A stretch of 64,000 bases of DNA, from positions 1-64,000 of the forward strand of contig MTMY01000004.1 in NCBI GenBank assembly GCA_002010215.1. Reading direction: 5' to 3'. A model generated the notes under the pieces. That model did no database searches. It was given only the letters and a program-made list of their open reading frames with translations, and was not told the origin of the DNA. Below are positions 1 through 64,000 of the stretch, piece after piece (within the stretch, counting starts at the first letter, position 1; every line of letters starts with the position of its first letter). This stretch comes from Archaeoglobus sp. JdFR-37. Lineage in GTDB: Archaea > Halobacteriota > Archaeoglobi > Archaeoglobales > Archaeoglobaceae. Both the position numbers and the translations under genes were made by a program.

Positions 1-342
1 GTGGAAGCCGTTGTTTATGGCTTCGATGAGGTCTTTGAGGTGTTTGAGGTCCATGGAGAGGTCTGCGTCGAGGTAGGTGACGATGGGGTGGGAGGCTGCT
101 TTTATTCCCTCCTCGATTGCTCTCCCTTTTCCCAGCCTTTCGGGGAAGTGAAGGTGCTTAACTTCGGGATGGATTTCCGAGAGTGAGGCTGCTATCTCAA
201 AAGTTCCATCTGTTGAGCCATCTTCCACAATTATTATCTCGTAACCGTAATTGAGTCTTTCAAGCTCCTCCTTAAGTTTTCTGACCGCTGTTTCAAGCTT
301 ATCTGCCTCGTTATGGGCTGGAAGGACTACGCTAACATTCAC
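1..342 (-). CDS. Family 2 glycosyltransferase, N-terminal part (runs off the window)
   Basis: Reading leftward from a GTG at 342 gives 114 open codons to the window edge. The product begins NVSVVLPAHNEADKLETAV, followed by IIIVEDGSTDGT and, near residue 95, the TYLDADLS motif. These are the nucleotide-sugar site (VVLPAHNE, EDGS) and the metal-binding DXD of GT-A, family 2 enzymes of the dolichol-phosphate-mannose synthase type. Such enzymes move a sugar from a nucleotide sugar to a lipid phosphate or glycan at the membrane. The acceptor cannot be read from the fragment. No ribosome binding site precedes the GTG, and a TATA element lies about 25 bases upstream, so a leaderless start is likely. 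Confidence 0.85.
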   Translation of the reverse strand, partial: MNVSVVLPAHNEADKLETAVRKLKEELERLNYGYEIIIVEDGSTDGTFEIAASLSEIHPEVKHLHFPERLGKGRAIEEGIKAASHPIVTYLDADLSMDLKHLKDLIEAINNGFH

Positions 343-365
343 CGCTTAAAGGAAAATAAATAGAG

Positions 366-374
366 TATTTAAAG
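366..374 (-). promoter_or_regulatory. TATA element for the glycosyltransferase gene
   Basis: Read on the minus strand this is CTTTAAATA, an archaeal TATA-box match whose centre is about 27 bases from the GTG at 342. That spacing places transcription start at or next to the start codon. The rest of 375-544 shows no gene. Confidence 0.5.
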
Positions 375-544
375 GTCTTGATTGGTGTTCCTAATTGGAG
401 TCGTTAGAGTCGTTAGGACTGGGCAAGCGAGGTTATTAATCTACCAACTCTACAATCTAAGTAAGTCCAGACTTACAAGTTCAAATCCAAATAGCGTACT
501 TTGGCAGAGGATAAGCTAAATTCTTTAACTTACATCCCCAAACT

Positions 545-1516
545 TCAATATTTAACTTCAAAAAGCTGAATGCTACTTTTTCCAACAGATATGTATGCAT
601 TTGCAGACTCTGGAGACTCCCTCACATGACTTTTTACCAGCATTATTCTCCTCTTCAGCTCCCAGTAATCCGGTATTGTGAGCGACTCCTTGTAAAAATT
701 CAGGTAAATGAGCTCTGCCAAGTTTGAATCGCAGGTAAGAGGTATCGCAACACAGGGGGTAGTGGCTCTGGCATTTATCTCGATAATATATGGTTGTTCA
801 TCTGACAGAACAACATCCACCCCCACATAGCCGAAAAGGCCTTTTATACACTCTACAGCTCTCACAGCCTCTTCAGCCACAGTTTTCATAGCATCTTGAG
901 CTATTCCGGCAGGAACAATGGCCCCTGTATACCTGAAATCCTCCAGTATCTGCTGATTAACGCTGAGAACATGAATGTCGTCGCCTACAATCAGGCTCAC
1001 ACTCAGATGCTGGCCATTAACGTACCTCTGGGCTATAAACCCGTCCTCAACATCTCCACCAAACCTTATATTCTCCCCACCACAAGAAACCCGAGGTTTA
1101 ACGATGTATTCTCCATCAAGGGGATTCTTTGATGTTTCGGGAACCATCACTTTCCCCTTTAATTCCTTGTACATTCTCCACTTGTCCATGGTAACTTCTA
1201 TGGCCTTGGAGGAGCTTCCTAGGTTTTTCGAGGCTTTTTCAGCTTTCTGAGTGAGATCGTGAAGTAATCTATCGTCTTCAGGAGCTATGATTAGACTGTA
1301 ATCGCACTTCTCTACATATTCAGCAAAGTCTTGGTTCCAGTCATTTGAGGGGTCGAAAGAGAATAGATGAACGTATTTCCGATTAAGAAAAGAGTTAACT
1401 TCCGTGAATTGGATAAAACCGCTATACAAGCTTTTAAACATTGCAAGACCTTCTACAGCTATGTGCTCAGGCAAATCCTCAGCGCATGTGGCAAATTCAA
1501 ACAAAAAGACGCTCAT
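545..1516 (-). CDS. mfnD: ATP-grasp ligase, probable tyramine-glutamate ligase (MfnD-like)
   Basis: This 323-residue protein has the ATP-grasp layout: an N-terminal pre-ATP domain starting SVFLFEFATCAEDLPEH, a glycine-rich loop with KPRVSCGGENIRF near residues 138-152, and the metal-binding IIEINARATTP near 245-255. Length and N-terminus resemble the COG1821 enzymes. One of these, MfnD, joins glutamate to tyramine in methanofuran biosynthesis. Archaeoglobales use methanofuran as a C1 carrier, so the role fits, but the substrate is inferred from family resemblance. It is the last gene of a leftward series (leuA, TatD, NYN, this gene), 27 bases after the NYN gene. The ATP-grasp fold is clear; the mfnD assignment is moderately sure. 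Confidence 0.7.
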   Translation of the reverse strand: MSVFLFEFATCAEDLPEHIAVEGLAMFKSLYSGFIQFTEVNSFLNRKYVHLFSFDPSNDWNQDFAEYVEKCDYSLIIAPEDDRLLHDLTQKAEKASKNLGSSSKAIEVTMDKWRMYKELKGKVMVPETSKNPLDGEYIVKPRVSCGGENIRFGGDVEDGFIAQRYVNGQHLSVSLIVGDDIHVLSVNQQILEDFRYTGAIVPAGIAQDAMKTVAEEAVRAVECIKGLFGYVGVDVVLSDEQPYIIEINARATTPCVAIPLTCDSNLAELIYLNFYKESLTIPDYWELKRRIMLVKSHVRESPESANAYISVGKSSIQLFEVKY

Positions 1517-1543
1517 TTTAGTCAGTATTCAATATTCCATAAA

Positions 1544-2116
1544 TTAAAGATATATCTCATCTTTCTCCTCCTCAAACTGCTCATCAAGCCGTTCCTCGTA
1601 AACAACGTCTTCATTCAGAATTATCGCTATATCCGCGGAGTTCTTGAGTGCCGCAGAAAAACCTGGCTCTACACCTATGATTATCGTCTCCTTTCCCATT
1701 TCCATGGCTTTTTTGAGCACTGCCTTGAAATCGGCATCTCTGGTAACCAGAGCAATGGCATCAAGGGAGTCGTTATAGATCATCTCCATGGCTTCAACAG
1801 CCATTCTTACATCTACATCACCGCTGGTAATGACTGGCTCGAAACCTTGGTTTTCTATTGCCTCCACAAGCTTCTCACTGGCATACTGGTTCAGAAACAC
1901 CTTGGCTATCTTAACATCCCCGTATTCGGAAAGTATCTCCCTGATCTCGTGCAAGTTGATGTTGAACTCCTTTCTCAGCATGTTTGGGCCATCTACTAGA
2001 ACGCCTACCTTCTTTCTTTCAGATGATTTCCTTACTGAAAGATATCGTTTTATGCGTTGAATACGTGATAAAGCAGTCTCTTTTTTGAGAGCCATAACAT
2101 CCCCCGTAATCATCAA
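1544..2116 (-). CDS. NYN-domain (PIN-like) nuclease family protein
   Basis: This protein of up to 190 residues carries the acidic pattern of NYN domains, a PIN-like RNase fold: VGVLVDGPNM near residue 38, SGDVDVRMAVEAM near 100-112 and LVTRDADF near 123. The spaced aspartates would bind the catalytic metal. It matches the archaeal uncharacterised NYN family (TIGR00288 type); the target RNA is unknown. A start at the ATG of codon 8 (position 2095) is likely, because GGGGAT sits just before it. It follows the TatD gene by three bases, so the two are almost certainly co-transcribed. The C-terminus is acidic (EERLDEQFEEEKDEIYL). Confidence 0.75.
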   Translation of the reverse strand: MMITGDVMALKKETALSRIQRIKRYLSVRKSSERKKVGVLVDGPNMLRKEFNINLHEIREILSEYGDVKIAKVFLNQYASEKLVEAIENQGFEPVITSGDVDVRMAVEAMEMIYNDSLDAIALVTRDADFKAVLKKAMEMGKETIIIGVEPGFSAALKNSADIAIILNEDVVYEERLDEQFEEEKDEIYL

Positions 2117-2119
2117 TAC

Positions 2120-2863
2120 TCAGAGCTCAAGTTTAAAAATCTTTTGAGTATTTTCCAAAATAACAGAACTCAATTCTTCCTCCTCTATCCCTTGCAAATC
2201 CGATACCACCCTTAAGGCTTCAATAACGTAGGTTGGTTCGTTCCTCCCCCTGAAAGGGCTGAGAAATGGGCTGTCAGTTTCCAGCAACAATTTATCTAAA
2301 TCAACTCTTTTTGCAAGCTCCTTATGCTTCCCTGAGAAACAGATCAGAGTGGATAGGGAAATGTAGTATCCTGTGTCTTCTATGGCCTTCATAAGTCTTG
2401 AATTTCCGCTGTAACAGTGAAAAACAGCCTCTATGTCTCTTCCTGAAATCATCCTGAACGCGTCCTCTTCAGCACCCCTAGCATGAATAATTAGGGGTTT
2501 TTGGAGTTCCTCTGCCAGGGAAATGAAGAGCTCAAAGACCTCCTTTTGTTTGCTCAGCGGAATGCTGTTTTTGACTACATCAAGGCCTACTTCTCCCACT
2601 CCTACAACCAGCTTCTCATTTTCCCTTATCTGCTCAATCACATGCTCCACGCTGCTTTTTCCGATTCTGTTGGGGCTGAAGCCAAGGGTTGGAAAAACGT
2701 AATCGCTGGCTATCTGCAAGGTTCGATAGTTGGAATAGTAGTCATAGCCAGAATTAACCACTGCTATAACTCCTGCTGCCTTTGCCCTCCTTATGACTTC
2801 CTCCCTGTCGTTTTTGAAGTTCTCGAAATCCAGATGACAGTGTGCATCAATTATCTCGATCAT
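2120..2863 (-). CDS. TatD-family metal-dependent hydrolase
   Basis: This 247-residue protein starts with the HxH metal site IIDAHCHLDF and continues with VGEVGLD (bridging glutamate), PLIIHARGAEED, AVFHCYSG and LLLETDSPFLSP, the ordered metal-ligand motifs of the TatD amidohydrolase family. Members are metal-dependent nucleases or phosphodiesterases; the substrate here is not known. It lies between leuA (55 bases upstream) and the NYN gene (three bases downstream) in a leftward operon. Its pairing with a putative NYN ribonuclease suggests nucleic-acid turnover, which is an inference. A second TatD-like protein is encoded at 7971-8714. Confidence 0.85.
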   Translation of the reverse strand: MIEIIDAHCHLDFENFKNDREEVIRRAKAAGVIAVVNSGYDYYSNYRTLQIASDYVFPTLGFSPNRIGKSSVEHVIEQIRENEKLVVGVGEVGLDVVKNSIPLSKQKEVFELFISLAEELQKPLIIHARGAEEDAFRMISGRDIEAVFHCYSGNSRLMKAIEDTGYYISLSTLICFSGKHKELAKRVDLDKLLLETDSPFLSPFRGRNEPTYVIEALRVVSDLQGIEEEELSSVILENTQKIFKLEL

Positions 2864-2918
2864 TCTGTATCATCCACTTTGCCCATTCGTTTTGCCCATT
2901 TTGTCCATTCTACCCAGT

Positions 2919-4421
2919 TTAGTCATTCTGTCTCATCTTCCTCCTCATGAGGTAGTTGACAGCATTGATGACAGCATCAATTGATGCCATAACAATATCC
3001 GTTCCCGCACCTCTTGAAGTGAAGTTCTTGCCATCTTCATCCTCTATCGTGACGTAAACCTCAGCTATCGCATCGCTCCCACCCGTTATCGCATCCATCT
3101 TGAACTCTGTGATCTTTATCTTCCTGCCGACGAGCTCGGTTACCGCTTTCAAGCTCGCATCCACAGGCCCAACACCGATGGCAGAGGTAACTTTCTTCTC
3201 GCCAAAAACATCAGCGTTGATTACGGCTGTTGGAGTGATTTTATTGCCGGTAATGACGGTTATCTCGTCAACGTTTATCACCCTCTCCTCCTTCTTCACT
3301 TCGCCCATTATGACTTCGGCAATTGTGAAGAGATCAAGGTCGGTGACTTTCTTTCCTCTATCTCCCATATCCTTTACTCTCTCAAAGATCTTTGTGAGCA
3401 TGTCTTCATCAACTTCATAGCCAGCATCTTCCAGAATCTTCTGTATCTGGTGTCTGCCTGCATGCTTACCGAGTACTATCCTCCTCCTGTGCCCCACCAT
3501 CTCGGGCGTCATGACTCCGGGCTCGAATGTTGAAGCTTCCCTTATAACGCCATGAGCATGAATTCCGCTTTCATGGCTGAAGGCATTCTCACCAATTATG
3601 GGCGTGTTGGGCGGCATTTTAATACCTGAAAGCCTCTCCACAAGCTTTGAAGTCTCTACAAGATACTCGGTTTTGATGTTTGTTCTAACATTCTCGATGG
3701 CGTGGAGTATCATTACCACCTGTTCTAGGCTTGCATTACCTGCCCTCTCACCGATTCCGTTTACAGTCACTTGAGCCTGATTAGCGCCAGCAATAACAGC
3801 AGCATAGGTATTAGCTACAGCTAAACCAAAATCATTGTGGCAGTGAACATCTATTGGGACGCTGAGGTGCTCTCTCAGCTGTTTTATCAGCTCATACATC
3901 TTGAAAGGTGTGGCGACGCCAACAGTGTCGGGAACATTTACTATATCCACTCCCGCCTCCTCAACGGCCTTGTAGATCTGCTTGAGATACTCCACTTCTG
4001 TACGTGTCGCATCCATGGCGGAAAACATGCATTCTGCTCCGTGAGACTTGATATACTCAACTGCCTCAACAGAGAGCTGGATAATCTCATCACGGCTTTT
4101 CTGAATTGTGTGCTCTATCTGAATTTTGGAAGTTGAGATGAAGATGTGAACCATGTCAACATCAGCTTTTAAAGCTGCATCAATATCTTCTTTCACAATT
4201 CTGGCCAAACCGGCGATTTTTGAGTTCAGACCGAGGTTTGAAATTTCTTTAACAGCCTCAAATTCTCCTTTCGTTGCCGCAGGGAATCCGGCTTCGATTA
4301 CATCCACTCCCAGCTTGTCCAGCTGTCTGGCTATCTGGATTTTGTAGCTTAGGGGGAAGCTTATGCCTGGTGTTTGCTCGCCGTCTCTGAGAGTGGTGTC
4401 GAAAATGGTAACTGTTTTCAT
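2919..4421 (-). CDS. leuA: 2-isopropylmalate synthase family (possibly citramalate synthase)
   Basis: The protein is 500 residues long. The DRE-TIM barrel begins with TIFDTTLRDGEQTPG near residue 5; DVHCHNDFGLAVANTY near 192 gives the metal-binding HxH, and IPM-synthase motifs GIGERAGNAS and HESGIHAHG follow. The C-terminal part (residue about 390 on) is the LeuA allosteric domain, with TAIGVGPVDASLKAV. The family condenses acetyl-CoA with 2-ketoisovalerate (leucine pathway) or with pyruvate (citramalate, isoleucine pathway). Archaeal genomes often carry both and they are hard to separate by eye, so the substrate is left open. It heads the TatD-NYN-ATP-grasp series. The start is ATG 4421. Confidence 0.85.
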   Translation of the reverse strand: MKTVTIFDTTLRDGEQTPGISFPLSYKIQIARQLDKLGVDVIEAGFPAATKGEFEAVKEISNLGLNSKIAGLARIVKEDIDAALKADVDMVHIFISTSKIQIEHTIQKSRDEIIQLSVEAVEYIKSHGAECMFSAMDATRTEVEYLKQIYKAVEEAGVDIVNVPDTVGVATPFKMYELIKQLREHLSVPIDVHCHNDFGLAVANTYAAVIAGANQAQVTVNGIGERAGNASLEQVVMILHAIENVRTNIKTEYLVETSKLVERLSGIKMPPNTPIIGENAFSHESGIHAHGVIREASTFEPGVMTPEMVGHRRRIVLGKHAGRHQIQKILEDAGYEVDEDMLTKIFERVKDMGDRGKKVTDLDLFTIAEVIMGEVKKEERVINVDEITVITGNKITPTAVINADVFGEKKVTSAIGVGPVDASLKAVTELVGRKIKITEFKMDAITGGSDAIAEVYVTIEDEDGKNFTSRGAGTDIVMASIDAVINAVNYLMRRKMRQND

Positions 4422-4494
4422 GGTGGCATGTTGCTGAAGCTCAAAATATAAAGTTATGGTTGAACATGTTGAGCAGATTGATCAGGCTATACAG

Positions 4495-5376
4495 TCAATC
4501 TGCTGAACCTGTTGAATCTGTGGAGACTGCTGAAAAGCGACCATTTACTTCATTCACAAGCCCCTTTCGTTTCAGCATCAATAAGTGTTTTTCGATCATT
4601 CTGCTCTCCCAGTAGTCCATCAGCTCCTTCGCAAAGGGCTTCTTTATATAGATAGGTGAAACATCCACAAGCTCTTCCAAGCTTTTTGGCTCTGAAAGCA
4701 GCTGTAAAATTGTCTTGTTTCGCTCCTCCACTATCTTTGCATACCTCTCCAGACTCTCAACAATTCTTTCTCTGCCAAAAACAGGTTCCATATGTCCAGA
4801 TACAAAAATCTCAGCGTCGAGTTCAGATAATCTATGCATAGATTTTACCAGCGCTTCCAGATCGCTTTCTTCATGCCCGTACCACGGGCCGAAGGGTGTT
4901 AGGTCAATGTCAGAACCAAAGAGTATTCTGCCATCAATGAGGAAAGCATGCATATCTGCAGTATGACCTGGAATATGTATGGCTTCAACCTCTGGCTTTT
5001 TCAAGATTATCTCGCCATCCTTGTAAGGCTGAGAGGCGAAATCCCTCAAACCCATTGTTTTCGTGACGAACTCAATCCAGATAGAGCCCAGTTTTTCCCC
5101 AACAAATCTGAGAGCTAAGGATTTGAGGGTGGTTTCAAAACCTTTAGGAGAAAATACATCCTTCCCCAGCTCATTGAAAATCCAGCACCCAGCAGCGTGG
5201 TCGGGATGAGTATGAGAGACTGCTACAGCATCTACTCTGGCACTAAGCTCTTTAACAATCTCTATACCACAACCAGCATCAATAAGAAGCTTGTCAGCTA
5301 TAACGAGAGAGTTCGAGAAGGGGAATTTACCACCATTCCTGCCAGTGATGAACCTTACACCATCGGCGAGTTTCAT
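4495..5376 (-). CDS. Metallo-beta-lactamase fold hydrolase with C-terminal helical domain
   Basis: The 293-residue product has the MBL zinc motif SHTHPDHAAGC near residue 53, IPGHTADMHAF near 132 and the downstream FVSGHMEPVFG near 191, followed by a C-terminal winged-helix-like region. The arrangement is glyoxalase-II/ribonuclease-Z-like; the substrate is unknown. I start it at the ATG at 5376. A TTG five codons earlier is open, but the TATA-like TTTTTAA at 5401-5410 is correctly placed for a leaderless ATG at 5376. It is one of four MBL proteins in the window. Confidence 0.75.
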   Translation of the reverse strand: MKLADGVRFITGRNGGKFPFSNSLVIADKLLIDAGCGIEIVKELSARVDAVAVSHTHPDHAAGCWIFNELGKDVFSPKGFETTLKSLALRFVGEKLGSIWIEFVTKTMGLRDFASQPYKDGEIILKKPEVEAIHIPGHTADMHAFLIDGRILFGSDIDLTPFGPWYGHEESDLEALVKSMHRLSELDAEIFVSGHMEPVFGRERIVESLERYAKIVEERNKTILQLLSEPKSLEELVDVSPIYIKKPFAKELMDYWESRMIEKHLLMLKRKGLVNEVNGRFSAVSTDSTGSAD

Positions 5377-5508
5377 TGGTGGGGAGAACAAGAGAAGGAT
5401 TTAAAAATTTCCGGGTTAGATTTGAGAGAAGTCCGAATCGCTGAGCTGGTAATCGCATATTCCTGTTCTTTTTAAGCCCTCTAACATTGATCTCATCGCT
5501 TTTACCTC

Positions 5509-5545
5509 TTTATCTCACCCAGTCCCTCCTCCGTCCCTAATGCTT
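5509..5545 (+). repeat. 37-bp direct repeat, copy 1
   Basis: The segment starts TTTATCTCACCCAG and ends CGTCCCTAATGCTT. It recurs at 5842-5878 with one difference (T/C after CCCAG). The two copies lie on either side of tRNA-Gly(CCC), 333 bases apart in the same orientation. Copy 1 is followed directly by a TATA-like TATAAATA. No open reading frame covers either copy. Confidence 0.8.
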
Positions 5546-5668
5546 ATAAATACTCACCATTGTGGTTTAATAACTGACAATCTCTGAAAACCAACTCAAA
5601 TTATGTCCCGGAAATAACTGACTATATGAGGGAAAGAATAATAAATCAGTAACCCAACCATTTATTGA

Positions 5669-5739
5669 GCGGTCGTAGTCTAGTGGCAGGACAACGGCCT
5701 CCCGAGCCGTTAGCCCGGGTTCAAATCCCGGCGGCCGCA
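5669..5739 (+). tRNA. tRNA-Gly (anticodon CCC)
   Basis: The acceptor arms GCGGTCG and CGGCCGC pair over seven positions (one G-T). The anticodon arm is ACGGC-CTCCCGA-GCCGT, giving CCC. The T arm is CCGGG-TTCAAAT-CCCGG, and the discriminator base is A. CCA is not encoded. A TATA-like stretch (AATAATAAA) lies about 25 bases upstream. The gene sits alone between two copies of a 37-bp repeat. Confidence 0.95.
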
Positions 5740-5841
5740 CTTTGAATTTTTGAATTATGCCAATTTTAATTTGAGCACATTCGTTTGTTAGTTATACTGT
5801 CTGTATCTCCCGCAATTTTGTTGAATCATCTCCAAACTAAT

Positions 5842-5878
5842 TTTATCTCACCCAGCCCCTCCTCCGTCCCTAATGCTT
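5842..5878 (+). repeat. 37-bp direct repeat, copy 2
   Basis: This is the second copy of the repeat at 5509-5545, identical except at one position. It lies in the gene-free stretch 5740-6046 between tRNA-Gly and the end of the ZIP gene. Apart from this repeat I see nothing recognisable in that stretch. Confidence 0.8.
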
Positions 5879-6046
5879 CATTTTTACTATCTATTGATAA
5901 TACCGCTGATTTGAGGCATTTGAGGTCTTGAGATAGATGAACAAGCCTAACAACCATTAGAATCAACTATGACTTTTTAGTCCACTTTCAAAGGCGTCAC
6001 TTTAAGCGCCAAACTAACCAGTTATCCAACCTATAATACCCAAAAG

Positions 6047-6883
6047 TCAACCAAAAGCCACATCCAGCACCATCATAACCGTAAAACCAATCATTGCAGC
6101 CATCGTGGCGATATCTGTGTTACCTCCCCTCTGGGACTCTGGCACCACTTCTTCCACCACAACAAAAATCATTGCTCCAGCTGCAAAAGCGAGAGCATAT
6201 GGCAGTATAGGCTGAAACAGAAATGTTGCTGCTGCTCCCGTTACTCCTGCCACAATTTCTGCAATCCCTGAAAGCTGGCCGTACCAGAAGCTCTTAAGCT
6301 GTGAAAAACCTTCTCTGCGGAGAGGCATCGCTACAGCCATCCCCTCGGGGAAATTCTGTATTCCTACCCCCACTGCCAGGGTTATCGCTCCAACAAGTGT
6401 GGCTGAAGGGTAATCTGCGGCAGCAGCACCGAATGCAACCCCAATAGCAAGGCCTTCAGGTATATTGTGAAGCGTCACCGCCAGAACCAGAAGAGTTGTT
6501 CGTCGCCACGATGTTTTGACACCTTCAGCTTCCTCCACCGGAAAGTTGAGATGAAGGTGTGGGAGAATTCTGTCAACTATTCGTAGAAAAATACCACCAA
6601 GAATAAACCCAGAGGCCGCCGGAAACCAAGTCGGAATATCCATGCTGGATGCCATCTCTATAGAAGGTACCAGAAGACTCCAGAAACTTGCGGCTATCAT
6701 CACCCCGGCAGCAAATCCAAGCATACCATCTAGCACCTTTTTGTTCACATCCTTTGCAGCAAAGACTACAGAAGCTCCAGCAGCAGTAACTGCCCAGGTA
6801 AAAAATGTTGCAAGGAGGGCTTGAAGGACAGGGTGAGCTGAATAGTAATCCGCCAAATCCATGCTGCTTTCAAAGATTTCCAA
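6047..6883 (-). CDS. ZIP-family metal ion transporter
   Basis: This 278-residue integral membrane protein has about eight hydrophobic segments. It carries the two ZIP signature motifs in the paired transmembrane helices: TLHNIPEGLAIGVAFG (TM4) and QNFPEGMAVAMP (TM5), whose H, N, E and P residues form the binuclear metal site. Members move divalent cations such as zinc, iron or manganese into the cytoplasm. The TM3-TM4 loop contains LPHLHL, a short histidine-containing stretch. The open frame begins at a TTG (6883); an ATG at 6862 is an equally good start. It stands alone, divergent from the DUF389 gene. Confidence 0.88.
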   Translation of the reverse strand: MEIFESSMDLADYYSAHPVLQALLATFFTWAVTAAGASVVFAAKDVNKKVLDGMLGFAAGVMIAASFWSLLVPSIEMASSMDIPTWFPAASGFILGGIFLRIVDRILPHLHLNFPVEEAEGVKTSWRRTTLLVLAVTLHNIPEGLAIGVAFGAAAADYPSATLVGAITLAVGVGIQNFPEGMAVAMPLRREGFSQLKSFWYGQLSGIAEIVAGVTGAAATFLFQPILPYALAFAAGAMIFVVVEEVVPESQRGGNTDIATMAAMIGFTVMMVLDVAFG

Positions 6884-6973
6884 CCCTTAAAGATTTTCCA
6901 CATCTTTGACATTTCCACAATTCCCCTTAGGCACCTCAGGTAAAGTTTTATGGCTGAACTATGACCTTCAAAA

Positions 6974-7941
6974 ATGAAGAAGATCGTAGCAAGAGTAAGA
7001 GAGGGGAACTTGCCAGAGATTTCAAAACTTGCAGAAGAGATCTCTCACCCATCTTATGTTGACTATGAAGGCAGATTCATGACAATTTACGTTCCAGATG
7101 CAGAAATCGACCCTGTTCTGGAAAACTCCTCTCTGCCATAGATTTGAGGTATAAGGAAAACATTATAGAGGTTTCATCTCCAGACTTCGTAATCTCCTCA
7201 TCACTGAAAAGAATGGAGAAGAAGAGTGATGGTAATAAAAAGACCCCGGTGGAAGAGCTTATTTCATCCACAAAGCAATATTCAAGTCTGGATTTTAGCA
7301 AGGTTGCTCTTACGTCAATAGCCGGGCTAATTGCTCTCACAGGCCTTTTCATGAACAATTTGGCAATCGTCATTGGGGCGATGCTTCTCTCACCTCTTCT
7401 CGGCCCAATCTACAGCTTTGCCATTAACATAGCAGTGGGAAAACTTGAAGATGCCGTTAAAAGCGCTGGAATCCTCTCCATCCTCCTTTTCTCAGCCTTC
7501 ATACTCTCATTCATCTCCACATTCATGGCAAATAACGTTTCAGAGATTCCTATAACATACGAGGTCAGTTCAAGAGCCGAAATGACTCTGATATACATAC
7601 CCATGGCAATTCTGCTGGGATTTGCCTCAGTCTTGGCTCTGACAAAGGGCATCCCTGAAGGTTTGGCAGGCGTTGCCATTGCAGCAGCATTGCTCCCCCC
7701 AGTTGTTGTGGCAGGAATCTTGTTTGTTGTGTTGCCGCATAAAGCCATCATACCAGCAATAATAACCTTGCAGAACGTAATGGGAATGATGGCCGGCTCG
7801 CTGATGGCGGTGATTGTACTGGATGTCGGCCCCAGAAAGTACTATGAGAAAGCGGTGGCGAGGAAATACATCAGAAGGGTGCTGTTTGCCCTCTCACTCC
7901 TCTTAATTCTGATTTCAGCTATCTCTTTTCTTTTTCCATAG
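6974..7941 (+). pseudogene. DUF389 (TIGR00341-type) membrane protein, split by a one-base frameshift
   Basis: A 55-codon frame from ATG 6974 ends at a stop at 7138-7140. A frame one base back then continues from before 7141 to 7941 with the DUF389 core (ALTSIAGLIALTGLFMNN, IVIGAMLLSPLLGPI, GIPEGLAGVAIAAALLPP) and about six membrane segments. Reading EIDPVLE in the first frame and KLLSAIDLRYKENIIEV in the second gives a smooth sequence if one A is added to the A4 run at 7122-7125. The family normally has both parts in one chain: a short cytoplasmic N-terminal domain and the membrane domain. The gene is therefore mutated, mis-sequenced or translated by a -1 slip. The family's function is unknown; a transport role is only suggested. 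Confidence 0.75.
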
Positions 7942-7970
7942 TTTTTATGGGTTTAGCAGTTAGCTGTAAT

Positions 7971-8714
7971 CTAAACTTTGAAAAATTTCTTTGCATTCTC
8001 CATTCCCGCTTTTTCCGCCACCTCTCTACCTAGTTTTTCTGCTATCAGGTTTCCCGCCTTCGCAACTGCATCCATTTCAGACTCGCTGAAACCGGCGTCG
8101 CTGTTCAGCATGAGTCTTTCAGGACCGTATTCCTCCACAATTGCCAGTGCTTCCGAAGGAGTTAGTTTCCCAGGTTGAACGCTCAGCCCACCATAGTATC
8201 CATGCTTAAGCACATCTTCAGCTGTCGAGGGTGAGAGGTGGTCTATGACTGCTAGCTCCTCAGGAAATGAAATTCTTTCGAGAATCTGTAAAGTCTTTTC
8301 GGTGATAATCTCCTTGTTATTCCGGGGAGTATGAATTATACATGGTAGATCGTTTTCTTTCGCTATCCTGAGCTGGGCTTTGAATACCTTAACCTCTGCT
8401 TCTCCTCCCTCTTCAAGTCCTATCTCCCCCACAGCCACCCCCCTAGTTATCGCTGGCAGCACCACCTCGTATTTAGGTGGTATACAGCGGGGATGGACAC
8501 CAAGAGCAGGAAATATACTCATCCCAGCCTTTTCACCTCTTTTCACTTCAAAGATTTCCAGCTTTCTGAAAAGATCAAGAAGAGTCTCAGGATGTTCAGG
8601 AGGGATCGGATAGAAAGCACAGGTGACTGCAAATTCTATGCCTGCATCTGCCATCCTTTTCAGATCCTCTACACTTCTGCCCTCGCTGTGGATGTGAGTA
8701 TCGAACCACTTCAT
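7971..8714 (-). CDS. TatD-related metal-dependent hydrolase
   Basis: The 247-residue protein begins MKWFDTHIHSEGRS (the HxH metal site) and carries ALGVHPRCIPP, GEIGLEEG, PCIIHTPRNN, AVIDHLSP and LMLNSDAG, the ordered ligands of the amidohydrolase/TatD barrel. It is diverged from the TatD at 2120-2863 and belongs to the archaeal TatD-related branch, whose substrates are unknown. It is the only leftward gene between the DUF389 gene and the MBL gene at 8818. ATG 8714 is the only reasonable start. Confidence 0.8.
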   Translation of the reverse strand: MKWFDTHIHSEGRSVEDLKRMADAGIEFAVTCAFYPIPPEHPETLLDLFRKLEIFEVKRGEKAGMSIFPALGVHPRCIPPKYEVVLPAITRGVAVGEIGLEEGGEAEVKVFKAQLRIAKENDLPCIIHTPRNNKEIITEKTLQILERISFPEELAVIDHLSPSTAEDVLKHGYYGGLSVQPGKLTPSEALAIVEEYGPERLMLNSDAGFSESEMDAVAKAGNLIAEKLGREVAEKAGMENAKKFFKV

Positions 8715-8817
8715 AAAGCCAGAAAGTGCTTCTCCATAATAAAATTGCCGGACGAATCCTTTCCGAGCAATAGTGTAAATGTAAACTTAAAAATAGTAGC
8801 CAGTACCGCAAGGTTTT

Positions 8818-9438
8818 ATGGAACTATTTCCCGGAATTCACGCATACATCTGGGGACCAGCTTTCAGCGACTCGTCCAATACCTACATTATCCGAGACTC
8901 TGAATGCCTGATAATTGATCCTGGAAGCTACAAGAGCTTTACAAACCTTTTCGGACTCATGAAAAACGATGGAATTGAGGTTTCCGATATCGACTTGATC
9001 TTGAATACTCATCTCCACAAGGATCACTGCGAGAGTAACATCATGTTCATGAGGCGGGGAGCCCTTCTCACATTCCACGAAGACGAAGCAAAGACGAGTC
9101 AGTTCTCTTACAAAGCAGACAGAAAGCTTGAGAAAACGTTATCACTGGGCAAGGGAGAAGTAGAGATCGTTCACCTTCCCGGTCATACACCTGGAAGCGT
9201 GGCAGTATTCATTGCAGAGTATTCAGCCCTTATAACCGGCGACCTCATTTTTGAAACAGGCATGCCAGGCAGAGTTGACATGTATGGAGGTGACGCTGAA
9301 GAGATGATAAGGTCTCTGGAGAAGGCGAGAAGTTTTGACGTAAACTACATATTACCCGGTCATGGAAGAATACTTGAAGGCAGAAAAGGGATATCTGCTC
9401 TTTTCGATAAAGCTATTCATATTCTCTCGAGATATTAA
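8818..9438 (+). CDS. Metallo-beta-lactamase fold hydrolase (glyoxalase II-like)
   Basis: This 206-residue, single-domain MBL protein has NTHLHKDHCESN (HxHxDH) near residue 62, HLPGHTPGSVAVF near 119, a metal-bridging Asp in ALITGDLIF and the last His in YILPGHGRIL. This is the minimal glyoxalase II-like set of zinc ligands. Family members hydrolyse thioesters and related bonds; the natural substrate is not evident. It is transcribed away from the TatD-related gene, with an intergenic region of about 100 bases between them. Confidence 0.8.
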   Translation: MELFPGIHAYIWGPAFSDSSNTYIIRDSECLIIDPGSYKSFTNLFGLMKNDGIEVSDIDLILNTHLHKDHCESNIMFMRRGALLTFHEDEAKTSQFSYKADRKLEKTLSLGKGEVEIVHLPGHTPGSVAVFIAEYSALITGDLIFETGMPGRVDMYGGDAEEMIRSLEKARSFDVNYILPGHGRILEGRKGISALFDKAIHILSRY

Positions 9439-9550
9439 TATTTCCAATAAATTAATTTTTGAGAAGTGAGTATCTTTATAATAATAAGATTGCAGAAATA
9501 ACTTTCATTGTAGCCAGAAAGCTTATCTTAATCCACCACTTTCAACTATC

Positions 9551-12500
9551 ATGCTTCTTACTCTTGACAAATTCTTCCCGCTTTTTGTAGATGAGGGGGT
9601 AGAACTACTAGATTCCAAATTGGCTGAAGAAATAAGGGAATATCACAATAATCTCCTTTCTAACCTTGAAAAAGCTTATGAAATAGCCAAGAAAGCGCGT
9701 TCCCTTGGACTAGACCCATCACCATCAGTCGAAATCCCAATTGCAAGAAACATGGCAGAGAGGGTTGAACAACTCCTAAACATCAGAGGTCTAGCTAAAT
9801 TCATACATGAGCTGGAGGAAAAGGGAGTTCCAAGAGAGAAGATGTGTTTTGAGGTGGCTGATGCCATAGTCAGAGGAGAGTTTGGTGATTTTGACAGACA
9901 TGATGTAATAGATAAAGCAGTAAGGGCCTCCATAGCCATACAGACCGAGGGTGTCGTGGCAGCACCAATAGAGGGAATTGCTAAGGTTAAAATAGACCGC
10001 AACGATGACGGTAGCGAGTTTCTCAAGATATACTATGCTGGCCCCATCAGAAGTGCTGGAGGCACTGCTCAAGTCATATCCGTTCTTGTAGGTGATTTCG
10101 TAAGAAGGAAGCTCGGTCTCAATCGCTACATTCCCACAGAAGAGGAAATTCTTCGTTACTGCGAAGAGATACCACTCTACAAGAAAGTGGCTAACCTGCA
10201 GTACGTGCCATCCGACGATGAAATAAAGCTAATTGTATCCAACTGCCCTGTTTGCATAGATGGAGAGCCAACAGAGGATGCAGAGGTTTCGGGCTACAGA
10301 AATCTGCCAAGGGTGGAGACCAATCGAGTCAGAGGTGGTATGGCTCTTGTTATTGCAGAGGGTATAGCCCTTAAGGCACCAAAATTAAAGAAAATAGTAG
10401 ATTCCATAGGCATAGACGGCTGGGAATGGCTGGATAAATTGATGAAGAAGGGTGGAGATGAGGAAAAGGAAGATGAATCCGCAAACGGTGTAAAGCCCAA
10501 GGATAAGTATCTTTCAGACATCGTTGCTGGCAGACCTGTTTTCAGCCATCCCTCCCGAAAGGGTGGATTCAGGCTGAGATACGGCAGAGCCAGGAACTCT
10601 GGTTTCGCAACAGTGGGTATAAATCCCGCAACGATGGTTCTTACAGACAATTTCATTGCTGTCGGCACTCAGCTGAAGGTTGAGAGGCCCGGAAAGGCTG
10701 GAGGTGTTGTTCCAGTCACTTCAATTGAAGGTCCTACAGTCAGGCTGAAAAATGGGGATGTGGTTAAGGTTAACAGCGAGGGTGAAGCGCTGGCAGTTAA
10801 AGATTTGGTTGAAAAAATCCTTGATCTCGGCGAGATCCTCATCAATTTTGGAGATTTTCTGGAAAACAACCACCCGCTCATTCCATCATCCTACGTCTAT
10901 GAATGGTGGATTCAGGAAGTCGAGGGAAAAATCCCGAAAGGAGATTACAGGAGAATCGATGAGGATACAGCATTGAAGCTCTGCGACGAGTATGCTGTCC
11001 CCCTTCACCCCTATTACACATATCTGTGGCATGATGTCAGCGTTGAAGACATAATCTACCTTCGCAAGTACGTGGCTGAAAAGGGCAAGGTGGAGGGAAA
11101 ATACGGCAGGTCCTGCCTCACCCTAGAAATGGACAGAAAAGCGAAGGAGATTCTGGAAGCAATACTGGTTGAACACAAGGTGAGAGATGGGAGAATAGTA
11201 ATTGAGAAGTGGAAGGTTTTCGTGAGATGCTTGGGTTTGAGCTTCGACCTCAAGCCAATTACAGATTGTAAAGATGAAACTGACCCTCTCAAACTGATCA
11301 AAAAACTTTCCGGGCTGGATGTGAGAGCTAAGGCACCGTCAAGGATTGGCGCGAGAATGGGGAGGCCAGAGAAAGCGAAGGAGAGAAAAATGAGTCCCCC
11401 ACCTCACGTCCTCTTTCCTATATCTCAGGCTGGTGGAAAGACAAGAGACATAAAAATCGCAATTAACCATACCAAGAATGGTGCTAGAGGAGAAATTGAA
11501 GTAGATCTTCCATTAAGGAAGTGCAATAAGTGTGGAAAGGAGAATTTCTACCTTAAATGTGAGTGTGGAGGCTTTACAGAGCAGATTTACGCCTGCCCGA
11601 GATGCGGTACCAAAACCGGAGAAGATATCTGTAAAAATTGCGGGACGGAAAGTGTAGGCTACACAAGAAGGAGGATAAACGTCAGAACACTCTATGAGAA
11701 TGCTTTAAAAAATCTCGGCGAAAGAGATTCTTTTGCTCCAAACCTCAAGGGAGTTATAGGTCTTACTTCCAAAACGAAGTTTCCAGAAAGACTTGAAAAA
11801 GGCATTTTGAGAGCAAAACATGGCGTGTTTGTGTTTAAGGATGGTACTGCAAGATATGACATGACTGATTTGCCAATAACCCACTTCCGTCCTTCAGAAA
11901 TTGGCGTGACTGTTGAAAAGTTGAGAAAACTCGGATATCATTATGACTGGAAGGGTAATGAGCTGAAAAGCGAGGATCAGATAGTTGAGCTCAAACCCCA
12001 AGATCTAATTCTTGCCAGGGATGCCGGCAACTATCTCGTGAAGGTTGCCCAGTTTATAGATGAGCTTCTGGTTAAATTCTACGGAATGGAACCATTCTAC
12101 AACGTTGAAAAGCCAGAGGATCTGATAGGTCATCTAGTTATAGGTCTGGCTCCCCACACATCAGCAGGAGTTCTGGGTAGGATAATTGGTTTCGCAGATG
12201 TGCTAGCAGGGTATGCTCATCCTTACTTCCACGCTGCCAAGAGAAGAAACTGTGATGGAGATGAGGACTGTGTAATGCTTTTGCTAGATGGTTTACTAAA
12301 CTTCTCCCGCTCTTTCCTGCCTGATAAGAGAGGAGGGCAGATGGATGCCCCACTGGTCCTCACCACCATTATAGAACCCAAAGAAGTGGATGGAGAGGTT
12401 CACAATATGGACATCGTCGAGAGGTACCCCCTCGAATTCTACCAAGCCACTCTCCGATGCACCAATCCTAAAGAGCTTGTAGGAGTGATAGAGAGAGTAG

Positions 12501-13000
12501 AGGATAGGTTGGAGAGTGAGTTTAAAAACTGCTGTCTGAAGTTTACCCACGACACCGAAAGCATAGCAGCGGTGAAGGAGAGTTCCTACAAAAGTCTGAA
12601 GTCCATGCACGACAAGGTAAAGCATCAGATGGCTCTGGCGGAGAAAATAATTGCCGTTGATGAGCATGATGTAGCAGAAAGGGTCATAACATCCCACTTC
12701 CTGCCCGACATAATCGGAAACCTCAGGGCTTTCTCAAGACAGGAGTTCAGGTGTGTGAACTGTAATCAGAAATACAGAAGGATTCCTCTCATGGGTAAGT
12801 GCATGAGGTGCGGAGGGAAGTTGACTCTTTCAGTGCATGAAGGCTCAATAAGGAAATATCTGGAGATTTCCCACCAGCTCAGCGATACCTACAACGTCTC
12901 TGAATACACCAGACAGAGGTTGAAACTGATAGACACCGAGATAAACTCCCTTTTTGAGAGTGACGTACAGAAGCAGGTCAAGATTCACGAGTTCTTTTGA
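9551..13000 (+). CDS. polC: DNA polymerase D large catalytic subunit (DP2)
   Basis: The 1149-residue protein is the catalytic subunit of archaeal PolD, which pairs with the exonuclease subunit DP1 (not in this window) for chromosome replication. The catalytic acid site of the double-psi beta-barrel is NCDGDEDCVMLL, with D902 and D904. Zinc ribbons occur at about residues 658-705 (CNKCGKENFY, CPRCGTK, CKNCGTE) and about 1070-1095 (CVNCNQKY, CMRCGGK). The C-terminus ends QKQVKIHEFF, which resembles a PCNA-interacting tail. Length is normal for the family and no intein is inserted at the catalytic site, a position often invaded in other archaea. A TATA-like TTTATAATAA lies about 75 bases upstream. 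Confidence 0.97.
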   Translation: MLLTLDKFFPLFVDEGVELLDSKLAEEIREYHNNLLSNLEKAYEIAKKARSLGLDPSPSVEIPIARNMAERVEQLLNIRGLAKFIHELEEKGVPREKMCFEVADAIVRGEFGDFDRHDVIDKAVRASIAIQTEGVVAAPIEGIAKVKIDRNDDGSEFLKIYYAGPIRSAGGTAQVISVLVGDFVRRKLGLNRYIPTEEEILRYCEEIPLYKKVANLQYVPSDDEIKLIVSNCPVCIDGEPTEDAEVSGYRNLPRVETNRVRGGMALVIAEGIALKAPKLKKIVDSIGIDGWEWLDKLMKKGGDEEKEDESANGVKPKDKYLSDIVAGRPVFSHPSRKGGFRLRYGRARNSGFATVGINPATMVLTDNFIAVGTQLKVERPGKAGGVVPVTSIEGPTVRLKNGDVVKVNSEGEALAVKDLVEKILDLGEILINFGDFLENNHPLIPSSYVYEWWIQEVEGKIPKGDYRRIDEDTALKLCDEYAVPLHPYYTYLWHDVSVEDIIYLRKYVAEKGKVEGKYGRSCLTLEMDRKAKEILEAILVEHKVRDGRIVIEKWKVFVRCLGLSFDLKPITDCKDETDPLKLIKKLSGLDVRAKAPSRIGARMGRPEKAKERKMSPPPHVLFPISQAGGKTRDIKIAINHTKNGARGEIEVDLPLRKCNKCGKENFYLKCECGGFTEQIYACPRCGTKTGEDICKNCGTESVGYTRRRINVRTLYENALKNLGERDSFAPNLKGVIGLTSKTKFPERLEKGILRAKHGVFVFKDGTARYDMTDLPITHFRPSEIGVTVEKLRKLGYHYDWKGNELKSEDQIVELKPQDLILARDAGNYLVKVAQFIDELLVKFYGMEPFYNVEKPEDLIGHLVIGLAPHTSAGVLGRIIGFADVLAGYAHPYFHAAKRRNCDGDEDCVMLLLDGLLNFSRSFLPDKRGGQMDAPLVLTTIIEPKEVDGEVHNMDIVERYPLEFYQATLRCTNPKELVGVIERVEDRLESEFKNCCLKFTHDTESIAAVKESSYKSLKSMHDKVKHQMALAEKIIAVDEHDVAERVITSHFLPDIIGNLRAFSRQEFRCVNCNQKYRRIPLMGKCMRCGGKLTLSVHEGSIRKYLEISHQLSDTYNVSEYTRQRLKLIDTEINSLFESDVQKQVKIHEFF

Positions 13001-13291
13001 AATTGATTATTGATTTTTTAATTTAATCAGATGCAAAGCGAGTAGCCAAGTACATCACTGCTAATTCAGCTTCAACTTGACGCCACTAATGACTACCCAC
13101 TCGTCCCTAAGTTTCATACTGAATATTATATTCTCTAAATATATTCTAAATATGGTAAATCAGCTGAAATAAAACTCCGGAATGGAGGAAGGGTAAGTAG
13201 GAGGTAGGAGGAGAAAAATATAGAAAATAGGATTGAAGTATAAATCAAAGGAGTGCCTTTCAGATGTACCTAACTGCCATAAAAATCATAC
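13001..13291. other. Intergenic region between convergent polC and DNA ligase genes
   Basis: About 290 AT-rich bases separate the two convergent genes. A T6 run at 13013-13018 just past the polC stop is a plausible archaeal terminator for polC. No open frame or RNA-like structure is recognisable in the rest. Confidence 0.4.
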
Positions 13292-14974
13292 TCAACCTTT
13301 CCTCTGACTCTCATAAAGCCTGGCAACCCTCTCGATGGAGTCAGCCTCATCTACATCTTTGTCATCCCTCAGCCTGACATAGCGAGGGAAGCGTAGCGCG
13401 AAACCGCTTTCATACTTTGGACTCTTTTGAATTTCCTGATATGCTACCTCAAAAACGTATTTGGGCGTGAAGATAACTCTCTTCCCTTCTTGATATTCAA
13501 TGAGTGGTTTGAAGAGTTCTGTGAGTTCCTGCAGATCATCCTCGGTGAATCCAGTAGCTACTTTCCCTACTGTCAGGAGCTTTCCTGTTTCTGGATCAAT
13601 GCACGCGAGCTCGAAACTACTGAGCCAGTGACTTCTTTTGCCCTCCCCCCATTCACCACCCACAACAACCAGATCCAGAGTCTCCATCACCGCTTTGAGC
13701 TTTAACCAGTGTTTTCCTCGTTTTCCGGGCACATAAGGGGAAAAAGGGTTCTTCATCATAACTCCTTCATGCCCTGCTTCTAGCGCATCGCCGTAGACTC
13801 TCTCTATTTCGCTCACATCACTAGTAACTACTTGCGTTGCAATTTTTAGCCTTTCTCCTTCCTTCACAACAGTTTCTAGCACCTTTCTCCGCTCTTCTAG
13901 AGGCCTGTCTATTAGCTCTCCATCCCAGTAAAGGACATCGAAGAAATACACTTCCAGCGGGATTTTTTCCACCATCTTCCCCACTTCGTGTTTTCTCCTG
14001 AATCTTCGCAGCACATGCTGGAAAGGCATGGGTTTTCCATCTTTAACTGCAATAACCTCTCCATCCAGTATCACATTCTCCGAAACGCCCTTCTTTATTT
14101 CCTCCACTATCTCTGGCAATGCGTTTGTGACATTCTCAAGCCTTCTGGAGAAAATGGTGATTTTCCCGTTACCATAATGAACCTGAACTCTGCTCCCATC
14201 GAACTTCCATTCCACAGCAACCTTGCCCATCTCCTCCACAGCCTCACTAATACTATCTGCAACCTGAGCCAGCATCATTCTGACAGGAATATGTAGCTGA
14301 ACCTTCATTTTAAGCAATCCTTCCCGGCCTTCGTTTCTGGCAACAACTGCAACCTTTCCGAAATCGTTGGAGATCATGTAAGCTCTTTCAACCACCTCAT
14401 TTTCAATGCCCCACGCCTTCGCTATTGCGTCCCTTATTATGCCCTCTCCCACGCCCAGCCTCATTTCGCCAAGTATCAGCCTTGTCAGATATCTGGCTTC
14501 GAGAGGTGAGGCGGTGATGTAAAGATCCGCCAGCATCCTTATCTTCTTCTTTTGGCTCCCTTCCCCAACCAGAGAGCTCATTTCGTCAAAAACTTCCCTT
14601 AGCTTTCTCAAGGTCAGTTCTTCCTCAAAAAGGGTAAGCTGTTTTTTACCGGAAACCGCTCTTTCCGCAGCCAAGCCCAGATCTCCCGTCTCCCTAATCC
14701 AATCCTCTATTTTTCTTCGATCGACGCCGGTTGCAAGCTTCAAGGCTTCGTAAATTAGCCCTACGCCTACACCTACCTCCCTCTCATCCCACGGAGGGTA
14801 AACTCTACCCATGAGAAACATTACAGAATCATAGAGGTCAGCATCGCTATCAATTTTCTTGATAAAAGAAGCTATCCTAGCTGCCAGCTCAAGGGTTGAA
14901 GAGATTTTTTCTATAACACTGCAGAACTCTGCAAACTCTGCAAAGGTCAGAGGGGTCAGCATTTCGTTGGTCAT
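13292..14974 (-). CDS. lig: ATP-dependent DNA ligase
   Basis: The 560-residue enzyme seals nicks, including those between Okazaki fragments. Its N-terminal part is the helical DNA-binding domain (to about residue 230). The adenylation motif is EWKFDGSRVQVHY, with K257 as the AMP-accepting lysine. Further nucleotidyltransferase motifs follow: VILDGEVIA, VYFFDVLYWDG, HEGVMMKNP and KHWLKLKAV. The C-terminal OB domain ends with FALRFPRYVRLRDDKDVDEAD. Length and order match archaeal replicative ligases. It converges on polC and is divergent from the small gene at 15094. Confidence 0.96.
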   Translation of the reverse strand: MTNEMLTPLTFAEFAEFCSVIEKISSTLELAARIASFIKKIDSDADLYDSVMFLMGRVYPPWDEREVGVGVGLIYEALKLATGVDRRKIEDWIRETGDLGLAAERAVSGKKQLTLFEEELTLRKLREVFDEMSSLVGEGSQKKKIRMLADLYITASPLEARYLTRLILGEMRLGVGEGIIRDAIAKAWGIENEVVERAYMISNDFGKVAVVARNEGREGLLKMKVQLHIPVRMMLAQVADSISEAVEEMGKVAVEWKFDGSRVQVHYGNGKITIFSRRLENVTNALPEIVEEIKKGVSENVILDGEVIAVKDGKPMPFQHVLRRFRRKHEVGKMVEKIPLEVYFFDVLYWDGELIDRPLEERRKVLETVVKEGERLKIATQVVTSDVSEIERVYGDALEAGHEGVMMKNPFSPYVPGKRGKHWLKLKAVMETLDLVVVGGEWGEGKRSHWLSSFELACIDPETGKLLTVGKVATGFTEDDLQELTELFKPLIEYQEGKRVIFTPKYVFEVAYQEIQKSPKYESGFALRFPRYVRLRDDKDVDEADSIERVARLYESQRKG

Positions 14975-15093
14975 CGCATAATTATATGCCTCTAGCTATT
15001 TCCTTTTTTCGATGATGAAGGGCACGAAAAATAGAGAGAAGAAAGGCAGATAGCGGAGAAAAAGTTAAAGGGTTTTTTATGTTACTCCAAACC

Positions 15094-15324
15094 ATGAGAA
15101 TAAAAGAGGAGTTGATTAAAGCTGTTAACAAGCTCTTCGATGACTTCGAAGAAATGGAAGACATAACATACGAAAGAGTTCAGTGGGAGCTGGATTATAT
15201 GGTATATCCGTACATAGGGTCGTTTCTTGCCAGCGGGGACATCAGCAAAGATGATGCTATTGAGATTTTTAACCTGTGTGAGAGCAGATTAAAAGAGCTG
15301 AAATTAAAACTAGATAATGTTTAG
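15094..15324 (+). CDS. Small acidic helical protein, paralogue of the gene at 16845
   Basis: A 76-residue protein of unknown function starts at ATG 15094 (MRIKEELIK); a start 15 bases upstream is open, but the TATA-like TTTTTTATG near 15073 favours 15094 as a leaderless start. It is predicted to be all helical. It shares the motif YPYIGSFLASGDIS and a following DDAIEIFNLC with the protein at 16845-17117, which has YPYITSLYQSGQIG and EEYEEFMAYC. Both therefore belong to one small family that I do not recognise. It lies between DNA ligase and thioredoxin. Confidence 0.65.
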   Translation: MRIKEELIKAVNKLFDDFEEMEDITYERVQWELDYMVYPYIGSFLASGDISKDDAIEIFNLCESRLKELKLKLDNV

Positions 15325-15343
15325 AGTGGCAATCAGAGAAAAA

Positions 15344-15742
15344 TCAGAGATTTTTCTCCACCCACCTCTTTAGCTCACCTTTCGGAAGTGCCCCTACAAC
15401 CTGATCCACAGGTTTCCCATTCTTAAAGAATATCAGCGTTGGGATTGCAGATATGCTGTATCTGGCTGCAACCGATGGGTTTTCATCTGTATTAAGCTTG
15501 GCAAAGACCACCCTTCCTGCATACTCTTTGGCAAGCTCATCGATGATTGGTGCGACCATCCTGCATGGCATGCACCATTCAGCCCAGAAGTCCACCACAA
15601 CATTCGTGTTTTCTGCCAAAACCTTATCAAAATTTGATGCGTCCACCTTTACCGGCGATGAAACTGCTTTCTGCGTTTCCCCGCTCATTTTCAGCATCAA
15701 CTCCTTCAGTTTTTTCTGCCTTATTTTTTCCAGTTCGTCCAT
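15344..15742 (-). CDS. trx: Thioredoxin with N-terminal extension
   Basis: This 132-residue protein has a thioredoxin fold with the redox-active site FWAEWCMPCRMVAP near residue 52 and the conserved cis-proline loop ISAIPTLIFF near 99. About 30 residues precede the domain, including a basic stretch (KIRQKKLKELMLK). The CMPC dipeptide differs from the usual CGPC, so its redox potential may differ. It would reduce protein disulphides in the cytoplasm, since no signal peptide is present. It lies downstream of the Trm10-like gene on the same strand, separated by about 97 bases. Confidence 0.9.
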   Translation of the reverse strand: MDELEKIRQKKLKELMLKMSGETQKAVSSPVKVDASNFDKVLAENTNVVVDFWAEWCMPCRMVAPIIDELAKEYAGRVVFAKLNTDENPSVAARYSISAIPTLIFFKNGKPVDQVVGALPKGELKRWVEKNL

Positions 15743-15839
15743 GTATTTACCCTTTATTGTAGAACAAAAGATATTTCGGTGACGTGAGAATTAACATCAA
15801 AACCTTCATGCTTTCACGTCTTCGTGTCCTTCACAAACT

Positions 15840-16814
15840 TTACCAGTTTTTACTTTTTACCACTTTTACCAGATTTGCCACTTTTTCCGATAGCACTGCC
15901 ATCTGGAGCTGCCTTGTCACCTCATAAAAATCCTTCTCGCTAACATTCAGCCAGTCAAAGTGGGAAAATTCTGACCTGCAAATAGCCCTCATACTACCAA
16001 TTCTAAAGGATAATCTGGGAAGCTCTTGTCTCAGTCTCCATTTAGCAATTGTTGGTGTCTGGACTGCCTTAATAGCTCTCCCAATATCCATACCATCCAG
16101 AACTGTTAGCAAAAGAATTTCCACTATGTGATTAATCCTGTCAGGAACCCCAACAACATCTCCTTTCAGCAAGATTTTTGTAGAAACAACATCAAAACCA
16201 TTCTTTTCAAGTCTCTTTCCGATTTCAGAAGTCAATCCCTTTTTGTTTCCAGCCTTATCAACAATACCTCCCACAACATAGCATTCTGCCCGCTGCCCTG
16301 TAAATACCTCTTCACCCGAGGGGTCCAGCAGCAATACCTTGTCGATGTCCTTATCTCTGAGAAAGTCCTCCAAGTTCGGATAGTGAGGACAGGATAACTC
16401 ACTTTCAATTCCACATACTGCCAACCTCTCATCCCACATATAACGCCTGACAACACCAAGCGTTGCTTTTAACTGAATCTGGAGACTCCTTAACTCCTTC
16501 TGGTTGTGGAGGTGTGGAAAGGATGCATCTATGGCGATGTGGGGAAAATCTTTAGCCTTTGCCATCAACTCGTCTCTTCCCAAAACTTCCTCTCCGCAAT
16601 TTCCAGCGTAGGCATCCGGAACCCCTCTTAACAATCTCCCTTCTAAATCCAGACATATCCTCTCGACTTTATGGGCCTTACACAACCTGATCCTGCCACA
16701 TGCAATTTGAGAAGCAATAAAAGCCAAAGGATCGCTACTCTCCAGTCCTGGTGCATAAATTCTCCTGATACCCTTTTTTCTGGCGATATCAACAAAGATG
16801 TCCTTCAGCTTCAC
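15840..16814 (-). CDS. Trm10-like SPOUT tRNA methyltransferase
   Basis: This 324-residue protein carries the C-terminal SPOUT knot signature of archaeal Trm10 enzymes: CYVVGGIVDKAGNKKGLT near residue 178-195, LLLDPSGEE in the preceding strand and a conserved helix with AKWRLRQELPR. An N-terminal domain of about 100 residues precedes it. Archaeal Trm10 proteins methylate position 9 of tRNA (m1G9, m1A9 or both); which base is modified here cannot be told from sequence alone. The fold is well supported by the knot motif. The gene lies between the small helical protein gene and thioredoxin. Confidence 0.75.
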   Translation of the reverse strand: MKLKDIFVDIARKKGIRRIYAPGLESSDPLAFIASQIACGRIRLCKAHKVERICLDLEGRLLRGVPDAYAGNCGEEVLGRDELMAKAKDFPHIAIDASFPHLHNQKELRSLQIQLKATLGVVRRYMWDERLAVCGIESELSCPHYPNLEDFLRDKDIDKVLLLDPSGEEVFTGQRAECYVVGGIVDKAGNKKGLTSEIGKRLEKNGFDVVSTKILLKGDVVGVPDRINHIVEILLLTVLDGMDIGRAIKAVQTPTIAKWRLRQELPRLSFRIGSMRAICRSEFSHFDWLNVSEKDFYEVTRQLQMAVLSEKVANLVKVVKSKNW

Positions 16815-16844
16815 ATCCTGAGGTGTTTTGGCAAGAATTAAAAA

Positions 16845-17117
16845 TTAGCGGAAAGAGCGATCTATATCTTCAATTCCTACCAGCTTCATCAGTTCACCAA
16901 CGAGCTCATCACAGTAAGCCATAAACTCTTCATATTCTTCAAAACCGATCTGCCCACTCTGGTATAAGCTTGTGATATAAGGATACACAGCTTCGAGGTC
17001 ATCCATGAACATCTGAACCGCCATCTCGTCTCCCATTTCTGCATACCCTTTGTACCACCTTTCCACCATTTCCCTTATTTCATCCAAAGTCCCCAGCTTG
17101 CTGAAATCAAATTTCAT
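16845..17117 (-). CDS. Small acidic helical protein, paralogue of the gene at 15094
   Basis: The 90-residue product is rich in Asp and Glu and probably all alpha-helical. DLEAVYPYITSLYQSGQIG (residues about 45-63) aligns with DYMVYPYIGSFLASGDIS in the 76-residue protein at 15094. Conserved spacing continues to a Cys (MAYCDELVGEL versus FNLCESRLKEL). The two paralogues lie 1.5 kb apart on opposite strands around thioredoxin and the Trm10-like gene. The function is unknown. A SPOUT gene start lies 31 bases downstream. Confidence 0.65.
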   Translation of the reverse strand: MKFDFSKLGTLDEIREMVERWYKGYAEMGDEMAVQMFMDDLEAVYPYITSLYQSGQIGFEEYEEFMAYCDELVGELMKLVGIEDIDRSFR

Positions 17118-17204
17118 TTTATCACCTTATTATCACCTTATTCCACGGCTTCACTCTCCATCACATATTTGCCCTTCACTACTATTTACTACCACTCCTA
17201 CGTA

Positions 17205-17366
17205 CTACCATTCAATACTCATACATCCTTTACCGTCTTTAAGAGCTTCAAAAATCGAGCATGTACGGCATTTATGCTCCCAGCCAGAAATGCTTTGATT
17301 TTCAGGACATTTCACACCCAGATCGTATAAACAGAAGTTCTCAGCCTTCTCAGCCATTTCAGTCAT
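17205..17366 (-). CDS. 53-residue cysteine-rich mini-protein
   Basis: Reading leftward from ATG 17366 gives 53 codons with a stop at 17205-17207. The product starts MTEMAEKAENFCLYDLG and contains five cysteines: C12, C20, then CRTC (C33, C36) and C48. A TATA-like TTAAATACC lies about 30 bases upstream, and a T7 run between the two may end the preceding operon. No family is recognised. The spacing suggests a metal or Fe-S site. It lies directly downstream of the CoA-transferase operon, whose last gene also encodes a small Cys-rich protein. That it is a real gene rests on promoter placement and Cys spacing only. Confidence 0.5.
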   Translation of the reverse strand: MTEMAEKAENFCLYDLGVKCPENQSISGWEHKCRTCSIFEALKDGKGCMSIEW

Positions 17367-17400
17367 GAATAAAAGTTAAAAAAATAAGGTATTTAACAAT

Positions 17401-17700
17401 TTAGTGCTTTAGATACTGGTCTTCACTTCTCTGCTCAAACCACTTGCAGTTCTTGACTACCACGTACTTACTGACGCACCAGTAGAAAGGCCAGTGGATA
17501 ATCTTGCAGTATCCAACCAAATCTGCTGGTGGGAAGACTGTTCCGGGTATTATCGGCTTCAACCACTTGCAGTCTTTGCACTTATGGGGGAACTGTTTGA
17601 TGAATTCTGCTTGCTCAGGTGTCAGTATTGGTGGTCTTGGCCCAGCTTCATCCGCCGGGAAGCTGAATTCCACCTTCTCAACATGCTCCATGACTATCAC
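17401..17700 (-). CDS. Small Cys-rich, probable Fe-S protein of the CoA-transferase operon
   Basis: The product is 99 residues or, from the likelier ATG at 17691, 96. It has five cysteines with the pattern CKDC-x18-C-x9-C-x9-C, each in an aromatic setting (CKDCKWLKP, GYCKIIHWPFYWC, NCKWFEQ). The pattern recalls the small HiPIP-like [4Fe-4S] subunits of benzylsuccinate and alkylsuccinate synthases, but no glycyl-radical subunit is encoded in the window, so that link is only a suggestion. Its start overlaps the stop of the 157-residue gene upstream, so it is translationally coupled to it and is the last gene of the operon. Confidence 0.7.
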   Translation of the reverse strand: MIVMEHVEKVEFSFPADEAGPRPPILTPEQAEFIKQFPHKCKDCKWLKPIIPGTVFPPADLVGYCKIIHWPFYWCVSKYVVVKNCKWFEQRSEDQYLKH

Positions 17701-18170
17701 TCCTCCGCTCCAGGCCCATAGACAGGCTTACCCGGATACTTATCCTTGGCCCAAACTTCCTCACTCTTAGTCCTGTCAATCCATGCAAATCTCCTGACCT
17801 CAGCGAAGCCAGCCTTCTTCGGCTGGTTGGGCATGCTCCTTATGAAGTTACCTCTGAGGTTCTCAACCCTAACTCTCGCCTCTCCTGTGTAGGTCTTGGG
17901 ATCCCTCATCAGTCCGTAAAACGGCCTAGTTTTGCCTTCAACTCCAACCTTGTATGCGACATATCCATCGTTTGGATTGTCTGCGTAAAGTGGTAGTATA
18001 TCAGGGCTATCATCCACTTTTGTTGGCCCCTCCAACAGTTCTCCATTCAGGAATCTGAATTTAGCTACTGTATCGCATCCAGCACACTTCACCTTTCCTT
18101 CCCAGTTCCAGAAATAGTAAGGATCAAGGTAGTTAACCCATCCGCACTCACATTCCCAGTAGTAAACCAT
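17697..18170 (-). CDS. Zinc-ribbon-like small protein of the CoA-transferase operon
   Basis: This 157-residue protein has an N-terminal CxC...CxxC knuckle (CECGW at about residues 7-11 and CAGCDT at 33-38), typical of a zinc ribbon. An uncharacterised C-terminal part follows, with many aromatic residues. No known family is recognised. It sits 12 bases after the CoA-transferase at 18183-19586 and overlaps the following Cys-rich gene, so all four genes form one transcript. A role as accessory or electron-carrying subunit to the CoA-transferase pair is inferred from context only. Confidence 0.7.
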   Translation of the reverse strand: MVYYWECECGWVNYLDPYYFWNWEGKVKCAGCDTVAKFRFLNGELLEGPTKVDDSPDILPLYADNPNDGYVAYKVGVEGKTRPFYGLMRDPKTYTGEARVRVENLRGNFIRSMPNQPKKAGFAEVRRFAWIDRTKSEEVWAKDKYPGKPVYGPGAEE

Positions 18171-18182
18171 TGTTACACCTCC

Positions 18183-19586
18183 TTAGATGACTCCCTTCTC
18201 CCACAGTTCCTTCAGCTTGCTCATCGGATAGCCGAGGAGCTCGTGGTAGATGCGGATGTTGTCACTGCCAATCGGCCTCCACACCCACTTTGTGCGTGGC
18301 GGCGTTTCGCTCAGCTTCACATGCCAGTTCTGGGTGAGGACTTCGCCATACATTGGATCATCAACCCATCTTATGGTTCCTCTCTCCCAGAAGTGCTCGC
18401 TCTCGTAGATGTCCTTTGCAGACATTACTGGCACCGCAATCAGGCCAGCATTATTGATGGCCTCAACCACTTCACTTCTCGTTTTGTCAGCAGCCCACTC
18501 CTCCAGAGCCCTGTAGATTTCAGTCTGTGCCTCTGGCTTCACTCTCTCCTTCAGAGTCTTGTACTTCTCCCACAGATCTGGTCTGCCAATCAGGTAGCAG
18601 AGCTCCCTGAAGTCCTCATCCTGGAAGGCGGAGACCATCACATATCTGCTCTCAACACTGATCTGCGGGTTCGGATGCTCCAGATCGTCAGTCTTGCCAG
18701 TCATTATTATGCCATGAACTGCCAACAATGTGTCCCAGTTACCCCATCTCTGCCTGACAACTCCAAACCTGCCGTACAGCGGGAAGGAGTAGCCGGTTGC
18801 TCTGGTAGAACAGCTGATCTGAGAGAGGTCAATGAATGTACCCTCTCCGGTCTTCCTCCTGTAGTGGGCAGCAGCAAGCACACCAATGAGGCCGGTAAGA
18901 CCAGCATACCAGTCAATGATCCAGTTGGTGTGCTTCACCGGGTGTCCTCCGAAGTCCTCATGCCAGCCAGTTATAGCGGCAAGCCCACCGCAGGCCTGGC
19001 CGAGGATATCGTAGCTTCCGCCATATCTTCTTGGCCCGTAGTTACCGAAGCCTCCCAGCCAGATGTAGATCAGGCGTGGGTTTACCTCTTTGAGTTGGGG
19101 ATAACCGATTCCCCATCTGTAGAAGGTACCTGGCCTGTAGCACTCTGCCATGCTGTCTGAAACTCTGATTAGGTCATAGTATAGGGGCTTTGCTTCCTCA
19201 GCGTGATAGTCGAGGGTCACGAAGTACTTGTTGACATTGGCATGCAGGAAACCAAATCCAGTACCAACCAATGGTCGGTGGTCAGTCTCAGGCCACAGGT
19301 ACGCTTCATTGAATGGAGATGTGTGTCTCATGGGGTCTCCAAGCTTTGGCATCTCTATTTTGATGACTTCAGCACCATACTCTCCAAGGGTCGCACCAAG
19401 GTGAGGGCTGAGGATATACATTGTGGATGAAATGTGTCTCCAGCCTTTCAACGCTTCAGGTTTGTCAAAGGTTTTGCTCGGATCGAATACCTTCCTGCAG
19501 TATTCTTCAAACGGGATTTTGTCAAGCTCCTCTCCTGTTTCAGGATTCTTATCAAATGGAGGGTCAAAACTCCAGCTTCCAACCAT
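18183..19586 (-). CDS. Class III CoA-transferase (CaiB/BaiF family), second subunit
   Basis: The 467-residue protein belongs to the CaiB/BaiF family, which moves CoA between carboxylic acids through an aspartyl thioester. The candidate catalytic residue is D225 in [13 protein letters not shown], followed by the family's [18 protein letters not shown]. Earlier motifs are [12 protein letters not shown] and [25 protein letters not shown] precedes the Asp. Family members are usually about 400 residues, so this one has an extra N-terminal stretch of roughly 45 residues. It lies 10 bases after a second member of the family, as in two-subunit transferases such as succinyl-CoA:benzylsuccinate CoA-transferase. 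A GAGGTGG site precedes the ATG. Confidence 0.85.
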
Positions 19587-19596
19587 TTAAACCACC

Positions 19597-21105
19597 TCAC
19601 TCATGATACCATCTCACAACTCCTTCCAGTGAGAGCTTCTTCAGCTCCATTGGTCCGATGCCGAGGTATCTCGCGAAGATTTCGCCGTTGTCCAGTCCAA
19701 GTGGTCTGCCCACCCACTTTATTCTTGCAGGTGTGCGGTGCTGGTGTGCGAGTGGTGAGTTAGACACCAATACTCTTCCATAGTGCTCATCATACACCTC
19801 GGTAACATGCCTTCTGTAGATGAAGTGCTCGTATTCAGCAATTTCATCTATGAACAGCACGGGAGCAGCTGCAACCTCTCTTGAAACCATCTTCCTCTCG
19901 CCCTCAGCCCTGGTGTTATGTGCCAGCCACTGGGCAGTGATTGTGTAAGTCTTGATAAGACCCTCCAGAGCGTTTCTTGCAGCCATTTCCTTCAGGAAGG
20001 GGTCCTCAGCTATGAGTCTTGCACCCTCCGGGTCCTCCTGAGCAATAACCTGCAATATCCTGTACCAAAGCCTATCAGTCTGACCACCAATCATCAGATA
20101 ACCATCTTTACACGGATTCCAAGCATACTGGTTCAGGTTGGGATCCCAGCCTCCAGTTCTCGCTTTAATACTTCCATCAAAACCATACCAAGCTACATTG
20201 AAATCACAGATATCCATATAACATTCAGCTGCGGTAGCTTCAATAAACTGCCCTCTGTTGCTCACATTCTCTCTATAATAGAGGGCGGCAAGAACAGCAA
20301 TTGTACCGTGAACACCTGCAACAAGATCTCCAACTGCTTCACCTGACCTTGTCGGGTTACCTCCGTGCTCCCTTGGTAGCAGATCCGCAGGATAACCAGT
20401 TGAATGCACAAACTCGCTGCAGGATATACCAACGGGATCGAGCATCCACTGTCCGTATTTCGATGTCCTATCTTTCATCGAACCCCACTGGCCAAGCTGT
20501 CCAAACCATACATAGATTATCCTTGGATTTATCTTGCTGAGCTGTCTATAGCCAATACCCCACTCATCAAAAGTACCGGGCGGATAGTTCTCAAGAACTA
20601 TATCAGCCTGGGCGGCCAATCTCTTGAAAAGTTCTCTCCCCTTCTCAGTTTCAAGGTTCAGAGTTATAGAATACTTGTTCCTGTGCTCATGAATAAATGT
20701 GGGACTTACCTTCTCACCAGTGTATATGTCCTCAAATGCATACTCCTCTCTGCCAAAAGGATACAGATACCTTTGCGGGTCACCATCGAGTGGTTCTACC
20801 TTTATAACAGTTGCACCGAGTTCTGCTAGATATGAGCCACATATAGCTCCTGCATATCCCCAAATGGTGCAATCCAGAACAATTAGACCATCAAGAGCCC
20901 ATGGTTTTCCGGTTGCTTTTTCCCAGCTTACGTTCTCCTCAATGAAAGCGCCGTATGTTCCCTCAGGGTCTCTGGGATCCTTTACCCAAGGGGCGTACAG
21001 CTCCTCTTTGGTTCTTGGTTTGGTTATCGGCCATGGTCGGGGCAGTAGAGTGTCGCTGACGTCATTAATTTCTATTTCAATCGTCTTTCCGTTCTCCTCT
21101 CCCAT
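19597..21105 (-). CDS. Class III CoA-transferase (CaiB/BaiF family), first subunit
   Basis: This 502-residue CaiB/BaiF-family protein has the N-terminal nucleotide-fold motif YLAELGATVIKVEPLDGDP, then LENYPPGTFDEWGIGY and a candidate catalytic D260 in EAVGDLVAGVHGTIAVLAA. It is about 100 residues longer than typical members, mostly at the N-terminus. It is diverged from its partner at 18183-19586, which suggests a heteromeric enzyme. It starts at ATG 21105 behind a strong AAGGAGGAGGT site. A TATA element and a short inverted repeat lie 40-60 bases upstream, so this may be the promoter-proximal gene of the four-gene transcript. The acid and CoA donor are unknown; the acyl-CoA ligase gene nearby suggests an aromatic or other unusual acid. 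Confidence 0.85.
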   Translation of the reverse strand: MGEENGKTIEIEINDVSDTLLPRPWPITKPRTKEELYAPWVKDPRDPEGTYGAFIEENVSWEKATGKPWALDGLIVLDCTIWGYAGAICGSYLAELGATVIKVEPLDGDPQRYLYPFGREEYAFEDIYTGEKVSPTFIHEHRNKYSITLNLETEKGRELFKRLAAQADIVLENYPPGTFDEWGIGYRQLSKINPRIIYVWFGQLGQWGSMKDRTSKYGQWMLDPVGISCSEFVHSTGYPADLLPREHGGNPTRSGEAVGDLVAGVHGTIAVLAALYYRENVSNRGQFIEATAAECYMDICDFNVAWYGFDGSIKARTGGWDPNLNQYAWNPCKDGYLMIGGQTDRLWYRILQVIAQEDPEGARLIAEDPFLKEMAARNALEGLIKTYTITAQWLAHNTRAEGERKMVSREVAAAPVLFIDEIAEYEHFIYRRHVTEVYDEHYGRVLVSNSPLAHQHRTPARIKWVGRPLGLDNGEIFARYLGIGPMELKKLSLEGVVRWYHE

Positions 21106-21143
21106 CTTACCTCCTCCTTTTTACACGATAGATAGTGACAATT

Positions 21144-21166
21144 CAGGTATAAAACCTTAACGGTTT
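21144..21166 (-). promoter_or_regulatory. TATA element with overlapping inverted repeat before the CoA-transferase genes
   Basis: On the minus strand GGTTTTATACC is a good TATA box about 40-50 bases before ATG 21105. The segment 21152-21166 reads AAACC-TTAAC-GGTTT, a 5-base inverted repeat that covers the TFB recognition side. Such placement suits a regulator site, but this is an inference from the sequence alone. Confidence 0.4.
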
Positions 21167-21226
21167 GAATTCAAAGGAAAAAGAGTGGGTGTAAGGCTTC
21201 AACCGTTTCAGATTTACATATATATC

Positions 21227-22291
21227 TCATAGACCAGCTTTTTTGATTAATCTAAATTCAGGGATTTTCTTGGCTTCATCAATCTTCCCCTGTTCGAGTA
21301 ATGCTGCTACAAGAGCAGTCCTAGTGATTTTGCTTTCTTTAAGTGATAGGGATTTTCTGAACAGTTCTTCTGCAAGCTCGAACTTCTCGCCTTTCATAGC
21401 TGCCATTCCTGCAAGATAAAAGGTTTCAGCGTCCTCAGGGAGCTGATTAAATATTTCCAGAGCTTCATCAACCCTGCCAGTGTCGGCAAGCAGTGAAGCA
21501 TAGAACTTTCTAGCTGCGATGTCTTCAGGTTCAAACTCAATGTGCTTCTCCAGAGCAAACAACGCCTCTTCAACCATGCCAAGTCTGATAGCCTCTTTGG
21601 CAGCCTCAGTAAGTGGGTAATCTGGAGTGAGGAAGCTTATGGCTTTCAGATAAGCTCTTTCCACTATCTCATTATTCCTGTTCAGCCCAGGATATGTATG
21701 GCCTGGCAAGATTAGCTCCACTTTTCTCTCTCTGACGTATCTCAGCGAAATTATGAAATCGATGAGCCTTCCGCCAAGGGTATCATCAATCACAGGTTTG
21801 GCTGATACTGCATCTCCTGAGAAGAGAGTTAAAGACTCAGTATGGAGGAGAGATAAACTGTCAATAGTATGGCCTGGGGTTTTAAGGACTTCAAATTCCT
21901 CTCCAGCCATTCTTATTTTCTCTCCACCCACCAGTTTATTTATCCGTACATCTCTCTTGAAGTACTCGATCCCTTTTTGAAGTTGTGAGGAAAAAGCCTC
22001 GTGAACATAGACGTCCACATCATCAAATTCAGGATACGTCTGTAGAAGTTCCATCAAGCCTAAGCTATGGTCGTTGTGGGCATGTGTCAGAAAAACCGCT
22101 GAAATGTCGTCTGGTTTATAAAAATCGAAAAGCTCGGGAAAAGCAGTATAATCATTACCAGTATCAACCAGAGCTATTTCATCTACCCCTTCAATCACAT
22201 AAATATTACTGGAGCTTTCGTAACCCTCTAAAAAAAGAATTTTAGAAAGAAAACCCTCATTCCCCAGCTTAAGCCATGCGTTGAAGGTCAT
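21227..22291 (-). CDS. Metallo-beta-lactamase hydrolase fused to TPR repeats
   Basis: The protein has 354 residues. Residues 1-215 form an MBL domain with FLTHAHNDHSLG (H70, H72, D74, H75), LKTPGHTIDSLSLL, LFSGDAVSA and ILPGHTYPG. Residues about 235-345 are helical TPR-like repeats (EEALFALEKHIEFEPEDIAA, DEALEIFNQLPEDAETFYLA and so on) that would bind a partner. It lies six bases after the 144-residue gene, and about 120 bases upstream of the CoA-transferase gene in the same direction. An acyl-CoA thioesterase or hydrolase role in the same pathway is plausible but is inferred from the neighbourhood. Confidence 0.8.
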   Translation of the reverse strand: MTFNAWLKLGNEGFLSKILFLEGYESSSNIYVIEGVDEIALVDTGNDYTAFPELFDFYKPDDISAVFLTHAHNDHSLGLMELLQTYPEFDDVDVYVHEAFSSQLQKGIEYFKRDVRINKLVGGEKIRMAGEEFEVLKTPGHTIDSLSLLHTESLTLFSGDAVSAKPVIDDTLGGRLIDFIISLRYVRERKVELILPGHTYPGLNRNNEIVERAYLKAISFLTPDYPLTEAAKEAIRLGMVEEALFALEKHIEFEPEDIAARKFYASLLADTGRVDEALEIFNQLPEDAETFYLAGMAAMKGEKFELAEELFRKSLSLKESKITRTALVAALLEQGKIDEAKKIPEFRLIKKAGL

Positions 22292-22297
22292 TTAAGG

Positions 22298-22732
22298 TCA
22301 TTCTACGTATGCGAGAGTGTACCTCAGCTTCAGCTTGTCCTCGGGCCAGATCTTCCTCTCCTTAACCTCTCCTGGATACACTTCTTTCTCCTGCCCATCC
22401 TGCACCACAGCTTTCACCGTCATTTCAAGGAAATGCCAAGCAGTCAGCTTATATTTTGCTATAAAATCATGATCCACAACTACTGCCATTCCAGTGAATT
22501 GTGAAGTTGTCCATTCAAAATCCTCGTTTGGCTCAGCTACTACCTCACCAGTAGCCCCGGCATATATTTTCTCCACTGTCCCCTTAACCTTATCACCGGG
22601 CTTCAAGTTGTAATCCTTGTATAGCTCCTTAGGCAGATAGAACCAGAGAGCCTCCTCATTTTTGGCCCTTACGTATCCCCTTACCAGCATAGGGTCGTAT
22701 CCGCAGAGCACTACTCTCATTTTCTCAGGCAT
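22298..22732 (-). CDS. Uncharacterised 144-residue protein with a SpoVT/AbrB-like segment
   Basis: The protein is not recognised as a known family. Residues about 30-55 read FYLPKELYKDYNLKPGDKV, which has the pattern of a swapped-hairpin AbrB/SpoVT strand-turn (lPkel...lkpGDkV). The rest is rich in charged and aromatic residues. It heads the minus-strand group (this gene, MBL-TPR, then the CoA-transferases) and starts at a shared, divergent promoter region facing the plus-strand gene at 22833. A regulatory or small enzyme-subunit role is possible; nothing decides between them. Confidence 0.6.
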   Translation of the reverse strand: MPEKMRVVLCGYDPMLVRGYVRAKNEEALWFYLPKELYKDYNLKPGDKVKGTVEKIYAGATGEVVAEPNEDFEWTTSQFTGMAVVVDHDFIAKYKLTAWHFLEMTVKAVVQDGQEKEVYPGEVKERKIWPEDKLKLRYTLAYVE

Positions 22733-22832
22733 GGAAATTCACCATTATTAATCATTGTTTATCAGTATTTAATTTTTTCCCTTTTTGTTGTGACAGATGG
22801 CTTTATTTATCACGAACAACATTAAAAATTTT
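22733..22832. promoter_or_regulatory. Divergent promoter region of the acyl-CoA locus
   Basis: Leftward, TTAAATACT near 22766-22774 lies about 30 bases from ATG 22732. Rightward, CTTTATTTATC at 22800-22810 lies about 24 bases before ATG 22833. The two gene sets thus share one promoter region and may be controlled together. Confidence 0.45.
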
Positions 22833-23165
22833 ATGGAATTTATCTTCGAGATCGGGGACAGAAAAGTAACTGCAAGAAGTCTCGAAATCGGAAAGGATTA
22901 TGGAGTCTTTACAATCTTTCTTGAGATGCCTGAAGTGCAACACACCGGATATGTTATGAAAAAAGGCGAGAAAACTCTCGCTAAAGGCGAGGTTGCCAGA
23001 AAAATAAGAGAGATTGGGATAGAAGGACTGGAGATGGCTTCTGCAGCTCCCCATGATACAAATGCCATCGTTCTAATTCGTCTCTCAGGAACAAAATTTG
23101 AGGAGAGACTCAAAAAGATTTCTGAGATAATTTATGAAGCTCTAAGAGAGGAAGGGCTGATATGA
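22833..23165 (+). CDS. Uncharacterised 110-residue protein upstream of the thioesterase
   Basis: The start is taken at ATG 22833 (MEFIFEIGDRKV), because a TATA-like element lies about 24 bases before it; an ATG at 22797 is open but would fall upstream of the inferred transcript. The product has an alpha/beta pattern (KVTARSLEIGKDYGVFTIF, NAIVLIRLSGTKFEERL) and no motif I recognise. It overlaps the thioesterase gene by four bases, so the two are translationally coupled. A role in acyl-CoA metabolism is inferred from this coupling only. Confidence 0.6.
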   Translation: MEFIFEIGDRKVTARSLEIGKDYGVFTIFLEMPEVQHTGYVMKKGEKTLAKGEVARKIREIGIEGLEMASAAPHDTNAIVLIRLSGTKFEERLKKISEIIYEALREEGLI

Positions 23166-23545
23166 AGTATTCAAGAAGGGTCAGATTTGGTGAAACAGAC
23201 CCCTTTAACGTTGTTTATTTTACCTCATACTTCCACTATTTTAAAGAAGCTCTTGATGAATTCCTTCGCTCAAAAGGTTTTGAACCTGAACTTTTCTACA
23301 AAAACTCTGATGAAGGGTATGCATTTCCGATAGTCAGAGCGGAAGCAGATTTTGTGGCTAAGGCCAGCTATGATGATGTTGTTGATATTGATGTGACTGT
23401 TGAGAATATCGGAGAGAGAAGCGTAACATTCAGCTTTAAAAGCAATTTTGTCGTGGGCAGAATAGTTTGTGCGTGCATCGACAGAAACTGGAAAAGCTTA
23501 AAAATCCCAGAGAAAATTAGAAATAAGCTTATGGAGCAATTGTAA
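23162..23545 (+). CDS. Hot-dog fold acyl-CoA thioesterase (4-hydroxybenzoyl-CoA thioesterase-like)
   Basis: This 127-residue protein matches the 4HBT/YbgC family. It starts YSRRVRFGETDPFNVVYF, with the family's (E)TD...VVYFxxYF motif in which Asp is the catalytic residue, then a long helix (KEALDEFLRSKGF) and beta strands with DFVAKASYDDVVDIDV. Such enzymes release CoA from aromatic or branched acyl-CoAs. It is coupled to the gene at 22833 and followed at 59 bases by the acyl-CoA ligase. Confidence 0.8.
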   Translation: MKYSRRVRFGETDPFNVVYFTSYFHYFKEALDEFLRSKGFEPELFYKNSDEGYAFPIVRAEADFVAKASYDDVVDIDVTVENIGERSVTFSFKSNFVVGRIVCACIDRNWKSLKIPEKIRNKLMEQL

Positions 23546-23603
23546 CGATAAATTGCGAAAGACTTATAATCAAATTTTTGGTTTCTTCCTATTGGTGATG
23601 TAG

Positions 23604-25271
23604 ATGGACATTATGAAATATGTAGTACCCAAGGAGACATGGCCCGAAATCGTGATTCCAGACGAGGTGAGAGACTACATAGGAGACAGAAAGGAAATCA
23701 ATCTGGCTGAGGAAATTCTAGATAGAAACATTGAGGAAGGAAGAGGAAGGAAAGTTGCAATATACTTTGAGGATCGCCGTGTTACATTCAGAGACCTCTA
23801 TAGGCTAAGCAATAAGGTTGCAAACCTGCTGATAAACCTTGGCATCGAGAGATACGATAGAGTCGGCTTCAGAATGAGGAACATGCCTGAAGCTATTGCA
23901 GTAAACTTCGGCATAATGAAAGCTGGAGCCATCCCAGTCCCGCTGAACCCCATGTGGGCCAAGAAAGAGATAGTGCATGTTGCCAACAATGCCGAAGCAA
24001 AAGCAATCTTCGTCAGCGGCGATGATAAAACCTTCGGTGCGGTGAAAGAAGCTGTTCCTGAACTTGAAACGGTCCAGAAAGTCATTGTCACAGACAGGGA
24101 TGATGTGGAGGACCCATTCGTGCCTTTCAGCGAAGTTTACAATCAGAGTGGTAGCTTTGAACCAGTACCACTTGAGATTGGCACCCCAGGTGTGATTCTG
24201 TACACTTCGGGAACTACCGGCCTGCCAAAGGGCTGTGTCCACTTCGTTGAGAATGTTCTGGCAGCAGTATACCTAGTTGGCAAATATGTTTGGAAGCTCA
24301 CACCAGATGACGTGATTGGTGGACCAGCACCAGTCAGCTTTGCCATGGGTTATGGAAATGGCTGCCTCATTCCATACTTCCATGGCGCAGCGGCGAGCAT
24401 ATGGCCAGCTTTCAGCTTCGATAACTTCTTCCGCTTCATTGAGGAGCATGGCATAACTGTGTTCAGCTCTCTCCCAACTGCTTATAGAATGATCCTTGCA
24501 AATCCAAAACTCCAAGAGTACAAGGAGAAATACGACCTCTCCTCCCTCCGCCTCTGTACAGGAGGTGGCGAGGCACTTGGAGCTGAGACTGCAAAGAGAT
24601 GGAAGGAAGAGTTCGGAATGGATATCTACGAATCCCTTGGAGCCACAGAGATGGTCCACATCTGTGTCTCAAACACCTGTGCTCCCCAGCCGGTTGCAGG
24701 AAGCATTGGCTGGCCGGTTCCTGGCTACATAGCCAGAATAATTGACCCCGAGACTGGCAACGAGTGCCAGCCAGGTGAAGTTGGTAGCCTCTTCATCAAA
24801 GGACCAACTGGAATAAGGTACTGGAACCACCCCACAAGACCGTTGGATGAGAAACAGAAGGAGAGCGTCAAGGATGGCTGGAATGTGCTGGGAGACTTCG
24901 TTAGGAGAGACGAGAACGGCTACGTTTACTTTGTGTCAAGAGACGACGACCTTATCAAGTCAAGCGGTTATAGGATTGGGCCGGATGAAATTGAGCAGCC
25001 CCTCAGCCAGCACCCGGCTGTTGCTGAGTGTGCAGTTATCGGTGTGCCTGATCCTGAGGGCATCAGAGGGCAGATAGTCAAGGCCATAGTGAGACTGAAG
25101 GAGGGGTACGAGGCGAGTGAGGAGCTCAAACAGGACGTGCTGAAGTTCTTGGAGCAGCACATCGCCAAATACAAGCTACCAAGGGTTATAGAGTTTACAA
25201 CCGAACCTCTGCCAAGGACCGCTACCGGAAAGCTACTGAGAAGATTTCTCAGAGAGAAGGAGAAACAATAA
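23604..25271 (+). CDS. AMP-forming acyl-CoA ligase (benzoate/aryl-CoA ligase type)
   Basis: The 555-residue enzyme activates a carboxylic acid to its CoA thioester using ATP. It carries the P-loop-like signature VILYTSGTTGLPKG near residue 200, YESLGATEM (motif near 343), GWNVLGDFVRRDENGY and the C-terminal hinge and lysine in RTATGKLLRRF. Overall resemblance is to benzoate- and 2-aminobenzoate-CoA ligases, but acyl specificity cannot be fixed from sequence alone. It has its own TATA-like element (ACTTATAAT) near 23568 and a GGTGATG ribosome site. It lies beside the thioesterase and faces the CoA-transferase operon, so the locus can make, swap and hydrolyse acyl-CoA. Confidence 0.85.
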   Translation: MDIMKYVVPKETWPEIVIPDEVRDYIGDRKEINLAEEILDRNIEEGRGRKVAIYFEDRRVTFRDLYRLSNKVANLLINLGIERYDRVGFRMRNMPEAIAVNFGIMKAGAIPVPLNPMWAKKEIVHVANNAEAKAIFVSGDDKTFGAVKEAVPELETVQKVIVTDRDDVEDPFVPFSEVYNQSGSFEPVPLEIGTPGVILYTSGTTGLPKGCVHFVENVLAAVYLVGKYVWKLTPDDVIGGPAPVSFAMGYGNGCLIPYFHGAAASIWPAFSFDNFFRFIEEHGITVFSSLPTAYRMILANPKLQEYKEKYDLSSLRLCTGGGEALGAETAKRWKEEFGMDIYESLGATEMVHICVSNTCAPQPVAGSIGWPVPGYIARIIDPETGNECQPGEVGSLFIKGPTGIRYWNHPTRPLDEKQKESVKDGWNVLGDFVRRDENGYVYFVSRDDDLIKSSGYRIGPDEIEQPLSQHPAVAECAVIGVPDPEGIRGQIVKAIVRLKEGYEASEELKQDVLKFLEQHIAKYKLPRVIEFTTEPLPRTATGKLLRRFLREKEKQ

Positions 25272-25306
25272 ATCTCCAATTTTTTATTTTTGTTTATACC
25301 TTTGCT

Positions 25307-26011
25307 ATGCTCTGTATCATCTGCCATGAAAAAATTGGAGATTTTTCTAGTCATTTTTCAGAACATGCCGGTGTTACGGCTGAAGAAATAACTGGATACT
25401 TCACAAAACTGTGCAAACCTTATCAGGTTGAAATTGGAGAAGTTACAGCAACAGACCTGAAAACCATACGCTTCTCTCCTGAAAATGCACTCATTTTAAT
25501 GGCATATGGAAGAGAACTTTACAATATCAGCTGGCAGCTTTGCTGTAAATGGCTGGCAGAGCACGAGAAGAGTCACATCAGGTTGAGGGAGCTTTATTCT
25601 CCTCCAATATCAAATCCAGGCGTAATTTCTTGTGTAGAAGATTACTACATCGAAAATTTCATGATGTCTTCAGAATTTCCCGAGTTTCCCGAATTCAGGG
25701 AAATTTGCAGAATAAGTGCCGAAATGTCTTTGAAGATAAGGGCCATTGCACCAATGCCAGATGCTGCGCTGCTGAACATCGAAATTAACGCTCGTCACTT
25801 CTTGAGCCTAGCAACATGGCTGGCCCTCAAAGTGCTGGATGTAAGTCAACTTGAGCTGAGAAATTTCGAGCTGGCTTTTGTAATCAGAGCTGCAGAAATA
25901 ATGAGAGAGATAGAGAGGGTGGAACAACTCAGAAACGGCATCATGAGAATCAACAGCCTTCATCAGACCTTCTTCAGATTCTATAGATACCTCGAAGACC
26001 TTCACCCCTGA
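25307..26011 (+). CDS. Uncharacterised protein with N-terminal zinc finger and HExxH motif
   Basis: The 234-residue protein starts with CIICHEKIGDFSSHFSEH, a C-x2-C-x9-H-x3-H finger (C3, C6, H16, H20). It carries HEKSH at residues 86-90 in LAEHEKSHIRL, the HExxH signature of zinc metallopeptidases, followed by CVEDYYIE about 20 residues on, which could supply the third acidic ligand. The C-terminal 100 residues are helical. No known family is recognised. It lies 35 bases after the acyl-CoA ligase gene and converges on the cyclophilin-fold gene, overlapping it by 10 bases. A peptidase role is inferred only from the motif. Confidence 0.65.
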   Translation: MLCIICHEKIGDFSSHFSEHAGVTAEEITGYFTKLCKPYQVEIGEVTATDLKTIRFSPENALILMAYGRELYNISWQLCCKWLAEHEKSHIRLRELYSPPISNPGVISCVEDYYIENFMMSSEFPEFPEFREICRISAEMSLKIRAIAPMPDAALLNIEINARHFLSLATWLALKVLDVSQLELRNFELAFVIRAAEIMREIERVEQLRNGIMRINSLHQTFFRFYRYLEDLHP

Positions 26012-26403
26012 AAGACTGTTACAGTCGCACCATCCTTGACTTTCCGAAGAACGGTTGCATCTCCCTTCACTTTTCCCACAACATTCACCGGGCTTGCTGG
26101 TTTCGGCCTATCATCTTCACTTATCGGCGTGGGGCCGAAGAATATGCATAATGCCTTTCCTGGCGGCCAATAAGCCACATCACCCACTTCCACTTTGGAA
26201 GTAGTATTTTCCGGTCCGACCTCAACGGGGATAGTAAAGTAGATCTCATCACCCCATCTGTTTACCCTGCTCTCCACTGGCAGAGCGTCCAGTATCGCCT
26301 TCACAGTTTCTGGATTTCTTGCAAAATTCAATTCAATCACCAGTTTTCCAACCTCTTCAACCTCCACCAGAATCTCGGCCTCATCACTTGCCATGTGGCT
26401 CAC
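26002..26403 (-). CDS. Cyclophilin-like fold protein (COG2164 type)
   Basis: The 133-residue protein matches the small single-domain cyclophilin-fold family known from bacteria and archaea. Characteristic stretches are LVIELNFARNPETVKAILDA, VNRWGDEIYFTIPVEV, VGDVAYWPPGKALCIFFGP and a Pro-rich PISEDDRPKPASPVNVVG. The fold is beta-barrel like cyclophilin, but the prolyl-isomerase residues are not conserved in the family, and its activity is unknown. The likely start is ATG 26403, or MASDEAEILV three codons later. It is a single gene convergent with the HExxH protein. Confidence 0.8.
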   Translation of the reverse strand: MSHMASDEAEILVEVEEVGKLVIELNFARNPETVKAILDALPVESRVNRWGDEIYFTIPVEVGPENTTSKVEVGDVAYWPPGKALCIFFGPTPISEDDRPKPASPVNVVGKVKGDATVLRKVKDGATVTVFQG

Positions 26404-26468
26404 TTCATCGCAATCCCTCTTAACATTTTTTGCAACCTAGATTTTTAAAGCTCAAGTTTAAGCCCAAG

Positions 26469-26477
26469 TTTATATAC
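26469..26477 (+). promoter_or_regulatory. Promoter of the SPOUT-ribosomal super-operon
   Basis: TTTATATAC with an A-rich TFB side is the best TATA box between the divergent cyclophilin-fold and SPOUT genes. It stands 26-30 bases before the GTG at 26498. It would drive the long run of plus-strand genes that follow with almost no gaps. Confidence 0.55.
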
Positions 26478-26497
26478 ACATTAAGAGAAGGCTTTCA

Positions 26498-27310
26498 GTG
26501 ATTCCAATGATTTCAATCGCCATACCCTCATCCTCCTTGATAAACGAAAAGGATGAAAAGCTGAAGGCATACAAGGTTGGGCTAATAGCCAGAGCCGCAG
26601 TTATCTTCAGAGTCGAAAAAATTTACATCTATCGCGATCCGCTCCTGGACGAGTCGGACTACATTAAGGACATACTAGAGTACCTAGAAACTCCCCAGTA
26701 CCTCAGAAAGTCCCTGATACCCATCAAAGACAGTCTGAAGTACGCTGGCATACTTCCTCCCCTCCGCATAGCATCTCACAGGCCGAAACATTTAAAAATC
26801 GGTGAAGTGAGGGATGGGGTCGTAAGAAAGGTTGGTCCTGACGGCACCGCGTGGGTGGACATCGGCGTAAAAGCCCTGGCGCTTCTTCGTGGTGCCAAAG
26901 AAGCCACGAAGAGTGCCCGCGTGACCGTCAGGGTCTGTTCGACGAACCCGTTGGTGGTAGAGGAAGCAGAACCCCCAGAATATTGGGGATATAAAGTGGA
27001 GAAAGTGGAGCTGAGAGACGTCCTTAATGAGGACGCTGTAATAACCTCCCGCCTTGGAAGAGTGCCAAGCTGGGAGGAGATAAAGGAGATAGCGGGGAGG
27101 CAAAAAATTACCCTGATATTCGGAAGCCCTGAAGAGGGTGTCCAGAGCATAACCAGAAGACTTGGAATCGAAATAGATGCAGAGGTTCGGAACATAGTAT
27201 GGAACATGATCCCCATGCAGGGTGTCGCAACGGTAAGACTGGAAGAGGCTGTATATGCATCACTGGCGATAATAAATTTCGTAAAATGTAGTGTAGGTGG
27301 TATGAAATGA
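26498..27310 (+). CDS. SPOUT RNA methyltransferase (putative uridine N3 type, COG2106)
   Basis: This protein of 270 residues (GTG start; an ATG at codon 4 is an alternative) is a SPOUT knot methyltransferase. It has IAIPSSSLI at the N-terminus, an OB/TRAM-like insertion in the middle (VRDGVVRKVGPDGTAWVDIG) and the knot region TLIFGSPEEGVQ, then IPMQGVATVRLEEAVYASL. Family members are annotated as rRNA uridine N3-methyltransferases, and in many archaea the gene stands directly before the uL3 gene, as here (a four-base overlap). It probably modifies rRNA; the site is not known. Confidence 0.8.
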   Translation: MIPMISIAIPSSSLINEKDEKLKAYKVGLIARAAVIFRVEKIYIYRDPLLDESDYIKDILEYLETPQYLRKSLIPIKDSLKYAGILPPLRIASHRPKHLKIGEVRDGVVRKVGPDGTAWVDIGVKALALLRGAKEATKSARVTVRVCSTNPLVVEEAEPPEYWGYKVEKVELRDVLNEDAVITSRLGRVPSWEEIKEIAGRQKITLIFGSPEEGVQSITRRLGIEIDAEVRNIVWNMIPMQGVATVRLEEAVYASLAIINFVKCSVGGMK

Positions 27311-28302
27311 AAGAGCACAGGCCAAGAAGGGGCTCGTTAGGCTTTTCGCCGAGAAAGAGAGCCAGCAGTATCGTTCCAAGGATAAGGGCTTGGCCCGTAT
27401 ACGAGGGAGAGCCAAAGCTACTGGGCTTTGCCGGTTATAAGGCCGGTATGACCCATGTGGTTATGGTGGATGATAGGAAGAACTCACCAACATATGGTGA
27501 GGAAGTAGTTACGCCTGTTACGGTTATAGAAACTCCCCCGCTGAAGGTAGCGGGCGTAAGAGTTTACACGAGAACAGCTTATGGATTGCAAATAGCTGGA
27601 GAGGTGTGGAGCACTGATCTTGATGCTTTCCTCTCAAGGCGCATGCAGCTCCCCAAGAAGGGAGGTGATCCAGAGAAACTCAAGGAGATCGAGGATATTG
27701 CCGAAGTCAGGGTCATAACTTATACCCAGCCCTACAGGATGGGTGGTGTGCCTAAGAAGGTGCCAGATGTCATGGAGTACAAGGTTGGGGGTAGCGATAT
27801 AAGCGCTGTTCTCGATTACGCCATAGGGAAGCTGGGTAAGGAGGTAAAGATCAGCGAGGTATTTGGTGAGGGGCAGCTGATTGATGTTCTGGCCATAACA
27901 AAGGGCAAGGGTTTCCAAGGACCAGTTAAGAGGTGGGGAGTCATAACACTCAACGCCAAGCATGCAAGAAGCAGCAAGCATCGAAGAGTTGGTACCCTAG
28001 GCCCGTGGAATCCGCACCACGTGAGGTGGACTGTTCCTCAGGCTGGACAGATGGGGTTCCACCAGCGCACAGAGTACAACAAACGCATATTGAAAATCGG
28101 TGAGAACGGTGAGGAAGTAACACCTGCTGGCGGTTTCGTCCATTACGGAGTAATCAGGAATGAGTACGTTCTTGTCTCTGGAAGTGTTCCGGGAAGCATA
28201 AAGAGGCTTGTCAGAATGAGAGATGCCATAAGACCACCTGATGCAGCGTTTGAAGGTGTCAATGTGCTTTATGTCAGCACGAGTTCCAAACAGGGTAGGT
28301 GA
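27307..28302 (+). CDS. rpl3: Large-subunit ribosomal protein uL3
   Basis: The 331-residue protein has the normal archaeal length. KAGMTHVV and the universal KGKGFQGPVKRWG loop, which reaches toward the peptidyl-transferase centre, identify it. It overlaps the SPOUT gene by four bases and is the first of the S10-type ribosomal genes. Confidence 0.97.
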   Translation: MKEHRPRRGSLGFSPRKRASSIVPRIRAWPVYEGEPKLLGFAGYKAGMTHVVMVDDRKNSPTYGEEVVTPVTVIETPPLKVAGVRVYTRTAYGLQIAGEVWSTDLDAFLSRRMQLPKKGGDPEKLKEIEDIAEVRVITYTQPYRMGGVPKKVPDVMEYKVGGSDISAVLDYAIGKLGKEVKISEVFGEGQLIDVLAITKGKGFQGPVKRWGVITLNAKHARSSKHRRVGTLGPWNPHHVRWTVPQAGQMGFHQRTEYNKRILKIGENGEEVTPAGGFVHYGVIRNEYVLVSGSVPGSIKRLVRMRDAIRPPDAAFEGVNVLYVSTSSKQGR

Positions 28303-28307
28303 TGTTG

Positions 28308-29063
28308 ATGAAAGCTAACGTTCTCTCTCTAAACGGTGAAGTTGTTGAGGAAATCGAGTTGCCGGAGGTATTTGAAACTGAATTCCGACCAGATATAATA
28401 AGAAAGGCTGTTCATGCTATCCAGAGCCACAGAAGGCAGCCCTATGGCCCTAATCCTCTGTCAGGAACGAACTATGCTGCCGAGAACTGGGGACCTGGCT
28501 ACGGCCTTGCAAGGGTGCCTCGCCTGAAGACAGCCAACAGGGCTGCAAAGGTTCCTCAGGCTGTGAAGGGCAGAAGAGCTCATCCTCCGAAGGTGCAGAA
28601 AGTCTGGGATGAGAAAGTCAACAAGAAGGAGAAAAGGAAAGCATTGATGTCTGCTATTGCGGCAACCGCTGTTGAGGAGCTCGTCAAAGAGAGAAGTCAT
28701 GTGTTCGAGGGTGCACTTCCAAAGATTGTGGTGGATGACTTCCAGAGCCTCAAAAAGACCAAAGAGGTTATCGACGTTTTCAAGGCAATTGGTGTTTATG
28801 CTGACGTTGAGAGGGCTAGAGACCGTATTAGATACAGAGCAGGCAAGGGCAAGATGAGGGGGAGGCGCTACATAAAGAAGAAGAGTGTTCTTGTGGTTGT
28901 TGGAGAGGATGGCGGGATTTTGAATGCTGCAAGAAATCTGCCGGGAGTTGATGTCGTTCTCGTGAAAGATCTGAATGTTGAGCTGCTCGCTCCAGGTGCT
29001 AAAGCAGGAAGGCTGGCAGTCTTCACCAAATCCGCCATTGACTATTTGGAGGGGTGGTTATGA
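28308..29063 (+). CDS. rpl4: Large-subunit ribosomal protein uL4
   Basis: The 251-residue product carries [18 protein letters not shown], the loop that lines the exit tunnel in archaeal/eukaryotic uL4. ATG 28308 has GGTGATG just upstream and is preferred over the ATG at 28302. The stop overlaps the next start (ATGA). Confidence 0.95.
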
Positions 29064-29305
29064 TCATCAAATGCTTCCTGATCACTGAGAAAAGCACAGC
29101 AGAACTGGAAAAGAATGTGCTTACGGCTATAGTCGACATCAGAGCGAGAAAGGAGGATATAAAGAGAGATGTGGAGAGGAGGTTTGAGGTAGAGGTTGAA
29201 AAGATAAACACTCTAGTAACCCCAAAGGGTGAAAAAAAGGCCTACATAAAACTCAAGCCTGAATATTCCGCTGAGGAAGTCCTTTCCAAGTTAGGAGTAT
29301 TCTGA
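29060..29305 (+). CDS. rpl23: Large-subunit ribosomal protein uL23
   Basis: The 81-residue protein has the uL23 pattern (LITEKST at the start, [20 protein letters not shown] in the middle). It binds near the tunnel exit, where SRP and SecY dock. The start shares ATGA with the uL4 stop, preceded by GGAGGGGTGG. Confidence 0.93.
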
Positions 29306-29323
29306 TCAATTGAGGTGGTAAAA

Positions 29324-30037
29324 ATGGGTAAGAGGATAATTTCCCAGAACAGGGGGAAAGGGACCCCCACTTACACTGCACCATCCCATAAGTATAAAGC
29401 AGATCTGAGGCACATCAGGTTTCTGAATGAGACGGTTGCTGCCAGAGTAGTTGATATTCAGCACGATACTTCAAGAAATGCACCCATTGCACTTGTCTCG
29501 CTTCCAGATGGGAGTGAGAGCTACATTATAGCAACCGAAGGGATGGGTACAGATGATTTAATTCAGGCTGGTCCTGAAGCTGAGCTGAAGCCCGGCAATA
29601 CAACGTTCCTAGAGAGAATTCCTGAAGGTACGCCAATATGCAACATCGAAGCCCAGCCCGGAGATGGTGGAAAGTTTGCTAGAGCAAGCGGTACTTTCGG
29701 ACTGGTTATTGCCCATGAAGAGGACAGAGTTCTTGTTCAGATGCCTTCAGGCACGCTGAGATGGCTAAATCCGAAATGCAGAGCAACAATAGGTGTGGTT
29801 GCCGGAGGAGGCAGAACAGATAAGCCCTTCGTGAAAGCTGGTAAGAAGTACTATAAGATGAAGAGTAAAGCAGCAAAATGGCCTCGCGTGAGAGGAGTTG
29901 CTATGAATGCCGTCGATCATCCATTCGGTGGTGGAAAGCACCAGCACGTTGGCAAGCCGAAAACTGTCAGCAGAAATGCTCCTCCAGGCAGGAAGGTTGG
30001 AAGTATTGCGGCTCGCAGAACTGGAGTGAGGAAGTGA
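29324..30037 (+). CDS. rpl2: Large-subunit ribosomal protein uL2
   Basis: The 237-residue protein has the universal [18 protein letters not shown] stretch, whose histidine lies near the peptidyl-transferase centre. ATG 29324 follows GAGGTGG; an upstream ATG three codons earlier lies within that site and is unlikely to be used. Confidence 0.97.
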
Positions 30038-30041
30038 TAGT

Positions 30042-30443
30042 ATGGCGCTCAAAACGAAGGTTATAAGGCCGAAAGAATTCAGATATCGTGGTTACACACT
30101 TGAAGAGCTCCAGAAAATGAATCTGGAGCAGATAGTAGAGCTTTTGCCTGCGAGAGAGAGGAGAAAGATAAGAAGGGGTTTCACACCTCAGGAAGAAAAG
30201 CTACTGAGAAAGCTCAGGAAGAAAGGGACTGCAAGAACCCACTGCAGGGACATGATTGTGCTTCCAGAGATGGTTGGAAAAGTCGTATTCGTTCACAACG
30301 GCAAAGAATTCGTCAGGGTTGAGATAAAGCCCGAGATGATAGGTCACAGATTAGGAGAGTTTGCATTAACGAGGAGATTCGAGAAGCACAGCGGTCCGGG
30401 TGTCGGAGCCACGAGAAGCAGCAAGTACGTACCGCTCAAATGA
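30042..30443 (+). CDS. rps19: Small-subunit ribosomal protein uS19
   Basis: The 133-residue protein is recognised by [35 protein letters not shown] and [10 protein letters not shown]. It binds the head of the small subunit. Length and order in the cluster are as usual in archaea. Confidence 0.95.
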
Positions 30444-30452
30444 GGTGGTTGA

Positions 30453-30914
30453 ATGGCTCGCGTGAACTATGCCTACCAGCCTGAAGATGAAACCAAGGCT
30501 GCAAAAGCCATGGGGTATGAAATGGATATCAGCTTCAAGCACGCCGTTGAAATTTGCAGAGCCATCAAAGGCAGGAAAATTCAGGATGCTATAAGATATC
30601 TAGAAGATGTTGTGGCAATGAAAAAGGTTGTTCCCTTCAAGAAGTACAAGAAAAAGGTGGCTCACAAGAGCAGTCTTGAGAAGTGGTACGCTGGCAGATA
30701 CCCGCAGAAGGCTGCAAAGCACATCCTTAAGATTCTGAAGAATCTCGAGGCAAATGCCGAATACAAGGGTCTGGAGGTGGAGAGGCTGATAATAGTTCAC
30801 GCCCAAGCCAAAAAGGGAAGGGTGCTAAAACGTTATATGCCCCGGGCCTTTGGAAGAGCAACACCCAGGTTCAAACAGCTTACTACAGTTGAGTTCATAG
30901 CAGAGGTGCGTTGA
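30453..30914 (+). CDS. rpl22: Large-subunit ribosomal protein uL22
   Basis: The 153-residue archaeal-type uL22 carries VEICRAIKGRKIQDAIRYLE and the tunnel-hairpin region KGRVLKRYMPRAFGRATP. It sits between uS19 and uS3, with GAGGTGG before its ATG. Confidence 0.95.
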   Translation: MARVNYAYQPEDETKAAKAMGYEMDISFKHAVEICRAIKGRKIQDAIRYLEDVVAMKKVVPFKKYKKKVAHKSSLEKWYAGRYPQKAAKHILKILKNLEANAEYKGLEVERLIIVHAQAKKGRVLKRYMPRAFGRATPRFKQLTTVEFIAEVR

Positions 30915-30915
30915 T

Positions 30916-31623
30916 ATGGCTGTAGAGAGGAAATTCGTAACTGAAAGGATAAAGAGAGTAAGAGTAAAGGAGTGGATGATCCAAGAAGTTAGAAATGCTG
31001 GCTTTGGTGGACTGGATATCACAAGAACCCCCCTTGGCACTCAGGTTACGCTCTTCGTTGAAAGGCCTGGCCTGGTGATAGGTAAAGGTGGTAGGCGCAT
31101 CAGACTGCTCACAGAGAGGTTGAAGGAGTTCGGTATCGAGAACCCGCAGGTTAGTGTTGATGAAATCGAAAAGCCAGAGTTCAACGCACAGCTTATGGCC
31201 TCCTTACTCGCAAGAGCCCTCGAGAGAGGATGGTATTTCAGAAAGGCCGGATACAGGTTCCTGTACAGAATAATGGAGGCCGGAGCCAAGGGCTGTGAAA
31301 TAGAGATCAGTGGAAAGCTCACAAGTGAGAGGGCAAGAACGGAAAAATTCATTGCAGGAACCATGGTCCACACAGGCGAGCCTGCCTATTCTGCCGTCAG
31401 AAGAGGTTTCGATGTGGCTATAAAAAAGCTTGGAGTTCTCGGTGTCACAGTTCGTATAATACCGCCTGATGCAGTTCTGCCAGACGAGTTTGAAGTTAAG
31501 GAAGTTGACATCCAAGCAATGAAGGAAGGAGAAGAGGCAAAGGTTGAGGCGAATATAGGAGCTGAGAAATCCGAGAAATCGGAGGGAGAACATGAAAATG
31601 TCGGAGATTCGGGAAATGAGTAG
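30916..31623 (+). CDS. rps3: Small-subunit ribosomal protein uS3
   Basis: The 235-residue protein has a type II KH domain with PGLVIGKGGRRIRLL near residue 55 and the C-terminal uS3 domain. The last 30 residues are an acidic, low-complexity tail (EEAKVEANIGAEKSEKSEG). That tail is the part that overlaps the uL29 gene by 32 bases. Confidence 0.95.
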   Translation: MAVERKFVTERIKRVRVKEWMIQEVRNAGFGGLDITRTPLGTQVTLFVERPGLVIGKGGRRIRLLTERLKEFGIENPQVSVDEIEKPEFNAQLMASLLARALERGWYFRKAGYRFLYRIMEAGAKGCEIEISGKLTSERARTEKFIAGTMVHTGEPAYSAVRRGFDVAIKKLGVLGVTVRIIPPDAVLPDEFEVKEVDIQAMKEGEEAKVEANIGAEKSEKSEGEHENVGDSGNE

Positions 31624-31789
31624 AGAAGACAAGTTGAAAAAACTGATTGAGCTTGAAAATGAGCTCATCAGACTCAGAACCATGGTCAGAAGCGGTGGAG
31701 CCCTCGAGAACCCCGGAGCCATAAGAACGATAAGGCAAGACATTGCTAGGATAAAAACAGCCCTCAGGGAGGAAGGTTACAGAACATGA
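31592..31789 (+). CDS. rpl29: Large-subunit ribosomal protein uL29
   Basis: The 65-residue product has EIREMSREDKLKKLIELENE, the two-helix uL29 pattern. The start at ATG 31592 is supported by GGAGGGAG six bases upstream, so the gene begins inside the uS3 frame. In many euryarchaea an aIF1 (SUI1) gene follows uL29; here Rnp1 follows directly. Confidence 0.92.
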   Translation: MKMSEIREMSREDKLKKLIELENELIRLRTMVRSGGALENPGAIRTIRQDIARIKTALREEGYRT

Positions 31790-32088
31790 AGAGCATGAAG
31801 CCCGAATATATCCTTGCCCACGAATGGATAGGACTGGAAGTTGAGGTTGTGTATAGTCCGAATCAATACGAGGTGGGATTGAAAGGTATCGTGATTAACG
31901 AGACCATGAACACCCTCACTCTCAGAACGGAAGAAGGCTACAAGATTGTGGCAAAAAGAGGCAGAACTTTCAAGGTCAGGTTTAAGGGTTATGTTCTGAG
32001 GGTGAAGGGTGATCTTATAGCCTTCAGACCGGAAGAGAGGATAAAAAGAGGACTGATGCTTATTAAAAAAGCCAAGGGATGGTGGTGA
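31786..32088 (+). CDS. rnp1: Ribonuclease P protein component 1 (Rpp29/Pop4)
   Basis: The 100-residue protein is the archaeal Rpp29 homologue, an Sm-like beta barrel with [32 protein letters not shown] and [10 protein letters not shown]. It binds Rpp21 and the RNase P RNA to mature tRNA 5' ends. Its place between uL29 and uS17 is typical of archaea. Its ATG overlaps the uL29 stop. Confidence 0.92.
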
Positions 32089-32089
32089 A

Positions 32090-32413
32090 ATGAGGGATAT
32101 TGGTATTGACGTTAAACCCCCGGAAAAGGAGTGTGATGACAGGCATTGCCCATTTCACGGCAGTCTTCCTGTAAGGGGACAGATATTCAGAGGGAAGGTC
32201 GTGAAAACATATGAGAAGTCTGCAGTAATAGAAAGAGAGATGATTCGATACGTTGCGAAATATGAAAGGTACTTAAAAAAGCGTTCAAAACTTCACGCTC
32301 ACAATCCCTCCTGTATAGATGCCAAGCCAGGAGATGTAGTAACAATTGCAGAGTGCAGACCCATAAGCAAGACGAAATCCTTCGTGATAATTGAGAAGGT
32401 GGGATCAGAATGA
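32090..32413 (+). CDS. rps17: Small-subunit ribosomal protein uS17
   Basis: The 107-residue archaeal uS17 has [37 protein letters not shown] and [18 protein letters not shown]. The N-terminal [12 protein letters not shown] supplies C and H residues seen in archaeal and eukaryotic members. It overlaps uL14 by four bases. Confidence 0.95.
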
Positions 32414-32808
32414 GGACCATCAGAGCTAAAATCCCGAGGTGTCTTCCAACTGGAGCACGTCTGATATGCACAGACAATACAGGAGCTAAAGAGCTTGAAA
32501 TAATCGCAGTTAAGGGATATAAAGGTGTTAGAAGGCGTTATCCGGCTGCAGGCATTGGAGACATAGTGGTAGTGACGGTCAAAAAAGGGACACCTGACAT
32601 CAGGAAGCAGGTGCATTATGCAGTCATCGTGAGGCAGCGCAAGGAATATCGCCGCCCGGATGGAACCCGCGTGAAATTCGAAGACAATGCAGCAGTGATA
32701 ACCGACGATAAAGGCAACCCAAAGGGTTCGGAAATTAGAGGAGCGGTTGCAAGGGAGGCAGCAGAGCGCTTCTCAAAAATAGGCACGCTGGCTGCAGCAA
32801 TAATATGA
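32410..32808 (+). CDS. rpl14: Large-subunit ribosomal protein uL14
   Basis: The 132-residue protein has [17 protein letters not shown] and [18 protein letters not shown], the conserved uL14 strands, and [17 protein letters not shown]. It forms an inter-subunit bridge. Confidence 0.96.
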
Positions 32809-32818
32809 GGTGATAGTG

Positions 32819-33172
32819 ATGAAGTCAATTCAGCCCAGAAAGCAGAGGAGATGGCTTTACAGACTGGCAAAGCTCCATGAGAGGCACAAGTTACTCCACG
32901 TAACTCTCTCAAAGGATCTAAGGAAAAAGTACGGAAAGAGAGCAATAAGAGTAAGAAAAGGAGACAAGGTCAGAATAATGCGTGGCGAGTTTGCAGGACA
33001 TGAGGGTAAGGTAATGGAAGTGGATACCAAAAAGGGCATAATAAAAGTGGAGGGCGTTACCGTCACGAAAGCCGATGGGAGTGAAGTATTGCGCCCAATA
33101 CATCCGTCAAACGTCATGATAATTGACCTTGGTGAAGTTGACGATGTTAGAAAGAAGATACTTGAGAGGTGA
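32819..33172 (+). CDS. rpl24: Large-subunit ribosomal protein uL24
   Basis: The 117-residue archaeal uL24 carries the KOW motif KVRIMRGEFAGHEGKVMEVD. ATG 32819 has GAGGTGA upstream and is taken as the start in place of a GTG three codons before. Confidence 0.94.
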   Translation: MKSIQPRKQRRWLYRLAKLHERHKLLHVTLSKDLRKKYGKRAIRVRKGDKVRIMRGEFAGHEGKVMEVDTKKGIIKVEGVTVTKADGSEVLRPIHPSNVMIIDLGEVDDVRKKILER

Positions 33173-33176
33173 TTGA

Positions 33177-33875
33177 ATGCACCAAAAGAGACTTTCAGCA
33201 CCCAAAACAATCAAGGTTCCCAGAAAGATAAAGAAGTGGATTGTAAAGGCAGCTCCAGGACCTCATGATAAAAACGCAGTCCCTCTGCTGGTGGTGGTAA
33301 GAGACTTCCTCCAGCTCGCAGATACTGCAAGAGAGGCGAGGCGTGTTATTGCTGCTGGCGAGATACGGGTTGATGGAGTCGTCAGAAAAGACTACAAGTT
33401 CCCTGTGGGGCTGTTCGATGTTGTAAGCATCCCTAAAATCGGTAAGAGCTACAGGATGCTTTTTGATGAGAGGGGGCATTACATACCCAAGGAAGTAACG
33501 GATGCAAACCTAAAGCTCTACAAGATTGCCAACAAAACTCTGGTGAGGGGAGGAAAGGTTCAGTTGAACCTCTTTGATGGGTCAAATATCCTTGCTTCCA
33601 ACGAGTACAAGACGAAGGACAGCATTCTGCTCAAGGTTCCTGAAAAGGAGATAGTTGATCACCTGCCATTTGAAGAGGGTGCTCTGGTGATGATTACCGG
33701 TGGTACCCACGCTGGGCAACTTGGCAGGATAAAGAGATACAAGATTGTCAGAGGCTCTGCTCCCAACCTTGTAACAGTTGAGTCTGAAGCTGGCGAGTTC
33801 ACCACAATTATCGACCACATCTTCGTGGTGGGTAAGAAGGGTGAGGAGAAGCCTGTGATTGACCTAGGAGTGTGA
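33177..33875 (+). CDS. rps4e: Small-subunit ribosomal protein eS4
   Basis: The 232-residue protein is archaeal/eukaryotic-specific. It has an S4-type RNA-binding segment (LQLADTAREARRVIAAGEIR) and a C-terminal KOW-like strand (VMITGGTHAGQLGRIKRY). Its position between uL24 and uL5 is standard in archaea. Confidence 0.95.
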   Translation: MHQKRLSAPKTIKVPRKIKKWIVKAAPGPHDKNAVPLLVVVRDFLQLADTAREARRVIAAGEIRVDGVVRKDYKFPVGLFDVVSIPKIGKSYRMLFDERGHYIPKEVTDANLKLYKIANKTLVRGGKVQLNLFDGSNILASNEYKTKDSILLKVPEKEIVDHLPFEEGALVMITGGTHAGQLGRIKRYKIVRGSAPNLVTVESEAGEFTTIIDHIFVVGKKGEEKPVIDLGV

Positions 33876-33879
33876 TAGT

Positions 33880-34401
33880 ATGAGCGATGGCAGCAACTCC
33901 GCTAATCCAATGAGAGAAGTGGTCGTTGATAAAGTCGTGGTGAATATTGGAGTTGGCGAGGGAGGAGAGAGACAGAAAAAGGCTCTCCAGCTCATCGAAG
34001 AACTCACAGGCCAAGCACCCACCACCACATACGCTACTCAGACAATAAGAAACTTTGGAATAAGAAAGGGAGAAGGTATCGGAGCGAAGGTCACGCTCAG
34101 AGGAGAGAGAGCTCTTGAGTTCCTGAAAAGGGCTCTAGTTGTTAAAGAAAACAGGCTGAGTAGGAAGCAGATAGGAAATGGTGAATTCTCCTTTGGCATA
34201 GCTGAGCACATCGATCTGCCTGGCGTTGAGTATGACCCAGACATGGGAATATTCGGAATGGACGTTTCAGTAGTGCTCAAGAGGAGAGGTTACAGAGTGG
34301 CAAGAAGAAGGAGATGTAAGAGCAAGATTGGTAAGAATCATCGCGTCACTAAAGAGGATACTATAGAATTTTTGAAATCACTTGGCGTGGAGGTTGAATG
34401 A
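33880..34401 (+). CDS. rpl5: Large-subunit ribosomal protein uL5
   Basis: The 173-residue product has [40 protein letters not shown] and [20 protein letters not shown]. It binds 5S rRNA at the central protuberance. Its stop overlaps the uS14 region. Confidence 0.96.
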
Positions 34402-34403
34402 TT

Positions 34404-34556
34404 ATGGCTGAAAGAAGTAAGAAGTTCGGAAGAGGGGCAAACGAATGCTGGAGATGTGGCAGAAAACAGGGGCTGATTAGGAAATACGGCCTCTACATCT
34501 GTAGGCAGTGTTTCAGAGAGGTTGCCAGCGAGCTTGGCTTTAAAAAATACTGGTAG
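34404..34556 (+). CDS. rps14: Small-subunit ribosomal protein uS14 (zinc-binding form)
   Basis: The 50-residue protein starts [19 protein letters not shown] and carries two CxxC knuckles, CWRC (C16, C19) and CRQC (C31, C34), the zinc site of archaeal/eukaryotic uS14. It ends ELGFKKYW. A second in-frame ATG at 34398 overlaps the uL5 stop and is less likely. Confidence 0.95.
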
Positions 34557-34566
34557 GTGATCAGGA

Positions 34567-34959
34567 ATGAGTCTTAGCGATACACTCTCAAATGCCATGA
34601 TGGTGATCAAGAATGCTGAATACAGTGGTAAGAGTATCTGCGAGATAAAACCAGCCTCAAAGCTGGTAGGAGCTGTGCTCAGAGTCATGAAGGAGCACGG
34701 CTATATCAGAGGTTTTGAAGTGATAAACGACCACAGAGGTGGCAAGATTGTTGTAGAGCTTGCCGGAAGGATAAATGACTGTGGAGCTGTCAGACCACGC
34801 TTCTCCGTTAAGAAGACAGATTACGAGGGTTTCGAGAAACGCTACCTCCCTGCAAGAGATTTCGGGATACTGGTCGTTTCAACTGTTGAGGGAGTAATGT
34901 CCCAGAAAGAGGCTATGGAAAGGGGTCTCGGCGGAGTTTTGCTTGCTTATGTCTACTGA
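34567..34959 (+). CDS. rps8: Small-subunit ribosomal protein uS8
   Basis: The 130-residue protein has [20 protein letters not shown] at the N-terminus and [18 protein letters not shown] at the C-terminus, the universal rRNA-binding motif. Length is normal. Confidence 0.96.
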
Positions 34960-34981
34960 GGTGTTGACTGAGGTGTTTACT

Positions 34982-35518
34982 ATGGAAGAGAGGCTGGTTG
35001 AGATTCCAGAGGGCGTTGAAATAAACATCGAGGGAGATGCAGTTAACGGGTACACTATCAGCGTTAAAGGGCCCAAAGGAGAGAACACGAGGAAGCTGAA
35101 GTTCAGAGGGGTTAATATCGATAAAGTTGATGGGGCAGTGAAGGTTTATACCACTGAGAAGAACGCAAAGGTTAGGGCAATGGTGGGCACATTCGCTTCA
35201 CACATTAACAACCTGATGAAGGGAGTTAAGGATGGCTTCGAGTACAAGCTGAAAATTCTCTACTCTCACTTCCCCATGAAGGTCAGGGTTGAGGGTAAAG
35301 AAGTTATTGTGGAGAACTTTCTTGGAGAGAAACATCCAAGAAGGGCCAGAATAGTTGGACGAGCAGAGGTTAAGGTTCAGGGTAACGAAATAATCGTTAC
35401 AGGGATAGATAAAGAAGAATGCGGCCAGACAGCAGCAAATCTCGAGCAACTGACCAAGATAAAGAACTTGGATGTCAGAGTATTTCAAGATGGTATCTAT
35501 ATTGTGGAGAAACCGTAA
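34982..35518 (+). CDS. rpl6: Large-subunit ribosomal protein uL6
   Basis: This protein of 178 residues starts [33 protein letters not shown] and [20 protein letters not shown] are typical of archaeal uL6. ATG 34982 follows GAGGTG; earlier in-frame ATGs lie inside the uS8 gene. Confidence 0.95.
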
Positions 35519-35530
35519 AGGGTGGTTGTA

Positions 35531-35956
35531 ATGGAGGAGACAAAGGTTGAAGCAAAGATAAAACCCCAGCTTGATCAGGATGCACGAAGACTCCTGAAGG
35601 TCAGGAGGAGGCTTAAAGATAGAAAGCCCGAATTCAGGAGATATGAAGCTCATAAAAAATTAAGATTACGGGATAAAAGCTGGAGGAGACCCAGGGGTCT
35701 CGACAACAAGCTCAGGAAAAGGTACGGCGGAAGGAAGATTGTCTGCGCAGGGTATGGCAGTCCAAAGGCTGTGAGAGGCTTGCATGCCAGTGGATTCCAG
35801 GAAGTGCTTGTCTCAACACCCTCTCAGCTTGAAGGGCTGGATGCAGCAATACACGCCGTCAGAATAGCTTCAACGGTTGGCCTGAAGAAGAGGCTGGTAA
35901 TTGAGGAGAAGGCAAAGGAGAAAGGATTGCTCATCCTCAATCCGATTCAAAGGTGA
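35531..35956 (+). CDS. rpl32e: Large-subunit ribosomal protein eL32
   Basis: The 141-residue protein has FRRYEAHKKLRLRDKSWRRP, RKRYGGRKIVCAGYGSPKA and VRGLHASGFQEVLV. It is found only in archaea and eukaryotes. ATG 35531 is preceded by GGGTGG. Confidence 0.94.
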   Translation: MEETKVEAKIKPQLDQDARRLLKVRRRLKDRKPEFRRYEAHKKLRLRDKSWRRPRGLDNKLRKRYGGRKIVCAGYGSPKAVRGLHASGFQEVLVSTPSQLEGLDAAIHAVRIASTVGLKKRLVIEEKAKEKGLLILNPIQR

Positions 35957-35961
35957 TTGTC

Positions 35962-36408
35962 ATGGATTTAAGATTTCAGCGTAAAATTGCAGCAACTCTG
36001 CTGGATTGTGGTGAGAATAGGGTGTGGATGGATCCGACAGCCCTTGAAGATATAGCAGCGGCTGTCACAAAAGAAGACGTGAGAGAACTGATAGAACAGG
36101 GTCTGATAAAGAGGAGGCCCGAAAAGGGCATCAGCAGAGCCAGAATAAATAGAAGAAAGGCTCAGAGGAGAAAGGGTAGAAGGAGAGGACACGGAAGGAG
36201 AAAGGGTAGAAAAGGTGCAAGAATGTCTAAAAAAGAACTCTGGATGAGAAGAATTAGACCCATCAGAAGAAGGCTGAAGTACCTGAGGGATTCTGGAATC
36301 ATCGACAGGAGAACATATAGAGTCCTCTATAGAAAGGCGAAAGGTGGGGAATTCAGAAGTGTTGCTCATCTTAACTCTTACCTGGAGAGCCAGGGTATAA
36401 TGGGGTGA
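35962..36408 (+). CDS. rpl19e: Large-subunit ribosomal protein eL19
   Basis: The 148-residue protein has LRFQRKIAATLLDCGENRVW and the strongly basic stretch RRKAQRRKGRRRGHGRRKGR, then RPIRRRLKYLRDSGIIDRRT. It is archaeal/eukaryotic-specific. Confidence 0.95.
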   Translation: MDLRFQRKIAATLLDCGENRVWMDPTALEDIAAAVTKEDVRELIEQGLIKRRPEKGISRARINRRKAQRRKGRRRGHGRRKGRKGARMSKKELWMRRIRPIRRRLKYLRDSGIIDRRTYRVLYRKAKGGEFRSVAHLNSYLESQGIMG

Positions 36409-36414
36409 TACCAG

Positions 36415-36972
36415 ATGGCAAGAGGTCCAAGATATAGAGTTCCATTCAGAAGAAGAAGGGAGGGTAAAACCAATTACAGAAAGAGGCTCAGGCTTCTGCT
36501 TTCAAGAAAGCCTAGGCTGGTTGTCAGAGTGACTAATACCAGAGTAATCACACAGATTGCCCAGTACAGTCCTGAAGGAGATAAGATACTTGTTTCAGCA
36601 GATTCCAAGGAGCTGGAGAAGTTTGGCTGGAAAGGAGATCTAAACAATACACCTGCAGCCTACCTTACAGGGCTTTTGATAGCAAAGAAGGCACTGGAGA
36701 AGGGTGTAGATGAGGCAGTGCTGGATATAGGCCTCCATTCCCCAACAAGAGGTGGAAGGGTGTTTGCAGTGCTGAGAGGTGCTGTGGAAGGAGGTCTGAA
36801 CATCCCCCATAGCCCAGAAGTATTTCCAGATGATGATCGCATAAGGGGTGAACACATAGCCAGCTATTATGAAATGAATCCTGAAATGTTTAAAGATTAT
36901 GAGAAGAGGGGTTTGAAGCCCTCTGAGCTCCCATCTCACGTTGATGAGATAAAGGAGAAAATACTGGGGTGA
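36415..36972 (+). CDS. rpl18: Large-subunit ribosomal protein uL18
   Basis: The 185-residue archaeal/eukaryotic-type uL18 has [33 protein letters not shown] and [20 protein letters not shown]. It binds 5S rRNA together with uL5. Confidence 0.95.
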
Positions 36973-36976
36973 GGAA

Positions 36977-37573
36977 ATGCTGGAGGAGTGGGTTCCAAGA
37001 ACCAGACTGGGAAAGCTGGTAGCAGAGGGGAAAGTCAAGACCATGGATGAAGCCATAGCCAGTGGTCTTCCCATCAAAGAACCTGAAATGATCGATATAC
37101 TTCTTCCCAATCTGCAGGATGAGGTGCTGGAGATAAGCATGGTGCAGAGGATGACAGACAGCGGAAGGAGGACGAAGTTCAGAGTTACAGCAGTTGTGGG
37201 CAATAGGGATGGTTATGTTGGCATAGGAGTTGGTAAAGCCTCACAGGTGGCTCCAGCCATACAGAAGGCAATAAATAATGCCAAAATAAACATTTTCAAG
37301 GTTCAGAGAGGTTGCGGCTCATGGGAATGTGGTTGTGGTGGCAACCATTCCCTGCCAGTTAAGGTAACCGGTAGTGCTGGAAGTGTTAGAGTTACGCTGA
37401 TTCCCGGCCCCAAAGGTCTCGGTCTTGTTGCAGGAGATGTGGCCAAGAAGGTGCTGGAGCTCGCAGGCGTCAGTGACGTCTGGACATTTACAAGGGGTAA
37501 TACAAGAACAACCATCAACTTCGCTAGAGCTACCTTTGATGCCCTGAAGCAGACAATGTACGTTAAGAGGTGA
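36977..37573 (+). CDS. rps5: Small-subunit ribosomal protein uS5
   Basis: The 198-residue protein has [40 protein letters not shown] and the C-terminal domain [20 protein letters not shown], as in archaeal/eukaryotic uS5. It contributes to decoding fidelity. [10 protein letters not shown] near residue 113 holds the two cysteines also seen in archaeal members. Confidence 0.95.
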
Positions 37574-37578
37574 TGCGG

Positions 37579-38040
37579 ATGTTCGCAGTTGTAAGGCTGA
37601 GAGGAACTGTAAACGTAAGTAGAAAGATAAAGGATACACTCTCCATGCTCAGACTCCACAAAAGATATCACTGCGTTATAGTCCCCGATACCCCTTCCTA
37701 CAGGGGCATGTTGAATATCGTGAAGGACTATGTGGCTTTCGGAGAGATTGACGCTGAAACATTGGCAACAATCCTTAAGCTGAGAGGTAGGCTGGTTGGC
37801 AACAAACCCCTGACTGATGACTACATCAAGGAAAAAACAGGATATGAGAGCATAGAAGAATTTGCAAAGGCAGTTGTTGAAGGTAAAGCAAGTCTTAAAG
37901 ACTTACCGGACCTCAAACCGGTGTTCAGGCTTCATCCTCCAAGAGGTGGGCTTAAAAACATAAAATGGCACCACGCTGCTGGAGGTGAGCTGGGTTACCA
38001 GGGCAAGGATATCAACAAGCTGATTTACAAAATGAGGTGA
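37579..38040 (+). CDS. rpl30: Large-subunit ribosomal protein uL30
   Basis: The 153-residue long archaeal form has [20 protein letters not shown] and [23 protein letters not shown] 37579 follows GAGGTGATG and is taken as the start. Confidence 0.94.
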
Positions 38041-38046
38041 GGGTCA

Positions 38047-38583
38047 ATGCCAAAAAAAAGGATTAAGAAGATTAGAGGCTCAAGAACCTGTGGTGGCGGC
38101 AGTCATAAAAAGAGGAGAGGCGCCGGTCACAGGGGCGGTAGAGGAAACGCAGGAGTGCACAAGCACAAATACATCAAGTTCCTGAAGTTGGCAAAAGAAG
38201 GAAAATATGAATTTGGGAAGCATGGCTTTACTAGGCCAAGAATCCTTACGGCAGAATATCTGCTTGAGAAGGATCTGAAAGAAGTCCTGAGAGAACTCAA
38301 GGAGAACGGAAAGCTTGATGAATATGCCTATAAGTACTTCCTCTCAAGAAGGGATTTAAATGTTGGTGACCTTGACGCAATAGCAGATAAACTTGTGGAG
38401 TTGGGTATTGCATCTAAAGAAGGAGATATTTACAACATAGATCTTGCCCAGCTTGGTTACCAGAAACTCTTGGGCTCTGGCAGAGTATCAAAGGCTCTGC
38501 AGGTTAAAGTACCATACGCAACACCCAATGCAGTTGCAAAGATTGAGGAAGCTGGAGGAAGCGTGATCACAGAATTTGAATAA
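38047..38583 (+). CDS. rpl15: Large-subunit ribosomal protein uL15
   Basis: The 178-residue protein begins with a basic, Gly-rich segment (RGSRTCGGGSHKKRRGAGHR) and ends with the uL15 domain (KALQVKVPYATPNAVAKIEE). It is slightly longer than typical archaeal copies because of a helical middle region (residues about 70-125). Confidence 0.92.
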   Translation: MPKKRIKKIRGSRTCGGGSHKKRRGAGHRGGRGNAGVHKHKYIKFLKLAKEGKYEFGKHGFTRPRILTAEYLLEKDLKEVLRELKENGKLDEYAYKYFLSRRDLNVGDLDAIADKLVELGIASKEGDIYNIDLAQLGYQKLLGSGRVSKALQVKVPYATPNAVAKIEEAGGSVITEFE

Positions 38584-38608
38584 TCCCTAATTTTTGGAGG
38601 AAGGAAAA

Positions 38609-40084
38609 ATGGAAAGCGTGCTGAGAAGTCTACAACCCTACTTTGAAAGAATACCAAGTGTCGAGAGGCCAAAGAGCCACATCCCTTTTAAGGAAAAATT
38701 TGCCTGGACTCTCGGCATACTCATCCTCTACTTCGTACTCTCCAATGTTCCGGTTTTTGGCCTCTCGCCGGAATCCATTGATATTTTCCAGCAATATAGA
38801 GCTTTTTTTGCCGGAGCAACAGGTTCGATTATTGCCTTAGGTATAGGCCCAATCGTTACAGCTTCAATTATCCTCCAGCTCCTCGTTGGTGCAGGTGTTA
38901 TAAAGTTAGATTTGACGAATCCTGATGATAGGGCTGCATATCAAGACTTTCAGAGGTTTCTTGTTATAGTCATGATCGCAGTTGAGGCTATCCCCCAGGT
39001 TCTTGGAGGTTTTCTGCTTCCAAATCCTGAAGTTGCTCAGATGCTTGGTGTATCTCTCTCAACTATTTCATTTCTCATATTCTTCCAACTTTTCATAGGT
39101 GGTCTTCTCATAGTCTACATGGATGAGGTTGTCTCTAAATGGGGTATTGGCAGTGGTGTGTCGTTATTCATTCTCGCTGGGATTTCCCAATCAATTATAA
39201 CTGGTTTGTTCAACTGGGTTGTACCGCCAAATTCTACAATGCCACCGGGCATAATACCCAGATGGGTCTGGATAGCCCAGAACTATCCCACACAGCAACT
39301 ACTTTCAGCAGATGGTCTGGCATTCCTCCTGATACAGGGAGGAGTTCTGGCTTTAATAACCACCATCGTCATAATCCTGCTTGTCGTTTACGCAGAGGGT
39401 ACTCGTGTGGAAATACCTCTCGCCCACTCTCTGGTTAGAGGTGCAAGGGGCAGATTCCCGATAAAGCTCATTTATGCAAGTGTTCTGCCAATGATATTCG
39501 TCAGGGCTCTGCAGGCGAACATCCAAATAATGGGAATGATACTGTATCAGCGTGGAATAACGTTTTTAGGAGAATATGAAGGCTCTCAACCTATAAACGG
39601 TCTAATGTACCTTCTTTCACCCATCAGAAGTCCCATGGACTGGATACCATCGCTAGTTAAGGCCAATCCTATCTATGCCGATCTGCCAGATTGGATGATC
39701 ATTCTGCATTTCCTGACAGATGCTACAATACTCATAGTAGGAGGCGTTCTCTTCTCCATATTCTGGGTGCAGACATCCGGAATGGATGCAAGGACTGTGG
39801 CCAACCAGATAGCCCGCTCTGGAATGCAGGTGCCAGGATTCAGAAAGAGTCCACAGGTTCTGGAGAGGGTTCTGCAGAGATACATACCCAAGGTGTCGGT
39901 GCTTGGAGGTGCCGCAATAGGCGCACTGACGCTTATAGCGAACATGCTGGGAACAATAGGTAATGTAAGCGGAACAGGGCTCCTCTTAGCAGTCAGCATC
40001 GCCTACAGATTCTATCAAGATCTGGCGAAAGAGCAGATAACCGAAATGCACCCGATGCTTAGAAGGTTCCTAGGTGAGGAGTAA
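38609..40084 (+). CDS. secY: Protein translocase subunit SecY
   Basis: The 491-residue channel subunit has ten expected membrane segments. Diagnostic stretches are ATGSIIALGIGPIVTASIIL (plug and TM2 region), SKWGIGSGVSLFILAGISQS and LANMLGTIGNVSGTGLLLAV. It forms the SecYE-beta membrane channel that receives ribosome-bound chains. ATG 38609 follows GGAGGAAGG; a TTG 15 bases upstream is open but less likely. It closes the ribosomal-protein cluster. Confidence 0.96.
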   Translation: MESVLRSLQPYFERIPSVERPKSHIPFKEKFAWTLGILILYFVLSNVPVFGLSPESIDIFQQYRAFFAGATGSIIALGIGPIVTASIILQLLVGAGVIKLDLTNPDDRAAYQDFQRFLVIVMIAVEAIPQVLGGFLLPNPEVAQMLGVSLSTISFLIFFQLFIGGLLIVYMDEVVSKWGIGSGVSLFILAGISQSIITGLFNWVVPPNSTMPPGIIPRWVWIAQNYPTQQLLSADGLAFLLIQGGVLALITTIVIILLVVYAEGTRVEIPLAHSLVRGARGRFPIKLIYASVLPMIFVRALQANIQIMGMILYQRGITFLGEYEGSQPINGLMYLLSPIRSPMDWIPSLVKANPIYADLPDWMIILHFLTDATILIVGGVLFSIFWVQTSGMDARTVANQIARSGMQVPGFRKSPQVLERVLQRYIPKVSVLGGAAIGALTLIANMLGTIGNVSGTGLLLAVSIAYRFYQDLAKEQITEMHPMLRRFLGEE

Positions 40085-40665
40085 TGCCGAAGGAATTCAT
40101 CAAGCGATTTTTCATGAGTCTTGGGATAGTCTTCATGCTCGGCATTATGATAAGCAAGGAGTTCAGAGATCAGCTTGCTTTACTCCCTTCTCCAATTTTA
40201 GACCCCTTATACCAAGCCTTACCAATCCATCTTGTAATTTTCATATTGGCAGCCTTTACAGGTCTCTACAGCTCCCTTATCCAGAAATACACCATTGATT
40301 ACGCCAGACTCAAAGAAATCCAGAAAAAGGTAATGGAATTTCAGAAGGAGTACATGGATGCAGTAAAGAAAGACAACAAGTTCAAGCTAAAACAGCTTGA
40401 GAAAGAGCAGCCTGAAATCCAGAAAATGCAGAGTGAAATGATGAGTATGCAGTTCACACCAATGTTCTACACCGTCGTGGTAACCATACCCGTCTTCATG
40501 TGGCTTTACACCAAAACAAATCTCAATCCAGAAGTTGTGGTTCCCTTTCAGGGGCTTATACACATAGGCGAACCAGTACTCATTCTTCCCTGGTGGATTC
40601 TATGGTACCTGCTCTGCTCAATCGCTTGGGGGCAAGTTATTAGAAAAGCCCTTAAAATGGGCTGA
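40084..40665 (+). CDS. EMC3/TMCO1/YidC-like membrane protein (DUF106)
   Basis: The 193-residue protein has a DUF106 layout. There is an N-terminal membrane segment (FIKRFFMSLGIVFMLGIMIS), a second (IHLVIFILAAFTGLYSSLIQ), a charged cytoplasmic coiled-coil with KVMEFQKEYMDAVKKDNKFK and QKMQSEMMSMQFTPMFY, and a third segment with PVFMWLY. Members belong to the Oxa1/YidC superfamily and help insert membrane proteins next to SecY. Gene order (after secY, stop and start sharing TAATG) is conserved in euryarchaea. Confidence 0.88.
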   Translation: MPKEFIKRFFMSLGIVFMLGIMISKEFRDQLALLPSPILDPLYQALPIHLVIFILAAFTGLYSSLIQKYTIDYARLKEIQKKVMEFQKEYMDAVKKDNKFKLKQLEKEQPEIQKMQSEMMSMQFTPMFYTVVVTIPVFMWLYTKTNLNPEVVVPFQGLIHIGEPVLILPWWILWYLLCSIAWGQVIRKALKMG

Positions 40666-40696
40666 AGGTGAAAAGGAAGGTGAAAGGGCGATACCC

Positions 40697-41221
40697 ATGA
40701 GAGTCACCATCTCAGGGCCTCCAGGGAGTGGTACCACTACGGTTGCAAAGCTTCTTGCAAGAAAGCTTAATTTTGAGCTAATTTCAGCCGGAGAAGTTTT
40801 CAGAAGAATGGCAAAGGAAAAAAAGATGAGTCTTGCAGAGTTCAGCAGACTAGCTGATACGAACCCAGAAATAGACCTTGAAATCGACCGCTACCAGAAA
40901 GAGCTTGCTGAGAAGAAAGATGATGTTGTGATAGAGGGGAGATTATCAGGCTGGATGGTTAATGCAGACCTCAAGGTATGGCTTTTTGCAAGTGAAGACA
41001 TCAGAGTTGAGAGAATCGCCAGAAGAGAGAAAAAGAGTATAGAAGAGGCTAAGAAGGAGACAAAAGAGAGGGAGAAGATAGAGAAGAGGAGATACGAGAA
41101 GTACTATGGAATCGACATCGATGACTGGACAATTTACCATCTAGTCATAAACTCTGGGTATTTCACTCCAGAGGAGATAGTGGAGATAATTATAAAAGCC
41201 ATAGAGGGGATAAGGGACTGA
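40697..41221 (+). CDS. cmk: Archaeal cytidylate kinase
   Basis: The 174-residue P-loop kinase begins MRVTISGPPGSGTTTVAKLL (Walker A) and has ISAGEVFRRMAKEK, IEGRLSGWMV and IARREKKSIEEAKKE. It phosphorylates CMP and dCMP. The gene lies between the EMC3-like and cbf5 genes, as in relatives. Confidence 0.92.
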   Translation: MRVTISGPPGSGTTTVAKLLARKLNFELISAGEVFRRMAKEKKMSLAEFSRLADTNPEIDLEIDRYQKELAEKKDDVVIEGRLSGWMVNADLKVWLFASEDIRVERIARREKKSIEEAKKETKEREKIEKRRYEKYYGIDIDDWTIYHLVINSGYFTPEEIVEIIIKAIEGIRD

Positions 41222-41222
41222 G

Positions 41223-42272
41223 ATGGCCTTTGAAGAACCTATTGCTGAACCAAGAAATGAATTCAGAAACAGATTCAGAAGTGAATTCAGAAAACTGGAG
41301 GGTTTCGAGGAAAGATTCTATGTTAAGGAGGACGCAAGGACGGACGAAGAACACGGATGCTACCCCCTTAACCGTCCCATGGAGGAATACATCAGAAAAG
41401 GATTCGTGTGCATCGATAAGCCCATGGGACCTAGCAGTCACGAAGTAGTGGTCTGGGTTAGGAGAATCCTAGAAGTGGAGAAAACCGGTCACACCGGCAC
41501 CCTTGATCCAAGAGTTACCGGAGTACTGCCAATAATGATTGAAGATGCCACAAAGCTCGTTAAGCTGCTTCAGGGTTCTGACAAGGAGTACATCACACTG
41601 ATGAGACTTCACGGAGATGTCAGTGAAGATGAGGTGGAGAGGGTTGCAAGGCTTTTCACTGGTAAAATCTACCAGAGACCTCCCCTCAAGTCGGCAGTTA
41701 AGAAAAGATTGAGGGTGAGAGAGATAAAAGAAATAGAAATCATTGAGGTTGATGGCAGAGATGTGCTCTTCCGAGTTGTTACTGAGGCGGGGACATACAT
41801 AAGAAAGCTCTGCACTGACATGGGAGAAGTTCTGGGAGTTGGAGCACATATGCAGGAGTTGCGAAGGACGAAGACAGGTATTTTCGACGAATCCATGTGC
41901 TACACTTTACAAGACCTTCTCGATGCATACATTTTCTGGAAAGAGGATGAAGAGGAGAAATACCTCAGGCAGATCATCCAGCCTATGGAAGTAGCTGTAA
42001 CAGACATACCAAAGATCGTGATAAAGGATACGGCTGTGGATGCAATATGTCACGGGGCAAGTCTCACGGCTAAAGGTATTGCTTATATCGAGAAAAGTGT
42101 GAAGAGAGATGATATTGTTGCCCTGTTCACTCTGAAGCAGGAACTTGTTGGAATGGCGAAAGCAAAGCTGGATGCTGAGGATATGCTAAAAGTAAGGAGC
42201 GGTGTTGTTGCTGAGATTGAGCGAGTAGTGATGGCCAGAGGAGTTTATCCGTCTTACTGGAAAAAGAAGTAA
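41223..42272 (+). CDS. cbf5: H/ACA RNP pseudouridine synthase Cbf5/TruB
   Basis: The 349-residue enzyme converts uridine to pseudouridine, guided by H/ACA RNA with Nop10, L7Ae and Gar1, and can also act on tRNA position 55. The catalytic aspartate is in HTGTLDPRVTGVLP near residue 93. TYIRKLCTDMGEVLGVGAHM and RRTKTGIFDE follow, and a PUA domain lies from about residue 255 (KIVIKDTAVDAICHGASL). About 35 residues precede the catalytic domain. It is the last gene of the ribosomal super-operon. Confidence 0.95.
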   Translation: MAFEEPIAEPRNEFRNRFRSEFRKLEGFEERFYVKEDARTDEEHGCYPLNRPMEEYIRKGFVCIDKPMGPSSHEVVVWVRRILEVEKTGHTGTLDPRVTGVLPIMIEDATKLVKLLQGSDKEYITLMRLHGDVSEDEVERVARLFTGKIYQRPPLKSAVKKRLRVREIKEIEIIEVDGRDVLFRVVTEAGTYIRKLCTDMGEVLGVGAHMQELRRTKTGIFDESMCYTLQDLLDAYIFWKEDEEEKYLRQIIQPMEVAVTDIPKIVIKDTAVDAICHGASLTAKGIAYIEKSVKRDDIVALFTLKQELVGMAKAKLDAEDMLKVRSGVVAEIERVVMARGVYPSYWKKK

Positions 42273-42344
42273 ATTGTTGGGGAGTGTTATTGTATTATTT
42301 TAACTGCTATTGCCGTAATTGTAACTGCTTTAATCAACCCGCAA

Positions 42345-43064
42345 TTACTCCAACACAGTTTTTCTGATGCCGTGTGGGTCTATTTTCTCAATGAGTTCAA
42401 TCTCCTCGTCGCTTGGCTCTGGAGTCGGTGGAGCGTCGTTAACTTCAAATCCCGTGTTCTCCTTCACCTCTTCAAAGCTGGACCAGGGATGTATGCTGTC
42501 AACCACAAGCCTTCCAAGATCATCATCGAACCTGAATATGCATAGTGGAGAAAAGACCCTGTAGGGCTTTCCTGCTGCAGTTATCCGCTGAACCTCTTTT
42601 ACGAAGATTCTCGTGTCATGCTTGCCCTGCCAGACTATTGGCCTTCTGGCTGTTGCGTGAAGCAGAGCTCCACCAGCCCCTCCGGGAAGCTGGATTCTTC
42701 TCTCACCTATATAGATGTGGCTGTTGTTAAGGTAGCCCCGCTGGTCTATCTGTGCTCCCGCCAGAAACACAACGTCAAGCTCCCCCCTTGCAGAGATGTC
42801 GAAGAGTTCCGCAAGCTGCAGCTTGGCATCGCAGTACTTGGATATCCATGGATGTACAGTAGACATGGGCAGATGCTTGGGATTGGGGTTATATCCGACT
42901 ATGGAGTACCATATCAGGTCGGGGTTATAGAGTCTTTTCGCCAGAATGATTGCCATGAAGGGCAGAAAGCTGGCAACACCCATGAAAGCGCTCTCAGCAT
43001 CTTTCAGAAGCCTAGCCATTGAGGAAATCATGTAGTTTGCTTTGTCGAGCAGAGTAACAGTCAC
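42345..43064 (-). CDS. Class I CoA-transferase family, beta-like subunit lacking the catalytic Glu
   Basis: The 239-residue protein resembles the GctB/IpdB subunit: GVASFLPFMAIILAKR, AGAQIDQRGYLNNSHIYIG, LPGGAGGALLHATARRPI and KEVQRITAAGKPYRVF. Active transferases have a catalytic glutamate in a stretch like VFEAGGIGP; here the aligned residues are IWYSIVGYNP, with Ser54. Absence of the Glu is also known in IpdAB, which hydrolyses a CoA thioester ring in steroid catabolism. A hydrolase or lyase role is therefore as likely as CoA transfer. It overlaps its partner gene by four bases. Confidence 0.8.
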   Translation of the reverse strand: MTVTLLDKANYMISSMARLLKDAESAFMGVASFLPFMAIILAKRLYNPDLIWYSIVGYNPNPKHLPMSTVHPWISKYCDAKLQLAELFDISARGELDVVFLAGAQIDQRGYLNNSHIYIGERRIQLPGGAGGALLHATARRPIVWQGKHDTRIFVKEVQRITAAGKPYRVFSPLCIFRFDDDLGRLVVDSIHPWSSFEEVKENTGFEVNDAPPTPEPSDEEIELIEKIDPHGIRKTVLE

Positions 43065-43855
43065 GGTTTCACCTCCCAGATGTGCTTTCTCAATCCATCC
43101 TCATCTAAACTCGCATATTTCTCCATCATTTCGAAGTCCATTTCGTAGTAGGGCGGGCATGCTCCCGGATATGCTCCTTTCGGCACCTCTACCACTGCCC
43201 TCACTTTATAGCTGGGAATCCATACCGCATCTATGTCTCTTCTAAGGTCCTCTTTTGGCACAATCATTTCAGTCGTAATTATGATGTTCTCTGCAGCTCT
43301 AGCCATGAGCACATCCTCAAACCAAGGGCCATATATGAGGGCGTTTCCATCCTCGTCAGCTTTCTGGACGTGAATGATGGCAAATTCTGGCTTGATTGCT
43401 GGCACAGTAAGAACCTTTCCACCGCCATACGGGTTTTCAACGAATTTGAAGCCCCTCTCCTTCACAAAATAGCTCTTGCTTATGTCAGCGATGGGCATAA
43501 AAGGTACGCCATAGGCTGCAGCTCTGAGAGCCGCTATTACTGAGTAGCAGGTGTTCTCGGAGTACTTCACCCTTCCCTCCTCAACAGCCCTTCTGAAGTT
43601 CTTAGCAAGTCCAAAAGCTTCGAAAGATACGAAACCTGCAATTATCTCCTTGGCACAGCCCAATCCACATAGCAAGTCAACATCGTATCCACCGGCTGTC
43701 TTCATCACTCTCAGATCCCTCTTCCCCTGTCTTGCAAGCTCTCTTACGAAGGCTGCGGGAATCCTATAGAGCAAATTGCCACTAAGACAAATGAGAGAAC
43801 CGTTCTCGATAAGATCTACGGCTTCTTCAAGAGACATAACAGACATATTTTTCAT
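43061..43855 (-). CDS. Class I CoA-transferase family, alpha-like subunit (GctA/IpdA type)
   Basis: The 264-residue protein pairs with the subunit encoded at 42345-43064. GctA-family stretches include IPAAFVRELARQGKRDLRVM, GCAKEIIAGFVSFEAFGLAK, NTCYSVIAALRAAAYGVPFMP, AIIHVQKADEDGNALIYGP and YPGACPPYYEMD. The alpha subunit binds substrate and CoA, while the catalytic Glu normally comes from the beta subunit. The substrate is unknown. It is a two-gene transcript, divergent from pcn. Confidence 0.82.
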   Translation of the reverse strand: MKNMSVMSLEEAVDLIENGSLICLSGNLLYRIPAAFVRELARQGKRDLRVMKTAGGYDVDLLCGLGCAKEIIAGFVSFEAFGLAKNFRRAVEEGRVKYSENTCYSVIAALRAAAYGVPFMPIADISKSYFVKERGFKFVENPYGGGKVLTVPAIKPEFAIIHVQKADEDGNALIYGPWFEDVLMARAAENIIITTEMIVPKEDLRRDIDAVWIPSYKVRAVVEVPKGAYPGACPPYYEMDFEMMEKYASLDEDGLRKHIWEVKP

Positions 43856-43991
43856 TGATGGTTTGTAATATTTAAATGTTCACAATATGCAATATCTTCG
43901 GGATCGTTTCACTGAGATGACCGGCACCATTGGGCTGAGTTTTTCCTAGAAGAGCAAAAAAGCTGGAAAAGCTCAAAGTCTTTTAAAAGAA

Positions 43992-44004
43992 AACTATAAA
44001 TATT
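43992..44004 (+). promoter_or_regulatory. TATA element before pcn
   Basis: AAACTATAAATAT is a strong TATA box about 35-45 bases before the PCNA start. It is the only good promoter in the gap between the divergent CoA-transferase pair and pcn. Confidence 0.5.
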
Positions 44005-44037
44005 TCCCTAAGTTATCTGTTTTCGACGGTGATGGCA

Positions 44038-44775
44038 ATGATCGATGCAATAGTTGAAGGAGATGTCCTAAAAGCAGTTACGAAAGCCATGGTAGCTTTG
44101 GTCAGCGAAGCCCGCTTTCATTTCAAAGATGACACTCTCCACAGCAGAGCTGTTGACCCGGCAAATGTAGCTATGGTAATAGTGAACGTGCCAAGGGACA
44201 GCTTCGAGGTTTACAAGGTAGATGAGGAGAAGATCGTGGGTGTAGATGTTAATAGAATTTACGATATCTCCAAATCCATAAAGAAGGGTGAGCTGGTTGA
44301 GCTCATTCTAGAAAATGAGACCACGCTGAAAGTGAAATTCGGGAGTGTTGAGTACTCTGTTGCATTGATAGACCCATCAGCCATAAGAAAAGAACCCAAG
44401 ATACCAAATCTGGAGCTTCCAGCAAAGATTGTGCTTGACGCAGGCGAATTCAGGAAAGCCATTTCTGCTGCTGACAAGATAAGTGACCACGTGATATTCA
44501 GGAGTGATGAAACAGGCTTTTACATCGAAGCTGAGGGAGATGTTGACCGCATAACATTCCATATGAGCGACGCAGAACTCATAGAATTTAACAGGGCTGA
44601 AGCAAAGAGCATGTTCAGCGTTGAGTACCTGAAGGAGTTCATGAAAGTGGCTGGCACCGGAGACATCCTCACGATTTACCTAGGCAACAATTACCCAGTA
44701 AGGCTGATCTTCGACGTGGCAGACGGCAAGGCGAAGGTGGAGTACATACTGGCTCCCAGAATAGAGGCTGAATGA
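44038..44775 (+). CDS. pcn: DNA polymerase sliding clamp PCNA
   Basis: The 245-residue clamp starts MIDAIVEGDVLKAVTKAMVA and contains LHSRAVDPANVAMV, VDVNRIYDISKSIKKGELV and the C-terminal IYLGNNYPVRLIFDVADGKA, including the inter-domain and PIP-groove regions. It forms the ring around DNA that holds polymerase, ligase and nucleases. ATG 44038 is taken from family N-termini; an ATG at 44032 is possible. The primase large-subunit gene follows 37 bases downstream. Confidence 0.95.
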   Translation: MIDAIVEGDVLKAVTKAMVALVSEARFHFKDDTLHSRAVDPANVAMVIVNVPRDSFEVYKVDEEKIVGVDVNRIYDISKSIKKGELVELILENETTLKVKFGSVEYSVALIDPSAIRKEPKIPNLELPAKIVLDAGEFRKAISAADKISDHVIFRSDETGFYIEAEGDVDRITFHMSDAELIEFNRAEAKSMFSVEYLKEFMKVAGTGDILTIYLGNNYPVRLIFDVADGKAKVEYILAPRIEAE

Positions 44776-44812
44776 AGTTGAATAGAATTGATGAAATTGA
44801 CGAATAGGGTTA

Positions 44813-46027
44813 ATGAAATCCTCTAAACCTCTGAAACCTCTTTTACCCCTTCTACCATATTTATCTCGCTTTCCCTTTCTTAAAGTTTCAGGGAGGCTCT
44901 TTGAGTTAGAATATGGAAGTATCGAGAATTTTCTCACTTCTCAAAAAAGTTTTGATGTTGAGGCAAGGCAACTCGGCTTCAAAATTGTGGAAAGCGTCCT
45001 GAAAGATGAGAAATTCCCAAGTGATGCAATCAAACAGATTGAACTGAGCTTTTTCTGTGAAGTGTGTGAAACGAGGGGGTGCAGGGAGGCATGCAAAAAA
45101 GGAGCCATGAGTTTCAGCTGGAATTACATGCTGTGCGACATGTGCGGAGAGTGCTTTCTCAGATGTGATTACAGCGTTTCAGATGAACTCTATTTCAGAC
45201 TCAAAACCATTGCAAAGCTCAATGTGGCCGCATACCTTTACTCCCGAATTTTGGTTTCGTTGATGGACGAAAGAGCCAGGAGGAGATATGCTGTCAGAGA
45301 AGCCAGAAGATACCGAGAGATTATGGATGAGAGCGATGCAACCCTCATGATTTTTGCCTCAGATTTTGGTCTAAAAGCGAAAATTGAAGAGAACGTTAAC
45401 CTGCACGTATCTGACTACCTCAAAGCGGCTTGCAGAATAAGGAGCAAAGAGTGGAAACTCGTCAACAGAAAGCTGAAAAAGGGATATGTAGAACTGACAA
45501 GAAAGGATTTTCTGAGGATTGTGGAGGAGCTTCTCCGCACCAGACTTGCGGAAAGAGTGATGATAACTCCTACCATAACTCCAACCCCTGAAATCAACCG
45601 GAATCTTGCAGAGCTGATCCCCATCAGCGAAGCCAGATTTGTAGAGATTGAGTTGGGTGAATTCGATGCAGAATGCCTGCCACCTTGCATGAAGAAAATT
45701 CTCTCCGATTTGCAGGCAGGTCTGAATGTTCCACACTCTGCAAGATTTGCTATAACTTCATTCCTTCTGAATATCGGACTAAGTGTGGATGAGGTAATAT
45801 CCCTTTTCAGCTCCGCCCCCGACTTTGATGTGGAAAAGACAAGATATCAGGTGGAGCACATTGCCGGGGCAAGGGGAACGGAGTACACGGCCCCGGCATG
45901 CGATACAATGCTGAGCTACCACAACTGCTATAGAAATGATAGCTGTAGGGGGATAAACCACCCCGTAAACTACTACAGGAGATGCAAGAAGGCAAGTAAG
46001 ACAAGTAAGGGGAATAAAAAGAGATAA
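44813..46027 (+). CDS. priL: DNA primase large subunit with a ferredoxin-like cysteine insertion
   Basis: The 404-residue protein is the regulatory subunit of archaeal primase. The C-terminal Fe-S domain is canonical: PPCMKKILSDLQAGLNVPH (C292), TRYQVEHIAGARG, ACDTM (C363), C372 and C378. In addition, residues 82-118 carry eight cysteines, C82-x2-C-x4-C-x3-C94 and C108-x2-C-x2-C-x3-C118 (CEVCETRGCREACKKGAM, LCDMCGECFLRC). That is the pattern of a 2[4Fe-4S] ferredoxin and is not part of typical PriL. The usual helical core (AAYLYSRILVSLMDERARRR) resumes after it. The insertion interrupts the N-terminal domain. It lies between pcn and pelota. Confidence 0.9.
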   Translation: MKSSKPLKPLLPLLPYLSRFPFLKVSGRLFELEYGSIENFLTSQKSFDVEARQLGFKIVESVLKDEKFPSDAIKQIELSFFCEVCETRGCREACKKGAMSFSWNYMLCDMCGECFLRCDYSVSDELYFRLKTIAKLNVAAYLYSRILVSLMDERARRRYAVREARRYREIMDESDATLMIFASDFGLKAKIEENVNLHVSDYLKAACRIRSKEWKLVNRKLKKGYVELTRKDFLRIVEELLRTRLAERVMITPTITPTPEINRNLAELIPISEARFVEIELGEFDAECLPPCMKKILSDLQAGLNVPHSARFAITSFLLNIGLSVDEVISLFSSAPDFDVEKTRYQVEHIAGARGTEYTAPACDTMLSYHNCYRNDSCRGINHPVNYYRRCKKASKTSKGNKKR

Positions 46028-46041
46028 AGGGAGGAAAGAGT

Positions 46042-47073
46042 ATGAGAGTTCTGGAAGAGAGGCTGAAAGACAATGAAGGCGAGATAAAACTAGTGCCAGA
46101 AAATCTGGAGGATCTCTGGCATTTGAAATATATAATCGAGCCGAACGACATCGTTTTTGCTCTGACAAAGAGGATCAGTGAGAGCAGTGACAAGCTGAGG
46201 AGTGATAAGGAGAAGGTGACTGTGAGACTCGGGATTAGGGTCGAAAAAGTTGAATTTCACCGCTTTGCTAACAGGCTTCGGATTACAGGAGTTATCGTCG
46301 CTGGAGTTGAGGACTCTGGATATCACACCATCAACATTACCGTGGGGAAGGAGCTAAGTATCATAAAAAAGTGGAAGGAGGAGCAGCTTCGCCGCATAAA
46401 GGAGGCTGAGGATGCTGCAAGAAGGGCAGAGATCGTCATAGTAACCATTGAAGAGGGAGAAGCCAGCATTGGTGTCGTCAGACAGTGGGGTGTGGAGGAG
46501 GTAGAAGTTATCAGACAGAGCTATGGCAAGGATAAAGGCAGCTACAGGCGGGAGTTTTTTGGCGATGTTGCATCGGCCATTGCAAGAATGGATTTCAGAT
46601 ATCTAGTTGTTGCAGGCCCCGGGTTTGCAAAAGAGGACTTCATGAGATTTTTGAAGGAGAAGAATCCGGAGATGGCGGAGAAAGCAATAGTGGTCGATAC
46701 TTCCAGCATAGGAACCAGAGGATTCATTGAGGTGCTCAAAAGGGGTGTGCTGAATAGAATAGCGGGGGAGCTGAGAATTGCTGAAGAGGCCAAGTATCTG
46801 GATGTGCTGCTGGAAAGAATTGCAAAGGGAAGTGGTGTGGCGTATGGGCTTGAAGAGGTCAGGGAGGCTGTAAGCTATTCGGCTGTCGAAACCCTCCTAG
46901 TTGCCGACGAGTTTCTGAGAGAGGAAAGGGAGAAATGGGACATAGACTCCCTTATGAGAGAAGTTGAGAGGGGAGGAGGGAAAGTTGTTATCATGAGTAC
47001 AGAATTCGAGCCCGGTAAAAGGTTGATGAGTTTAGGCGGTATAGCAGCACTGCTGAGGTTTGATTATAAGTAG
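46042..47073 (+). CDS. pelA: Pelota/Dom34 mRNA surveillance protein
   Basis: The 343-residue protein resembles eRF1 but lacks the GGQ loop. It has an N-terminal Sm-like domain (residues 1-130, LVPENLEDLWHLKYIIEPND), a central domain with RRAEIVIVTIEEGEASIGVV, and a C-terminal domain with LLVADEFLRE and GGKVVIMSTEFEPGKRLMSL. With aEF1A/ABCE1 it rescues stalled ribosomes. It starts 14 bases after priL and ends convergent with rpiA. Confidence 0.93.
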   Translation: MRVLEERLKDNEGEIKLVPENLEDLWHLKYIIEPNDIVFALTKRISESSDKLRSDKEKVTVRLGIRVEKVEFHRFANRLRITGVIVAGVEDSGYHTINITVGKELSIIKKWKEEQLRRIKEAEDAARRAEIVIVTIEEGEASIGVVRQWGVEEVEVIRQSYGKDKGSYRREFFGDVASAIARMDFRYLVVAGPGFAKEDFMRFLKEKNPEMAEKAIVVDTSSIGTRGFIEVLKRGVLNRIAGELRIAEEAKYLDVLLERIAKGSGVAYGLEEVREAVSYSAVETLLVADEFLREEREKWDIDSLMREVERGGGKVVIMSTEFEPGKRLMSLGGIAALLRFDYK

Positions 47074-47112
47074 GGTTTTACTATTAACGTCAGCATGTAC
47101 CATTAATACCAT

Positions 47113-47799
47113 TTACTTCCTAAGCACCTTTACCCCCTCACTATACCCAACAATAACCGCATCCACCATCTCTGAGAGGAAAATCCCGTGCTCTATTAAA
47201 CCCGGAATGCTGTTCAGTTTCCAAACAAGCTCGGTGTCAATACTCTCAAAGCTGCAGTCTGCAATGAAGTTCCCATTGTCAGAAATCACCGGCTTTAATT
47301 TCCCTGTACCTTCTCTGAGCATGCACATGCCACCAAGTTCTGCAATCCTCCTTTTCACATATCCAAAGGCAAAAGGCAGGATTTCAACCGGAACGGGCAT
47401 GGAAAGTTTTTCCACAATTTTAGAGGAATTAACTATCACATAAAACTCCTTGCTGGCAGATGCGACTATCTTCTCTCTAGTAAGAGCTGCACCACCACCT
47501 TTTATGAGGTTAAAATCTCTATCTACCTGATCTGCACCATCAACGCATATATCGGGTTCATCAACCTGAAAGAGGTCTGTAACAATCAGACCATTCTGAA
47601 CAGCCAGAATGTGACTCTGATAGGAGCTTGGAATGACATATAACTCAATTCCTTCCTCAGTCACTCTCTTTCCCAGCTCTTTCACAAAGAGTTCAACAGT
47701 GGAACCGCTGCCCAGTCCGATAGTCATTCCGTCATTTATGAGCTCCACTGCTTTTCTGGCAGCATTAATCTTCTCTATTTTCTCCACCTGGCTCACCAA
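47113..47799 (-). CDS. rpiA: Ribose 5-phosphate isomerase A
   Basis: This protein of about 228 residues has DGMTIGLGSGSTVELFVKEL, VDGADQVDRDFNLIKGGGAAL, TREKIVASASKEFYVI and the C-terminal LNSIPGLIEHGIF, the RpiA phosphate-binding and catalytic motifs. It interconverts ribose 5-phosphate and ribulose 5-phosphate. The start (TTG 47799 or GTG 47796) lies 32-35 bases inside surE, behind GAGGAGGTGG, so the two are coupled. Confidence 0.93.
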   Translation of the reverse strand: MVSQVEKIEKINAARKAVELINDGMTIGLGSGSTVELFVKELGKRVTEEGIELYVIPSSYQSHILAVQNGLIVTDLFQVDEPDICVDGADQVDRDFNLIKGGGAALTREKIVASASKEFYVIVNSSKIVEKLSMPVPVEILPFAFGYVKRRIAELGGMCMLREGTGKLKPVISDNGNFIADCSFESIDTELVWKLNSIPGLIEHGIFLSEMVDAVIVGYSEGVKVLRK

Positions 47800-48574
47800 A
47801 CCACCTCCTCAAAGCAGAGAAGTCCACCCTAGCTGTGCAGTCCAGAGTGAGGGGAGTTATGGAGATCCTGCCTCTCCGCAGAGCATGCAGATCTGTTCCC
47901 TCCTCTGCATCTTCCATCTCAAGTCCATCAATCCAGTAGTATTTCCGGCCACGCGGATCAAATCTCATGTCGATTCGTGTTGAATAAAGACGCCTTGTAA
48001 GACGGGTGAATTCAATCTCCCCATTCCACTTAGCTGGCACATTAACATTAAATACATCAACCCCTTCAGGCATCCCGTCCTTTAGTATGCGGAAGGCCAG
48101 CATTTTCAGAACCTCTTTGGCATCTTCAAAGTTGAAAGGCTGGAAGAAAAGCTCGAATTTGTGGCTGTCCTGCATCTCAAGGCTTATTGCAATTGCTGGA
48201 CTGCCCTGAGTAGCAGCTTCCAGAGCAGCTCCCACTGTCCCGCTGGTTGTAACTGCTTCTGAGGACAAATTTTCACCCAGATTGATGCCCGAAACCACCA
48301 AGTCAGGCATTTCTCCCACAATCTCATGAATTCCGATTATCACTGCATCTGTAGGAGTGCCATCAACCGCATAAACCTTCATGCCGTTAACATTAACCTC
48401 GCTAACCCTTATGGGTTCCATGATAGATATACTCCTCCCAACACCACTTTTCTGAACAGCAGGAGCAACTATAAATACCTCTCCAAGCTCTCTCAGAGCT
48501 TCATAACTGGCTTTCAGGCCAGAGGAGTACAATCCATCGTCGTTGGTGATTAGGATTTTAGGTGCTGCTGGCAT
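47765..48574 (-). CDS. surE: 5'/3'-nucleotidase SurE
   Basis: The 269-residue nucleotidase begins MPAAPKILITNDDGLYSSGL, with the metal-binding NDDG near residue 11. VVAPAVQKSGVGRSI, VSGINLGENLSSEAVTTSGT and NVNVPA follow, the standard SurE order. It removes phosphate from nucleoside monophosphates. The frame is open to 48664, but the family N-terminus aligns at 48574. It overlaps rpiA by up to 35 bases and faces the galT-like gene. Confidence 0.9.
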   Translation of the reverse strand: MPAAPKILITNDDGLYSSGLKASYEALRELGEVFIVAPAVQKSGVGRSISIMEPIRVSEVNVNGMKVYAVDGTPTDAVIIGIHEIVGEMPDLVVSGINLGENLSSEAVTTSGTVGAALEAATQGSPAIAISLEMQDSHKFELFFQPFNFEDAKEVLKMLAFRILKDGMPEGVDVFNVNVPAKWNGEIEFTRLTRRLYSTRIDMRFDPRGRKYYWIDGLEMEDAEEGTDLHALRRGRISITPLTLDCTARVDFSALRRWFGEPGGENRED

Positions 48575-48707
48575 TGAGACAGCATCAACACCAATGCTAA
48601 AAAACTTTGCATAATTCGAAGCATAAAGTGTATCATTCAGTAAATCTTCCCACCAATACCTCACCTATACCAAACCTTATATCCAGTCTTGACTCAACTA
48701 TTAACTG

Positions 48708-49691
48708 ATGTTCAGAAAGGAAGTTGAGGAAAGCATGATTCTCTACCCAGATGGGAAAATGGAGAAGGCAAGGGTCGAAATACGCTACGACCCTCTAACA
48801 CTCCAGACATCAAGAATAGTCCAGAAGACTCCACCCTTCGCCGAGCTTGAAGAGGGCGAAGACCCCTTCTGCCCGTTCTGCGATGGTGTTATCGAGAAGG
48901 TTGCTGCCAGAAGTCCTGTTCTCAGGGATGGGATTGCGTGGAGAGGTGAAGCGGCGATTTTCTCAAACATCACCCCTTACTCCAGATACTCATTTGTGGT
49001 AAGGCTTACAAGAAGCCACTCTCCAGCCGTCGAGGATTTCAGGACTTCGCATTTCAGAGATGCACTGATGCTGATAAAAGAGACCATGAGTTTGATTGAT
49101 TGCGAAGATTCTCACAAATACTACCACTTCGCCGGCATAAATTACCTGAAATCCGCTGGTGGAAGTGTCAGACATCCTCACATGCAGTATATAGCGTCCC
49201 AAATCCCCACAAACTACTTTTTGAGGCTTGATGAAAAGGCAAGAGAATTTTATGAAAAGGCTGGTGTTGACTACTGGACATGGCTTGTTGAAGCGGAGAA
49301 AGAGGGAGAAAGATACGTTGGTGAAACTAATGGCGTAGACTGGGTTGCAGCTTTCGCACCCAAGGGCTTCTACCACCTAATCGGTGTCTGCAGTGAAAGA
49401 ACTCTTGCTGAGATGAAAAAAGAAAGTTTGGAAGGAATAGGACAGGGAATAATCAGATACATGAGTTTTCTAAAATCCAAAAGCATGAACGCCTACAACG
49501 CATCCATCTTCTTTGCAGATGGGAGGGGGGAGCACTTTAGAACCCACATCCATCTAGTCGCCAGAACCCCCATGTCCAGATTCTACTGGAACGACACCTT
49601 CTTCATGAAGATTATACACGATGAGAGTATAGTTTACACCCTCCCGGAAGCTTTCGCTGCTGAATTCAGGGGGTTCTGGGATGGAGGCTAG
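48708..49691 (+). CDS. galT: Galactose-1-phosphate uridylyltransferase-like protein
   Basis: The 327-residue HIT-superfamily nucleotidyltransferase has ARVEIRYDPLTLQTSRIVQK at the N-terminus, a CPFC knuckle (DPFCPFCDG), the active-site GGSVRHPHMQ (nucleophile-region HPH) near residue 153, and HFRTHIHLVARTPM near 283, which holds a second His cluster. The family moves UMP or AMP between sugar phosphates, as in the Leloir pathway or ADP-sugar phosphorylase activity. Which sugar is used is unknown. The next gene starts 11 bases before its stop. Confidence 0.8.
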   Translation: MFRKEVEESMILYPDGKMEKARVEIRYDPLTLQTSRIVQKTPPFAELEEGEDPFCPFCDGVIEKVAARSPVLRDGIAWRGEAAIFSNITPYSRYSFVVRLTRSHSPAVEDFRTSHFRDALMLIKETMSLIDCEDSHKYYHFAGINYLKSAGGSVRHPHMQYIASQIPTNYFLRLDEKAREFYEKAGVDYWTWLVEAEKEGERYVGETNGVDWVAAFAPKGFYHLIGVCSERTLAEMKKESLEGIGQGIIRYMSFLKSKSMNAYNASIFFADGRGEHFRTHIHLVARTPMSRFYWNDTFFMKIIHDESIVYTLPEAFAAEFRGFWDGG

Positions 49692-50715
49692 ATCTGGACG
49701 CACCGGACACGCCAGATATGTTGAATCCTACCTTTACGAAAAGCTGGATAGCTCCGTCAAATGCAAAACCTGCATGCACTACTGCACGCTTAAGGATGGT
49801 GCCTGGGGAATATGCAGGGTGAGAAGAAACGAGAGAGGGAGGCTTTTAGTTTTCAACTACGGCCTAGCATCATCAATAGCCCTTGACCCAATAGAGAAGA
49901 AGCCGCTGCACAACTTTAGACCTGGCTCAAAAGTTCTTTCCTTCGGCGGAATAAGCTGTAACTTCCGATGTGTTCACTGCCAGAACTATGAAATCAGCTT
50001 TGCTGACCTAAAGTTCCCGTATCTCAGAGAGCTTGAAGCTGAGGATGTTCTGAAGATGTGCGAGGAAAAGAGAGCTGATGGTGTTGCCTTCACATACAAT
50101 GAGCCAAGTATATGGCATGAGTTCAGTGTTGATGTGGGGAAGCGTATCAAAGATGCTGGATACTACTTCGTTTACGTTACCAACGGATACATAAGCCCTG
50201 AGGCTATAGAACAGCTTAGGGGAATTCTCGATGCAGCCAATGTTGATGTGAAGGCATTCTCTGAGGATTTCTACAGGAAAATCTGTAAAGCGAAGCTTGA
50301 CAGGGTTTTGGAATGCGTAGAATACTTACACAAAGCAGGAGTTTTTCTGGAGATCACCTATCTTATAATCCCAGGAGAAAATGATGATGAGAAGCAACTT
50401 AGAGCCTTTTCGAAGTGGGTAGCAGAGTTAGACAGCAGAATACCTGTTCACTTCTCCAGATTTCACCCAGACTACCAGATGCTGGACAAAAGCCCCACAC
50501 CCATCGAAACCCTTGAAAAAGCTCACTCAATCGCCAGAGAAGAGGGAGTGGAATATGTTTACATAGGAAACGTATGGGGGCATCGTTACGAGAACACCTA
50601 CTGCCCGAAATGTGATGAATTACTGATAATGAGAGAAGGATTCTATGTCAGGAGAATTAATCTTGATGAATATCACTGCCCTAAATGTGGTTACAAACAA
50701 AATATAATTATATGA
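49681..50715 (+). CDS. amrS: AmmeMemoRadiSam-type radical SAM protein (PflA-like, AmrS)
   Basis: The 344-residue radical SAM enzyme has the cluster-binding ISCNFRCVHCQNYEIS (CxxxCxxC) near residue 98, the downstream FTYNEPSIWHEF and YVTNGYISPEA, and FLEITYLIIPGENDDEKQ. An N-terminal segment has CKTCMHYCTLKDGAWGICRVR. The C-terminus ends in a zinc knuckle (CPKCDELL, HCPKCGYKQ). Length and ends match AmrS, the radical SAM member of the three-part AmmeMemoRadiSam system, whose role is unsettled. The Memo and AMMECR1 partners are not in this window. Confidence 0.85.
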   Translation: MEARSGRTGHARYVESYLYEKLDSSVKCKTCMHYCTLKDGAWGICRVRRNERGRLLVFNYGLASSIALDPIEKKPLHNFRPGSKVLSFGGISCNFRCVHCQNYEISFADLKFPYLRELEAEDVLKMCEEKRADGVAFTYNEPSIWHEFSVDVGKRIKDAGYYFVYVTNGYISPEAIEQLRGILDAANVDVKAFSEDFYRKICKAKLDRVLECVEYLHKAGVFLEITYLIIPGENDDEKQLRAFSKWVAELDSRIPVHFSRFHPDYQMLDKSPTPIETLEKAHSIAREEGVEYVYIGNVWGHRYENTYCPKCDELLIMREGFYVRRINLDEYHCPKCGYKQNIII

Positions 50716-50789
50716 GTTGCAGACTCTCATATCTAATTCTCATTGCGAAAATCTTAAGTACATCATATTCATCATAATAATCAGGTGAG

Positions 50790-51140
50790 ATGATGAAAAT
50801 TCTGGTTGTCGACGATGACTACGCAATGAGGGATCTGTTAAAGCTTATGCTGAAAGATCACGAAGTCTATGAAGCAGAAAACGGAAGGGAGGCCATTGAA
50901 GTTTTCAGAAACATTAAGCCAGATATTGTTTTGATGGATATAATGATGCCAGAAATGGATGGAATTACTGCAACTCAAGAACTTCTCAAAATGGATAGTA
51001 AAACGGTAGTCATAGGTGTTACAGCCTTTGCATCCCACAAAGGACGTGAAATCTTAAAAGCCGGAGCCAGAGATGTGATTGAGAAGCCATTTACCAAAAA
51101 GAAGCTGATTGAAACGCTAACGAAGTATGTTAACAAATAA
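50790..51140 (+). CDS. Single-domain response regulator (CheY-like)
   Basis: The 116-residue receiver domain starts KILVVDDDYAMRDLL (acidic pocket) and has DIVLMDIMMPEMDG with the phospho-accepting Asp near residue 53, VIGVTAFASHKG (Thr) and IEKPFTKKKL (Lys). No output domain is present. It overlaps the histidine kinase gene by 14 bases, so the kinase is its likely phosphate donor. The PAS/GAF gene follows in the same operon. Confidence 0.92.
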   Translation: MMKILVVDDDYAMRDLLKLMLKDHEVYEAENGREAIEVFRNIKPDIVLMDIMMPEMDGITATQELLKMDSKTVVIGVTAFASHKGREILKAGARDVIEKPFTKKKLIETLTKYVNK

Positions 51141-52140
51141 ATCTGACAAAAAGAGGCTCATAGACGCTTTCCTTATTTTGTCATTCGTTCTGGTATTTCT
51201 GACTATCCGGAGTGTCTCTGATCCCAGAGAGACTATACCGATAGGTAGAGTTCTTACTGAAAGTGCTCTGCTGTCATTCGCCCTGTCTGTATATGTAATC
51301 TCCAGAAGATACAGCAGAATACTCATAACATTCGGTTTTGGTCTGCTAGCTCTAGGAATATTCACCCATATAATCTCTGAATACTTTTTCACTGCTGACG
51401 AGAGTGTGATGATATCAGAGATTATGATGCTCACCAGTGGATTCATACTTCTGTATTCTTTCATGAAGCTTTACAGAGAGATGAGAGATCTAAATGGGAA
51501 ACTTGAGACAATGGTAACATTTTTGAAGATTTTAAATTCATCACTACGCCACGATATACTGAACAGCCTGACGGTAATTCTGGGATATCTTGAATTTTAT
51601 AGGGAGAACAAAGACGAGTTTTTACTGGAAAAGATAGAGGAAAAACTGAGGTATATAGAGAAGTCTTTACAGAATTTCAAAACTGCTGAGTCCCTTGTAG
51701 GTGGTGAAAACAGTCAGATCAATCTTCGGGAGCTTGTGGAAGATGTAGCTCAGGATTTCGCAGGAGAAGCAAAGATATCTGTCAGAGTTGAAGACGTGTA
51801 TGTAGTGGGAAACAGTCTGCTTAAATCTGCTATCTGGAACATCTTTCAGAACTCCATCAGGCACGGTGGGAAGTCGGGGATAAAGATAGAGGTTCGAAGT
51901 GAGGACTTAGGCAGTCATGTAGATCTGATAATAACAGACAACGGAGTTGGGATACCCAAAAGCATCAGGGAAAAGGTGTTTGAAGAGGGTTTCTCCTTTG
52001 GGAGCACTGCAGGAAGCGGAATGGGGTTGTTTATAGTCAAGAAAACCGTGGAGATGTTTGATGGCAAGGTTTTCATTGATAGTAATGAACCTGAGGGGAC
52101 GAAATTCATTATCAGACTCAAAAAAGCGGTGGTTTCATGA
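51127..52140 (+). CDS. Membrane histidine kinase
   Basis: The 337-residue kinase has about four membrane segments in residues 10-115 (LIDAFLILSFVLVFLTIRS, ILITFGFGLLALGIFTHII, MMLTSGFILLYSFM). A dimerisation box with the phosphoryl His follows in SSLRHDILNSLTVILGYLEF near residue 140. The HATPase domain has FQNSIRHGG (N box), DNGVGIPKS (G1) and GSGMGLFIVKKTVEMFDGKV (G2). It overlaps the response regulator by 14 bases and the PAS/GAF gene by four. The ligand is unknown; no extracellular domain is evident, so it may sense a membrane or cytoplasmic signal. Confidence 0.92.
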   Translation: MLTNKSDKKRLIDAFLILSFVLVFLTIRSVSDPRETIPIGRVLTESALLSFALSVYVISRRYSRILITFGFGLLALGIFTHIISEYFFTADESVMISEIMMLTSGFILLYSFMKLYREMRDLNGKLETMVTFLKILNSSLRHDILNSLTVILGYLEFYRENKDEFLLEKIEEKLRYIEKSLQNFKTAESLVGGENSQINLRELVEDVAQDFAGEAKISVRVEDVYVVGNSLLKSAIWNIFQNSIRHGGKSGIKIEVRSEDLGSHVDLIITDNGVGIPKSIREKVFEEGFSFGSTAGSGMGLFIVKKTVEMFDGKVFIDSNEPEGTKFIIRLKKAVVS

Positions 52141-54431
52141 CCGACTTTGCCATTATAAATGTGGGTGGCTCTATCAAGCTCAATGATGCTGCAACTAGAA
52201 TTATTGGGGAACCAAAATCTATAGAAGACATCTTCAAAGGATTCGAGGAATTCGAAGGTGGAGAAAAGCTCATAAGAGCCCTAAAGCTGAGATTGAACAC
52301 CCCAGCTCCACCCAGATATTTCATATCTTGGAAAGGCAACAGATGCTACCTAATATTGATTGAAGGTGTCAAAAATATCAGAATATCCCTTGTGGACATT
52401 ACCGAATTGGCTGAAGAAAAGAAGAGATCTGAAGAGACGGTAAATCTTCTGAAGTCCACCATCAACATTCTTGATGATGCTCTATTAATCGCAAAAAATG
52501 ATATTATTATTGAGATGAATGACCAGGCTGAGAAGATTTTTGGAAAAGTAAAGAATAAAAATCTCTCAAAACTTGGAATCTCTCCTGGACAGATTACGGC
52601 CAATGGGAGAGTTATTAACGTAAAATTCTGGAAAAGTGGAGAATACACTGTAATACTCATGGAAGATATAACTGAGCTTTCAAATCTCAGAGAGGATTAT
52701 AAAAAAAGGAGAGAATTGTACCATGCAATTTTTCGCTCATCTCCAGATTTGATATACGTCACAACTCTGGATGGAGAGATCATAGACGTAACACCAAATG
52801 TAGAGGCTATCTTAAATTACAGAATCGACGAATTCAAGTATCTCAACGCTCAAGACCTGTATTTTAACCCTGATGATCGAAGGAGATTCTTAGAGGAATT
52901 GGCAAAAAAGGGGTTTGTAAGAAACTTTGAAATTGTTTACAAAAAGAAAAACGGTGAGCCAGTTTACTGCCTTGAGTCCGCAACACTCCTTGAGAAGAAT
53001 CTGATAGTCGGGTTTATACGGGACATCACCCCTTTAATCGAGTACCAACAGAAAATAGAAGAACTGGGAGAAAGATACCGCACTCTCTTAGACAATTCAC
53101 CAGCCGGTATCCTATTAATCAAAGATGGGAAGATAATATATGGAAATCCTGCCATGGAAACTATAACCGGTTATTCCCTTACAGATCTTGTTGGAAGAAG
53201 ATTTGACCGCATAGCTAAGCGTATTTTTGGAAGAGAAGCTTTTGAAGATAAGACTGAGGTCCGATTCAAAGGTAAAGGAAAAGAGGGGTGGGTTATTGTA
53301 AAATTCACTCCTGTCAGTTCAAATGAGAAAGTATGCACAATTGTAGATGTGACTGAAATCAAAAAAGCCCATGATGGGCTAATCAGATCCGAATCATTAT
53401 TAAGAAGCTTATTCAACAGCATTTCGGACCCAATTTTTTATATTGGTCCAGATAAAACCATTCTAATGCAGAATGATGCTGCCATCAAGCTTTTTGGGAA
53501 TTGTATAACGAGGAGGTGCAGTGAAGTTCTAAAGTCGAATTGTTCCAAGTGTATGGTCGAGACCAGTTTGAGAAAAAGGATTAGTGAAAGTAAGCTATAT
53601 ACGATTTCTGGAAAAACCTACGAAGCTTTTTCGTTTCCAGTAGTGATCAAGGACAGAGTTTCAGGAGCCATTATCCACATGAGAGATGTCACAACCAAGC
53701 TTAAAGTAGAGGAGGAACTAAAAAAGAAAAATACTGTTCTTGAAGCAATAACCAAAATTAACAAAGCAATTGTCAGAGAAAAGAAACCAGAAAAAATTGT
53801 TGAAGAGGCATGCGCTTATCTTGGGGAGATAAAGGATTATACAATAGTCTGGGCCACATTCCTACATGGGAAAAATTTTGTAGGAGTACCTAATAAAAAA
53901 ATTCCTCCTGAACTGTTAACCTTTAAAATTGGTGACGGTTGTATTGCTTTAGAAGAGTCAATTAAAGCCAGAAAACCGATATATGTAAGATGTATCACTC
54001 CCAGATGCATGACCTGCCCTGTTATGAAGAGATTTAAACACAAATACGACTTTGCTATACCTCTCACTTTCAAGGAAAAAATATATGGGGTTCTGGTTGT
54101 CTCAACTCTCAAAACTCTTTCTGATGATGAGATTGAAATCTTTTCATCACTTGGTGAAGATCTAAGTTATGCAATTTACTCGAAGGAAGTTGAAGCACAT
54201 AGAGTTGAAGCCATACAACAGCTCAAATCCAATCTTGGCCACTTTGAATACCTTTCAGACAGACTCAGAAATCCCATTTCGGTTATTCTGGGATACCTTG
54301 AGATGAGAGATGAACTGGGCAACGAACAGGTGTTGAAGGTTGTGGAAGAGCAGACAAAAAAGATGATGGATATTCTGGAAGAACTGAGAAAAGAAGAAAT
54401 AAAGACCTCAGATATCATAAGGATGTTTTGA
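52137..54431 (+). CDS. Multi-PAS/GAF protein with a degenerate histidine-kinase dimer box
   Basis: The 764-residue cytoplasmic protein has PAS-like domains near residues 95-180, 193-305, 312-410 and 422-520 (IFRSSPDLIYVTTLDGEIID, LLDNSPAGILLIKDGKIIYG, LFNSISDPIFYIGPDKTIL), then a GAF domain (about 540-690). The fourth PAS and the GAF carry cysteine groups (CSEVLKSNCSKC; RCMTCPV). The C-terminus, DRLRNPISVILGYLEM, aligns with the neighbouring kinase's phosphorylation box but has D708 where His should be, and no ATPase domain follows. It overlaps the kinase gene by four bases. It may control the kinase or response regulator by pairing with the kinase; this is inferred. Confidence 0.88.
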   Translation: MTDFAIINVGGSIKLNDAATRIIGEPKSIEDIFKGFEEFEGGEKLIRALKLRLNTPAPPRYFISWKGNRCYLILIEGVKNIRISLVDITELAEEKKRSEETVNLLKSTINILDDALLIAKNDIIIEMNDQAEKIFGKVKNKNLSKLGISPGQITANGRVINVKFWKSGEYTVILMEDITELSNLREDYKKRRELYHAIFRSSPDLIYVTTLDGEIIDVTPNVEAILNYRIDEFKYLNAQDLYFNPDDRRRFLEELAKKGFVRNFEIVYKKKNGEPVYCLESATLLEKNLIVGFIRDITPLIEYQQKIEELGERYRTLLDNSPAGILLIKDGKIIYGNPAMETITGYSLTDLVGRRFDRIAKRIFGREAFEDKTEVRFKGKGKEGWVIVKFTPVSSNEKVCTIVDVTEIKKAHDGLIRSESLLRSLFNSISDPIFYIGPDKTILMQNDAAIKLFGNCITRRCSEVLKSNCSKCMVETSLRKRISESKLYTISGKTYEAFSFPVVIKDRVSGAIIHMRDVTTKLKVEEELKKKNTVLEAITKINKAIVREKKPEKIVEEACAYLGEIKDYTIVWATFLHGKNFVGVPNKKIPPELLTFKIGDGCIALEESIKARKPIYVRCITPRCMTCPVMKRFKHKYDFAIPLTFKEKIYGVLVVSTLKTLSDDEIEIFSSLGEDLSYAIYSKEVEAHRVEAIQQLKSNLGHFEYLSDRLRNPISVILGYLEMRDELGNEQVLKVVEEQTKKMMDILEELRKEEIKTSDIIRMF

Positions 54432-54484
54432 CTTGCCTTATAGTTTGTATGGCCTAATGGTTCGAATTATTCCAAATTATGTTA

Positions 54485-55102
54485 TCATACTTTCCCTGAA
54501 AGAAGTGCCAAAGCCAAATCCCTATTATTGAATTCATCAATGCTGTAATTATCCCAGAAGACACAGGTTCCTATTACCACCACTTCTCCGCCATTCACAT
54601 CCTCATGGGATGCAAAAATGGCATCAAAGCCCTTGGTGCTTTTGGACGAATCGCTACCCACAATGACTGCCTCACCTCCAGATACACTGGAGCAACACGG
54701 CATCAGGACTTTTTCATTTCTCCACAGAGCCAGAGGATACATGGAATCGCTTTTGTTAAATTCTTCATCTATTATCACATCATTGTTTATTCTAAGTTCT
54801 GAGTCCAGCCGTTTCAGCACGTTATTGATGATGAATGTCACATTGTCCAAATTGTTGTAATAAGAGGCAAAAACCACAGTTTTCCCCTTTCGAAGCCATC
54901 CTCTTATTCTACTAGCCTCTCTAATCTTGAACCGAATTTCAGGGTAGTTGAAGACAATTATGTCGTATTTTTCCAGCCTTGAGAAGCTTCCTACTGTTTC
55001 AATCTGAATTCCCTCTGATTCTGCAATGCTTTTGAGCTTGGAGAAATAATAGTGATCATTGATCAAGAACTCGCCATGGGTTGCATCCCATCCAACTTTC
55101 AT
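54485..55102 (-). CDS. DUF4350-like (GATase1-fold) protein
   Basis: The 205-residue protein begins MKVGWDATHGEFLINDHYYF and has IIVFNYPEIRF, a helix-strand with GKTVVFASYYNN, and the C-terminal GGEVVVIGTCVFWDNY near residue 170. The pattern resembles the glutamine-amidotransferase-like DUF4350 domain found in archaeal surface or membrane-linked proteins, but that match is by eye. No signal peptide or membrane segment is seen. It is a lone gene, convergent with the PAS/GAF operon. Confidence 0.55.
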   Translation of the reverse strand: MKVGWDATHGEFLINDHYYFSKLKSIAESEGIQIETVGSFSRLEKYDIIVFNYPEIRFKIREASRIRGWLRKGKTVVFASYYNNLDNVTFIINNVLKRLDSELRINNDVIIDEEFNKSDSMYPLALWRNEKVLMPCCSSVSGGEAVIVGSDSSKSTKGFDAIFASHEDVNGGEVVVIGTCVFWDNYSIDEFNNRDLALALLSGKV

Positions 55103-55265
55103 CTGGAGAGTTGTGAAAAGAGATGAAATAAGAAGTTTCCCATTTGCATGGTGTTAATTTCGTTCATAAACGTTCCATGCTGAGGTTTATGGAAATCAAA
55201 ACTTCAGGAACAGGGAATCCATTTTACCGAAACGTTTTTAAGCATTTTTTCCAGCCAATCTTTGG

Positions 55266-55336
55266 GCGCGGGTAGTCTAGTGGCAGGACAACGGCTTTCC
55301 GAGCCGTTAGCCCGGGTTCAAATCCCGGCCCGCGCA
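55266..55336 (+). tRNA. tRNA-Gly (anticodon TCC)
   Basis: The acceptor GCGCGGG pairs with CCCGCGC. The anticodon arm is ACGGC-TTTCCGA-GCCGT, giving TCC. The T arm is CCGGG-TTCAAAT-CCCGG, and the discriminator is A. CCA is not encoded. A TATA-like TTTTTAAGC lies about 30 bases before it. Its 3' end abuts the remnant toxin genes that follow, as at a tRNA integration hot spot. Confidence 0.96.
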
Positions 55337-55614
55337 TTATCATGCCTGAGCTCCAGATCGTTAACGATTGCAGTTGCTGCGATTAGATGTTTCTGTCGTC
55401 TAAAATCTTCCCACCATTTCTCAACTCAACCCAGATTGAAGCAGCTTTACTAATCACCCTGTTGTCGTGAAAAAGGACAGTAAAACCCTCTTCCTCCTTT
55501 ATTTCCAGATAGCTCTTTACAAATTCCCCGAGAGAGTTGTCCTAATCCTCACTGCCTTTTAGGATTTTGAATAAATCCTTAGTTTCTTCTTTGAGCGTAA
55601 TTGTAGTTGGACAT
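55337..55614 (-). pseudogene. VapBC-like toxin-antitoxin remnant
   Basis: The reading begins at ATG 55614 and shifts frame by one base. A VapB-like antitoxin start (PTTITLKEETKDLFKILKG) then reaches a stop where Trp is expected (SED*DNSLGEFVKSYL). It joins directly to the C-terminal third of a PIN toxin: GFTVLFHDNRVISKAASIWV, GKILDDRNI and, after a one-base deletion, IAATAIVNDLELRHDN. The middle of the toxin, including its N-terminal active site, is missing. The remnant ends at the 3' edge of tRNA-Gly(TCC). It cannot make a working pair. Confidence 0.75.
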
Positions 55615-55745
55615 AGTAATTGCCAATTGATTATTCATTTATCATTATCAGGATATACAATATTTTATACTAAATTTATATCAGCTATTCTGGTATAGGC
55701 AATTGCAGTCCTATCGTAAACGAACCCATCAAAACTCCAAACTCG

Positions 55746-56152
55746 TCAGAAATTTAAATTATCAACTTCAAACACCAAATTTACGACTTTGCTGGGCTGA
55801 ACGTAAGCTTTTTCTGCATAATTTCTGGTATAGAGCCTCTGTGGAGGTGGTCCCATCTCCTCATCCCTGTACGTGCTAAGCCCCCTTTCTCTTATCAGCC
55901 ACCTTGATACCGAAGCCATCTCCCCAATCTCGTTCTGAAACCACTCGGGAAATCTTTCTCTGTTTTCGATCAATATTACCCCCATATCACGTCACTTCGG
56001 GGTTCTGTGTCAACCAATCTCAGAGCAGCCTTTAATGACAGCTCCACCGCCTCCTAACACTGCATTATGCAGTACGCATATCCCCCATCATCCAGCGAAA
56101 GCTTGGCGGTTTTGATTCTCCTCACAGCTTCCCCCATGTATGCTTTCGCCAT
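55746..56152 (-). pseudogene. Broken HEPN-domain toxin gene
   Basis: From ATG 56152 the frame reads MAKAYMGEAVRRIKTAKLSL and GGYAYCIMQC, then stops at 56054-56056 (codon 33) where the family has Gln. The same frame resumes EAVELSLKAALRLVDTEPRS, then shifts by one base near 55990 into GVILIENRERFPEWFQNEI and a degenerate C-terminus ending at 55746. HEPN proteins of this group are RNase toxins or partners of MNT nucleotidyltransferases. It lies downstream of the broken MNT gene, as in intact pairs. Confidence 0.75.
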
Positions 56153-56159
56153 CTCAATG

Positions 56160-56642
56160 TTACTCAATTTCTATTACCTCCCCAAACCTGTAGTCATCTT
56201 TTAATTTCCAGTACCACATCTTTCCAACTCTGACTCTCTTAGCCTTCAGCTCTTTCAGCCTCCTTTGAGCGTTTCCAGAATATTCGTGAAGAAACCGTCT
56301 TTATCATAGAGTATCAAGGCATTGTCAACCATATCCAGATAAAGTGCAGAGATAATCATTGCTTCTCCCTCGATTTGATTATCGGGCTTATGAATGTGCT
56401 ATACCCTTTACACCTCAATTTTTTCAACAGATATTCTATTTCCTTTTCTGAATCTTCAGAGAGCTTAAATCGATAGTACCTGCCCTCAGGTAAATCATCT
56501 GCTACTATGAGAAGATCATATCACATCCCTTCTCGCTTTTCCCCCTTGCAACGGAACCATAAACCACTAGGCTGACTAGACTAAAGTGCTTCTTCAAGCT
56601 TTCTAGAAGTTTGCCCATGACTTCTTTGTAAGGCTGCCTCAT
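56160..56642 (-). pseudogene. Broken MNT nucleotidyltransferase (antitoxin) gene
   Basis: Starting at ATG 56642, the product MRQPYKEVMGKLLESLKKHF leads to VYGSVARGKSEKG, the GSxxRG...S nucleotidyltransferase motif, then meets a frameshift near 56520 at the catalytic DxD. Reading continues LLIVADDLPEGRYYRFKLSE, shifts again to EAMIISALYLDMVDNALILY, and once more to QRRLKELKAKRVRVGKMWYW, ending at 56160-56162. At least three frameshifts are present. MNT proteins add nucleotides to their HEPN toxin partner (the MntA-HepT type). Confidence 0.75.
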
Positions 56643-56722
56643 TAATCAAGATTAGAAACAGTGTAGTAAAAAAGTCTTTTCTTATTCAAAAATAAAATAT
56701 AAAAAAGTTAAAAATTTAGGTT

Positions 56723-59230
56723 TTACTGCCTCCTCCTGAGGAGGTAGGCTACTGCCAGCAGTCCAGCAATTGCAAATACTGCTTCAAAGCCTGGTGTCTT
56801 GGGTTTGGGTGTCGGGGTCGGGGTTGGTGTGGGTGTCGGGGTCGGGGTTGGTGTGGGTGTCGGGGTCGGGGTTGGTGTGGGTGTCGGGGTCGGGGTTGGT
56901 GTGATTTCCTCGACGACCTTTACCTCATACGGTCCAAGGAGTATGTCGTCAGACATCTTGTATTCTTTAGCTGTTGAATCTGCTGGATCCAAGCTGTAGA
57001 ACTGTGCTTTCCAGTCGACAGAATTGTCCTCAGTTCCCATTGTATCTCTGACATATATCTTGTAGGTGCCATAGTCAAGACCGAAGGTCTCGTATATTGC
57101 CTCTGCGGTTCCGTTTTCATCTACATAGAGTGTCTGTGGGAATACCTGGTTGGGTGTTACGAGGAATGCATACAGTTTGTCGTATCCTTCCGCTCTGTTG
57201 GTGGTGACCTTGACCACAATCTGGTCTCCCTTCACAACCTCTGCAGGAATTTCGACGCTAATCTCCGGGTTCACAACGTTGATTGTTATTGTGCTCTTCT
57301 CAACAACCGTGGTTCCTCTGAGCAGTGAGACATCGAGCTTGTACATGCCTGTTGCAAGCATCTTCTCTCCGCTCTCATTCAGCTCATTGCTTGTGTCAAG
57401 CTTGGCCCAGAGTGTGGCGGTGAACAATCCAGCCTCTTCGCTATCCTCGGTGAACGTAACATCAGAGCTGATGCCATTTCCGCTGAATGTAGCACTGATG
57501 CTGGCGAAACCGCTCTTTGGAACATTAACTTTCAGTTCAACATCTACTGAGCCGCCCTTTACAAGTGTCAATTCGCTTGGTACATCCTCGAAGCTGATAT
57601 CAATGACTGTCACGTAAAGCACTGCCTGTGGGTCAGCAACTGGGTCAATCTGGCTTGCATTGGTGGGTGCGAAGAAGTACAGAGTGTATGTTGCAAGCTG
57701 TGCAGTGTCAGACACCGTAATATCCACTTCACTATCTGAGGTGTTGTAGTATCCAGCGGTCGAGAATGCTGTTGTTGGACTTGGCAATTTGGCTATATCG
57801 GTTGTATCAACTTTGAATACTCCTGATTTACTTGCGAATACGTACACTACATCAGCGGTTGTGTCGAAAGTAACTGTGAACGTGTCACCAATCAATACTG
57901 TTGTCTTGTCTACAGAAACGCTAAGCTTCTGTCTTACGACCTTTATGTTCACAGAATCCTTGACATCATATGCTGTTGCATTTGCCGTTACCTTGTAAGT
58001 CCTGAGTTTGGCGTCACTTCCAAAGGTGACCTCGAAGGAGAATTCACCGTTTGCATCCACATAGACTGTGTTCGCAGATAGTGTAACACCGGTTGTGTCA
58101 TCAACTTCAATTGATATGGGTGTTCCTGCTGGCAGGGTTGTAGTACCCGTAACGGTAACTTTTTCACCTCTTGCAACGGTTGTTGCATCAGCAGTTATAT
58201 CAAGCGTTGGGTCGACTACTTCAATGCTCACGTCGTCCTCTTCAGACACGACACCATTTGTCACATTGACATTAAGCTTGTAGGTGCCTGTGTCCCATGC
58301 GAATAGTGCGCTTATTGTGAAACTTGCCTCACCATCATCAATAGTTGCGGTACCATTCTGCACATCTACACCATCTGGGTCTGTAAGATTCCATATGACA
58401 ATGTTATCGCCACCGACATCATAGTCACCTCCAGAATCTGCAACGTTTGTTCTGACTACCACATCAAGGTCTGCACCCCTTGCAACCTGATCAGCCTCTG
58501 GAACGATTTCTATCGTTGGATCTTCAATTGTAATTGTCTGGGTTACTGAATTTGAATCACTGCCAGCAACAGCTTTTACCTTCAAGCTGTAAGCACCAGT
58601 TGTTCCATTGTACGGTGCTTGGAAGAACACATTAGTGTCAATTGGAATGTTTTTGAATATGACACTATAATTGTTAGCTGTCACAGCATTGTCCTTATTG
58701 GCAATGTTTGCTTTCGTTCCGTTGACACCACTCTCATTGAACATTTCTGGACCATTGAATGGACCATTTACAGTTATGTTGACGTCTGTAATGTTTTTGT
58801 GGTAATAGATCTCAACATCAAATATTAGATAATCTCCTTGCACAACCTCTGAATTGTCAACAGTAAGAATGATGTATGGCTCACCGAAAGTTACGTTAAA
58901 TGTTGTATTTGCTACTTCACTTCCTGTGGCATTTTCTAAGGATACATAGTACCTGCCAGGATACCACTCTTTTTCGTCAGTGTCGTATGTATATGAGTAG
59001 ATACCTACACCAGATCCAACTACAAGGATTTCTGTATCATCTGTTCCAAGATTCTTGAGTTTTAGTGTAAAAGCGCCGCTTTCGTCCCAGTAAACTTTGA
59101 ATGTTACTGGGTCGCCGTAAAGAATATCAGTATCTGATACAGTAACATCTTTAGCAGCACTCGCCGTTGCCATTGTCATCAATAGAACCGCTAACACCGC
59201 AATTCCTACTTTCACTTTTCCTTTACTCAT
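56723..59230 (-). CDS. S-layer-like surface protein with PGF-CTERM sorting signal
   Basis: The 835-residue secreted protein has a signal peptide (KVKVGIAVLAVLLMTMATAS, residues about 5-25), then about 700 residues of repeated immunoglobulin-like beta domains (starts such as VTVSDTDILYGDPVTFKVYW, ITADATTVARGEKVTVTGTT, LSVSVDKTTVLIGDTFTV). A Thr-Pro repeat of about 40 residues follows, then PGFEAVFAIAGLLAVAYLLRRRQ-type anchoring by archaeosortase, with the PGF motif, one hydrophobic segment and a basic end. Many NxS/T sites suggest N-glycosylation. It probably forms part of the cell envelope. A strong AAGGAGGT site precedes the ATG. The TP region is built from 24-bp DNA repeats. Confidence 0.85.
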   Translation of the reverse strand: MSKGKVKVGIAVLAVLLMTMATASAAKDVTVSDTDILYGDPVTFKVYWDESGAFTLKLKNLGTDDTEILVVGSGVGIYSYTYDTDEKEWYPGRYYVSLENATGSEVANTTFNVTFGEPYIILTVDNSEVVQGDYLIFDVEIYYHKNITDVNITVNGPFNGPEMFNESGVNGTKANIANKDNAVTANNYSVIFKNIPIDTNVFFQAPYNGTTGAYSLKVKAVAGSDSNSVTQTITIEDPTIEIVPEADQVARGADLDVVVRTNVADSGGDYDVGGDNIVIWNLTDPDGVDVQNGTATIDDGEASFTISALFAWDTGTYKLNVNVTNGVVSEEDDVSIEVVDPTLDITADATTVARGEKVTVTGTTTLPAGTPISIEVDDTTGVTLSANTVYVDANGEFSFEVTFGSDAKLRTYKVTANATAYDVKDSVNIKVVRQKLSVSVDKTTVLIGDTFTVTFDTTADVVYVFASKSGVFKVDTTDIAKLPSPTTAFSTAGYYNTSDSEVDITVSDTAQLATYTLYFFAPTNASQIDPVADPQAVLYVTVIDISFEDVPSELTLVKGGSVDVELKVNVPKSGFASISATFSGNGISSDVTFTEDSEEAGLFTATLWAKLDTSNELNESGEKMLATGMYKLDVSLLRGTTVVEKSTITINVVNPEISVEIPAEVVKGDQIVVKVTTNRAEGYDKLYAFLVTPNQVFPQTLYVDENGTAEAIYETFGLDYGTYKIYVRDTMGTEDNSVDWKAQFYSLDPADSTAKEYKMSDDILLGPYEVKVVEEITPTPTPTPTPTPTPTPTPTPTPTPTPTPTPTPKPKTPGFEAVFAIAGLLAVAYLLRRRQ
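56806..56903. repeat. 24-bp tandem repeat encoding the Thr-Pro linker
   Basis: About four copies of a 24-bp unit (plus strand GGTGTCGGGGTCGGGG followed by TTGGTGTG) encode four TP pairs each in the surface protein. G-runs on the plus strand (GGG, GGGG, GGGG, GGG with short loops) meet the usual pattern for a G-quadruplex on the template strand. Repeat number could vary between strains. Confidence 0.8.
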
Positions 59231-59283
59231 ACTTTCTCTACCTCCTTACTTCAAAACTCTGCTGCTTTTCCTTTACCTTCTGC

Positions 59284-59390
59284 TATATAAACTCTACTTT
59301 TTCGTGGGCGACGAAGATAGCTTCGGCAATCGCCCAGCTACCCCCGCCGCCACCTACCTTTTAATAAAACTAAAAGCATATTTAAATTTT
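59284..59390 (-). promoter_or_regulatory. Promoter and leader of the surface-protein gene, with a GC-rich hairpin
   Basis: On the minus strand there are two TATA candidates: ATTTAAATATGC at 59376-59389 (leader of about 120 bases) and TTATATAGC at 59283-59290 (leader of about 30 bases). Between them, 59306-59335 can fold as GGGCGA/TCGCCC enclosing CGAAG/CTTCG with loop ATAG and a 4-base bulge. A further G-rich (minus strand) run lies at 59336-59352. The GC-rich patch contrasts with AT-rich surroundings. Confidence 0.5.
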
Positions 59391-59986
59391 TTGCTCCTTT
59401 TTGGGTGCAGAAGGCAGCATGGTATGCTTGATGAGTTCTGATTCGTTGCTGGGGGCATAGATGTGAAATGGGATGTGAATTCGTCCATGTGTCTTTCAGA
59501 GCAGACATGCCAATATGTCTCAATCTGACTCTTTTACTGAAAAACAGAGATATTTGTTTCAGCAGATTCGAAAAGTATTCGATGGCTAATTCCTTTCGAT
59601 GTAACAGTTATGGCCGATAGTGTTTACATCAGAATATATTTACCAGCTCTCACCAACTCTTTCACCGTTTTGCAAACATCTTACGATTTTCAAATTCAAT
59701 ACTGGGGTCCACCTATACATTCCGAATTTCATTTATACTCTTTGTATATTTTGCACTTGAAATAGGATGGATGAGGAGGGACGTGAAGCATTACATTACT
59801 TTTAAAACACCATCAAAATTTCTTCTCCAAGTTAGATAGAAATCTCCAGATCTATAAATTCCACAAACCTCAGACTATTCGACATATGTGGAGGAAGTCT
59901 TAGGAGATTTTTGTCTTGATCAAAATTAATAAAAAAGATAAATAAAGACAAAAAGATGTGAAAATTTTTATCTCCAATGCCTGAAA
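59391..59986. other. Gene-poor intergenic region
   Basis: About 600 AT-rich bases lie upstream of the surface-protein promoter. A minus-strand frame without stops runs from about 59620 to 59338 (about 90 codons, including KELAIEYFSNLLKQISLFFS and MSALKDTWTN). It has no recognisable motif or promoter of its own and may be a gene relic. The remainder, to the end of the 143-residue gene, shows nothing I can name. Confidence 0.3.
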
Positions 59987-60418
59987 TTATGTCTCTTTTG
60001 CCTGTATATTATACTGTATATCATAATAATTTTTACTGGGAAATGCTTTATCCTTTACCTTCACATGAACGTTGACAGTTATCTCAGCAGGATTTTCTTG
60101 GGAGCCAGCAGGTAAACTGGGCTTCTTTGAAGAAGCGATAGTATTGCTGTTGATGTCATGAAAGGATACCGTTATTGAATTGGGATTAGGACCTTCAACC
60201 ACATATTCAAAATAAATGTTAGATGCTCCACCGCTGTTGTGGATGTCCACCTCCTTGACATACGTTGTACCTTTTGAAATGCTAGCCGTAAAGCTCTCTG
60301 GAGCCACAGTAAGATTTGTATCTTGCACCGTAACATCTACTTCCAGAGAAAAATGATATACAGCAGCCAAGGCAACACCTGAAAACAACAAAACCAGAGG
60401 TAGGATTAATCTCTTCAT
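59987..60418 (-). CDS. Small secreted beta-rich protein
   Basis: The 143-residue protein has a signal peptide (RLILPLVLLFSGVALAAVYHF) and an immunoglobulin-like mature part: VDVTVQDTNLTVAPESFTA, YVKEVDIHNSGGASNIYFEY, ITVSFHDIN and ITVNVHVKVKDKAFPSKNYY. The N-terminal hydrophobic stretch and beta-rich body resemble archaeal TasA/camelysin-like or pilus-like surface proteins, but no clear family match can be claimed. It has no cysteine and no C-terminal anchor. It stands between two other envelope proteins on the same strand. Confidence 0.6.
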   Translation of the reverse strand: MKRLILPLVLLFSGVALAAVYHFSLEVDVTVQDTNLTVAPESFTASISKGTTYVKEVDIHNSGGASNIYFEYVVEGPNPNSITVSFHDINSNTIASSKKPSLPAGSQENPAEITVNVHVKVKDKAFPSKNYYDIQYNIQAKET

Positions 60419-60508
60419 AATTGCTGAAGATAGTATTTACCATAATAATTTTCGAAAAATGATTTTGTTTATTACAACCATTATGACGAACTTAAAAATC
60501 AAAATTAA

Positions 60509-61747
60509 CTATTTGAGTTCATCCCACTTTCTTCTCTTCATATATATTTTAGCAACTCTGTAGGCCACGAACCCCAGAACGACAATCCCAGCTAGCAACC
60601 CGCCATAGAAAATGATAACATCCCTCTTCTCCTGGAAATACTCTACGATGCCTGAATAAAATGGTTCTGAAGGTGTAGGTGTCGGGGTAGGTGTGGGTGT
60701 CGGAGTCTCCTCCAGAATTTGAGCCTTTATTTCCGAAATAAGGCCATTAATTTCTGCTATTGCTTGGTCTACCTCGTTAACAACACCCTCAATGGTGGTC
60801 TTTGCATCATCGTAAAGCCCGTTGTCAATATAGTCTTTCGCGTTAACTTCAATACGATTGTAGAGGTTATTATACTTAGTTTTAAATTGCTGCAGCTTTA
60901 TGTCATAGGCGGTGGTTGATATTCCTTTCTCTTTTGCCTGAAGTGTAGCCGCATCTAGCTCTGAAATCTTCTCCAAGAATTCGTCGAGCTTATCTTCAGC
61001 CTGTGCTAAACGGTAGTTTACATCAAGTCTAAAAAGTTCATTTTCTGCCTCATTAAGATATTCTTCAGCTTTAGAGAGTGATGAGTCTGCCTCAATGTAT
61101 TTTTTCTGAGCATAATAGTCTTTTCCATCTGAAATGTAATCTTGAGCAGTCTTTATCTTCTGCTTTGCTACACCTACAGCAACCCCTAAATTTTCTAATT
61201 CTAAAGATTTAGTATTCAGCTCTTCAATTTTGGATTCCAGAGAGGAAATAACACCAGAAAAGGCGTTCTCGTTTACAACCTTAACCACAACAGGTTTCAG
61301 GACATCAGCATCGGCATCTGTAACATTAATTTGGAGGATGACAAAATCCTCAACTCTGTCTTCGACTGTAGGGATCCTTCCTGAAAACTCAACTTTCAAA
61401 GAATTGAGGCCATAATCCCAGTCGTTAATCCTCGCATTGAGATAATCCTCACCCCCCTTTACTACAATCCCTCCTTGTTTGTAAGCAACCTCAATTCTTA
61501 ATTCTGGGGAATCCAGAAAATTATAGATTTCATAATAACGATTGTCAAGCCTGGTGGCCTTATCATCTGTTTTGGGTTGGATGAAGTATGTTCCAGAAAT
61601 TTCCTCACCGATAAGGTAAAAGGTTTTATTAATACCCTCAATTACCGGCTCTGCAAAGTCATCCTTAGTCAGCTGCTCTGCAGCCATCACAGGAGTTGCG
61701 ATGAGCATCAGGGAGAGTAATAGTAGCATTAACCTCAATTCAAGCAC
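60509..61747 (-). CDS. Membrane-anchored coiled-coil surface protein
   Basis: The protein is 412 residues from GTG 61747 (an ATG six codons later is an alternative). A signal peptide (LLLLSLMLIATPVMAAE) leads into a beta-rich domain (residues 25-165), then about 190 residues of charged helical coiled coil (VISSLESKIEELNTKSLELE, KAEEYLNEAENELFRLDVNY). A Thr-Pro linker of six TP pairs follows, then one membrane helix (VIIFYGGLLAGIVVLGFVAY) and a basic cytoplasmic end (KIYMKRRKWDELK). It would stand out from the cell surface. It lacks the PGF motif. Function unknown. Confidence 0.75.
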   Translation of the reverse strand: MLELRLMLLLLSLMLIATPVMAAEQLTKDDFAEPVIEGINKTFYLIGEEISGTYFIQPKTDDKATRLDNRYYEIYNFLDSPELRIEVAYKQGGIVVKGGEDYLNARINDWDYGLNSLKVEFSGRIPTVEDRVEDFVILQINVTDADADVLKPVVVKVVNENAFSGVISSLESKIEELNTKSLELENLGVAVGVAKQKIKTAQDYISDGKDYYAQKKYIEADSSLSKAEEYLNEAENELFRLDVNYRLAQAEDKLDEFLEKISELDAATLQAKEKGISTTAYDIKLQQFKTKYNNLYNRIEVNAKDYIDNGLYDDAKTTIEGVVNEVDQAIAEINGLISEIKAQILEETPTPTPTPTPTPSEPFYSGIVEYFQEKRDVIIFYGGLLAGIVVLGFVAYRVAKIYMKRRKWDELK

Positions 61748-61887
61748 CCCCGGTTTGAAACTGATGAGGAGGAATGAATTTAAGGCTTTCTATGAATTCC
61801 GGAAAAATAGTGTGAAATGCATACTTTTGCGAAGGTTATTGATTAACTGAGTTTATTGAGTTTATCAACAGAAAACGATAAAAGAAG

Positions 61888-61961
61888 TGCCCGGAGCCGG
61901 ATTTGAACCGGCGACTATGCGGTCTTCAGCCGCACGCTCTCCCTAGCTGAGCTACCCGGGC
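61888..61961 (-). tRNA. tRNA-Phe (anticodon GAA)
   Basis: On the minus strand GCCCGGG pairs with CTCCGGGC-end bases as the acceptor. The D arm is TAGCTCAGCTAGGGAGAGC. The anticodon arm is TGCGG-CTGAAGA-CCGCA, giving GAA, and the T arm is GCCGG-TTCAAAT-CCGGC. Discriminator A; CCA not encoded. A TATA-like AAAAATACTC lies about 40 bases upstream (near 62000). Confidence 0.96.
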
Positions 61962-62146
61962 TCAGGTTGAGGACTCTCTATCCTGATTATTCCCAACGAG
62001 TATTTTTATCTTTTGGTTGACTTTTTCTTAAGGTTCTTGAGGGGGTTTTGTTTGTCATTTTTGTGACTTTAGATGTTCGGCTTACATCTTTGCTCTTCCC
62101 AACCAGCCCTTCTTCTTGATAAACCTTTGGAAACCTCCTTATCCTA

Positions 62147-63091
62147 TCACCTGACTCTTTCAAACCTCACAACGTCATTCACGTCATTCAGTACTGATCT
62201 CACATATCCCTTCCCTTCAAGATACTTGAGACACGCCAGCGTCTCACTTAAAGCCAGCAGTTTGTCCCACTGGTTTAATTTCTCGAAACTCTTCCCGTTC
62301 CACCTTATTCTGCTGGCAATATCCACCAAATTCCCTTCACTCTCTGTCAATTCAAGAACCTCGTTTATTCTGCTCTCGTAATGATTCAAAAGCTGTTCAA
62401 TTCTTCTCTCGGGATTTTTAATCACATTCTCGTGAGCAGGATAGGCTACATCTACCTCCAGCCCCAGAACCTTTTTTAGGCTTTGAAGGTGAGATGCCAG
62501 GGGATTTGCCTCATAACCCGGATAAAAGCCGACATGGGTTGTTGTCTCGCTGAGAATCAGGTCTCCTGAAAAAAGAACCTTTTCTTCTGGCAGATAGTAG
62601 CAGCAGTGGCCGGGAGAGTGGCCCGGGGTGTGGATGCAGAGCATCCCCGATATTTCCTGCAGATCTCCCACGTATTTGAGATTCATCTTGCCCCCTATTC
62701 TCTCTCCAAACCCCCTCAGCTCACTGAACATTTCCATGAACTGATGGATGAAATGCTTGGGAATACCGAACCTCTCAGTCCAGGCTTTATAGATGTCAGC
62801 GAAAAGGTCGGAGATGTAGAGCTTTAGAAAGGGCTCTTCAAGGGGATGAAGATATGACTCAATTCCACTGAAAGCAGCACCCACGTGGTCAATGTGATGA
62901 TGAGTCAGAAGGATACGCCTGGGTCTGAGTTCGAGCACCTCCTTAATGTGGTGCGGGCTGCAGAAGCCAGCATCAATTGCTGTATTTCCGGAATCTTTAT
63001 CGACAACCAGATAAATGTTAATCTTATCTGCCTGTGCAATCGGAACTTCAAATGAAAAAGATTCGATATGCATATCCCGGTTCTCTCTCAC
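62147..63091 (-). CDS. Metallo-beta-lactamase hydrolase with C-terminal winged helix
   Basis: The 314-residue protein has an MBL domain with LLTHHHIDHVGAAFSG near residue 60, HTPGHSPGHCCYYLPEE near 155, VLFSGDLILSETTTH and VAYPAHENVIKNPERR. A C-terminal winged-helix tail (residues about 235-314, RIRWNGKSFEKL) follows, as in the LACTB2/BLACT_WH group. These act as thioesterases or ribonucleases. Substrate unknown. It is the fourth MBL protein in the window and sits alone between tRNA-Phe and the ferredoxin-linked gene. Confidence 0.8.
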   Translation of the reverse strand: MRENRDMHIESFSFEVPIAQADKINIYLVVDKDSGNTAIDAGFCSPHHIKEVLELRPRRILLTHHHIDHVGAAFSGIESYLHPLEEPFLKLYISDLFADIYKAWTERFGIPKHFIHQFMEMFSELRGFGERIGGKMNLKYVGDLQEISGMLCIHTPGHSPGHCCYYLPEEKVLFSGDLILSETTTHVGFYPGYEANPLASHLQSLKKVLGLEVDVAYPAHENVIKNPERRIEQLLNHYESRINEVLELTESEGNLVDIASRIRWNGKSFEKLNQWDKLLALSETLACLKYLEGKGYVRSVLNDVNDVVRFERVR

Positions 63092-63147
63092 CTCTGCTTA
63101 AAAAGTTTCTTGACTTGGCTTCACGCTTAACTACACTTAACGACCGC

Positions 63148-63717
63148 TCAACGACATTTTAAAAACAGCTTGACCAAAAACTTATTAACTTCATAAAGTG
63201 GAGTGCCATAAATTTCCTCTATCCTTGCAACACTCCTACCGCATCCAGAGAATGGGCTTATTATCCCGGCACCCTTCAGCTCTGCAATAATAACCCCGCC
63301 ATCTTTTCCATAATCCTCAGAAATAGCAGTTATTTCGCTTCCTGAAATAAAATATCCTTTTCTGCTCTCAACAACCCTCTTTACAATTTCAAGCATCGTT
63401 TCGCTATCTTCACCTATCCTATCATAATACTTTTTCACGGCATCCTCCCAGCTTGCTTTTCCGTTCCTGAGCTCCGAAAAGAAAATTCTCAGGAAATACG
63501 GGATTTCAAGAGAGCCAAGAGCTACCACCCTCATACCCCACGCCAAGGAATCTTTTTGAGACTCAATGGGAAAGGCCAACCTTTCACCCTCAAGAAGTAG
63601 AAGAAGTTCTTCATCCAACTCATCTAGAGATATTATACCGCCGGAGTGCTTAATCAGAAGCTCCAGTCCCTTATAAGCGTAATAATCCCCGCCTAAAAGC
63701 TCCGCAATATCCTTCAA
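63148..63717 (-). CDS. Uncharacterised helical protein coupled to the ferredoxin-like gene
   Basis: The 189-residue product (TTG 63717; the frame is open to 63759) is mainly helical. A C-terminal winged-helix-like part includes YFISGSEITAISEDYGKDGG and a basic end. No family is recognised. The stop of the ferredoxin-like gene and this TTG share the sequence TTGA, which suggests translational coupling and decides the start. It may be a regulator or partner of the ferredoxin, but that is inference. Confidence 0.5.
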   Translation of the reverse strand: MKDIAELLGGDYYAYKGLELLIKHSGGIISLDELDEELLLLLEGERLAFPIESQKDSLAWGMRVVALGSLEIPYFLRIFFSELRNGKASWEDAVKKYYDRIGEDSETMLEIVKRVVESRKGYFISGSEITAISEDYGKDGGVIIAELKGAGIISPFSGCGRSVARIEEIYGTPLYEVNKFLVKLFLKCR

Positions 63718-63902
63718 TCCATAATAACAAGGGCTCCGTAAGGACATGCTTCCACGCATTTCCGGCAGCCTTCATCTCCGTACTCCCTGCACTTCCCCTC
63801 ATCTATCTTCACAACCTTGCCCCCATTCCGTAGTATGGCATCTGCTGGACATACTTGGCTGCATCTCCCGCATCCCTGGCAGCTCAGTACAGCTATAGCC
63901 AC
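63714..63902 (-). CDS. 2[4Fe-4S] ferredoxin-like protein
   Basis: From the GTG at 63902 the 62-residue protein carries LSCQGCGRCSQVCPADAI (CxxCxxCxxxCP) and CREYGDEGCRKCVEACPYGA (C-x7-C-x2-C-x3-CP), two [4Fe-4S] sites. A longer frame begins at 63959, but a G-rich ribosome site (AAAGGGGGTGG) precedes 63902. The 3' end of another gene overlaps it by ten bases. It would act as a small electron carrier or as a subunit of an oxidoreductase encoded beyond the window edge. Confidence 0.8.
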   Translation of the reverse strand: MAIAVLSCQGCGRCSQVCPADAILRNGGKVVKIDEGKCREYGDEGCRKCVEACPYGALVIMD

Positions 63903-64000
63903 ACTTCCACCCCCTTTCTGGAGAATTCCCTTATTGTTTCCTTTATCCTCCGATACCACACCTCAAGCATTCTCTCCATGTCTTCAGCCACAGCATCAGG
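63893..64000 (-). CDS. C-terminal end of an unidentified gene (partial)
   Basis: A frame open at the window edge runs 35 codons leftward to a stop at 63893-63895. It ends with helical, charged sequence (DMERMLEVWYRRIKETIREF), then SRKGVEVWL. It overlaps the inferred GTG start of the ferredoxin-like gene by ten bases, so the two are likely co-translated. The product cannot be named from this fragment. Confidence 0.5.
   Translation of the reverse strand, partial: PDAVAEDMERMLEVWYRRIKETIREFSRKGVEVWL

Follow-up and report, generated by a model that had tools for sequence, protein, structure and literature searches.

The dispute over whether the iron-sulfur clusters of primases are structural or redox-active is ongoing and rests on one cluster, the C-terminal one. 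The primase locus of Archaeoglobus sp. JdFR-37 raises the question of whether the large subunit of the primase (PriL) carries further clusters in its N-terminal domain and, if so, what their role could be. The window referred to below is the whole stretch of DNA that was analysed, namely the first 64,000 nucleotides of contig MTMY01000004.1 (assembly GCA_002010215.1).

The priL gene and its genomic context

Only one PriL was found in the genome from which the window originates. It is encoded by a single intact frame of 404 codons, without stop or frameshift (Table 1), and is recognised by PF04104 over residues 196-375 (119.9 bits against a curated cut-off of 22.4) and by the NCBIfam PriL models (best match 2.6e-93); its best solved relative is the Sulfolobus PriL. 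The partner subunit PriS is also encoded in the genome (PF01896, C1:112026-112616, E=2.5e-22), where its gene (L170) lies downstream of a dnaG-like gene and upstream of a GINS-like one. The PCNA-PriL gene order is kept in the loci of Archaeoglobales and of other Halobacteriota that were examined, including Methanosarcinales. Two adjoining genes, CoA-transferase subunit-like, are present on the minus strand at positions 42345-43855 of the window. Second, divergent PriL-like C-terminal matches were detected in three loci of other genomes, L060 (G030), L061 (G037) and L062 (G024); those of L061 and L062 sit in proteins with small-subunit-like sequence and are possibly derived from mobile elements.

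Table 1. Features of the priL locus, in positions of the window.
Feature	Coordinates	Strand	Basis
priL, DNA primase large subunit	44813..46027	+	PF04104 E=1.6e-34; 404 aa
PriL N-terminal helices 1-4 (residues 1-63), with the YPF/FPF motif common to PriLs	44813..45001	+	alignment; AF2 secondary structure
Inserted segment, from helix 4 (ends at residue 63) to helix 5 (starts at residue 124)	45002..45181	+	alignments; AF2
Motif 1, C82-x2-C85-x4-C90-x3-C94	45056..45094	+	sequence
Motif 2, C108-x2-C111-x2-C114-x3-C118	45134..45166	+	sequence
Remainder of the PriL N-domain, from helix 5 on, with the linker (residues 124-284)	45182..45664	+	alignment; AF2
PriL C-terminal Fe-S domain, C292, C363, C372 and C378 invariant	45665..45982	+	PF04104; alignment
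PCNA gene, directly upstream of priL	44029..44775	+	named from sequence
Pelota gene, directly downstream of priL	46042..47073	+	named from sequence

An eight-cysteine insertion in the N-terminal domain

The protein contains cysteines at positions 82, 85, 90, 94, 108, 111, 114 and 118, which form two C-x2-C-x2/4-C-x3-C motifs separated by 13 residues, and at positions 207, 288, 292, 363, 372, 378 and 391. The motifs and their spacing within residues 82-118 are exactly those given in the preliminary description, and the four C-terminal cluster cysteines that it listed are likewise present and invariant in 25 PriLs of Archaeoglobales. At the cysteine frequency of the remaining protein (1.9%), the probability of finding at least eight cysteines in 37 residues is about 4e-7, and chance clustering was rejected.

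This segment had been described as an in-frame insertion rather than an adjacent gene, and several observations bear this out. Indeed, (i) one open frame covers the whole gene, (ii) ordinary PriL sequence flanks the insertion on both sides according to Pfam, NCBIfam and the alignable N-terminal YPF helix region, and (iii) in the alignment with the Sulfolobus PriL (5of3/1zt2), the matched stretches stop at residue 48-51 and restart at 61-62, so that the Sulfolobus protein has no room for the insertion. The loop at this site is approximately 60 residues long in the window PriL, versus roughly 12-20 in most other PriLs of the phylum, and the inserted segment is about 50 aa longer than the equivalent loop of other PriLs. 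In the AF2 model of the full-length protein (mean pLDDT 90.3; insertion blocks 73-91), the insertion is placed between helices 46-63 and 124-149 and comprises short helices (81-84, 89-92, 114-117) and a strand bridge near 99/103; the isolated insertion was modelled with low confidence (pLDDT 51.9). All significant matches of a fold search, run with the full model as one unit, were PriL/PRIM2 structures, as would be expected.

Relationship to dicluster ferredoxins

The likeness to ferredoxins, at first noticed from cysteine spacing, is also found at the level of profiles. The insertion profile aligned with ferredoxin-type segments from loci of this phylum, mostly of the HycB/CooF type, with a profile-profile score of 48.2, whereas controls in which the cysteines were fixed and the other columns shuffled gave 29.5 +/- 4.2 with a maximum of 42.1 (60 trials); the likeness therefore exceeds cysteine spacing, which was rejected as the sole source of the match. 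In a search of the PDB with the profile of the eight-cysteine insertions, ArrB (1.3e-4), FdnH (5.9e-4), RnfB, PsrB and HycB3 were at or near the top, and 28 of 38 insertions were matched by a Fer4 model at E<=1. The window PriL scores 16.4 bits against Fer4, under the Pfam gathering cut-off of 21.1, and lacks the proline after the last cysteine of each motif. Judged from its sequence, the window insertion is a distant or eroded relative and is not classed as a full member of the dicluster ferredoxins (Fer4_7 and kin).

A second family of the order has a motif 1 that is near textbook (C-x2-C-x4-C-x3-CP ... C-x2-C-x2-C-x3-C): L034 matches Fer4_7 at 6.1e-5 (23.8 bits, gathering cut-off 27) and L033 matches LdpA_Fe-S-bd at 1.2e-5, just below the curated cut-off. 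The proline following motif 1 is present in these two proteins and in a small number of further ones, L073 and L077 among them. In the genome of the window, a HycB/CooF-type ferredoxin subunit (L168:425-835, minus strand, contig C31; E=4.1e-4 to the N-domain profile) is among the ferredoxin-like segments closest to the PriL insertion.

Distribution of the insertion

The insertion is present in all 53 distinct PriLs of Archaeoglobales examined: 45 have eight cysteines in ligand positions, eight have four, and counts of five, six or seven do not occur. Of the 59 genomes of the class, 58 gave a match to an N-domain profile, including all 57 genomes of Archaeoglobales, in which the match covered most or all of the length (it is cut off at a contig end in G026). 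The other order of the class is represented by two genomes, one of which matched through ferredoxin-like fragments only. The PriL of that order encoded in G038 (L046) has a loop that is enlarged at the same place, without cysteines, and could be either an independent insertion or a relic whose ligands were lost.

As the preliminary description had proposed for typical PriLs, no such insertion was found in PriL outside Archaeoglobales among 394 genomes sampled from the phylum, and it is absent from 39 PriLs of Methanosarcinales and related groups. The leftover profile matches in the phylum, judged by the profile region concerned, are ferredoxin-type segments or the bare PriL N-terminus. This survey was confined to one phylum, other archaeal phyla being represented by solved structures only.

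Archaeoglobales are strict anaerobes, and the named loci with the insertion belong to Archaeoglobus, Ferroglobus, Geoglobus and JdFR-42. The PriL of A. fulgidus (G033, which we take to be strain DSM 4304) has eight insertion cysteines and that of A. profundus has four. Among the cultured species of the set are A. profundus (G022; PMC3035285), A. sulfaticallidus (G024; PMC3703591) and Ferroglobus placidus (G011; PMC3236036). Absence of the cysteines from close relatives, or poor conservation of the segment, had been named as grounds for abandoning the proposal; alignment of the relatives' PriLs showed neither, the insertion being conserved across the order. A chance occurrence, a sequencing artefact or a fusion with a neighbouring gene has a negligible probability and is already refuted: nothing was found in its favour, and the 53 distinct sequences that share the insertion come from many separate assemblies, some of them finished genomes of cultured species. 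An adjacent gene or a frameshift was rejected on the single open frame seen across many genomes.

The four-cysteine clade and selection on the insertion

The eight PriLs with four cysteines, that of A. profundus included, group in a single clade (support 98/98) when the tree is computed with the insertion left out. Their surviving cysteines are best read as C1, C2, C3 and C8, with C4-C7 missing; in the genus of A. profundus the third cysteine stands at x5 spacing, which makes its homology less certain. In ferredoxins, cluster I is bound by the three cysteines that open motif 1 together with the one that closes motif 2. The survivors consequently correspond to the residues that hold a single cluster in dicluster ferredoxins, while a pair of sequential sites or a cross-braced zinc fold is disfavoured, since other cysteines would be expected to survive. 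Of the five possible contiguous four-cysteine deletions, one leaves the ferredoxin ligand set; the loss pattern is modest evidence because it reflects one event and a single contiguous deletion could remove C4-C7.

The eight ferredoxin cysteines of the RNA polymerase subunit Rpo3 are retained in nearly every case examined in the same genomes, G008 (a g9 genome) having C-x2-C-x2-C-x3-CV instead of CP. As Rpo3 keeps its eight cysteines in the four-cysteine clade, cysteine loss there is specific to PriL, and a general loss of Fe-S domains in this clade was rejected.

Motif 2 (C-x2-C-x2-C-x3-C) is kept by every eight-cysteine member, with one extra cysteine in some. Several genera have a tighter motif 1, with x3 and x1-x2 spacings, and the CP proline is gone in most cases. 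Across the order, the two motifs are separated by linkers of 24 down to 7 residues, and linkers of 7 residues, found in some genera, are tight for the canonical dicluster fold. Besides the cysteines, no column is even 90% conserved in the eight-cysteine set. The insertion is under purifying selection: pooled dN/dS values over 13 close pairs were 0.060 for the insertion, 0.102 for the rest of the N-domain and 0.068 for the C-terminal part, values that demonstrate constraint but not a fine ranking, because the insertion contributes 390 codon pairs and synonymous sites are saturated in some pairs. The conservation pattern suggests that cofactor binding is kept, and not a conserved surface.

Proposed clusters, origin and role

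The motifs and the profile relationship suggest that the insertion of the Archaeoglobales PriL very probably binds clusters. The primase of this order probably possesses two extra [4Fe-4S] clusters, and that of the A. profundus clade one, in addition to the C-terminal one. A HycB/FdnH/DmsB-type dicluster ferredoxin segment would have been inserted in the loop between helices 4 and 5 of PriL at the base of Archaeoglobales. The predicted ligands are C82, C85, C90 and C118 for cluster I, and C94, C108, C111 and C114 for cluster II; cluster II would have been lost and cluster I kept in the A. profundus clade. Loading of the clusters may fold and lock the insertion subdomain, which could then stabilise PriL itself or the complex that it assembles with PriS or further replisome components, so that assembly of the primase would become dependent on the Fe-S status of the cell. 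Such a structural or assembly role, with cluster-dependent folding, is given an even chance by analogy with the ferredoxin-like domain (FLD) of Rpo3. It is favoured because the Rpo3 FLD shares with the PriL insertion a non-catalytic host subunit, an inserted ferredoxin unit, strictly anaerobic hosts and one cluster that is kept more widely. The insertion may also have an effect on PriS; no obvious matching insertion restricted to Archaeoglobales was seen in the PriS sequences compared.

Alternatively, the N-terminal clusters could act as a redox switch or electron relay, exchanging electrons with a cellular donor, with the C-terminal PriL cluster or with DNA, and thereby tuning priming. FdnH, PsrB and HycB, the protein types matched, are electron carriers, the eight ligands are retained in most genera, and the C-terminal cluster of human primase has been suggested to work as a redox switch (as cited in PMC5700102). 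Nevertheless, this is unlikely: the linker has been reduced from 24 to as few as 7 residues, the cysteines alone are strictly conserved, and a relay through two clusters would be interrupted in the A. profundus clade, where a whole cluster is gone. In addition, the Sulfolobus enzyme can still prime when its C-terminal Fe-S domain is missing (PMC5700102), which makes redox control of priming less likely a priori. The hint of DNA-linked redox signalling in the preliminary description found no support: the insertion has eroded and has lost one cluster in a clade, as would be conceivable for a structural element. The more specific proposal, a replicative primase of three [4Fe-4S] clusters whose primer synthesis would be coupled, through the dicluster ferredoxin acquired by PriL, to the redox state or electron pool of its anaerobic archaeal host, appears quite improbable.

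Two further explanations also have a low probability. A ferredoxin-derived segment that now binds one or two zinc ions, in a purely structural role, would suit the compressed motif 1, the frequent loss of the CP proline, the weak matches of a few zinc-finger models to single members and the four-cysteine versions, which could hold one zinc; this is very unlikely given that motif 2 has the usual [4Fe-4S] spacing in all eight-cysteine members, that the top profile and PDB matches are [4Fe-4S] proteins, that a near-canonical ferredoxin motif is kept in the second family and that the host lineage is strictly anaerobic. A docking module whose surface recruits a replisome partner (PCNA, GINS, RPA or PolB/PolD), the clusters merely holding its shape, is suggested by the loop location between helices 4 and 5 and by the low dN/dS, and is similarly improbable, as no position other than the cysteines reaches 90% conservation across the order and no conserved docking surface is evident.

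Significance and comparison with known systems

An entire archaeal order would have equipped the primase subunit that bears the C-terminal cluster with a second Fe-S module at another site, and A. profundus, which is culturable, appears to have dropped exactly one of the two added clusters. The PriS/L of A. fulgidus has been reported to make DNA primers in vitro (as cited in a passage of PMC4538821), so that cluster number, stability, assembly and priming are directly comparable. No earlier description of the PriL insertion was found in the open-access literature, so it may be mentioned elsewhere, and searches of primase reviews and of a 2025 survey of Asgard primases brought up no comparable insertion in PriL.

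The canonical archaeal PriL N-domains, from Sulfolobus (1zt2/5of3) and Pyrococcus (2dla/9f26), are the same helical domain; the insertion is absent at the loop in the Sulfolobus alignment, and the Pyrococcus alignment did not span this loop. The C-terminal [4Fe-4S] domain of PriL/PRIM2 belongs to the same protein but differs from the insertion in domain, fold and ligand pattern, and is general in PriL, whereas the insertion is known only from Archaeoglobales. The best profile and PDB matches of the insertion are the Fe-S subunits of the HycB/FdnH/DmsB/PsrB type (Fer4_7 and kin), with which it shares the C-x2-C-x4-C-x3-C ... C-x2-C-x2-C-x3-C arrangement. These are free electron-transfer subunits with several clusters, whereas the insertion is one minimal dicluster unit built into a primase, in most cases lacking CP, and its linker is shortened.

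The FLD of Rpo3 (RpoD), its domain 3, is like the PriL insertion an eight-cysteine, two-[4Fe-4S] ferredoxin-type domain in a non-catalytic subunit of an information-processing enzyme. The Rpo3 of the window genome (L172:1159-1959, minus strand, contig C3) has a near-canonical two-cluster ferredoxin-like domain, and the same eight-cysteine pattern was seen in the 21 genomes compared. In the Rpo3 FLD, individual lineages have lost one of the two clusters, and cluster 1 is the one most often retained (PMC5300874), a pattern that PriL appears to share. The two ferredoxin units evolve independently, as Rpo3 keeps eight cysteines where PriL has four, and their motifs 1 differ, C-x2-C-x2-C-x3-C in Rpo3 and C-x2-C-x4-C-x3-C in PriL, where x4 (or x3) separates C2 and C3. 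The function of the Rpo3 FLD has been tested experimentally: Methanosarcina acetivorans remains viable when either cluster is removed, with reduced assembly and activity of RNA polymerase, deletion of the FLD likewise weakens assembly, and cluster 1, also the more widely conserved, matters more (PMC5300874). If the proposed reading is true, PriL would be the second case, after Rpo3, of a ferredoxin domain within a core information-processing enzyme of anaerobic archaea, and two such cases would suggest that replication and transcription have been linked to the supply of Fe-S clusters more than once in this manner.
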